DNA of 33,906 nt from Thermoproteota archaeon (GTDB taxonomy: Archaea > Thermoproteota > Methanomethylicia > Methanomethylicales > Methanomethylicaceae). Positions within the stretch are counted from its first letter, which is position 1, and every line of letters starts with the position of its first letter. This document shows positions 1 to 33,906 of this stretch, in pieces. The position numbers and the translations under genes were made by a program. Location: positions 1 to 33,906 of the forward strand of contig VGLU01000014.1 in assembly GCA_016882195.1 (NCBI GenBank). Reading direction: 5' to 3'. The notes under the pieces were generated by a model. The model made no database searches and had not been told where the DNA came from. It saw nothing but the letters and a program-made list of their open reading frames with translations.

Positions 1-126
1 GGGCATGTAGGAACGCTAGAGTTTTTTATCCGGCATTGGATTTGGGACGAAAATGAGAGAGTGTTCAACCAACGCCCACCACCTTCGTTTGCCGATCCAA
101 CGCCTTTGGACGAGACTCTAGCTCTT

Positions 127-160
127 CCCCATTTACCTATTTTGACCCTAAAAAATGGGG
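127..160 (-). terminator. Possible terminator after the beta-helix gene
   Basis: Inverted repeat CCCCATTT (127-134) and AAATGGGG (153-160) begins just past the stop of the minus-strand beta-helix gene. Read on the minus strand it contains a run of six T, which suits archaeal T-rich termination. Bases 1-126 hold nothing I recognise. Confidence 0.35.
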
Positions 161-164
161 GAAT

Positions 165-1565
165 TTATTGGTACGGCAGGTACGCCAGCATGTACAGCAG
201 CCAGACTCTACCCTCAAGCGAGGGGAAGTTCTCTAAGGTCTCACCGTATATTGACTGTAGCATCCTCAGAAATGCGCTCGCCGCCTCTGGGTCAAAGGTA
301 AAGCTCGGTGGTCTTAGTAGCCCTGCATCGACGAGCTGGTCCCAGGCATCGGCTATATTGACCATTCCATCGTGGTTGTAGTCCAGCTCCTCACCGGCCA
401 CAGAGGCATCCTCGCCTGCTATGATAACATCGCCAAGCGTCGACAGTATGGTGTCGGCGTTACCTCTGACCTCTGTCTGGCTTACCGGCGGCACGTATGG
501 TTCTGGCGGCCATGTTGGCGGTGGAGGTGGATAGCTGTCGAAGAGCCACGGGTAAAAGGTCACGTTGTCGCTCACCGCGGCGCCCAAGCCGCCAGGGTTG
601 GCTGTGGCGTGGAAGGGTCCGCTTGGGTCACCCCAATAGTTGTATCTGGCATCGATAGTGGAGGTGTACTCGTTTATTATTCCGTACTTGCCATATATGT
701 TATTTTGTTTGGCTGTGAGGTTAAGTACTCCAAATGGATTTGTTGGGATACCATAGGATGCAGCTTCAGTAGTGTCAACTCGTATTGCAGCTCCAGCTAT
801 ATTCTTGAATGTATTTCTGTTGATTTGTACTGGACCAAGTTTGCCGATATCAATGTTTCCACATGTCCAGATTGAGATCGCATCTCCAGTGATATCATCC
901 AAGACGTTTTCTTCGATGTTAATGTCAACTTTCTTGGAAGGCTCCGCCCAATGGTTGAATACTAAGAAGCTTTTCACCCCGGTAACGGTATTTTCGATGA
1001 TGTTCATTGTACCACCGTACAATATTTGCTCAACAGGTCCAGGCTCAACGACGATAACTCTTCCTCCACCTGATCCGGTGAATGTGTTCCCAGAGATGGT
1101 CACTTCTCCGTCGAATGCCGCTATTTGAACCGTCGAATAAGCAGCGTAACCAATGAACTCTGAATTTTCCAATGTAAAGTCGCCATTCATGTTGATATAC
1201 ATCGCGCCGTCTTTTCCACCTTCAAAGGAACAGTCACGGATAGTTAGTCCTCCATAAAGAGATAGGTAATCAGGGTGGCCTCCTTTTGGAACTTCCAAAA
1301 TATAGCTATTCCAAAGACTATCTGCAGTTTTGATGAAACTTAGATGCTCCAATAGTACATTGTCTGCTTTTATGACGACGTTATCAGATCCTCCATCGAA
1401 CTGGATAGTGGGCTTTCCAGAAGCTCCAAGAATGTAAACTTCCTTGTCTATCACCAGATCACCTGTTTGGATATATGTCCCCGCCGCCACGAGCACGGTG
1501 TCTCCAGGGGAAGCTTGGTTAACGGCTTCTTGGATGGTGCCATTAGTGCTTACCCCCCAGACCAT
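165..1565 (-). CDS. Secreted beta-helix protein, C-terminal part (frameshifted)
   Basis: This is the second half of a secreted right-handed parallel beta-helix (pectate-lyase-like fold) protein. It opens with a helix-capping repeat containing SPGDTVLV and GTY, runs through short Asn-rich rungs, and ends its helix with YWGDPSGP and a HATANPGGLG stretch. A proline-rich linker follows, then a dockerin/EF-hand-like loop (DYNHDGMVNIADAWDQL). There is no signal peptide here. The same frame stays open upstream of the ATG at 1565 to about 1715, where it encodes WWGDATGPKHATTNP, a motif that ends the preceding beta-helix domain. This shows it was once continuous with the neighbouring 5' fragment. Substrate and enzymatic activity are unknown; a cell-surface or extracellular role is inferred. 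Confidence 0.75.
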   Translation of the reverse strand: MVWGVSTNGTIQEAVNQASPGDTVLVAAGTYIQTGDLVIDKEVYILGASGKPTIQFDGGSDNVVIKADNVLLEHLSFIKTADSLWNSYILEVPKGGHPDYLSLYGGLTIRDCSFEGGKDGAMYINMNGDFTLENSEFIGYAAYSTVQIAAFDGEVTISGNTFTGSGGGRVIVVEPGPVEQILYGGTMNIIENTVTGVKSFLVFNHWAEPSKKVDINIEENVLDDITGDAISIWTCGNIDIGKLGPVQINRNTFKNIAGAAIRVDTTEAASYGIPTNPFGVLNLTAKQNNIYGKYGIINEYTSTIDARYNYWGDPSGPFHATANPGGLGAAVSDNVTFYPWLFDSYPPPPPTWPPEPYVPPVSQTEVRGNADTILSTLGDVIIAGEDASVAGEELDYNHDGMVNIADAWDQLVDAGLLRPPSFTFDPEAASAFLRMLQSIYGETLENFPSLEGRVWLLYMLAYLPYQ

Positions 1566-1686
1566 GGGGGTGGGCAGCTGATATCCAAGTGTATCTAGGT
1601 CCGTGTCCTCAATGGCACACCACGGGCTGTATTTTACTTTGTCAGCGACTTCATTACCTAAGCCACTGGGGTTGGTAGTCGCGTGC

Positions 1687-2511
1687 TTAGGACCAGTGGC
1701 ATCCCCCCACCAAAGAAGCGTCGATAGAGTATGTTCCCATCCCCGTCACGCCACATTTGGTGTTTCCATAGATGTTATTGTAGCGAGCCAGGACCCCGTT
1801 TACCATGACCCTTATGCCAATTACATTGCCATGGATGTCGTTGTTTTCTATTATAACGCCAGTCCCCTGTTGAGATACATATATTCCAGAGTCCCAGTAA
1901 CCATTGCCCTTGGTGTTGTACACCTCGTTTCCTCTCACAATTGTGTCATGGGAGTAATAGGAAACCCAGATACCCATGCCATCACCGCCGCCGAAACTGT
2001 TGCCGTAAACCGTGTTGTTTTCTATTAGGCTGTTTGGTGCTCGTGCCAAGGTTATGCCCTGACTACAGCAGTCGTGTACAATGTTGTTTTTTACGGTTGC
2101 CCTCGGCGACTCCTTACCAGATCCAGCATAGACCCATATACCGTTCCCTCCAGAGCAACTGACATCGAATCCCTCAATTCGAGCATCCGCGGATTCTCCG
2201 ACATATACTCCCGTCATATAGTAGCTCCCACCGATAACAGCCCATCGTCCAGTCACAAATGTCACGCTGGGCCCGTCTGTAGACTTGACTGTAAGATTGT
2301 TCTTGCCAATCCATCCAAATGGCTCGTATGTCCCCGGCCCAACGAGCACGGTGTCGCCGGGGGAGGCCGCATTGATGGCTGCTTGGATCGTTGAATAATC
2401 GCTTGGAACATTGATTACAGAATTTGCCCTCACAGATGGGACGTATAGTGGAATTGCCGATACTAGGAATACCGCTATCAATAGGGTTGCTGTTATCCGT
2501 TTTGTGTTCAT
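1687..2511 (-). CDS. Secreted beta-helix protein, N-terminal part (frameshifted)
   Basis: The N-terminal half begins with a clear signal peptide (residues 1-29: basic MNTKR, hydrophobic core, cleavage near VRA-NS). A beta-helix domain follows with the repeat TIQAAINAASPGDTVLV and many Asn-Asn rungs. The frame ends early at a stop shortly after SIDASLVGG. Removing one base at about 1711-1718 restores SIDA-LWWGDATGP and joins it to the downstream fragment, so the ancestral gene spanned 165-2511 and carried two tandem beta-helix domains plus a dockerin-like tail. Its ATG overlaps the stop of the upstream small gene (ATGA), in a purine-rich tract that can act as a ribosome binding site. The shift could be real decay, programmed, or a sequencing error beside a run of six G. 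Confidence 0.75.
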   Translation of the reverse strand: MNTKRITATLLIAVFLVSAIPLYVPSVRANSVINVPSDYSTIQAAINAASPGDTVLVGPGTYEPFGWIGKNNLTVKSTDGPSVTFVTGRWAVIGGSYYMTGVYVGESADARIEGFDVSCSGGNGIWVYAGSGKESPRATVKNNIVHDCCSQGITLARAPNSLIENNTVYGNSFGGGDGMGIWVSYYSHDTIVRGNEVYNTKGNGYWDSGIYVSQQGTGVIIENNDIHGNVIGIRVMVNGVLARYNNIYGNTKCGVTGMGTYSIDASLVGGCHWS

Positions 2512-2714
2512 GCTTTTTCCTTCTCCTTTTCTTTTTCTTTCTTTCCAACCGCCGCTTGGAGCTTGTACACGAGCTTTATGCCGTCCACGCCGTCCAAGAT
2601 TTCGAAGGTGAAGCGGTCGTCGTGGGTGATGTTGTACATCATCATGACGTCCTGGGGTACGCGCAGGTAGAGGGTGCTCATTCCACCCTTTGCAGGCTTA
2701 ATTTCAAGCGGCAA
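2508..2714 (-). CDS. Small AbrB/SpoVT-like protein
   Basis: A 68-residue protein with the look of a swapped-hairpin AbrB fold: a short strand (TLYLRVP), then DVMMMYNITHDDRF, a strand (TFEIL) and a final strand (IKLVYKL). It ends in a Lys-Glu tail of alternating charges. The TTG start at 2714 is preceded by a good AGGAGG (complement of 2723-2728); an internal ATG at 2681 is the alternative. Its stop overlaps the ATG of the secreted beta-helix gene by four bases, so the two are translationally coupled. AbrB-fold proteins usually bind DNA as dimers or act as antitoxins, but no toxin is adjacent. Family assignment is from pattern only. Confidence 0.6.
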   Translation of the reverse strand: MPLEIKPAKGGMSTLYLRVPQDVMMMYNITHDDRFTFEILDGVDGIKLVYKLQAAVGKKEKEKEKEKA

Positions 2715-2765
2715 TACACAAGCCTCCTAGCGTCGGCTGAGCAACTGTAACCTCATCGGTCACGG

Positions 2766-2808
2766 CTTATAATGAGGCAAGAAACTATGTTACTGAACTA
2801 TGTTACTG
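2766..2808 (+). promoter_or_regulatory. TATA-like box and 13-bp tandem repeat at a start
   Basis: CTTATAAT at 2766-2773 lies about 30 bases ahead of the ATG at 2800. The 13-base unit AACTATGTTACTG occurs twice in direct tandem (2783-2795 and 2796-2808), duplicating the ATG in two different frames. A second TATA-like sequence (CTTATAAA, 2827-2834) would fit a leaderless GTG start at 2857. Confidence 0.4.
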
Positions 2809-3099
2809 AACTCGGATTCGCTGGGGCTTATAAAAGAGCTCAATCCATCTTTATTCGTGCTGGTGTTGCCGGTGTGCTGCGGAGCGGATAAGTCAAACAG
2901 GGTCGATGAGTTCTTGGCTTACATAGCCGACGGGGAATACCATGCCCTGGAGGAGGTGGCCGAGAGGGTTGGCGTAACCCCAAAGAAGGCCCTTAGGTTG
3001 GCGCGGTTCCTCTCCGAGTACGGGTTCATAAAGCTTGAGGGTGGCGGCAGGAGGGTGAAGATAGACGCTACGACCAAGAAGATTCTGGACGGCACCTAG
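2800..3099 (+). CDS. Winged-helix DNA-binding protein
   Basis: A protein of up to 99 residues whose last 70 form a compact winged helix: VDEFLAYIADGEYH, recognition segment EEVAERVGVTPKKALRLARFL, then a wing EYGFIKLEGGGRRVKI. This is typical of small archaeal transcription regulators. The first 25 residues are hydrophobic and unlike the domain. GTG codons at 2857, 2863 or 2872 are plausible true starts, the first matching a TATA-like box at 2827-2834. It converges with another winged-helix gene and overlaps its end by four bases. Target genes are unknown. Confidence 0.6.
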   Translation: MLLNSDSLGLIKELNPSLFVLVLPVCCGADKSNRVDEFLAYIADGEYHALEEVAERVGVTPKKALRLARFLSEYGFIKLEGGGRRVKIDATTKKILDGT

Positions 3100-3368
3100 A
3101 GCAGTTCCTTAATTTTACTGTATTGGTCGAGGAATTCCGAGCCCTTCTCCGTGGTCGTATACCTTTTGGCCGAGTCCTCTATACACATTAGCAGACCCTT
3201 AGATTCTAGGTCTTTAAGGTACCGCTGGCATATCTTGAAGTTCAGGTTCGCCCGGTAGACTATATGGGTTTTAGAGGCTCCGTTCAAGGCCGTCGTCAGT
3301 ATGGCCTCCACGACCCTCATGTAGTCCCTCCGCCGCTCCGGTCCCCTCTCCTCTTCCCCAGAACCCAT
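3096..3368 (-). CDS. Winged-helix regulator
   Basis: A 90-residue protein. After a charged Glu/Arg-rich N-terminus, DYMRVVEAILTTALNG leads into a helix-turn-helix (KTHIVYRANLNFKICQRYLKDLESKGLL) and a wing (RYTTTEKGSEFL). This is the layout of the small archaeal HTH_45/PadR-like regulators, in which the third part of the domain reads YxxTxKG. The upstream region (3369-3509) carries several A/T-rich boxes and an inverted repeat, suggesting autoregulation or a divergent control region. The adjacent convergent gene is also a winged-helix protein, but the two sequences are not obviously close paralogues. Confidence 0.7.
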   Translation of the reverse strand: MGSGEEERGPERRRDYMRVVEAILTTALNGASKTHIVYRANLNFKICQRYLKDLESKGLLMCIEDSAKRYTTTEKGSEFLDQYSKIKELL

Positions 3369-3383
3369 TAAAAACCCACTGAT

Positions 3384-3454
3384 GATACATTTTAATGTAT
3401 ATAATTGTAACTGTTAACACTTTATAAATATTCCGCTCAGGGGAAGTGTTAAAC
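3384..3454. promoter_or_regulatory. Operator-like repeats upstream of a winged-helix gene
   Basis: Inverted repeat GTTAACACTT (3413-3422) and AAGTGTTAAAC (3444-3454) flanks a TATA-like TTTATAAATA. A near palindrome GATACATTTTAATGTAT lies at 3384-3400. A CGCTCAGGG motif occurs at 3433 and again near 3468. The region probably holds the promoter and operator of the minus-strand regulator. Confidence 0.45.
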
Positions 3455-3509
3455 GGTTTATAATTATCGCTCAGGGCAATATCCTTGGCTGACCAAATTG
3501 GTCCCCCTG

Positions 3510-4372
<863 letters not shown>

Positions 4373-4445
4373 CGAACAAGTTAAAGGAAAAAGGAGCGAA
4401 GGAATGCGTAATCTATGATAAGCCAGGGCAAGTAGCGGTTTAGCG

Positions 4446-4871
4446 TCAAGAGTGCAACCTTTCCCTCAATATTGAGAGAAGCTTCTCAACGACCTCTTTT
4501 ATCCGCCTCTCATTTCTTTCCAGGTAATCAGGGTCAACAAAAAACCCCATATAGGAAATTTTGTTTCTCAATTGCCGCAAGCGATCCACAAGCAATGCCT
4601 CAGACTCGGAAAACTGTGGGAAGAACTCTTTCAGATAACCTACTAGGACCTCATGGCTAAGCGTCTTGTATCCGTCCAAAGCCATCAGGGCCGTCAAAGT
4701 CTCCTTGATCACCTCGTAATAGCCCTCCACAACTAAGGATGCGAAATCCTCCCTGCTCACGCTCTCCATCATCCTCATTCTGACCTCGATCATCTTGAGC
4801 ATTGACCTCGCCATCTCTTTGTCCGGTCTGACCCTCCTCACCTCGCCTTGCGACTCTTTCCACGTCCTCAT
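4446..4871 (-). CDS. HEPN-domain protein, toxin-like partner of MNT
   Basis: A 141-residue all-helical protein of the HEPN type. Helices carry EDFASLVVEGYYEVIKETL and VLVGYLKEFFP, and the active-site motif LRNKISY lies at residues 101-107. Canonical HEPN RNases have R-x4-6-H; here the position after R102-x4 is Tyr107. HEPN toxins are RNases neutralised by their MNT partner, in studied cases by AMP transfer to a Tyr near the active site. It directly follows the MNT gene (stop TGA then ATG with no spacing), so the two form one operon. Whether it still cuts RNA without the His is open. It is next to a transposon remnant, consistent with an accessory module. Confidence 0.75.
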   Translation of the reverse strand: MRTWKESQGEVRRVRPDKEMARSMLKMIEVRMRMMESVSREDFASLVVEGYYEVIKETLTALMALDGYKTLSHEVLVGYLKEFFPQFSESEALLVDRLRQLRNKISYMGFFVDPDYLERNERRIKEVVEKLLSILRERLHS

Positions 4872-5402
4872 TCAAAACACCCTAAGGTATCCGTGAATTA
4901 CGATGCCGTTGATTATGTTGTTCAGCAGCTCCTTCGGCAACTTAGACACATCATCCTCGAAGTGTAGGCTGATGTTTCTCATTAGCTTCTTCTCGAACTT
5001 GCTCAAATCTACCTCCCTCTCCTTGGCGACCAGAAAGATGTCGATGTCACTGCCTTCCACGTCCTCACCCTTGGACGCTGAGCCGAAGAGTACCGCCGCG
5101 TCCGGTTGGAGCTTGTCCGCTATGAATTCTTCGAGTCCCAATTCGTGAATCCTCAAAAGGACGTCGTTTCTTTTATAGAGCCTGAAGATATCGCTCATAC
5201 TCGCCCTGTAGCTCTCATAGACGCCCCTTCTCTCTTTCGTCAGAAACCTCTGCCTCTCAAGGGCCTTCACATGCTTGCTGACCGATGGCATTCCCATCCT
5301 GAGCATCCTGCAGATCTCCCTTAGTTGGAAGTGCCTCGTTGGGTAGTTGAAGAACACCCTCAGGATCTTGTACTCGGTATAATTTTGTATCATATGATAC
5401 AA
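4872..5402 (-). CDS. MNT-type nucleotidyltransferase with N-terminal HTH (antitoxin-like)
   Basis: A 176-residue protein of two domains. Residues 8-70 form a winged helix (YKILRVFFNYPTRHFQLREI, then GMPSVSKHVKALERQRFL). Residues 100-170 form a minimal nucleotidyltransferase with the signature LFGSASKGEDVEGSDIDIFL: GS at 107-108 and metal-binding Asp residues in SDID at 118-121. MNT proteins paired with HEPN act as antitoxins, some by AMPylating the toxin; the HTH suggests it also represses its own operon. The longest frame starts at TTG 5402; ATG 5393 (MIQNYTEY) is an equally good choice. An 18-base palindrome covers both starts, which fits autorepression. Confidence 0.8.
   Translation of the reverse strand: MYHMIQNYTEYKILRVFFNYPTRHFQLREICRMLRMGMPSVSKHVKALERQRFLTKERRGVYESYRASMSDIFRLYKRNDVLLRIHELGLEEFIADKLQPDAAVLFGSASKGEDVEGSDIDIFLVAKEREVDLSKFEKKLMRNISLHFEDDVSKLPKELLNNIINGIVIHGYLRVF
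5385..5402. promoter_or_regulatory. Perfect palindrome over the MNT start, operator candidate
   Basis: TTGTATCATATGATACAA is a perfect 18-base palindrome spanning the start of the HTH-MNT gene. An imperfect copy ATATCATCTGATAT follows at 5407-5420, and a half site GTATCAC at 5427. The repeated ATGATA/TATCAT half sites suggest binding by the HTH-MNT protein itself. Confidence 0.6.
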
Positions 5403-5522
5403 TAATATATCATCTGATATTTTAATGTATCACTTCCAATAGGCTCGCATCACCTGTCTCTTTGAATGCAGGTAATATTCAAGTCCCACCCGGTTGAGAT
5501 GGAGCAGGATGCGATCGATTGG

Positions 5523-6203
5523 CTACCGCCGCATGTGCTCCGCAAAGTCCCTGAGTACCGCCTCGGGATCCTTAGCCTTGACGATTCCCGACGCCACCAA
5601 GATGCCCTCCGATCCAAGCCTCAGGGCTGCGGCAACGTCCTCCCCCTTGGTTATTCCGGCGCCGCAAAGCACCTTGATCTTGGGGTTTACCGCCCTTATC
5701 ATCCTCACCGAATCAGTAATGACCTCGGGCTTTGCCTTTGACACGGATATGCCGCTGCCTATCAGTTCGGGCGGCTCGACGGCGATCATCTCTGGGCTGA
5801 GCGCGGCGAGAGCCTTCCCGACCCGGGAGGTGTTGGCGCAGACGCAGGTAATGAGCTTGAGCGAGCCGCACCTTCCCACTATCTCCTCGATGACATCTGC
5901 CCTCAGCCGGCGTTCCGAGTGGTTGATTATCGATCCGCAGGCACCGGCCTCCACCACCGACTCCGGCGTGATGTGTCCCGTGTGAGAGCCGGGCATCTCA
6001 GGGTCCACGTGCTGAGCAAACACGGGGACGGACCTATTCTTTGCAATTAGAGGGATGTCAACGTGCTGAGGGGCTACGGCTATGCAGACCCCGTACTCCT
6101 TGCCCACCTTCTCCGCAGCTCTAGCCAGTGCAAGGGCCCTCTTGCCCTGCGACTCCTCATACGTCTTGAAGTTTATCAGTATCAAAGGGTATTTTATCTT
6201 CAA
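5523..6203 (-). CDS. tpiA: Triosephosphate isomerase
   Basis: Interconverts dihydroxyacetone phosphate and glyceraldehyde 3-phosphate in cytosolic gluconeogenesis/glycolysis. The 226-residue length is typical of the short archaeal TIM rather than the 250-residue bacterial form. The catalytic Lys is in NFKTYEES near the N-terminus, the catalytic His in NHSERR, and the catalytic Glu in [11 protein letters not shown]. The phosphate loop is [10 protein letters not shown]. The start is TTG at 6203, preceded by a GGTGAT-like binding site; no in-frame ATG is available nearby. A TATA-like ATTTTTAAATG lies near 6286-6296. A chimeric ORF at 3510-4043 duplicates its C-terminal half with a 116-base identical block. 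Gap 5403-5522 holds only the MNT promoter. Confidence 0.95.
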   Translation of the reverse strand: MKIKYPLILINFKTYEESQGKRALALARAAEKVGKEYGVCIAVAPQHVDIPLIAKNRSVPVFAQHVDPEMPGSHTGHITPESVVEAGACGSIINHSERRLRADVIEEIVGRCGSLKLITCVCANTSRVGKALAALSPEMIAVEPPELIGSGISVSKAKPEVITDSVRMIRAVNPKIKVLCGAGITKGEDVAAALRLGSEGILVASGIVKAKDPEAVLRDFAEHMRR

Positions 6204-6414
6204 ATTTCATCACCATACAATTACTCGCATGCCGTTATGGGCGGACAACAACCATCCACGGACACTACTCTTGGGCTTGCCGCATTTAAAAATTGTCCCC
6301 TCATGGTTAATCATAGCGTGCCTATGCGATAAAGAAACAAAAAAATGGACAAAGATGAAAAATGAGGAAAAGGCGGATTTTCCTTGTTTGCTGCTTCTCG
6401 TTAGTTGCAGGCCC

Positions 6415-6660
6415 TTACCTCTTCTCCTCTGTCTCCTTCAGCTCAGGTATCTCCTCCAACGGCTTTGGAGGGGGGGTCGTTGCCATGGTGTATCCTATCC
6501 AGGCTGCTATGCCCAGGACTGCCAGGACTATAATGAGTACCGGTACGACGATTGCCCACCAAGCGTAAGGTGTGAAGAACAGCCAGTATAGGTATAGTAT
6601 GATGATAACGATCGAGACCACGAGAATTCCTGCACCCATCGTCTGGTCCTTCGATGTCAT
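6415..6660 (-). CDS. Small two-span membrane protein
   Basis: An 81-residue protein with two predicted membrane helices (about residues 9-29, rich in Ile/Val, and 33-57) joined by a short aromatic turn (FTPYAWW). The tail is proline- and glutamate-rich (TPPPKPLEEIPELKETEEKR) and probably cytosolic. No catalytic motif is visible and I do not recognise the family. It stands alone between tpiA and the divergently transcribed nadE. The 6204-6414 gap holds the tpiA promoter and A/T-rich sequence but no gene that I can support. Confidence 0.6.
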   Translation of the reverse strand: MTSKDQTMGAGILVVSIVIIILYLYWLFFTPYAWWAIVVPVLIIVLAVLGIAAWIGYTMATTPPPKPLEEIPELKETEEKR

Positions 6661-6707
6661 AGGTTCACGATCCTATACAACTCTGATGGATTTATTCGTA
6701 GATTTAA

Positions 6708-6720
6708 ACTTTTATATATA
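6708..6720 (+). promoter_or_regulatory. nadE TATA box
   Basis: CTTTTATATATAC lies about 30-40 bases before the ATG at 6751, implying a short leader or none. No strong ribosome binding site precedes the ATG, which agrees with a near-leaderless transcript. Confidence 0.5.
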
Positions 6721-6750
6721 CCAGCCCCATATTCGTAAGAGGGACTTTTT

Positions 6751-7557
6751 ATGAGGGCCTCCGAGCAACTCGCCTTGAATTATGATGTTGCCGAGAAGGA
6801 GATCTGCGATTTCATAAAGCGGGAGGTAAAGGCTCGAGGCGTTGTTCTTGGGTTGAGCGGAGGCGTTGACTCCTCGACCGTGGCAGTCCTGTCAGTAAAG
6901 GCCCTCGGCAAGGACAGGGTTCTCGCCCTAATAATGCCCGAGGCGAGTTCCACGCCGGCTTCGGATGTGGAGGACGCGATAGAGCTAGCACGGACGCTCG
7001 GGATCAGGTACGAGAAGATAGACATAACGGAGGCCGTGGAGGGTGTTCTGAAGGCGTCCGGCAGAAGGGGGAACAAGGTAGCACAGGGGAACGTGAAGGC
7101 GAGGATGAGGATGACGCTCCTCTACTACATGGCGAACCTCGAGGGCAGGATCGTAGTGGGCAGCGGGGACAGGAGCGAGCTGCTGATCGGATACTTCACG
7201 AAGTACGGTGACGGCGGGGTGGACATACTCCCCCTGGGGGGGCTTTACAAGACGCAGGTCAGGGAGCTTGCCAAGCACATAGGCATCCCCGATAAGATAG
7301 TGAGGAAGAAGAGCAGCCCCAGGCTCTGGCCCGGTCACAGGGCCGAGGAGGAGCTGGGGATGAGCTACGAGGACATGGACATGATCCTCCACCTACATGC
7401 AGACTTAGGGCACTCGACGGAGAAGATCGCCGAGGAGCTGGGACAAGGCCGGCGAGAGAATATTGAGAAGATAATGAGAAGGATTAAAGAGAACGCCCAT
7501 AAACTGAAACTGCCGCCAATTGCCAAGATCTCTAGCAGAGCGAGGCTGCGACGCTAG
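6751..7557 (+). CDS. nadE: NH3-dependent NAD+ synthetase
   Basis: Last step of NAD+ biosynthesis: amidation of nicotinic acid adenine dinucleotide using ATP and ammonia. The PP-loop ATP-binding motif GLSGGVDSSTVA is at about residues 33-44. Further family motifs are NVKARMRMTLLYYMAN, VVGSGDRSELLIGYFTKYGDGGVDI (split across the ATP/NaAD site), LYKTQVRELAKHIGIP and KKSSPRLWPG. At 268 residues it is the short single-domain form without a glutaminase domain, so it depends on free ammonia, as in most archaea. A nuclease-fold gene follows almost immediately and may be co-transcribed. Confidence 0.95.
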   Translation: MRASEQLALNYDVAEKEICDFIKREVKARGVVLGLSGGVDSSTVAVLSVKALGKDRVLALIMPEASSTPASDVEDAIELARTLGIRYEKIDITEAVEGVLKASGRRGNKVAQGNVKARMRMTLLYYMANLEGRIVVGSGDRSELLIGYFTKYGDGGVDILPLGGLYKTQVRELAKHIGIPDKIVRKKSSPRLWPGHRAEEELGMSYEDMDMILHLHADLGHSTEKIAEELGQGRRENIEKIMRRIKENAHKLKLPPIAKISSRARLRR

Positions 7558-7591
7558 AAGAGGGTGCAGGGGCACGACGGGTAAGATCTCA

Positions 7592-8101
7592 TTGGCAGAG
7601 CTCGAAGAGAGGGTAAGGAGCGGAGTCGCTTTTGAGGATGCCACAAAGGACCTCGAGTGGAGGGACTTCGAGGGGCTGGTCTCGGACGTATTCTCGGAGA
7701 ACGGCTTCAGAACCTTCAGAAACTTCAGGTTCTCCTCCAAGAAGAGGCGGTACGAGGTGGACGTGGTGGCGCTGGAGAGGCCACGGATAGTAGCCGCGGA
7801 CTGCAAGCACTGGAGGATCAGGCTCGGCAAGGCCTCGGCATTGAAGGCTGCAGCCTCGGCTCACCTGGAAAGAGCGGTGGAGTTTGGAAACAAGCTGCAG
7901 GAGTTTGCAGATTTGGGTGTGGGGGACTGGCGGAGCATAACTATCATACCGATACTGGTGACGCTCTACCAAGAGGGGATCACGGAGAACGAGGGGGTTC
8001 TGGTCGTCCCAGTGTTCAAGCTGAACTCATTCGTGGAGGAGCTGAAGAGCGGATTTTTCGACTCGATAAAAGTGAAGGTCTTCACCATCGGCTCTTGGTA
8101 A
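7592..8101 (+). CDS. Restriction-endonuclease-fold protein
   Basis: About 170 residues with the hallmarks of the PD-(D/E)xK fold of the Mrr-like family. WRDFEGLVSDVFSENGF forms the first helix. RRYEVDVVALERPRIVAADCKHW holds the putative catalytic Asp (EVD) followed by DCK, where the usual E/Q-x-K is C-x-K. No DNA-recognition domain or methyltransferase neighbour is present, so a repair or RNA/DNA-processing role is as likely as restriction. The frame is open from an ATG at 7520, but that would overlap nadE by 38 bases. TTG at 7592, where the conserved sequence begins (LAELEERV), is my preferred start. Confidence 0.65.
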   Translation: MAELEERVRSGVAFEDATKDLEWRDFEGLVSDVFSENGFRTFRNFRFSSKKRRYEVDVVALERPRIVAADCKHWRIRLGKASALKAAASAHLERAVEFGNKLQEFADLGVGDWRSITIIPILVTLYQEGITENEGVLVVPVFKLNSFVEELKSGFFDSIKVKVFTIGSW

Positions 8102-8129
8102 ACGCTCTTCAGTAAAACTTTTTCCGTAA

Positions 8130-9509
8130 TCACGCACGGTTGGCACGGAGGCGCTTGCCTATCTTTATGGTCCGCATTGCGACCTCTACAGGATCCCTGC
8201 CCAGTATAGTGATCATCGGTTCCTTTCCCAAGTCGCCCTTGTGGTAAATTATGTCTGGAACCGCGCCCAATTCCTTGATCGCCTGCCGGACGCCCCAAGG
8301 TATAGTTGCCCCCTCCTTTGCCTTCGCCTCTTCAGGCTCCCTCTTCCTGTCGTAGGATCCTATCTTGAAGCCCAGGCTTCTGCAGGCAGCTATGATCTCT
8401 TGAGAGTAGCGTATGTTCATGGCAGATCTTACCTCGGGGTCAAACTCCATTGCGGTGAGGACCACGTTCGCGACGTGTTTGGACGCACCGAAGGCGGGGC
8501 ATGAGGCAGCCTTCAGCCTTCCGCCCACGTTGAATATCCTACCCGGGATGCCGCACACGGATTCGATGCCCCTCGCATAGGTTTTTGGTAACGCCATCAC
8601 GATGTTTATCTGACATTCGGGAGAGAGGAGGGAGAGGACCTCGGACGACTCAATTACAGATATTGCGTCGTACATCCTCGAGATCACCCTGTACCTCTCG
8701 GCATCAATCCTCAAGCCACTCACGGGATCGACTGGCCCGACGCCCTTCCCTATCCTCAGACCGCATGTTATGGCTCCGGTTACGAAATCCTTGGCTCCCT
8801 TAACGGCCTCCTCGATGGATCGATCCATTGCCAAGAACGCCGCGATTGCCGATGAGAAGGTGCAGCCGGTGCCGTGGGTCGTAACAGACTCGATCCTGCC
8901 CGCGGAAAACTCCTTCAGGGGCCTCCCCCTAACGCAGAGGACGTCCACGGCATTTCCCTTCAGATGGCCTCCCTTGACAACCACAGCCTTCGGGCCGAGA
9001 TTCAATATGGTCTCCCCAGCTCTTACCGAGTCCTTAACACCTGCTATCTTCAGCCCTGTCAGGGCCTCAGCCTCGTCCAGGTTGGGGGTGACGACCTCTG
9101 CCACGGGCAGTAAATCCTTTATCAGCGATCCCAAGGCGTCGCGCCGCAGGAGATCGGCCCCGGACTTGGAGACCATCACCGGGTCCACGACCAGGCGCAG
9201 CCGGAAATCCTTGGCAGCCCTTGCGACCTCCCTGATGATGGGGGATGAGGAGAGCATCCCGGTCTTCGCCACCTCCACGCCGATGTCCTTGACCACGGCC
9301 TCGATCTGTAGCCGCACCATCTCTGGGGGGACCTCGTGGATGCCCATAACCCCGGCGGTGTTCTGCGCGGTCACGGCGGTGAGGGCCACCAGCCCGTGGA
9401 CGCCCAGAGCCGCGAAGGTCTTCAGATCTGCCTGGATGCCTGCTCCGCCGCCGGAGTCAGATCCCGCTATGGTTAGGACCCTAGGGATGCTGTATGACAA
9501 TTGGCTCAC
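8130..9509 (-). CDS. thiD-thiN: Bifunctional HMP/HMP-P kinase and thiamine-phosphate synthase
   Basis: Two activities of thiamine synthesis in one chain of 459 residues. Residues 1-265 are ThiD (ribokinase fold), which phosphorylates hydroxymethylpyrimidine twice: [21 protein letters not shown] near the N-terminus binds substrate and [15 protein letters not shown] is the anion hole and catalytic Asp-equivalent region. Residues about 285-459 are ThiN, the archaeal thiamine-phosphate synthase that replaces ThiE, with [27 protein letters not shown] and [13 protein letters not shown]. This fusion is the standard archaeal form. The GTG start at 9509 lies about 20 bases from a TATA box (9530-9538). 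The divergent neighbour is a ThiN-containing regulator, its probable controller. Confidence 0.93.
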
Positions 9510-9529
9510 CGCCTTTAATTACGCAGGTT

Positions 9530-9593
9530 TTTATATAAGACTTGTTTATAATTAACTAATATAAATCTTATAATAAGTAGGTTATGGAGGAGA
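9530..9593. promoter_or_regulatory. Divergent thiD-thiN / regulator promoter with inverted repeat
   Basis: A minus-strand TATA (9530-9538) serves thiD-thiN and a plus-strand TATAAAT (9560-9566) the regulator. An imperfect inverted repeat, ACTTGTTTATAA (9540-9551) and TTATAATAAGT (9568-9578), lies between and is a candidate operator. GGAGGAG at 9587-9593 is a strong ribosome binding site for the TTG start at 9598. Confidence 0.5.
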
Positions 9594-9597
9594 GTTT

Positions 9598-10569
9598 TTG
9601 AATCCACCCTGCGAGCTGACCGTTAGGGCACTACTGCCTGCCCTAAGAGTTCTGGTGGCGAAGGAGCTTGCAGAGAACCATTCTTGGACGCAGACGAGGA
9701 TAGCAAGGAAGCTCGGCGTCACGCAGGCTGCGGTGAGCGGCTACCTCTCTCAGGATGTCGCCACCGTCGCAACGCCCCCATTCAGCTTTGACGAGCTCAA
9801 GAGCATAGCAAAGGGTCTCACGCCGGAGATCGCGACAAAGAGGCTGACCCATGTAGACCTCATCAACAACATCTGTCAGATCTGCCTCAGCCTCAGAAGG
9901 GGAGGGGCGATATGCCATGTCCACAAGATCAAGGTTCCGGAGCTGGAGGAGGAGAGGTGCACCCTCTGCATGCAGCTCCATATGAGTCTGGCGGACATCT
10001 CAGACATCAGGCGGATAATCCTGGAAGATCTGCGGGCGGCGGTATCACTTCTTGAGAGTGCCCCAGAGTTCACAGAGCTCGTTCCAGAGGTCTTCACCAA
10101 CATTGTCATGGCAATAAAGGAGGCAAAGGGCATAGCGGACGTGGCGGGGATCCCCGGCAGGCTCGTGAGGATAAGGGGCAAGGTAAAGGCGCTCATGGAT
10201 CCTGAGTTCGGCGTATCCAGCCACCTCGCGAAGATTTTACTGGCGGTCATGAAGGCCAACCCGAACATAAGGTCGGCGATCAACCTGAAATACAACGACA
10301 GCGTGCTGAAGATAATTAAAAAGCTCAGCCTCAAGTACGCGGTTCTCCACAGGGACCCCAACTACAAGGGGAAGGAGGATCAGCTGATCGCGTTCGCCGA
10401 GGCCGCGGTCAGGAAGGGGGAGGGCTGGCTGGACATCATAATAGACGAGGGTGGCTTCGGAATCGAGCCCAACGCCTACTTCCTTGACGAGAGCGCGACG
10501 AAACTCGCGGACAGGGTCGTCAGGATCGCGAGGATGGTCAGCGTCTCGCTGAAGGAAGGCAAAAGTTAG
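9598..10569 (+). CDS. HTH-ThiN transcription regulator of thiamine metabolism (ThiR-like)
   Basis: A 323-residue regulator. Residues 1-55 carry a helix-turn-helix (TRIARKLGVTQAAVSGYLSQ). Residues 90-125 carry cysteines CQIC (93-96), C106 and CTLC (121-124), a possible metal site. Residues about 155-323 are a ThiN domain (GIPGRLVRIRGKVKA, FGVSSHLAKILL, IIDEGGFGIEP). Archaeal HTH-ThiN proteins (ThiR) are known to repress thiamine genes using the ThiN domain as ligand sensor. The position head-to-head with thiD-thiN supports that role. Start is TTG 9598, chosen because a GGAGGAG lies five bases upstream and the conserved PCEL begins right after. A single-domain relative lies at 15034-15393. Confidence 0.88.
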   Translation: MNPPCELTVRALLPALRVLVAKELAENHSWTQTRIARKLGVTQAAVSGYLSQDVATVATPPFSFDELKSIAKGLTPEIATKRLTHVDLINNICQICLSLRRGGAICHVHKIKVPELEEERCTLCMQLHMSLADISDIRRIILEDLRAAVSLLESAPEFTELVPEVFTNIVMAIKEAKGIADVAGIPGRLVRIRGKVKALMDPEFGVSSHLAKILLAVMKANPNIRSAINLKYNDSVLKIIKKLSLKYAVLHRDPNYKGKEDQLIAFAEAAVRKGEGWLDIIIDEGGFGIEPNAYFLDESATKLADRVVRIARMVSVSLKEGKS

Positions 10570-10620
10570 GCAAAGACCGCTGATTTAATATTAATTGCAT
10601 AGCTGATATAGGACAGTAGG

Positions 10621-11781
10621 GTGCTCGCGGTGCCAGCCAACCTACCGCCCCAAGCAAGGGCTGCGGAGAGGAGGTATATAGAGGCCAAGAACCTCCCCGA
10701 CAGGATCAGGTACCTGCAGGAGTTCATATCGTCCATCCCGGAGCACAAGGGCAACGAGAAGATGAGGGGGTACCTTCGGAGGAGACTTGCCCAGCTGAAG
10801 GATGAGCTGGAGGGGCAGAGGAAGAGGAGGGCGGGCGGGAGCGGTGGAGGCGGCTTCTCCTTCAAGAAGGAGGGCGCGGCACAGGTGGTAATCCTGGGGA
10901 TGACCGGCTCGGGGAAGAGCTCCCTTCTCATGAAGGTAACCAACGCCAAGACCGAGGTGGCGGACCACCCCTTCACTACGAGGGAGCCGGTTCCGGGCAT
11001 GATGCCCTTCGAGGACATACAGTTCCAGCTCATAGACACCCCGGCGATCTTCGAGAACGTGAGAGACGGGGCCTGGGGATCCCAGCTCCTGAGTCTCGCC
11101 AGGAACGCGGACGGGCTCCTGATACTGCTCGATGCGGCGGATTCCGTAAACCAGTTCAAACTGATAGTCAACGAGCTGACCTCGGCAGGCATAACCATTG
11201 ACAGGAAGGTAAGGAAGATCGAGATAGAGAGGACGACGGGGGGCGGCATACAGATAGCGTGCACCGGCAGGATAACGTGCAGGGTGGATGAGATCGACAG
11301 GACTCTGAAGGAGTTTGGCGTGCGCAACGCGGTTGTGAGAATATGGGGAGATGTCACGCTCGAGGAGGTCGAGGATGCGCTCGACCAGACGAGGATCTAC
11401 AAACCGTCACTAATAGTCGTAAATAAGGTGGATCGCTTCCCGGGAGCGTTAGAGAACTTCCATATGGCATGCAATAAAGAGGCGATCGAAGTATCGACCG
11501 CTACGGGAGAGGGCCTGAACAGCCTGGGCGAGTCCCTCTTCAGAGCTATGGGAATCATGAGGGCCTACACCAAGGGAGCCGGAGGGGAGGTAGCGGAGAA
11601 GCCGATAATAATGAAGACGGGGGCAAGGGTTAAGGACATTGCCAAGATTGTCCATTCCCAGCTCTACCGGAATTTCAAGTACGCTAGGGTTTGGGGGAAT
11701 TCGGTCAACTTTAATGGAGAACGCGTTGGCGCAGAACATGAGCTTGCTGACAAAGATGTGTTGGAGATCCACATGAAATGA
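10621..11781 (+). CDS. DRG/Obg-family GTPase with TGS domain
   Basis: A 386-residue translation-associated GTPase. Residues 1-85 form a charged helical N-terminus with a Gly-rich linker. G1 is GMTGSGKSS (93-101), the switch I region is HPFTTREPVPGMM, G3 is LIDTPAI and G4 is NKVD. A C-terminal TGS domain (about 310-386) has KTGARVKDIAKIVHSQL and ends ADKDVLEIHMK. The G3 motif reads DTPA where most DRG proteins have DxPG. DRG proteins bind ribosomes and help resolve stalled translation. The GTG start at 10621 follows the ThiR-like gene by 51 bases with no clear ribosome binding site. Confidence 0.85.
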   Translation: MLAVPANLPPQARAAERRYIEAKNLPDRIRYLQEFISSIPEHKGNEKMRGYLRRRLAQLKDELEGQRKRRAGGSGGGGFSFKKEGAAQVVILGMTGSGKSSLLMKVTNAKTEVADHPFTTREPVPGMMPFEDIQFQLIDTPAIFENVRDGAWGSQLLSLARNADGLLILLDAADSVNQFKLIVNELTSAGITIDRKVRKIEIERTTGGGIQIACTGRITCRVDEIDRTLKEFGVRNAVVRIWGDVTLEEVEDALDQTRIYKPSLIVVNKVDRFPGALENFHMACNKEAIEVSTATGEGLNSLGESLFRAMGIMRAYTKGAGGEVAEKPIIMKTGARVKDIAKIVHSQLYRNFKYARVWGNSVNFNGERVGAEHELADKDVLEIHMK

Positions 11782-11859
11782 AGGGGGCTTTGAGAGGGAA
11801 GAGTTATTTAAACGGGTCTTTCGATATAATGACATCAATAATGAGGACGGGGGCTTCAA
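11782..11859 (+). promoter_or_regulatory. Promoter region of the marker 15-ycaO-tfuA run
   Basis: Two TATA-like stretches, TTATTTAAAC near 11804 and GATATAATG near 11823, precede the GTG at 11860. The following genes (marker 15, ycaO, tfuA) are spaced by 23 and 15 bases with no further promoter apparent. Confidence 0.4.
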
Positions 11860-13098
11860 GTGGTCAGGATAGCACAGATCTCTTGCGGTACTGAGTACAG
11901 CGGAATTCAGAGGGAGATAGAGAGGGCCGCTGAGCTTGTCGGGGGGAAGATCTTTGTCCCGGAGGTCGATGTGTCCGAGATCAAGACGGTGGAGGACGAC
12001 TTTGGCTTCCACGTCCTCAGCCCGGGTCTCAGGGTCATGATGGCAAGGGCGAAGGCGCTCGGCGAGGGGAGGGTGGATGCGGACGGGGTCTTCATAGCCT
12101 CCTGCTTTAAGTGCGCCGAGGGAGCGCTCGTCCGGAGCATCATTAGGAGGTACATCCAGAGCCATACTAAGATCCCGGTGGTGACCTACTCCTTCACCGA
12201 GAGGACGAAGGCGGGCGCCCTGATGCTCAGAATGGAAGCCCTTGTAGATATAATTGGTAAGAAGCCACTCTTCGCAAGAACCAAGCAGGAGGGGCTGACC
12301 GCGGGTATAGACTCCGGTTCGACCACGACTAAGGCCGTTATCATGAAGGATAATGAGATAATCGGGGTGGGATGGCTGCCCACGACGAGCGTCCTGGAGT
12401 CGGGGGAGCAGGCGCTAAATGATGCCCTAAATGAGGCGAAGGTGAGTCTGGACAAGCTCGAGGGCATAGGCGTTACTGGTTACGGCAGGAAGATGCTAAA
12501 AGAGAGGTATAAGGCCCAGCTCGCTATGGAGGAGGTCTCGACCTGCTCAAAGGGCGCGCTTTACATGACGGACAAGCAGAGGGGGGACGCCACAGTGATA
12601 GACATCGGGGGGATGGACAACAAGGCCGTGACCCTCTACGACAGCATTCCCGACAGCTTCACCGTCGGCGGGCTGTGCGCCGGGGCTTCTGGGAGGTTTC
12701 TCGAAACAAGCGCCAAGAGGCTCGGCGTCTCGATTGAGGAGTTTGGGGAGATGGCATTCAAAGGGAACTACAAATTGGTTCCGATGAACGCATACTGCAT
12801 AGTATTCGGGCTCCAAGATCTGGTTGCCGGGCTGGCAAGCGGGGCGAAGCTTGAGGACGTCGCCGCTGCGGCATGCCACAGCGTGGTCGAACAGGTATTC
12901 GAGCAGCAACTCCAGGAGATCGACATAAGGTACCCGATAATACAGGTCGGTTCCACGGCACTGGTGAGGGGGCTCGTCAAGGCCATGTCAGATATACTTA
13001 GCGCAAACATCATCGTCCCCAAGAGACCCAACCTCATCGGGGCGGTGGGCGCCGCCCTGATGGTCTCAGGCATGAAGGAGCTTGAAGAGAAGAAATAG
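11860..13098 (+). CDS. Methanogenesis marker protein 15, BadF/BcrA-type ATPase
   Basis: A 412-residue protein of a family restricted to methanogens and relatives, with a C-terminal ASKHA ATPase like activators of benzoyl-CoA reductase and 2-hydroxyacyl-CoA dehydratase. The phosphate-binding loop is GIDSGSTTTKAV (149-160), with a second motif VIDIGGMD (246-253). Cysteines equivalent to those holding the bridging [4Fe-4S] cluster in the activators are C273 (GGLCAGASGRF) and C313 (NAYCIVFG). The N-terminal 140 residues form a separate domain with SCFKC at 81-85. The family probably supplies ATP-driven low-potential electrons, perhaps for Mcr activation; that role is inferred. It heads a run with ycaO and tfuA. 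Confidence 0.88.
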   Translation: MVRIAQISCGTEYSGIQREIERAAELVGGKIFVPEVDVSEIKTVEDDFGFHVLSPGLRVMMARAKALGEGRVDADGVFIASCFKCAEGALVRSIIRRYIQSHTKIPVVTYSFTERTKAGALMLRMEALVDIIGKKPLFARTKQEGLTAGIDSGSTTTKAVIMKDNEIIGVGWLPTTSVLESGEQALNDALNEAKVSLDKLEGIGVTGYGRKMLKERYKAQLAMEEVSTCSKGALYMTDKQRGDATVIDIGGMDNKAVTLYDSIPDSFTVGGLCAGASGRFLETSAKRLGVSIEEFGEMAFKGNYKLVPMNAYCIVFGLQDLVAGLASGAKLEDVAAAACHSVVEQVFEQQLQEIDIRYPIIQVGSTALVRGLVKAMSDILSANIIVPKRPNLIGAVGAALMVSGMKELEEKK

Positions 13099-13121
13099 CG
13101 ATTGTTGACAGGGAATGACGC

Positions 13122-14333
13122 ATGATTTTGAACTCGGTCTTAAAGGGGTACATGGCAGAAACGCACCGTGTTAGGCCGCCTGAGGATACGCTGAGACGGG
13201 TCAAGGAGGTCACCGGCAAGGCGGGAATAACAAGGGTGGCGGATATAACGGGACTCGACAGGCTTGGCATACCCATCTTCACCTCGATAAGACCGGGGGC
13301 CCAAGAGGGCGCGGTTACGGTTTACACGGGCAAGGGTTGTACGCCCCAAGAGGCTGAGGTCTCTGCGATAATGGAGGGGATGGAGAGGTTCTCCGCAGAG
13401 CCAGGGGCTCTAACCCTGATAAAGGGGAGTTACGACGCTCTGAAGGGCAGATACAACGTATTGGATCCTGTAAGGCTAATCATTCCAAAGATAAGAATGT
13501 ACGCTTATAAAGAGGAGTTGGAGTGGGTAAAGGGCTACTCCGTAACGAATGAAGGGAGCATCCTCGTCCCAGCAGAGGCGGCGTTTCACCCGTACGAGAG
13601 GCGGAATCAGCTCTTCAGGACAAACACAAACGGGCTGGCCGTGGGGAACGTGGTGGAGGAGGCGGCGGTCCACGGGCTGATGGAGGTTATTGAGAGGGAT
13701 GCATGGTCTCTCTTCGAGGGCGGAGTGGCCAGAGATCGGGACGTGGATCTGAGCGGCAGTAATAACGCTCTAGTTAAAGAGATCTTAAAGAAGCTTGAGG
13801 CGGCCTCGATAAAGGTGTACGCCAAGGACATTACATCGGACGTGGGGATCACGACGATAGGCGTTGCCATAGATGACGAGACGACCAGAGATCCGGCGCT
13901 CCTGTCCCTAGGCGTGGGAACCCACCTTATTCCCGAGGTAGCTGCGTTGAGGGCGCTGACGGAGGCGGTTCAGAGCAGGCTTACGACCATTCACGGAACG
14001 AGGGAGGACACCTTCAAGGCCGAATTTGCCAGGAGAATCGGATACGAGAGGATGAAGAGGCTCAATAAGAGGTGGTTTACCCCATCGGATGAGTCCGTGA
14101 GACTTGAGGACCTGGCCTCTGTCCTGAATCAGGATTTCCTTGAGGACATAAAGTACACCGTAAAGAGGCTGACGGAATCTGGTTTTGGCGAGGTGATTTT
14201 GGTGGACCTCACCAAGCCAGATTTGAGGGTGCCGGCTGTGAGGGTAATAGTGCCGGGTATGGAGGTTTATGCCCTGGATAAGGACAGAATGGGAGAGCGT
14301 CTTCGAACCAGGCTCTGTTTGAGGAGTAGATGA
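13122..14333 (+). CDS. ycaO: YcaO-type McrA-glycine thioamidation enzyme
   Basis: ATP-dependent YcaO enzyme of 403 residues that, with TfuA, converts a peptide glycine of McrA to thioglycine. ATP/Mg-binding motifs characteristic of YcaO are visible: EAEVSAIMEGMERF (77-90) and NVVEEAAVHGLMEVIERDAW (176-195), plus RTNTNGLAVGN just before. The C-terminus lacks the proline-rich tail of azoline-forming YcaO proteins, as expected for the archaeal thioamidating type. It is followed 15 bases later by tfuA. The target glycine is present in McrA of this window (residue 450). Function is known genetically from Methanosarcina; here it is by homology and context. Confidence 0.92.
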   Translation: MILNSVLKGYMAETHRVRPPEDTLRRVKEVTGKAGITRVADITGLDRLGIPIFTSIRPGAQEGAVTVYTGKGCTPQEAEVSAIMEGMERFSAEPGALTLIKGSYDALKGRYNVLDPVRLIIPKIRMYAYKEELEWVKGYSVTNEGSILVPAEAAFHPYERRNQLFRTNTNGLAVGNVVEEAAVHGLMEVIERDAWSLFEGGVARDRDVDLSGSNNALVKEILKKLEAASIKVYAKDITSDVGITTIGVAIDDETTRDPALLSLGVGTHLIPEVAALRALTEAVQSRLTTIHGTREDTFKAEFARRIGYERMKRLNKRWFTPSDESVRLEDLASVLNQDFLEDIKYTVKRLTESGFGEVILVDLTKPDLRVPAVRVIVPGMEVYALDKDRMGERLRTRLCLRSR

Positions 14334-14348
14334 ACGGATGGTGTTTCC

Positions 14349-14999
14349 ATGAAGGTTGTGGTGTTTCTGGGACCGAGCCTCTCGCACCAAGAGGCAAATG
14401 CGATCTTGGGCGGAGCAGAGTACAGGCTTCCGGCAGGAAGGGGGGACATAGTGAGGGCCGCCAATGATGGTGCCGGTGCCATAGGCCTAATAGACGGGGT
14501 ATTCTACCAACGGGCTGCAGTATCGCACAGGGAGATCCTTTACGCCATTAAAGAAGGGATAACCGTTGTAGGGGGCTCGAGCATGGGCGCCCTCAGAGCA
14601 TCGGAGCTAGACGTCTACGGAATGATCGGTGTGGGTAAGATCTACAAGTGGTACAAAGATGGCACCATAAACTCTGACGACGAGGTCGCCCTGGCGTTCA
14701 ACCCCGAAACCCTTGCGCCCATATCCGAGCCTCTCGTCAACATCAGGGCAACGCTAGAGGGGCTCTTGAAGAGGAAGTATGTCAGCGAGGAGGAGGGCGA
14801 GATAATACTGAGGGCGGCAAAGGCCGTTCCCTTCCAGCTTCGAAATTACCAGAGGATAGTTCAGAGGGCCATGATAATTGGGCTGGGCAAAGCAAGGGGG
14901 AGGATTCTTTTAGATAGGATGAAGGAGAAACGCGTAGATCAGAAGAGGCTTGACGCCGTAGCAGTCCTCAACAAATTAAAAGAGTTGTGTTCCACTTAA
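14349..14999 (+). CDS. tfuA: TfuA-related McrA-glycine thioamidation protein
   Basis: A 216-residue TfuA-domain protein, partner of YcaO in forming McrA thioglycine, thought to help deliver sulfide or activate the system. Family motifs seen are VVVFLGPSLSHQEA at the N-terminus, GLIDGVFYQRAAVSHREIL, the strongly conserved VGGSSMGALRASEL, and YGMIGVGKIYKWY followed by DDEVALAFNPE. It sits directly after ycaO in the same run, the arrangement found in most methanogens. It ends 34 bases from the convergent HTH gene, across a T-rich stretch likely to terminate transcription. Confidence 0.92.
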   Translation: MKVVVFLGPSLSHQEANAILGGAEYRLPAGRGDIVRAANDGAGAIGLIDGVFYQRAAVSHREILYAIKEGITVVGGSSMGALRASELDVYGMIGVGKIYKWYKDGTINSDDEVALAFNPETLAPISEPLVNIRATLEGLLKRKYVSEEEGEIILRAAKAVPFQLRNYQRIVQRAMIIGLGKARGRILLDRMKEKRVDQKRLDAVAVLNKLKELCST

Positions 15000-15033
15000 C
15001 CGTGGTTTTGACCGATTTTTATTGTGTTAGGGT

Positions 15034-15393
15034 TCATAATGGCTTTCTGAGTTTTTCAAAATTGTCCCAGAATGCCTTTTGGGATTTTACCACGCTGCAG
15101 AGCCTGCAGAATGCCAAGATCATCTCGTCTGAGCCGCTCTTGCCGGCCAGCGACTTTGATACATCAGTTACGGTCTCTTTCACTCCCGGAATCTTCTCCA
15201 GCTCGCTCATCATCACTGCACCCCTTTTCGAGTTAATGTAGTGGCTCACCGCTGCTTGTGTGATGCCCAATTTTTCGGCAACCTCATTCTGGGAGAACGA
15301 GTAGGTCTCCAATAGCTCTTTGGCGACCAAGGCCCTGAATACAGGGAGGACGTATTTTGCGATAAGCTCGCAAGGGGACCTCATGCGCATCAC
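15034..15393 (-). CDS. HTH regulator related to the ThiR N-terminal domain
   Basis: A 119-residue DNA-binding protein. Residues 7-55 (PCELIAKYVLPVFRALVAKE, then VAEKLGITQAAVSHYINS) closely resemble the first 50 residues of the HTH-ThiN regulator at 9598. A short CRLC motif at 96-99 corresponds to the CQIC of that protein, but no ThiN sensor follows. It is divergent from atwA across a 150-base gap with TATA boxes and an inverted repeat, so it is a good candidate for controlling atwA, itself, or the wider methanogenesis cluster. The ligand is unknown; the Cys pair might bind metal with a partner subunit. Confidence 0.8.
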   Translation of the reverse strand: MMRMRSPCELIAKYVLPVFRALVAKELLETYSFSQNEVAEKLGITQAAVSHYINSKRGAVMMSELEKIPGVKETVTDVSKSLAGKSGSDEMILAFCRLCSVVKSQKAFWDNFEKLRKPL

Positions 15394-15486
15394 GCTGTTA
15401 TTATCTGAAGAGTATGAGAAGGACTATATAATTCTGATCTCAATGGTGTACAGCATTTAGTGCGGATTCTTTTGAGAAATTACATC

Positions 15487-15520
15487 GTTATTTTAACGGT
15501 GTTATTCAATTTATTTATAT
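15487..15520 (+). promoter_or_regulatory. atwA promoter with operator-like repeat
   Basis: CGTTATTTTAACG (15487-15499) is an inverted repeat immediately upstream of a TATA box TTTATATA (15513-15520), which would place transcription start near 15540-15545, just ahead of the atwA start. A repressor bound at the repeat would sit at the transcription-factor-B side of the promoter. Confidence 0.45.
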
Positions 15521-15559
15521 ACAACCGCATTAAAACTAATTTGTTCCTTGGTGACATTA

Positions 15560-17179
15560 ATGGGCAACCCATTCCTCATAATTGACAACGTCTCAAAGAA
15601 GTTCGGCAATAAAGAGGTCCTGAAGGACATCTCCCTTGAGATTGGTGAGGGAGACAGGCTCGGGATAATAGGTAGGAGCGGTTCGGGCAAGACGGTACTT
15701 CTCTCCATGCTTAAGGGGATGAGCGAATATGCCCCTACCAAGGGAAGGATAATTTATCGCGTCGCCTTCTGCAAGGAGTGCGAGCACATAGAGGGACCCA
15801 GTTGGACCGGGAAAGTTTGCCCCAGATGTTCCAGCAAGATGGAACTCGTGGAGGTGGATTATTGGAAGTTCGATGAGGTAGCAAAGACGCTGAAGAATAG
15901 GATCGCCATAATGTTCCAGAGAACCTTCGCCCTGTACGGCAGCCTTACAGTTTATGAAAACCTGGTGGAGTCCCTGACCAAGGCCCAGACATGTGAGGAG
16001 GACGTCAGCAAGAGGGCACTGGAGATCGCGAAGGAGATGGGTCTATCGCATAGGCTACTCCACGCGGCAAGGGACCTCAGCGGCGGGGAGAAGCAGAGGG
16101 TGGTCTTGGGGAGGCAGCTGGCTCTGAACCCAGTCCTTCTGCTGGCAGACGAGCCCACCGGAACGCTAGACCAGATAAGCGCCAACGCCATCTACAAGAT
16201 AATCAACCAAGAGGTGAAGGGGCACGGAACAACGCTCTTGGTTACGTCCCACATGCCGGAGGCCATCTCTGAGATGGCGGATAAGGCCGTCCTGCTGGAG
16301 GAGGGAAGGGCGGAGGCTGTGGGGGACTCCAAGAGTATTGTGAAGAGGTTCCTCTCCTACGTAAAGGCTGAGGAGGTCGCTGGACCAAAAGAGTTCGGTG
16401 GAGTGATATTAAGGGTCAAGGATCTCAAGAAGCACTACTTCTCCATTGACAAGGGGGTTGTCAAAGCGCTGGATGGAGTGTCCTTTGAGGTCAGAGAGAG
16501 GCAGATCTTCGGCATAATAGGGCTAAGCGGAGCTGGAAAGACGACCCTCTCCAGGATAATAAGCGGCGTGACGACACCCACCTCGGGGAGCGTGGATTTG
16601 AAGATGGGAGACGAGTGGGTGAATATGCTCGAGCCCGGTCCCTTGGGGAGGGGAAGGGCGACCCCCTACATAGGCATACTGCACCAGGAATACACGCTCT
16701 ACCCGCACTTGACAGTCATTGAGAACTTGACCGACGCGGTGGGTCTAGGGCTACCGGACGAGTTCGCCAGGTTCAAGGCGAACGTCGTTCTGTCCGCGAC
16801 CGGCTTCGAGGAAGGCGCCATAGACAGGATAATATCAACCTACCCAGATGAGCTGAGCGAGGGGGAGAGGCACCGGGTTGCCCTTGCGCAGGTTCTGATA
16901 AGGGAGCCCATCGTCGTTATTCTGGACGAGCCCTCCGGTACCATGGACCCGATAACCAGGCATGAGATATCAAGATCCATAAAGAACGCGAGGAACGAGC
17001 TGGGGCAGACCTTCATCATAGTGTCTCATGATCTGGACTTCGTTCTTGACACATGTGAGGAAGGGATTCTGCAGAGGGACGGACAAATCGTAGCCAGAGG
17101 AGCGCCCGGCGACATTATAAAAGCATTCACCCCCGAAGAGGAGAAGGGACTATCCGAGGCAAATAATAAGGCAGCCTGA
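15560..17179 (+). CDS. atwA: Methyl-coenzyme M reductase activation ATPase, component A2
   Basis: A tandem ABC ATPase of about 539 residues without membrane domains; component A2 supplies ATP hydrolysis for reductive activation of Mcr's F430 nickel. Domain 1 has Walker [10 protein letters not shown], then a family-specific zinc-ribbon-like insertion with CKEC and CPRC, signature LSGGEKQRV and Walker B LLADEPTG. Domain 2 has Walker [10 protein letters not shown], signature LSEGERHRV and Walker B VILDEPSG. The Cys insert separates AtwA from ordinary ABC proteins. I prefer ATG 15560 ([11 protein letters not shown]); TTG 15548 and GTG 15551 are in frame upstream. It converges with marker 2 with a one-base gap. 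Confidence 0.93.
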
Positions 17180-17180
17180 G

Positions 17181-18113
17181 CTAGCGGAGTCCGAAGATAG
17201 ACTCGCTCGTCAGATCCATGAATGTTCGGCTCGCTCTGCCTAGCTGGGCCTTAATTTTCATCTCTCTGGTGAAGTGACCAACAACCTCTGTCTTGAGCCC
17301 CACCTCCCTGAGCGGACCCAAGACCTTCTCGGAGTTTATGGCGAATATGAAACCCATTGCCGGGTAAGAGGTCAACCACTCCGATAGCCGGATGTTTTCA
17401 GGTTTTGGGATCTTTCCGAGATCAATCTCTGCGCCCACCGAGCTGGCCTCACAGAGCATGGCGAGGGTCCCCAGTATGCCGGGGGCGCTCATGTCCCTAG
17501 AGGCCTCGATGTGCCCAGACTGGATGACCGAACGCACGGCAGAGAGTATTCGGCTGATCTCTGGTTTTGTCTTCTTCAGGGTGCTGTCAAAACACTTGAC
17601 CCAGCCCTTGATGCCAAAGGACCCGGCTAGGTCGATTGCCATGACGATGGGATCGCCAGGAACGGCGGTTGTGCTCCTGGCCACCCTCTTCGCAATGCCG
17701 ACCACCGCGGCGTCTATGGCCTCGTAGGAGGAGTCCGGATGGGTGTGCCCCTTCAGCAACTTGAGATCGTACTTGTCAAGACCTGCCCTTATCCCCTTGG
17801 CTATCTTTATCCTCGTATCGCGGTTCCCCGAGGATATTACGTTCACGTAGCCCAGAGGTTTGGCGCCTTTTACGACCACATCGTTCACGTTCACGAGGAC
17901 GGAGTAATACCCAGCAAACCACGGATCGGACTTTACAAGATCCTCGGTTATACCGTCCGTGGAGACGACCAGCAGCTGGTCTCCCAGCTCAAGTATGCCG
18001 GCATCATCATACTCGCTCTCCCCCATTATCTGAACGATCTCACCGATCTGAGCCTTCCTCGCGAAGCCTTTGAAGATCTTAGCCGAGGCGAGTATGTGAG
18101 CTAGGTCCTCCAA
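17181..18113 (-). CDS. Methanogenesis marker protein 2 (AIR-synthase-like)
   Basis: A 310-residue protein of the PurM/SelD/HypE superfamily in the methanogen-specific marker 2 family. Seen are the N-terminal metal/nucleotide-binding DDAGIL, the VSTDGI strand, the NVNDVVVKGAKPLG helix and GHTHPDSSYEAIDAAVVG in the middle, all typical of ATP-binding AIR-synthase folds. The C-terminal domain has GILGTLAMLCEASSVG. The reaction is unknown; the fold usually activates an oxygen or selenium by phosphorylation. Start is TTG 18113, preceded by a GAGGGGTGG binding site. It is divergent from the DUF2098 gene by 67 bases and convergent with atwA. Confidence 0.88.
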   Translation of the reverse strand: MEDLAHILASAKIFKGFARKAQIGEIVQIMGESEYDDAGILELGDQLLVVSTDGITEDLVKSDPWFAGYYSVLVNVNDVVVKGAKPLGYVNVISSGNRDTRIKIAKGIRAGLDKYDLKLLKGHTHPDSSYEAIDAAVVGIAKRVARSTTAVPGDPIVMAIDLAGSFGIKGWVKCFDSTLKKTKPEISRILSAVRSVIQSGHIEASRDMSAPGILGTLAMLCEASSVGAEIDLGKIPKPENIRLSEWLTSYPAMGFIFAINSEKVLGPLREVGLKTEVVGHFTREMKIKAQLGRASRTFMDLTSESIFGLR

Positions 18114-18180
18114 GTGCCACCCCTCAGATTAATATGAGAGAGAGGAGATAAATATAATAAACCTTTGTGGAGGCACGGTC

Positions 18181-18471
18181 ATGGCCATTAAGGAGGGTGA
18201 GGGTGTCGTATACAACAAGACGGGGACGATCGGGAGAGTCGTGCGCTTACTTAAGATGGACGGAAAGGTCTGGGCGGAGGTTGACAGCACCGGTCTCCTA
18301 TACGATGTGAACGTTCTGGAGCCGGCAAGTGTTGCAGCCGTAGAGAAGGAGAAGGAGGGAAAGGAGAAGGAAGGTAAGAAGCGGGAAGAGATGAAGAGAC
18401 CGGCGGGAGTTGAGGATATGAAGGACGAGGGAACGCTTGATAGCACCGCTGGTATCTGCGGGGCCGGCTAA
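18181..18471 (+). CDS. DUF2098 family protein
   Basis: A 96-residue small protein. Residues 1-58 match the methanogen-conserved DUF2098 pattern: GEGVVYNKTGTIGRVVRLLK, then WAEVDSTGLLYDVNVLEP, a short SH3-like beta barrel by appearance. The tail (60-96) is charged and low in complexity (Lys/Glu-rich), ending GAG. No catalytic residues are evident; a binding role is likely but unproven. It precedes the HAD gene by 11 bases on the same strand and the two probably share a promoter in the gap from marker 2 (TATA-like ATAAATATAATAA near 18148-18160). Confidence 0.75.
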   Translation: MAIKEGEGVVYNKTGTIGRVVRLLKMDGKVWAEVDSTGLLYDVNVLEPASVAAVEKEKEGKEKEGKKREEMKRPAGVEDMKDEGTLDSTAGICGAG

Positions 18472-18482
18472 GGGGTTTTCTA

Positions 18483-19250
18483 TTGAGGAAAGCGGTGGTT
18501 CTTGACAAGTCAGGTACGATAGTGGATGCTTGCAGGGTCGTACTGGATCTTAGTAATGGCAAGTGCACATTTTGCGCGAGCACTTTGAGTTATGTGGTGA
18601 AGAAGCAGGTGGTTCTGGTCAACATCCGTGGACCTCTTAAAGCTCTGATGGAAGGAAACGTTGATAGGCTGGGTCTCAAGGTCAGCTGCTGTTTGCTACC
18701 CGTTGTTCCCGAGATCGGAAGAGACCTCTTGAGGGGGGAGAGGGTCTTAAAGGGGCTCAGGGAGGTGGCCAATAAGGTGATGGAACACTGCGACTCACAG
18801 CTCGGTGTTTGCACAGCGCTATTCGTCAACAGGCATGGCGAGGCTACACATGCGGTGGGGCTGGGCGGAAGGCTCTACGAAGAGGTGCAGGGGGTCGTTA
18901 AATCCATAAGCGATTCGGGCTCGGACGTATTCCTAGCCACGGGCAATTGCAAGGAGGCGTCGATGAAGTGTGCTCACCTGCTGGATATTCCTAGAAGGTT
19001 TGTGCTATTCGACGCAACGCCCGAGGAGAAGAGGAGCTTGGTCAAAAAACTTAGGGGATTCTATGGTTCAGTGATCATGGTGGGAAATGACGTAAATGAC
19101 CTGATAGCCATGAGGGAGGCGGATGTCTCCATAATGGTGAGGAGGAGGAACCTCCCAGAGGAGGAGTTTACAGTAGGTCCAGAAGTGGACTACGTGGTAC
19201 CGTCACTGCGAGAGGTCGAGACAATAGTCTCGAAGATCAGGCATTCCTGA
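18483..19250 (+). CDS. HAD-superfamily protein, methanogen P-type-ATPase-like, soluble
   Basis: A 255-residue HAD phosphatase-like protein with no membrane segments. Motif I is DKSGT (8-12), resembling the DKTGT of P-type ATPases. Motif II is ATGN (152-155), motif III Lys183 in TPEEKRSLVKKL and motif IV GNDVND (201-206). An insertion between motifs I and II (20-140) contains many cysteines (CTFC 28-31, CC 69-70, C103, C110). In motif I the second Asp of ordinary HAD phosphatases is Ser, as in phosphate-transferring P-type relatives. Substrate unknown. TTG start at 18483; it follows DUF2098 and overlaps the convergent DUF483 gene by 14 bases. Its place among marker genes suggests a methanogenesis-related task. 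Confidence 0.75.
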   Translation: MRKAVVLDKSGTIVDACRVVLDLSNGKCTFCASTLSYVVKKQVVLVNIRGPLKALMEGNVDRLGLKVSCCLLPVVPEIGRDLLRGERVLKGLREVANKVMEHCDSQLGVCTALFVNRHGEATHAVGLGGRLYEEVQGVVKSISDSGSDVFLATGNCKEASMKCAHLLDIPRRFVLFDATPEEKRSLVKKLRGFYGSVIMVGNDVNDLIAMREADVSIMVRRRNLPEEEFTVGPEVDYVVPSLREVETIVSKIRHS

Positions 19251-19830
19251 TCTCATAGTAATGTCTCTGATACTCAGGGTGGAGATGGGGCAACGCGGAA
19301 GACAGTTCATTTTCAAGAAGGCGCAGCCTCTCCACATCCTCTCTGGCTATAAATGCGATGAGGCCTCTAAGATGACTCTCCTTGCAGAAGACGCTGTGGG
19401 GTATGAAGCCGGCGGTGGTCACGAAAATCCTCCCCTTTACTTGTTTCAATTCCCTTACATGTTCCTCGTCCAAACTATACCTTAGCTCCTCAGCGTAAGG
19501 TCTCATGCAGCAGTCGGGGTAGCCCAGAAAAGAACCGATCTCCCAATCGCTGAAGTTCTTTGAGAAGACGCCGATCTGCGTGGAGACGTATGGGTCCATG
19601 GCAGGTCTTACCGGAGGGTCGTACCTTCTGATTATTCCGAGCTGTATCGCAAGTCTTGGCAGTACATCGAATAGGCGATCCTCTGAGAAGAGCTTCGCTA
19701 TATGCTCTGCAAAGGACGGGAAGGCCGGGTACGTGGTCCTAGCACTGGACGGATCGTCGATGGAAGAGAGGTCCTTCAGAAGGCTCAGGATCCTTAAAAA
19801 AGAGGTTACTGCAACTCCCTTAGATGTCAT
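19237..19830 (-). CDS. DUF483 family protein
   Basis: About 197 residues of a family found mainly in methanogens. Conserved features are the Cys/Pro segment FLGYPDCCMRPYAEEL and FIPHSVFCKESHLRG near the C-terminus. These together could bind a metal, though that is inference. The open frame extends further upstream, but that part lies inside mcrA in another frame and is basic and low in sense. ATG 19830 (MTSKGVAVTSFL) is therefore the probable start. It lies 29 bases past mcrA on the same strand, but the gap is T-rich and may terminate part of the mcr transcript. Confidence 0.78.
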   Translation of the reverse strand: MTSKGVAVTSFLRILSLLKDLSSIDDPSSARTTYPAFPSFAEHIAKLFSEDRLFDVLPRLAIQLGIIRRYDPPVRPAMDPYVSTQIGVFSKNFSDWEIGSFLGYPDCCMRPYAEELRYSLDEEHVRELKQVKGRIFVTTAGFIPHSVFCKESHLRGLIAFIAREDVERLRLLENELSSALPHLHPEYQRHYYEIRNA

Positions 19831-19852
19831 AAATAAAAAAAGAAGGAGGAAG
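19831..19852 (-). terminator. T-rich stretch after mcrA
   Basis: On the minus strand the sequence after the mcrA stop is pyrimidine-rich with a run of seven T, suiting archaeal termination of the mcr operon. It also leaves the DUF483 gene without a Shine-Dalgarno sequence, so DUF483 may be read by partial read-through. Confidence 0.45.
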
Positions 19853-19859
19853 GGGTATT

Positions 19860-21527
19860 TTAGTGCGTCGGAATGATTACCGTTCTCTCGCCTGCTGGCA
19901 TGAATTCCCTCAGCGCACCCTTTCCGAAGCAGAGCCTCGGGTGTGTGAAGTCGAATACCAGGTTCTTGTCTGCGAAGGCTATTTTTATCAGCGGGTTTGT
20001 TGTCCAAGCATCGCCTCTTCCGCCGTGGGCGGCCGAGACTATGCCTGTGTGCGCAGACTGGTGTCCGACGTTCAGGGCGTAGTTGGGATAGTTCACGCCT
20101 CTCAGGTTGAACGGAAGTCCCTCGTCGCTTCTCCAAGAGAAGCTGTTCGCCGAACCGCACTGGTCTTGCTGGTCGTAGCCGTAGAAGCCGAGCCTGCCCA
20201 TCTCCTCTTTATGCAGGAGCTGGCTCAGGTACCAACCGTTGATTCCGGCTGTGCAGTTTCCAGTTGCAAGCGAGACTGCAACTCCTGCACCTGCTGCTAC
20301 ACAAGCAGCCCTCTGAGATCCACCGAAGTGGGCCTCCATGCATGCAGGGTACTTCTCGTACTGCTCTAGTCCGTACAGCGAAACCTCCGTGGCTACGTCC
20401 TTTATCAGATCCCAGCTCGGTTTTTTCTTTCCGAAGCCGCCGTGTTTCTTCTTCACGTAGTCGGCACCGTAGTAGCAGAAGTCGTCGAGGATGTCATCGG
20501 TGTACGTGCAGCTGGCGTACTGCGTGAAGCCAACTCCACCGGACATGTAGCTACCGAACCAGAACTGGTCGTATAGCACAGCGCCCATGGAGATCGCCTC
20601 AAGGGCTACCCAAACCGGATCGTTTGGCTTCACCCTCGATGCTTGGCACATATCAGCACAGTATCCGAGCGGTATACCACCGGGCTCGTTCGGGCCTCTT
20701 GCACGCCTCCAAGGCGTGAGGGTACCCATCTCGATTACTTCCGCGTGCTTTGCAGCGAAGGCAAACTCGCCTACTGCTGCCTCACCTGCCATCAGCTTGT
20801 ATGCATCGATCATTGACATGGAGATTTGCATTGCTGCCCATCGGGCCATGGTGCCTCCATCGCATGACATGGATGTAGCTGTTGGCATGCGGCAGACTTG
20901 GTACACCCTCTTGCCTACGACCTCCTTAAGCTGCTTGGCTTGGTCAGCTGGGAACTGCTTGTTTATGTCTATTAGGAACCTGGGGTCTATCTCGTCAGCA
21001 AGCTCGTCGTCGCCGGTGAAGACCTTCACGTAGCAGTCTTTGACTAGCTCTGGGTTGGTCTCAGCCATGTGCTCCTGAACGACTGCTCCGCCAGGCAGGG
21101 CGTGGTTCAGAATCTCAAGGTAGCCGTTTACGGTCTCAGGAGTGACTTCCTTCCCGAGTCGCTTCTGTAGGACCGTGTGGGCAGCATCGAGACCGCTTAT
21201 GACGGTGCGCCTTATGTCGTGCCACATCTGCTGCATCGCGGCGTTGTTTATGAAGTGCAGGTCGTCGGCCTCGCAGTATATGTCGGTGTTAGACATGCGG
21301 TATGCCATCAGGACTCTCTGTCCCAATGGGGCACCTAGGTGTAGCTCGGGGTTGTACATTGGTATGTTGCGTTGCTTTGCAATCTTCTTGCTGTATTCCA
21401 TGAATTCTCTCTTTCTCTTGGATTGCCTCCAAGCGCCAAAGATGTAGAACTTGGTGTATTTCTCCTCAGGTGCTTCCTTGAACTTCCTCCTGAGGGCTTC
21501 CAGGAACATTCTCTTTTCTTTGCTCAT
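19860..21527 (-). CDS. mcrA: Methyl-coenzyme M reductase alpha subunit
   Basis: Catalytic subunit (555 residues) of the enzyme that joins methyl-coenzyme M and coenzyme B to methane and the heterodisulfide in the cytosol. By alignment to the Methanothermobacter enzyme from memory, the F430 axial Gln is Q151 (AVVQEHM), the methyl-His site H261 (AAKHAEVI), Arg residues for CoB and methylation R274/R275 (WRRARG), and active-site Tyr Y337 (GVGFTQYA). Methyl-Gln is Q405 (GGSQRAA), thioglycine G450 (RLGFYGYD), with D455 and C457 in QDQCG. All modifiable residues are present. The modifying pair ycaO-tfuA is nearby. It follows mcrG by 14 bases with a good GGAG binding site. Residues are those of a methane-type Mcr rather than a strongly divergent alkyl-CoM reductase. 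Confidence 0.98.
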
Positions 21528-21541
21528 GTCATTTCAACTCC

Positions 21542-22318
21542 TTAGATACCCTTCACCTTTTCTGGATCGAAGCCAGCAATGGTTCTGAGCATATGGATCC
21601 TCTGCATCCAGCTGATAAGCTCCTTGTCGTCTCTGAAGGCGTTGCCGTCTATCCTGAACTCGCTCGTCCGCTTTCGCAGCTCTGTCTCAGGGATAGGCTT
21701 GCCAACCGATATTGGCTTGTCTAGGGGTACTCCAATCTGGTCCTTTACGTAATCGACCTCGCCGGTCTTCTTGTTGAACAGGTATCTCCTGTATGCGTCG
21801 AACATCAGCCCGTTCTCGTCGAGCCTCAGTGCGTGGCCGTGGACGGTTGCTCCTCTGATTCCGCATCTTGCCGAGTCGAAGATTTCGGTCTCGACAAGCT
21901 CCTTTGCAACCTTCTCAAGGTCCCTCTCTCTTGCCTCAAGAGGAACACGGCCTGATAGTACTCCGACATCGACGCCGCGATACCTTGTGTGGTACATCCA
22001 TGCCCTGACGTATGGTGTTACGGGCGCGTAATATACAGAGTCGGTGAACTGTATGTACCTGATCCTGTCGCCGGCCTTGGCACCTGGTGTCGGCGTTACA
22101 ATCTCCCTTATCGGGCAAGCAGGCTCACCCGTCTCCTCAAGCGGCGGATGGGTGCTCTTGTACGCCTCACCTGGAACCCTGTGGCCCATTATTCTGACCA
22201 GGTCGTCGTCGCTGATGGTCCTCAGTTTCTGCAGTTTGTATTCTGGATCCAGATACTTCCTCCTGTTCTTGGATGGAAGGGTGCTTCCTGGGTAGTATTG
22301 TGGTTTGTATTCTGGCAT
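21542..22318 (-). CDS. mcrG: Methyl-coenzyme M reductase gamma subunit
   Basis: The 258-residue gamma subunit of the alpha2-beta2-gamma2 complex, contributing to the F430 and CoM pocket. Family hallmarks are [20 protein letters not shown] near the start, [20 protein letters not shown], and [20 protein letters not shown] in the middle. [20 protein letters not shown] and [14 protein letters not shown] follow. Length matches the usual 245-260. The ATG begins one base after the mcrB stop, so expression is coupled. No mcrD or mcrC lies between mcrB and mcrG, unlike the common euryarchaeal order mcrBDCGA. Confidence 0.97.
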
Positions 22319-22319
22319 T

Positions 22320-23654
22320 TTAGAACTCTCCCTTTATTTTTATAGCAGCTTCATTCACGTACTTTAGCGGTTCCCTTAGCTCTGGAACCTCGCTTAGGAC
22401 CTCACCAACTACTCCGCTCAGCTTCTCTGGCGTGTAGATTGTTGTGCCGGCGTCCAGCGCTACTGCTGCAGCGACGCATGGGATGCAGAAGCCCTTGCTG
22501 TGCCTTGTGACAATGTGGTTTCCGTTGAATACCGCGGGGTTGCCTCCACCGTATATGGAGTGGCTGAAGAAGGACATCTCTACACCGGTTCCTGCGACCC
22601 TACCCCAGTCGACCGCCGGTAGACCGGTCTCCCTCTCAAGCAGGTCGTTGAAGTATATGAACACCGATGGTGTGTGCTGCATGGCTCTTGCGGCACCGCA
22701 CGTGACCATTGTTCCGGCCATCAAGCCGGCCGCAGCGTAGGCGTTCCATTTGTTGAGGTCGTTTGTTGTGTAGATGGTGTAGCCAGATTTTGTCTTCTCA
22801 AGAGGCCTTATTACTCCATCTGCTATGGCTCTATTGACCGTGGACTTTACACAGTCCCCCAAATTCCCAGTCTTTGCATTCTCCTTGACAATGTCGTAGA
22901 CAACGTTATCGGCGTTTAGTCCTTGATAGGCCAATCCTAGCAGGTGGAATCTCTCGAAGTTGCCCATGGCATCACCCATCTCCCAGTGGGCTGTCTGTTC
23001 AAGTATCGATGAAAGGGCAGCGGCGTTCATGGAGTTCTTCCTTGTTATCATAGCTATGTGTGCAGCGAGTACGTTTCGCAGGGCGTATCCCATGCCCTCG
23101 TTCTGCTGCGGGACCGACAACAGGGACACAACGTTACCGCCCAGCATATCCATGGTCTGAGGATACCTGCCCCAAACCGCGGCGTGGACGAGGTCAGCAT
23201 CCCACATGTCGATGTTGAACTTGTCGATTACTACATGGCATAGTCCGGCTGCCACTGCGGTAGCAGAGGTTGTGTACTCGACGCCTGCGTTTAGTCTGGC
23301 GGCTGGAACTGTTACTAGAAGGTTCTTACCCTCCTTCAGAACCTTCACCTCTGTGTCGTCCTTTGGTTTCACCTGCAGGGTCTCTTTGAGGTCTCTTGCA
23401 ACAGCCTCAGCGTTGCCAACTAGATCCACCTTTGTGGATCTGCCCCTAAGCATGGACCACTTTCCACCGACCTCGCCGGTAGTAAGCGCAGTCTGGACGC
23501 CCTGTAGGTTCACAGCAACGCACTGTTTAACGTAGGCCACGATCTTCTGTATGGCTGGGTTGACTAGAGGACTCAGTGCTGCAACGGGTATATTGGATGC
23601 AACGAGTCGGCCATGATCGTCGTGTAGATCCACTACATCTTTATATTTTTTCAT
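22320..23654 (-). CDS. mcrB: Methyl-coenzyme M reductase beta subunit
   Basis: The 444-residue beta subunit, first gene of the operon. Typical segments are [20 protein letters not shown] at the N-terminus, [15 protein letters not shown], and the active-site stretch [19 protein letters not shown] with the Tyr that faces the substrate pocket, then [11 protein letters not shown]. The ATG at 23654 has a clear GAGGAG ribosome binding site about six bases upstream. Just before it is a palindrome CTCTATAGAG (23664-23673). The promoter lies in the 225-base gap to the XRE regulator. Confidence 0.97.
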
Positions 23655-23879
23655 AGGTCTCCTCTCTATAGAGTTGTTTCCGAACCTATTTGTGGGCGTT
23701 TGGTGTTAAAAAGCTTTTGTATTAAAAAGTAAATAATAAAACAGTGTTATTTTTACATAACTATTTCAAAAAAACCATAGGTAATTGTGGAGTCCTTACT
23801 CAGAGGTAGGTTTCGGCGTTCAGAAATAGTCTTTTCCAAGTGCCGAATGAATCCTAAGCGATCTTATCCATCAGCAACA
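23655..23879 (-). promoter_or_regulatory. mcr operon promoter and leader
   Basis: Read on the minus strand, T-rich sequence after the XRE stop may end the importer transcript (TTTTTTT near 23770). TATA-like A/T stretches (about 23706-23735) then precede a leader of roughly 40-50 bases with the palindrome CTCTATAGAG (23664-23673) and GAGGAG. An inverted repeat TTCGGC (23812-23817) and GCCGAA (23842-23847) further upstream could be a terminator stem or operator. No ORF is supported here. Confidence 0.5.
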
Positions 23880-24431
23880 TTACCCCTTGGAGGAGATCTT
23901 GTCTACCAGCAAAGACACCGAGTCCAAAAGATTAGACTCTTCCACCATTACCGCCATTATAGGGATGCGCACGAACTTTTCGATCACCTGCGCCACTATG
24001 GAGGCACAGACAATTCCATCGACCCTCTCCCTCTCGGCCCTGATGGCGTTGATGATCACGTCTTCTATGCTGGAGGCGGGGTACTCTTTTATTATCACCC
24101 TTTTGCCCTTTGCCATTATCTGATGCTTGGAGATTTTATCCAGTGAGGGCCTGGCTGCGATGACGCCGATTGTGAGATCGGCTTCAGGAACTCCTAGAGA
24201 TCGCAGATACTGGAGGATATCCCTCAATGTGGAGAGGCGGAGGTCGCGCCCTTGGGAGATTATCTTGTTTATTGTACTCAGCGGTACGCCGGATCCTGCG
24301 CTGAGGTCCTTCGACGAGATCCCCTTTTGCCTCATGGTAGTCTTCAGTTTGTTGACGAATGTTTCATTTGAGACCATGGCAGCGGATAGCAGTTCAGCGC
24401 AGATGTCAGATTCCTCGGAGATGGTTCTCAC
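23880..24431 (-). CDS. XRE-type regulator with C-terminal sensor-like domain
   Basis: A 183-residue protein. Residues 25-75 form a Cro/C1-type helix-turn-helix (LKTTMRQKGISSKDLSAGSG, then VPLSTINKIISQGRDLRLSTL). Residues 85-183 form an alpha/beta domain (TIGVIAARPSLDKI, VIIKEYPASSIEDVIINAI, DGIVCASIVAQVIEKFVRIP) that looks like a small-molecule sensor. Its GTG start lies five bases after the stop of the importer ATPase, so it is the last gene of the importer operon. It probably adjusts importer expression to substrate, and its position 225 bases ahead of mcrB makes control of mcr possible. Targets are not shown by the sequence. Confidence 0.8.
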   Translation of the reverse strand: MRTISEESDICAELLSAAMVSNETFVNKLKTTMRQKGISSKDLSAGSGVPLSTINKIISQGRDLRLSTLRDILQYLRSLGVPEADLTIGVIAARPSLDKISKHQIMAKGKRVIIKEYPASSIEDVIINAIRAERERVDGIVCASIVAQVIEKFVRIPIMAVMVEESNLLDSVSLLVDKISSKG

Positions 24432-24435
24432 CCCC

Positions 24436-25194
24436 CTATGATATTGAAGGTATCTCCTCGCGTAGGAGGTCGATTATTTTCTCCCTGTAGGATATGAAGG
24501 GTGCGGCAAGCCTTGATCTTGGGTAGGGCAGATCGATGTTGATCAGCGTCTTCAGCTTGGCGGGCCTTTTAGAGAGGACTGCCACGTACTGGCCCAAGAA
24601 TACTGCCTCCTCCACGTTGTGTGTGATGAAGATCGCGGTCTTCTTCAGCTGTGACCATATGGACAGGAGCTCCTTCTGCAGTATCCATCTGGTCTGCGCG
24701 TCCAGGTCCGCAAAGGGTTCGTCCATCATTATGATGTCGGGATCCACCGCCAGCGCCCGTGCTATGGCGACCCTCTTCTTCATGCCCCCAGATATCTGGT
24801 GGGGGAAGTAATTCTCGAAGCCCTCGAGTCCGACTAGGTTTATGTATTTCTTAGCGATCTCGTCGGAGGCGCCAATTTTGTTTATCTCTTGGCCAAATTT
24901 CACGTTATTGAACACGTTCCTCCACGGCAGCAAAGACTCCTCTTGGAAGATCACGCCAAACTTCTGTTTGCGCGGATCCGGAGGGGAGCCGTTTATGAGT
25001 ATCGTGCCTGAGGTCGGGGGGTCGAGCCCGCACAGGATCCTGAGTAGAGTGGTCTTTCCGCACCCTGAGGGACCCACTATGCACAGGAACCTGCCCTCTT
25101 CCAGCGAGAGGGACAGGTCATCAATGACGTCGATGGTGCCGTTCTCTGTTTCGAACGACTTCTTCAGATGCTCAACTGTGAACATTGCGGCCAT
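24436..25194 (-). CDS. ABC importer ATPase, sulfonate/taurine/nitrate type
   Basis: A 252-residue cytosolic ATPase of the SsuB/TauB family. Walker A is GPSGCGKTT, followed by the Q-loop FGVIFQEESLLPWRNVFNNV, signature ISGGMKKRVAIARAL, Walker B IIMMDEPFADLD and the switch His in FITHNVEEA. It energises the permease encoded just upstream (nine-base gap). The family imports sulfonates, nitrate, cyanate, thiamine precursors and similar small molecules; the ATPase alone does not decide which. Context beside mcr favours a sulfonate such as coenzyme M or a precursor, an inference only. Confidence 0.9.
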   Translation of the reverse strand: MAAMFTVEHLKKSFETENGTIDVIDDLSLSLEEGRFLCIVGPSGCGKTTLLRILCGLDPPTSGTILINGSPPDPRKQKFGVIFQEESLLPWRNVFNNVKFGQEINKIGASDEIAKKYINLVGLEGFENYFPHQISGGMKKRVAIARALAVDPDIIMMDEPFADLDAQTRWILQKELLSIWSQLKKTAIFITHNVEEAVFLGQYVAVLSKRPAKLKTLINIDLPYPRSRLAAPFISYREKIIDLLREEIPSIS

Positions 25195-25203
25195 AATCTA
25201 CAC

Positions 25204-25998
25204 CTACGTCGTTACCTCCACCCTCCAGCGGAACATGCGCTTCTCCAGCAGGAGAATGGCGTAGTTCATCGCCAGACCTATCAGTCCGATGGTCACCATG
25301 CCCACAATGACCACATCGATCTGGAGAAAGTTGGCGTACTTAAGTATGAGTCGCCCGAGGCCCACAGGATCGCCGCCTATCATCTCGGCAGCCACTATGC
25401 ACATCCAGCCTATTCCAAGCCCGACCCTCAAGCCCGTCATTATCTCCGGGAGGGCGCTGGGAAAGATTATGTGGCGCAATACCGCATTGTTGTCCGCGCC
25501 AAAGGTTCTAGCCACATTGACGAGCGTGATGGATGTCCTCCTCACGCCTGCTATGGTGTTGAGTAGCACAGGGAAGAAGACGCCGACCCAGATTAGGAAG
25601 GTGAACCGAGTTAGCCCGCTGAGGAGAACTATTGACAGCGGTATCCAGGCTATGGGCGGTATGAACCTGATGGGTTCTATTATCGGCGTGGCGACATCCT
25701 TGACGGTCAGCTTTATCCCCATGAAGAGCCCAAGCGGGATCCCCGTCACAGCACCCGCCAGAAAACCCAGTAGGACCCGGTAGAGGCTTACGGCCGAGTG
25801 CCAGCCGAGGCTGTAGCCGTCAATATCGCCCACGGTGCTTATCTGGATAAAGGCAAGGAAGACGCTGTAAGGACCGGGGAGGAAGGGGGAGTTGACCACC
25901 CGAGTGACCGCTTCCCATAGGATGAGGAAGGTGGCTATTGAGGCTAGGCCAATTACAATGCTCTTGGCACTACGGAGATAACTCCTCACGGTGCTCAC
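25204..25998 (-). CDS. ABC importer permease, sulfonate/taurine/nitrate type
   Basis: A 264-residue integral membrane protein with about six helices. The first is IVIGLASIATFLILWEAV, a form common at the start of SsuC/TauC permeases. The cytoplasmic coupling loop contains SALPEIMTGLRVGLGIGWM and then AAEMIGG, typical of this family. One permease gene is present, so it probably works as a homodimer with two ATPases. GTG start at 25998; it follows the binding-protein gene by 13 bases and precedes the ATPase by nine. Confidence 0.9.
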   Translation of the reverse strand: MSTVRSYLRSAKSIVIGLASIATFLILWEAVTRVVNSPFLPGPYSVFLAFIQISTVGDIDGYSLGWHSAVSLYRVLLGFLAGAVTGIPLGLFMGIKLTVKDVATPIIEPIRFIPPIAWIPLSIVLLSGLTRFTFLIWVGVFFPVLLNTIAGVRRTSITLVNVARTFGADNNAVLRHIIFPSALPEIMTGLRVGLGIGWMCIVAAEMIGGDPVGLGRLILKYANFLQIDVVIVGMVTIGLIGLAMNYAILLLEKRMFRWRVEVTT

Positions 25999-26011
25999 TT
26001 CGTAGTGTTTG

Positions 26012-26998
26012 TTACTGGGTGATTGCGTAGTTTGTATCGACGAACCCGCTTACAAAGCTGTCGACCTGACTTGCGTTTAGGGTTTTTATTACGTTAAGTT
26101 CAATCATGTTGCTGACGAAGGTCCTTATGCTGTCAACGTTCACGGTCTTTGTGTAGACGATGCGACTGAACGCCATGTCTATCACTGGCATAGAAAGTCC
26201 AGTGTAGTTGGCTGCTACCTGCTTTGCCTCTGTGGGATGAGCATTTATGAAGTCCTGAGCAGAGTTGTGCACATTGACCACTTTGGTCACTATGTCGGGG
26301 TGCTCTGCGAGGAACTTACTTGAAACGACGAAGACACAGCATTGGTGGTTCGGCATCATGTCATGCGAGGTCAGAAGAACCGATGCGCTGAAGTTTATCA
26401 CTGCGATTGAGGGGGCGGTCTCCCAGCCTATGAAGCCGTCGATCTCGCCCGTGCCAAACTGCAGTGGCAGGTTGGCGATGCTACCTGGGTACTTCGTGAG
26501 GGTCAAGTTGTGGTCCTTCATGTAGATGGAGAGCATAATGTCCTGTATTGTCCCCGATCCAGGGGTCCCAATTTTCTTGCCGTTTAGATCGGCCACGCTT
26601 GTAATAACGTTGGGGTTGACGACCAGCGCAGATCCCTCAAGGTTGACGGAGCTCACCACCACTGGGAGATAGGACACGTTGCCTACGGACATTGCGTTCG
26701 CCCTGCCAGTAATGGCCGGTGGGGCGCCCACGTAGGCGAAGTCAAGCTCCCCAGCAACGAAATGCGTCATTAGCGTTGGACCGTTGATGAATTCGTAACG
26801 CTCGACCGTTAGGCCATACTGGTCAAAGTACTTATTCGCTATGGCCACGTGGAGGGGAAGCTGATGAAGATCGCCGGTCAAGTATCCGATGCGGATCGTG
26901 GTTGGGGTTGGTGTAAAGTAACCCGTTATGTACAGCCCTGCGACGCCGACTACTAGCACAATGAGGACAACACCTACGACAATAATACTAGTTTTCAT
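26012..26998 (-). CDS. ABC importer substrate-binding protein, SsuA/NMT1 type
   Basis: A 328-residue extracellular binding protein. Residues 5-27 are a strongly hydrophobic N-terminal helix with no lipobox Cys, so it is probably membrane-anchored or cleaved by signal peptidase. The two-lobe type II binding domain follows: IRIGYLTGDLHQLPLHVAIA, GLTVERYEF, GELDFAYVGAPPAI, then GKKIGTPGSGTIQDIMLSIY and GEIDGFIGWETAP. The pattern of NMT1/SsuA proteins for sulfonates, taurine, nitrate or pyrimidine precursors is clear, but ligand specificity cannot be read. It leads the importer operon, with a palindrome at its promoter (27016-27029). Confidence 0.9.
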   Translation of the reverse strand: MKTSIIVVGVVLIVLVVGVAGLYITGYFTPTPTTIRIGYLTGDLHQLPLHVAIANKYFDQYGLTVERYEFINGPTLMTHFVAGELDFAYVGAPPAITGRANAMSVGNVSYLPVVVSSVNLEGSALVVNPNVITSVADLNGKKIGTPGSGTIQDIMLSIYMKDHNLTLTKYPGSIANLPLQFGTGEIDGFIGWETAPSIAVINFSASVLLTSHDMMPNHQCCVFVVSSKFLAEHPDIVTKVVNVHNSAQDFINAHPTEAKQVAANYTGLSMPVIDMAFSRIVYTKTVNVDSIRTFVSNMIELNVIKTLNASQVDSFVSGFVDTNYAITQ

Positions 26999-27015
26999 AA
27001 TATTAGCCCTCTTGC

Positions 27016-27048
27016 AGGTAAATTAACCTAACATGGATATATATTTTT
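27016..27048 (-). promoter_or_regulatory. Importer promoter with AGGTNAATTNACCT palindrome
   Basis: A minus-strand TATA-like A/T box at about 27037-27048 is followed by AGGTAAATTAACCT (27016-27029), palindromic except for two positions. The repeat lies where transcription should begin, a usual position for an archaeal repressor site. The XRE protein of the same operon or the DUF4443-type regulator upstream could bind it. Confidence 0.5.
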
Positions 27049-27056
27049 GTATACAA

Positions 27057-27692
27057 TTAGGCATTTATTAGGAAAAGGGCGGCGGACAGGGTTCCGAGCT
27101 CTGCCGCCTTATTGTCCTCTGAGAACCCGATCAGGATGGAGTCGCCGTCCTCAAGGCTGAAGCCCGATTTAAGGGCATGCACAATACTTGGGTACTCCTT
27201 TGATACGTCATCGACCATCATAGGCAGGGAGATCCGGCCGCCCTTCATGGTGAAGATCACCATTCCTTCGGCGCCGTGCTTCACTGCGATGTCGCGCAGC
27301 TTCGTGAGGGGAAGACCGGTGAGGGGAACGCCGCGGAGCTGGAGTGCGTAGGAGGGGAGTGTTATGCCCATCTCATTCAGGTCCACTTCGGTGGTGGAAA
27401 CGATGGTGTGCCTCAGCTCTGAAACCAGTGATTTTCCGAGATCTGTAAGTTGACAGCCCCCTACCGAGTCCACAGAGACTACAGAACCCTCAACAAGTTT
27501 CTTAATTATAGTCCGGACAGACCCCTCGCCTATTCCAAGCGTCTTGGAGAGGTTTATACGACCCATCGTCCTCTCGGCATCGAGGACGAGCAGGACCTTG
27601 ACGACGTGGGCCGCCGTGAATGCGGGAGAGGGACCCTTCGGAACCTCGGACTTTGTCAGCTGGCCAATAAAAGACTTGAGAGGCGGAGCCAT
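27057..27692 (-). CDS. DUF4443-type HTH regulator
   Basis: A 211-residue archaeal protein. Residues 28-95 form a winged helix (AAHVVKVLLVLDAERTMGRI, then LSKTLGIGEGSVRTIIKKL). Residues 105-211 form an alpha/beta domain (LPSYALQLRGVPLTGLPL, KLRDIAVKHGAEGMVIFTMK, GDSILIGFSEDNKAAELG) matching the DUF4443 pattern as I recall it. It lies 58 bases upstream of the importer on the same strand and is divergent from DUF2124. The ligand may be sensed by the second domain. It could regulate the importer, the DUF2124 gene or both. Confidence 0.7.
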   Translation of the reverse strand: MAPPLKSFIGQLTKSEVPKGPSPAFTAAHVVKVLLVLDAERTMGRINLSKTLGIGEGSVRTIIKKLVEGSVVSVDSVGGCQLTDLGKSLVSELRHTIVSTTEVDLNEMGITLPSYALQLRGVPLTGLPLTKLRDIAVKHGAEGMVIFTMKGGRISLPMMVDDVSKEYPSIVHALKSGFSLEDGDSILIGFSEDNKAAELGTLSAALFLINA

Positions 27693-27786
27693 AACGATCC
27701 TCGTTGCTACTTTGTGAGATCGTTTTATTCACTCTTTCGGTGGATTCATTTCGGGCAACCGTTAAATCGTAACAAGCGACAAGATA

Positions 27787-27804
27787 TTCTAGGAAGTTCT
27801 AGAA
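27787..27804. promoter_or_regulatory. TTCTAG-N6-CTAGAA inverted repeat upstream of DUF2124
   Basis: Perfect six-base arms TTCTAG (27787-27792) and CTAGAA (27799-27804) lie in the 141-base gap between the DUF4443 regulator and the DUF2124 gene, 30 bases before the latter's ATG. Operator candidate. Confidence 0.4.
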
Positions 27805-27833
27805 ATGACCGCTTCGGTTGGAGGGCGAATTTG

Positions 27834-28313
27834 ATGATCGAGAAGATGGTAGATAAGGGGCTGGCCGGGCTCAGCAGGTGCTTCAAGACGGCCATATCCG
27901 CATACGGCAGAGGAGGAAAGTTGCTGTTCGTCGGTTCGCCCTTTACATGCCTTCCCTTCGCAGAGTTCCTATCGTACGGGATAAGGGATCTACCGCTCAG
28001 GGTCTACTTCTCGCCTGATGCTGACGTGAACAGGATAGCAACTATAGTTCTGAGGGAGGGGTACGGGTACAGCTTAGGGGAGGTAAAAAAGGAGAAAGGG
28101 TTCGACATAGTGGTACTGTTGGGAGGGTTGGCCATGCCGAGGTCGCAGGTCGGACCGAAAGAGGTTAGGAAGAGGTTGCTGGAGGTAAGTGCGCTGGATT
28201 TCGTGGTCGCGTTCTGTTTTCAGGGCGTGATGTACAAGCCGGAGTGGTTGGATGAATTCAAATTCAGGTACTTCATCAATGCGGATCTGAGCAGGGTAAC
28301 CCTGATGGAGTGA
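27834..28313 (+). CDS. DUF2124 family protein
   Basis: About 159 residues of a family seen mainly in methanogens. Matching segments are GLAGLSRCFKTAISAYGRGG, LLFVGSPFTCLPFAEFLSYG, IRDLPLRVYFSP, IVVLLGGLAMPRSQV and a C-terminal YFINADLSRV, an alpha/beta fold with a Cys in the loop GSPFTC. Function is unknown. The frame is open far upstream, but that part lies antisense to the DUF4443 gene. ATG 27834 with GGAGGG about eight bases before is the likely start. Its stop lies next to the start of the carbonic-anhydrase-like gene, so they are one operon. Confidence 0.8.
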   Translation: MIEKMVDKGLAGLSRCFKTAISAYGRGGKLLFVGSPFTCLPFAEFLSYGIRDLPLRVYFSPDADVNRIATIVLREGYGYSLGEVKKEKGFDIVVLLGGLAMPRSQVGPKEVRKRLLEVSALDFVVAFCFQGVMYKPEWLDEFKFRYFINADLSRVTLME

Positions 28314-28318
28314 ACCAA

Positions 28319-28822
28319 ATGATAAGGGAGCTCGGCGGCAAAAGACCGGAGATACATCCGAAGGCCTTTGTCCACGAGGCGGCTGTGGTGATAGGCGATG
28401 TGGTGATCGAGGAGGATGCGAACGTGTGGCCCAGCGCGGTGCTAAGGGGGGATGTCGAGAGGATAACTGTGAAGAGGGGGGCAAGCATACAGGACGGAGC
28501 CATTCTCCATACCGACCCGGGCTTCCCCGTGGTGATAGGCGAGAGGAGCACAGTGGCTCACGGCTGCATAATACACGGGTGCAAGATCGGGCGGGAGACC
28601 CTAGTAGCGATAGGGGCGATAGTTCTCACCGGCGCAGAGGTAGGGGACGGCTGCGTAATAGGCGCGGGTGCATTGGTCCCTGAGGGCAAGTCGATACCGA
28701 GCGGAACCATCGCTATGGGGATACCGGCAAAGATCGTGAGGAGTGTTGAGGCGCAGGACAGGGAGAGGATAAGAGAGACAGCACATGCTTATCGCAATTT
28801 AATGAAGAAGTATCTCCGGTGA
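28319..28822 (+). CDS. Gamma-carbonic anhydrase-like hexapeptide protein
   Basis: A 167-residue left-handed beta-helix protein of the gamma-carbonic anhydrase/YrdA group. Hexapeptide repeats run from VVIGDVVIEEDANVWPSAVL to GAIVLTGAEVGDGCVIGAGA. The three zinc-ligand histidines correspond to those in ILHTD and AHGCIIHG. A C-terminal helix (DRERIRETAHAYRNLMKKYL) completes the trimer. Such proteins hydrate CO2 or act as related metalloenzymes; many characterised members show little carbonic anhydrase activity. ATG 28319 has a GGAG nine bases upstream; GTG 28310, overlapping the DUF2124 stop, is an alternative. Confidence 0.88.
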   Translation: MIRELGGKRPEIHPKAFVHEAAVVIGDVVIEEDANVWPSAVLRGDVERITVKRGASIQDGAILHTDPGFPVVIGERSTVAHGCIIHGCKIGRETLVAIGAIVLTGAEVGDGCVIGAGALVPEGKSIPSGTIAMGIPAKIVRSVEAQDRERIRETAHAYRNLMKKYLR

Positions 28823-28833
28823 ACCGCTCGGTC

Positions 28834-29025
28834 TCATTTCTCTCTTTTCGTTATCTTCAGTACGCCCAGGAGTATTATGCCCAGTACGAACGGGAGAACG
28901 CTTACTATTTGAGCCTGCGCGGAGGGCATGGACGGACCGACCTTGATGATCATGAGATATACAAACGTGGGGGAGAATAGGAGCAGCAGCGCGATGCCGA
29001 AGAGTCCAATGGTGAGTTTGCTCAT
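28834..29025 (-). CDS. Small two-span membrane protein
   Basis: A 63-residue protein with two membrane helices (about residues 5-27 and 41-57) and a basic C-terminus (KITKREK). No family recognised. It is six bases downstream of the unknown gene at 29032-29475 on the same strand, so the two are probably co-transcribed, and it converges with the carbonic-anhydrase-like gene. Confidence 0.6.
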   Translation of the reverse strand: MSKLTIGLFGIALLLLFSPTFVYLMIIKVGPSMPSAQAQIVSVLPFVLGIILLGVLKITKREK

Positions 29026-29031
29026 ACCAGA

Positions 29032-29475
29032 TCATCTCGTTTGGGAGAGTAACTTGACATTCGGATAAATTGAGAGGCGCTCCTTTATAAGTGCGATGGG
29101 GTGCTCGTCCATACTCTTGAAGCCGACCACGAGGCATCTGTCAGGAGACTTATCGTCTTTGTCGTGGACCAGACGGATGTAGTGGTCGAGGTCGAAACGG
29201 ATGGTGGACTCATTTGGACCGAAGGTCACCTTGAAGCCCACCCTGTTCTTCAGGAAGGCCTCTGCTGCGCTTGTGATTATCGACTTCTGAGCTTCGGGAA
29301 CCTTCCTCTTGCCGCCCTTTCTAATCTTTGCTCCTTTCAGCTCGTCCTTTGAGATCGAAACCTTGGTTATGCCCTTGGCTTCGTCCACCACGGGTTGGTC
29401 GCCGTCAAACTTTACCTCGAATGCCTTGCCCTGATCAAGATAGTCCTTGATCACAGCGAACGCGTCTTGGTCCAT
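29032..29475 (-). CDS. Conserved-looking hypothetical protein
   Basis: About 147 residues, soluble and mixed alpha/beta, with no motif that I can name. Features are DAFAVIKDYLDQGKAFEVKF, a basic middle (GAKIRKGGKRKVPEAQKSII), then FLKNRVGFKVTFGPNESTIR and a C-terminal DRCLVVGFKSMDEHPIALIK. The frame opens at TTG 29508, but that codon overlaps a TATA-like GATAAATATTG (minus strand, 29507-29517). ATG 29475, about 30-40 bases from that box, is the better start. It is divergent from the por operon. Confidence 0.55.
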   Translation of the reverse strand: MDQDAFAVIKDYLDQGKAFEVKFDGDQPVVDEAKGITKVSISKDELKGAKIRKGGKRKVPEAQKSIITSAAEAFLKNRVGFKVTFGPNESTIRFDLDHYIRLVHDKDDKSPDRCLVVGFKSMDEHPIALIKERLSIYPNVKLLSQTR

Positions 29476-29567
29476 AACATCCCCGTTTACGGGTATGAGT
29501 CGAGACAATATTTATCGGTAACGTAACTTTTTATGCCAGGAAGAAATTATCAGGCTATTGAGGTTAA

Positions 29568-29577
29568 CCTTTTATAG
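29568..29577 (+). promoter_or_regulatory. por operon TATA box
   Basis: CCTTTTATAG at 29568-29577 would start transcription near 29600, giving a leader of about 20 bases before the ATG at 29619. Confidence 0.45.
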
Positions 29578-29618
29578 AGTGTTGAAGAGATTAACCCTAA
29601 TCTGAAGGTGGCGCTTAA

Positions 29619-30182
29619 ATGCTCGAGATCAGGTTGCATGGTCGGGGTGGACAGGGGGTGGTCACCGCAGCCGAAATACTCGCCACGGCGGCGATAAATG
29701 AAGGCAGGTTTGCACAGGCCTTCGCGGCTTTCGGCCCCGAGAGGAGAGGAGCGCCTGTCCTCGCTTTTACACGTATCAATGATAAGGAGATCCTTCTAAG
29801 GGCGCAGATCTACGAGCCGGACGTTATTGTTGTGCTCGACCATAATCTAGTCAGCATGGAGGGGTTGGAGGAGGGGCTGAAGAGCAACGGGACGGTTGTC
29901 CTGAACACTGCCTCTGAACCAGAGGCTTTAATGAAAAGGTTCGCTGAGGCGGGCAGGATCGCGACGGTGGACGCGACGGATATTGCCATCAAGGAGCTTG
30001 GGACGCCCATAACCAACACGGCTATACTGGGCGCGCTCTTGAGGGCAACTGGTATCGTAAGGCTTGAGACGCTGGAGGGGGTCTTTAAGGAGAGGTTCGA
30101 GGCGTATGCGGAGAAGAACGTGAAGGCGGTGAGGAGCGCCTACCAGCAGACGAAGGTCCTTGACAGGAGGGGGCGGTCTTGA
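29619..30182 (+). CDS. porC: Pyruvate:ferredoxin oxidoreductase gamma subunit
   Basis: A 187-residue gamma subunit of the four-subunit 2-oxoacid:ferredoxin oxidoreductase that interconverts pyruvate and acetyl-CoA plus CO2 using ferredoxin. It begins with the conserved MLEIRLHGRGGQGVVTAAEI and contains AFAAFGPERRGAPVLAFTRI and a central ILLRAQIYEPDVIVVLD, all typical. First gene of the operon. Its stop TGA overlaps the TTG start of the delta subunit (TTGA). Substrate assignment to pyruvate rests mainly on the alpha and beta subunits. Confidence 0.93.
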   Translation: MLEIRLHGRGGQGVVTAAEILATAAINEGRFAQAFAAFGPERRGAPVLAFTRINDKEILLRAQIYEPDVIVVLDHNLVSMEGLEEGLKSNGTVVLNTASEPEALMKRFAEAGRIATVDATDIAIKELGTPITNTAILGALLRATGIVRLETLEGVFKERFEAYAEKNVKAVRSAYQQTKVLDRRGRS

Positions 30183-30472
30183 GTAAGAGGAGGCTGAAGG
30201 GATGGAAGGAGATACCCATGGGCGGGATGGTAACCGAGCCTGGCAGTTCGGTAGAGTTTGACGTGAGTGCGTGGAGGACCTTCAAACCCGTAATAGATCA
30301 GAGCAAGTGCACCAAGTGCGGGTTGTGCTGGATCTACTGCCCTGAGGCGGCAATCGTAATTAAAGAGGACGGAAGGTATGAGGTTGATCTTACGTTCTGT
30401 AAGGGGTGCGGCATCTGTGAGAGGGCCTGCGCCCCAAGGGCGATCACGATGGTAAAGGAGGAATCGGCTTGA
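30179..30472 (+). CDS. porD: Pyruvate:ferredoxin oxidoreductase delta subunit
   Basis: A 97-residue ferredoxin-like subunit carrying two [4Fe-4S] clusters: CTKCGLCWIYCPEAA and CKGCGICERACAPRA. It passes electrons from the thiamine site to external ferredoxin. The N-terminal 45 residues (GWKEIPMGGMVTEPGSSVEF) are the usual delta-subunit extension. Starts at TTG inside the gamma stop, and its own stop overlaps the TTG of the alpha subunit. Confidence 0.93.
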   Translation: MSKRRLKGWKEIPMGGMVTEPGSSVEFDVSAWRTFKPVIDQSKCTKCGLCWIYCPEAAIVIKEDGRYEVDLTFCKGCGICERACAPRAITMVKEESA

Positions 30473-31635
30473 AGAGATTAGGTCTCAGTGGTAATTATGC
30501 GGTCGCGTACGCCGTGAAGATGGCTGATGTCGACGTGATAGCAGCCTACCCCATCACGCCACAGACGACGATAGTGGAGAAGCTATCCGATTTCGTCGCA
30601 AACGGCGAGCTTGACGCGGAGTACGTGAACGTGGAGTCGGAGCACTCTGCTATGAGCGCGTGTGTGGGGGCCTCTCTGACGGGGGCGAGGGTCTTCACAG
30701 CGACCTCTTCTCAGGGTCTGGCATACATGCACGAGGTACTGTTCATGGCATCCGCCCTAAGGACGCCCATAGTTATGACGAACGTCAACAGGGCGCTCTC
30801 GGCACCCCTAAACATATGGAACGACCACTCAGACGCCATGGCAGAGAGGGACTCGGGGTGGATACAACTATGGGCATCCTCTGCGCAGGAGGCCCTCGAC
30901 ACGACCATCGAGGCCTTCAAAATTGCGGAGGACGTCCTGCTGCCGGTCATGGTGAACATTGACGGTTTTATAGTGAGCCACACCTACGAGCCGGTCACCC
31001 TCCCGGACGAGGGGGAGGTCAAGAGGTACATTCCCTCCAAGCCCTTGACAAACAGGCTCTCCCCGAGACTGGCGTACAGCGTTGGGGTGGTGGGACCGCC
31101 AGAGTACTACTACGAGATGAAGTACCAGGCGGTGGACGCCATGGAGAGGAGCAGGCAGAGGATAAAGGAGATCGAGGCAGACTTCAACCGGCGCTTCGGG
31201 AAGGATTACAAGGACATCAACGCGTATTACATGGAGGACGCGGAGTACGCCCTGCTTGCTATGGGATCGATGACCGGGACGGCAAGGGTTGTGGCAGAGA
31301 GCCTCAGAAGGAGGGGGGAGAGGGCAGGTGTGGTCTCCATAAGATGGTTCAGGCCCTTCCCGTTTGAGAGGCTCGCTGAGATATTGGAAGGGGTCAGAGG
31401 CATCGGGGTGATGGACAGGGCGGTCACGCCCGGTGGACCATCGAACCCGCTCTTCGTGGACGTTGCGTCAGGGCTCTACGGAATGGCAGAGAGGCCGGTC
31501 CTGCAGAGCTTTGTAGCGGGGCTCGGGGGTAGGGACGTGTCCACAGACGAGTTCGGGATGATGTTCAGTAAGACGAAGGAGGCTGCGAGGAGTGGACGCG
31601 CCGGACCTTGCATCTATGTGGGGTTGAGAGAATGA
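30469..31635 (+). CDS. porA: Pyruvate:ferredoxin oxidoreductase alpha subunit
   Basis: A 388-residue subunit holding the pyrimidine side of the thiamine diphosphate site. Typical segments are GLSGNYAVAYAVKMADVDVI, AAYPITPQTTIVEKLSDFV, NVESEHSAMSACVGASLTGA, TSSQGLAYMHEVLFMASAL and NRALSAPLNIWNDHSDAM; the last pair is characteristic of the pyruvate rather than the oxoglutarate or branched-chain enzymes. Starts at a TTG overlapping the delta stop (TTGA). In a methanogen it mainly assimilates acetyl-CoA to pyruvate. Confidence 0.94.
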   Translation: MKRLGLSGNYAVAYAVKMADVDVIAAYPITPQTTIVEKLSDFVANGELDAEYVNVESEHSAMSACVGASLTGARVFTATSSQGLAYMHEVLFMASALRTPIVMTNVNRALSAPLNIWNDHSDAMAERDSGWIQLWASSAQEALDTTIEAFKIAEDVLLPVMVNIDGFIVSHTYEPVTLPDEGEVKRYIPSKPLTNRLSPRLAYSVGVVGPPEYYYEMKYQAVDAMERSRQRIKEIEADFNRRFGKDYKDINAYYMEDAEYALLAMGSMTGTARVVAESLRRRGERAGVVSIRWFRPFPFERLAEILEGVRGIGVMDRAVTPGGPSNPLFVDVASGLYGMAERPVLQSFVAGLGGRDVSTDEFGMMFSKTKEAARSGRAGPCIYVGLRE

Positions 31636-32552
31636 GCACAGCCTTCAGAACCATAAAGGACATACCAAAGGAGGAGTATTTCGCGCCAGGTAACAGGCTC
31701 TGCGCGGGGTGCACCGCGGCCACGGCCATAAGGCAGATACTGAAGGCGTCCGGCAGAAATGTCGTGGTGGTCACTGCTACAGGATGCGTGGAGGTTGCCA
31801 CCTCATACTTCCCGCAGAGTGCTTGGAGGGTGCCTTGGGTGCACATCGCGTTTGAGAATGCAGCAGCTGTCGCCTCAGGTATAGAGTCGGCCATGAAGGC
31901 ATTGAACCGCAAGAAGAAGTCGGACGAGAGGATCCACGTCATAGCCCTCGGCGGGGACGGCGGAACGTTCGACATAGGTCTGCAGGCCCTCAGTGGTGCG
32001 CTGGAAAGGGGGCACGACCTCCTCTACATCTGCTACGACAACGAGGCGTACATGAACACGGGCATCCAGAGGAGCTCTGCAACGCCGTACTGCGCGGCCG
32101 CGACGACCTGCCCACCGGGCAGGCTCTCCTCCGGCCAGAGCACCCAGAAGAAGGACTTGGTGGCAATAGCGGTGGCGCACGGCATACCCTACGCCGCGAC
32201 CGCCTGCCCCTCCTACCCGTTCGACCTCATGAACAAGGTCAGGAGGGCCCTAGACGTCGAGGGACCGGCAGTACTGCACGCTCTGACACCCTGCCCCACG
32301 GGTTGGAGGTTCGATACAGACAAAGGGATAGACCTGGGCAAGCTGGCGGTTATGACGGGGCTGTGGCCGCTCTACGAGGTCGTGGACGGCGTGACGAAGT
32401 TGACGGTGCAGGTCCCCAGGAGGGAGCCCGTTAAGAGATACCTCGAGGTTCAGGGCAGGTTCAAGCACGTGAAGGACGAGGACGTGAAGAGGATACAGGA
32501 GAGGACAGACCTGCTGGCAGCGAAGTTCGGTCTGGGCCCAGTAAGACAGTAG
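31632..32552 (+). CDS. porB: Pyruvate:ferredoxin oxidoreductase beta subunit
   Basis: About 306 residues, binding thiamine diphosphate and one [4Fe-4S] cluster. NRLCAGCTAATAIRQIL has the CAGC cluster ligands and TGCVEVATSYFPQSAWRVPW follows. GGDGGTFDIGLQALSGALER with YDNEAYMNTGIQRS is the thiamine diphosphate/Mg motif. The frame opens at 31608, but ATG 31632 (MSTAFRTIKDI) overlaps the alpha stop as ATGA and is preceded by a purine-rich stretch, matching the coupling elsewhere in the operon. Confidence 0.94.
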   Translation: MSTAFRTIKDIPKEEYFAPGNRLCAGCTAATAIRQILKASGRNVVVVTATGCVEVATSYFPQSAWRVPWVHIAFENAAAVASGIESAMKALNRKKKSDERIHVIALGGDGGTFDIGLQALSGALERGHDLLYICYDNEAYMNTGIQRSSATPYCAAATTCPPGRLSSGQSTQKKDLVAIAVAHGIPYAATACPSYPFDLMNKVRRALDVEGPAVLHALTPCPTGWRFDTDKGIDLGKLAVMTGLWPLYEVVDGVTKLTVQVPRREPVKRYLEVQGRFKHVKDEDVKRIQERTDLLAAKFGLGPVRQ

Positions 32553-32560
32553 TGGTTCAT

Positions 32561-33145
32561 ATGGGCCCGCCGAAGGACTCCAAGTTTTTTTTGACGATCT
32601 TCATTGCCTACCTCATGATCGTCTTTGGTTTAACGTTCGTCTCAAGGGCGGTCTCCGGCACCAACTTTCCGCTGTCGGCGGTGCAGTCAGGGAGCATGGA
32701 GCCGACCATACCGACAGGATCACTCATATTCGTACAGAAGGTCTCCGGCGAGGACCTCGTGGCGGGCGACAATCCTGTAGGGGACGTGGTCGTCTACTAC
32801 TTCCCGAATACGAAGATTACGGACTACTTCCTCTTCTCAGTGTACGATCCGACACCTTGGTCTCATAGGGCTATAGACAAGCAGGAGATCAATGGTACGT
32901 TCTACGTTCTCACGAAGGGGGACGCCAACAGGTATCCGGATCAGAGTCCCCTTAACCCCAGCTCCTGGGTTCCTATGGACAGGGTGCTAGGGAAGGTCGT
33001 GTGGTTCGTACCCTACTTGGGCTACCCCTTTCTCTGGATTAAGAACCCATTTGTGGTTGTTGCGGTGCTCATAGTCCTGATAATCCTAATTATTCTGCCT
33101 GAAGGCGAAAAGAAAAGTGATAAAGCTGATGGTGCGCCTGTTTGA
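32561..33145 (+). CDS. Signal peptidase I, archaeal S26B type
   Basis: A membrane protease of about 194 residues that removes signal peptides from secreted proteins such as the beta-helix protein of this window. The N-terminal membrane helix (FLTIFIAYLMIVFGLTFVS) is followed by the catalytic Ser in QSGSMEPTIPTGSLIF. The archaeal/ER-type His is in WSHRAID (instead of Lys) and an Asp in GDANRYPDQSPL. A second membrane helix (VVVAVLIVLIILIIL) and a charged tail follow. ATG 32561 is nine bases after GTG 32552, which touches the porB stop; either may be used. Confidence 0.9.
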   Translation: MGPPKDSKFFLTIFIAYLMIVFGLTFVSRAVSGTNFPLSAVQSGSMEPTIPTGSLIFVQKVSGEDLVAGDNPVGDVVVYYFPNTKITDYFLFSVYDPTPWSHRAIDKQEINGTFYVLTKGDANRYPDQSPLNPSSWVPMDRVLGKVVWFVPYLGYPFLWIKNPFVVVAVLIVLIILIILPEGEKKSDKADGAPV

Positions 33146-33160
33146 AAACAAAAAAGCTTT

Positions 33161-33397
33161 GTGACATCCTCCCCTCAACGAATCGAGGGGCTTCCCGCTT
33201 CAGGGCTTCGGCTTGCTTGGTACGATCGGATGCCAAGTAGAGGTCTGGGCTCAGCGGGTGACGATCCCCCGTCCGGGGACGGGCAGCTTGAACTTAAGGA
33301 GAGGATGCCAAGCCTCTTAATCAGTTTGGCTGAGTTTTCATCACTTCGTAAATGGAGAGCACAAGTTTTCATACATTAAATTAGTGCGGTATTTAAA
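33161..33397 (-). mobile_element. Remnant 3' end of an older TnpB-type element
   Basis: The left boundary is a right-end-like motif: GTGACATCC (33161-33169) then a hairpin with arms CCCCTC (33171-33176) and GAGGGG (33185-33190) and GCTTCCCGCTTCAG. On the minus strand a short out-of-frame stretch reads LKREAPRFVEG, the usual kind of TnpB C-terminus. A further hairpin with arms CCCGTCC/GGACGGG lies near 33270-33285. Together they look like the 3' end of an older element into which, or beside which, the element with the complete-looking TnpB was inserted. It begins 15 bases after the signal peptidase stop. Confidence 0.5.
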
Positions 33398-33906
33398 GTG
33401 ACACGCTCCTACCCCTGAAGGGGTGTAGGCTTCCTGCTTCATGGTCAACCTTTCCTGCGTCAGGTTGACTCCACAGGCTTGACTTTCCGTATGCCCTACG
33501 GTAGCTCGGTTCAGTATATTTATTGAGGCGTTCAGGTCGCGGTCAATTGATAGGCCGCAGGGGCAGTTGTGAATCCTGTCCTTCAGGGTCTTCGGGACCG
33601 TGCGGCCGCAGCCCGAGCATTCCTGCGTCGTGCCCCCCGGCTCTACCTTCACTACCCGGCAACCGGCACTTTCAGCCTTGTTGCAAAGTTTCATTACGAA
33701 GGATGACCATCCGGCGTCGTGGATGGACCTGTTGAGGTGTTGGCACGGCCGTTCGATTAATTCCTTCAGCGACAGGTCTTCAACGGCTATCATCGAATAC
33801 TTGTGGGCGAGCCTGAAGGACAGTTTATGATGGAAGTCCCTGCGGGTGTTGGCAACTCTTTCGTGGGCTGCGGCGAGTATTTGTTTTGATTTGAACCAGT
33901 TCCTCA
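33341..33906 (-). CDS. tnpB: TnpB RNA-guided nuclease, IS200/IS605 type (partial)
   Basis: C-terminal about 188 residues of TnpB; the 5' part lies beyond the right edge (open frame to 33906, beginning RNWFKSKQILAAAHERVANT). The RuvC-II Glu is in MIAVEDLSL, zinc-finger cysteines are CSGCG and CPCG, and the RuvC-III Asp is in SIDRDLNASINIL. The visible catalytic residues are intact. The usual C-terminal MKQEAYTP coincides with the right-end hairpin. The frame runs about 18 residues past the GTGAC end at 33398 (KYRTNLMYENLCSPFTK), a read-through into flanking sequence. TnpB proteins cut DNA using an RNA from their own 3' end; no TnpA is visible. Confidence 0.88.
   Translation of the reverse strand, partial: RNWFKSKQILAAAHERVANTRRDFHHKLSFRLAHKYSMIAVEDLSLKELIERPCQHLNRSIHDAGWSSFVMKLCNKAESAGCRVVKVEPGGTTQECSGCGRTVPKTLKDRIHNCPCGLSIDRDLNASINILNRATVGHTESQACGVNLTQERLTMKQEAYTPSGVGACHFKYRTNLMYENLCSPFTK
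33398..33441 (-). repeat. Right-end motif of the TnpB element
   Basis: GTGAC at 33398-33402, then hairpin ACCCC-TGAA-GGGGT (33411-33424) and GGCTTCCTGCTTCA. This is the same arrangement as at 33161 and, more loosely, at 4068. In the minus orientation it ends the element and overlaps the 3' end of tnpB, the region expected to give the guide-RNA scaffold. Confidence 0.55.

Follow-up and report, generated by a model that had tools for sequence, protein, structure and literature searches.

A predicted operator of the archaeal HTH-CxxC regulator family at sulfur, Fe-S and methyl-CoM reductase genes in a Methanomethylicia lineage

To our knowledge, little is known of how methanogens tune methyl-CoM reductase (Mcr) and its activation to the supply of cofactors. 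The locus described here raises the question of whether a small regulator could take part. The window, that is the whole 33,906-nt stretch of DNA analysed (contig VGLU01000014.1 of a Methanomethylicaceae archaeon), carries a gene that we call reg and, across a 166-nt gap, atwA (Table 1). An initial annotation proposed a regulator of Mcr activation, pointing to an inverted repeat, CGTTA-N3-TAACG, at the atwA promoter. We compared the window genome (G000; 1.45 Mb, 41 contigs, 97% complete) with its relatives in a same-family set, f1, of 22 genomes (G000-G021), in 20 of which atwA was found. The genome nearest to G000 is G003, from a sister genus.

Table 1. Coordinates of the features discussed within the window
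Feature	Position	Strand	Basis
Operator at thiR/thiDN promoter, ATAAG-TAG-GTTAT; probably ThiR's own site	9573..9585	(+)	
ThiR-type HTH-ThiN protein, reg paralogue	9598..10569	(+)	PF10120 (ThiN); separate clade
reg, stand-alone HTH-CxxC regulator gene	15034..15384	(-)	116 aa from ATG 15384
Predicted auto-operator in reg leader, ATAAC-AGC-GTGAT (1 mismatch)	15389..15401	(-)	Operator scan
TATA-like box of reg, ACTATATAATTC	15423..15433	(-)	TATA assignment inferred from sequence
Predicted atwA operator 1, ATTAC-ATC-GTTAT (1 mismatch)	15479..15491	(+)	Comparison with G003
Palindrome CGTTATTTTAACG (operator 1 right arm plus operator 2 left arm)	15486..15498	(+)	
Predicted atwA operator 2, TTAAC-GGT-GTTAT (1 mismatch)	15493..15505	(+)	
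atwA core promoter, ATTCAATTTATTTATATACAAC	15504..15525	(+)	
atwA, methyl-CoM reductase component A2	15560..17179	(+)	TIGR03269
mcrB, first gene of mcrBGA	22320..23654	(-)	tblastn synteny with relatives
Predicted mcrB operator, ATAAC-ACT-GTTTT, at -96	23738..23750	(-)	

The reg gene, its family and its placement

The open reading frame annotated at 15034-15393 on the reverse strand is a real gene for an HTH-CxxC protein. A GTG start at 15393 is possible; the ATG at 15384 is the likelier start because relatives open with M[KR]xPCE. The properties ascribed to the product were borne out: 28 of its first 55 residues are identical to those of the HTH-ThiN protein encoded nearby, a CxxC is kept (as FCRLC), Pfam gives HTH_3 (PF01381, E 1.4e-6, over the gathering score) with ThiN (PF10120) not found, and the gene is divergent from atwA. 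Pfam returned neither an Rrf2 match at E 0.001 nor an ArsR family match. We take the family to be COG2522. The profile match of atwA (726.7 bits against a cut-off of 517) and a TIGR03256 check of mcrA secured the Mcr-related assignments.

The description of reg as a relative of ThiR holds at the level of the family and no further. In a tree of 90 family proteins, reg and its orthologues grouped apart from ThiR (SH-aLRT 90 for the reg clade, 97 for f1 ThiR), which rules out reg being a recent broken copy of thiR. Three cysteines, C5, C93 and C96, were invariant in 26/26 aligned family members; judged from the alignment, they are likely to be the sensor, possibly holding an Fe-S cluster, zinc or a persulfide. 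The AlphaFold model is confident (pLDDT 85.5) and all-helical; Foldseek returned nothing for it at E ≤0.001, and a search of solved structures by reg sequence found nothing at E 0.01 or better. Further structural comparison gave a best Z of 5.9 (5.0 for a DeoR DNA-binding domain), and because these matches are weak we assign reg no function from its fold.

Where contigs allow, the order thiDN-thiR-drg-mmp15-ycaO-tfuA-atwA-mmp2-...-mcrAGB is kept across f1. Judged by the refuting condition set in the initial annotation, the divergent reg/atwA pair is not a general part of it: only 2 of the 20 genomes with atwA, G000 and G003, have reg between tfuA and atwA, and tfuA directly adjoins atwA in the other 18. 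Orthologues of reg elsewhere in f1 are 46-54% identical. Seven of them (G001, G007, G012, G018, G020, G021, G008) sit at the proteasome locus beside a metallo-beta-lactamase gene, a locus without reg in G000 and G003, and the copy in G019 is at a contig end. The two placements form sister clades in the tree and outgroups have reg at neither, so relocation is possible in either direction.

Several side observations were made in these regions. Conserved repeated GCGTTATATTT-like blocks occupy the divergent metallo-beta-lactamase/HTH183 promoter beside the proteasome genes (L061, L063, L066, L060, L179, L180). The window also holds a shortened second triosephosphate-isomerase-like frame (3510-4043), the C-terminal part of which repeats tpiA (5523-6203), and, at the contig end, the C-terminal part of a TnpB/Cas12f-like transposon protein (33341-33904; PF07282).

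An operator of the HTH-CxxC family

The inverted repeat reported at the atwA promoter, CGTTATTTTAACG, is exact where it was placed, but it is within chance and off register. Perfect 5-3-5 palindromes arose in 24% of dinucleotide-shuffled copies of the reg/atwA gap (P ~0.24), and 5-n-5 palindromes of any kind (n 0-8) in 83%. Genome-wide, CGTTANNNTAACG with ≤1 mismatch gave 29 matches per strand against 26 in the control, which is no excess, and CGTTA-N3-TAACG was rejected as an operator, the window having 11 matches against 6.8 expected (≤2 mismatches) and thus no clear excess. Its conservation also failed, as G003 keeps CGTTATGATAAAG and has lost the right arm. The sequence conserved in register with G003 is ATTACnnCGTTATnnTAAnG (15479-15498, 15/20 identical, shuffle P 0.0002), a block of 20 nt that begins 7 nt further upstream than the palindrome and contains operator 1. 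The palindrome is the junction of two tandem operator copies at atwA.

The operator emerged from a count of perfect palindromes in the regions preceding stand-alone HTH-CxxC genes of many archaea, with atwA not consulted. Across 80 such genes ATAAC-N3-GTTAT was exact in 8 (shuffle mean 0.02) and present with ≤1 mismatch in 22 (shuffle mean 0.95, maximum 5). Because the motif had been discovered in part of this test set, the count was redone on the 63 genes outside f1: it was exact in 8 of them (-80..+12), the next of all 1024 half-sites reached 3, and the ATAAC half-site with any other spacer between 0 and 8 nt was found in none. ThiR-like genes had it exactly in 2/29 cases and with ≤1 mismatch in 8/29, against 0.29 when shuffled. 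We found no published description of this operator in a non-exhaustive literature search.

At 82 loci around family members (1.16 Mb) there were 22 exact operators against a mean of 2.0, the next highest among 160 comparable half-sites being 7. They stand before cysK, in tandem (L108), before a cysteine desulfurase gene and at thiI, inside the annotated 5' end (L145), and before a dsrE-like gene (L243); operators also precede HTH genes, and several others lie inside ORFs. Gene neighbourhoods were scanned in random samples of 150 of the 189 near genes and 150 of the 217 far genes of stand-alone members. Aminotran_5 was found in 8/150 near genes and at most 1/150 far genes; only Aminotran_5, PALP and ThiI leaned near, NifU_N being equal (3 and 3). 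Across the wider HTH-CxxC family, the association is with genes for sulfur and Fe-S metabolism rather than with thiamine alone.

Two other candidate motifs were set aside. ATTAC-N3-GTWAT as a general motif showed no clear excess and had mixed targets (by eye, an arsenite exporter, a cas10-like and a surface protein), and ATTACNNCGTTATNNTAA with up to 3 mismatches showed no excess over control. Separately, ATTAC-N3-GTAAT/GTTAT was seen between divergent genes at G001:C2:46893 and G012:C5:5671 (ACR3-type arsenite exporter- and NADPH-FMN reductase-like by eye).

Operator sites in the window genome and its family

With ≤1 mismatch, G000 has sites in the reg leader and ahead of mcrB, tusA-dsrE-iscS-iscU, nifB and atwA (two copies at atwA); the sister genus shares them all but for the second copy at atwA. 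The reg-leader operator keeps its -17 position in G003 (ATAAC-GGC-GTGAT), and its GTGAT arm may double as a Shine-Dalgarno sequence. Operator 1 of atwA has the same spacing there (ATTAC-GAC-GTTAT), while operator 2 was found in the window genome only, with just the left arm recognisable in G003. The atwA core promoter ATTCAATTTATTTATATACAAC is identical in G003, and genus g3 has a related block without an adjoining reg. The mcrB operator is likewise at -96 in G003 (ATAAC-ACC-GTTTT), a site that weighs less because the whole mcrB promoter is broadly conserved between the two genomes.

Among 26 orthologous upstream pairs from G000 and G003, the site was common to 7, in 4 separate intergenic regions (thiR/thiDN, reg, atwA, mcrB, tusA/tatD), and each of the other 159 comparable half-sites was common to at most 2. 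Six of the 31 G000 sites fall within the window, which is 2.3% of the genome (P ~1e-4); the one at 1372, inside a coding region, is probably accidental. About 17 of the 31 are intergenic by our ORF rule and the rest lie inside ORFs. A genome-wide excess of sites with ≤1 mismatch was absent, with 31 places against 34 in the control for G000 and 33 against 66 for G003. Further sites common to both genomes precede nifB (exact in G000, one mismatch in G003) and lysX; sites in one genome only precede mtaA in G000 and mtaB in G003. Sites also precede corrinoid-protein genes, possibly not orthologous, in both. The mtaA, mtaB and corrinoid sites, at genes of methyl-reducing methanogenesis, are at G000:C3:45746, G000:C1:201784, G003:C14:32920 and G003:C2:37278. 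One operator-bearing stretch both ends G000:C19 (22790) and begins G000:C31 (98), before a Thi4-type thiazole synthase gene, and this repetition is probably an assembly break.

Across f1, sites at sulfur and Fe-S genes are widespread. The tusA-dsrE-iscS-iscU promoter has an exact site in 6 of the 8 genomes with tusA (G003, G004, G008, G009, G014, G017) and a one-mismatch site in G000, so that in 7/8 the arms are conserved and the spacers differ; G013 had no site within the 52 nt examined at tusA, and in G015 tusA was not found. At nifB the site is exact in 7/11 genomes (G000, G001, G018, G021, G004, G009, G014), again with conserved arms and varying spacers, and no site was found at the nifB promoter of G002, G013, G006 or G010. 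G002 and G013 carry other stand-alone paralogues yet lack the nifB site, which we count against the reading preferred below. In genus g5 the isc and nifB sites are present, the reg clade is absent and another stand-alone paralogue occurs; more than one family member therefore probably reads the operator. As a side observation, the IscU-like (NifU_N) gene of G000 (L179, G000:C3, 11455-13017, reverse strand) is split by an insertion in which Pfam finds LAGLIDADG domains, apparently an intein, and the G003 copy has 143 aa and no insert.

The Mcr-related sites are much narrower in distribution. Sites with ≤1 mismatch were found at atwA in 2/20 f1 genomes with data and at mcrB in 2/16, in each case G000 and G003, and in none of the other 18 and 14, respectively. 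Five genomes of genus g2 have a two-mismatch atwA site in the form ATTAC-N3-GTAAT or GTCAT; the reg promoters of g2 and of G008 lack a site with ≤1 mismatch, and G008, which has reg, has no site at atwA. What was computed from the genomes is the operator itself, where it lies, how it is conserved and that it co-occurs with the relocated gene. At atwA and mcrB this co-occurrence comes from just one clade, of two genomes, and is possibly a single evolutionary event.

This distribution bears on an alternative that we judge unlikely, namely that ThiR, encoded 5.5 kb from reg, or another HTH-CxxC paralogue binds the atwA and mcrB sites and ties Mcr to thiamine status, the location of reg being incidental. 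ThiR and reg have the recognition helix TQAAVS in common, and a near-identical operator stands at ThiR's own promoter. Against this, a ThiR-type match is present in 22/22 f1 genomes (the copy in G007 running into a contig end), whereas G000 and G003 alone have the atwA and mcrB sites (≤1 mismatch), which therefore track the relocated reg rather than ThiR; moreover, nothing obvious links the reg-leader and tusA-isc sites to thiamine.

Rather unlikely, too, is that reg entered the tfuA/atwA gap by chance and controls only itself and sulfur genes, the matches at atwA and mcrB being decayed or accidental. The absence of a genome-wide excess, the confinement of the pair to two genera and the chance-level palindrome all fit such a neutral relocation; the conservation of the atwA site in register between diverged flanks (P 0.0002) and the mcrB site at the same position in both genomes, with no other half-site class behaving alike, speak against it. 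A purely local circuit, in which reg regulates atwA and itself in response to redox through its CxxC and has no wider regulon, is very improbable: it would suit a divergent pair with operators on both sides, but tusA-isc and nifB keep the same operator, which also occurs near sulfur genes of other archaea.

Predicted regulon and related systems

Since the operator is found at atwA, mcrB and reg in exactly G000 and G003, the best reading is a regulator, specific to this lineage, of both Mcr and its activation. We consider it probable, from the sequence evidence above, that reg is a sulfur/Fe-S responsive regulator whose regulon took in atwA and mcrBGA in this lineage. As a member of the HTH-CxxC family, with the N-terminal module of ThiR and no ThiN, reg would bind ATAAC-N3-GTTAT as a dimer. 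Family members would control their own gene and the sulfur/Fe-S genes tusA-dsrE-iscS-iscU and nifB, with cysK, a cysteine desulfurase gene, thiI and dsrE as predicted targets in other archaea; in the window lineage and the sister genus, with reg between tfuA and atwA, the regulon would have been extended to atwA and mcrBGA. We infer reg as the binder, its dimeric state, the signal sensed and the sign of regulation. Repression is suggested at reg, tusA and nifB, where the operator is close to the start and overlaps or neighbours the TATA box; activation is suggested at atwA and mcrB, where it precedes the core promoter.

The proposal of a regulator of Mcr activation is thus supported, through different evidence and a different operator from those first put forward. 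The finding outlasts its original reason: the register was wrong and the pair is narrowly conserved, but the operator is real and the predicted regulon coherent.

Several known regulators invite comparison. ThiR, the archaeal thiamine regulator, is an HTH-CxxC module fused to ThiN; reg resembles it in its N-terminal HTH-CxxC module and in a near-identical operator close to the gene start, and differs in lacking ThiN, in having only the first CxxC, in its separate clade and in its predicted sites at isc, nifB, atwA and mcrB. IscR is a bacterial Fe-S regulator of the Rrf2 family. If our reading is right, both are cysteine-bearing HTH proteins tied to their own gene and to iscS-iscU; IscR holds its Fe-S cluster through three cysteines, and for reg the observation is three invariant cysteines. 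By contrast, reg belongs to another HTH family and has no Rrf2 domain by Pfam. SurR, an ArsR family protein with a CxxC, mediates the sulfur response in Thermococcales and recognises GTTn3AAC. It is likewise a small archaeal HTH protein with a CxxC and a link to sulfur, but reg is HTH_3 rather than ArsR by Pfam, and the SurR motif differs from the operator described here. MsvR, a redox regulator of methanogens (PMC3729527), is, as predicted for reg, a cysteine-dependent methanogen regulator.

More tentatively, and with somewhat less than even confidence, we propose an archaeal IscR-like system of independent origin, in which cysteine-bearing HTH-CxxC proteins with the operator ATAAC-N3-GTTAT govern sulfur mobilisation and the NifB step and, in one Methanomethylicia lineage, also directly Mcr and its activator. 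According to one report, MCR activation uses nitrogenase-like Fe-S clusters, and the Fe-S clusters of the activation complex are described there as the probable product of NifB (PMC12176620). Control of isc, nifB, atwA and mcr by one regulator would span linked steps, and one short operator common to isc, nifB, atwA and mcrBGA would couple cofactor supply to enzyme synthesis. If true, that Methanomethylicia lineage would link synthesis of its methane enzyme to the supply of Fe-S clusters (L-cluster). Both the family and the operator extend well beyond methanogens, which offers a candidate regulator for many uncharacterised archaeal genes.
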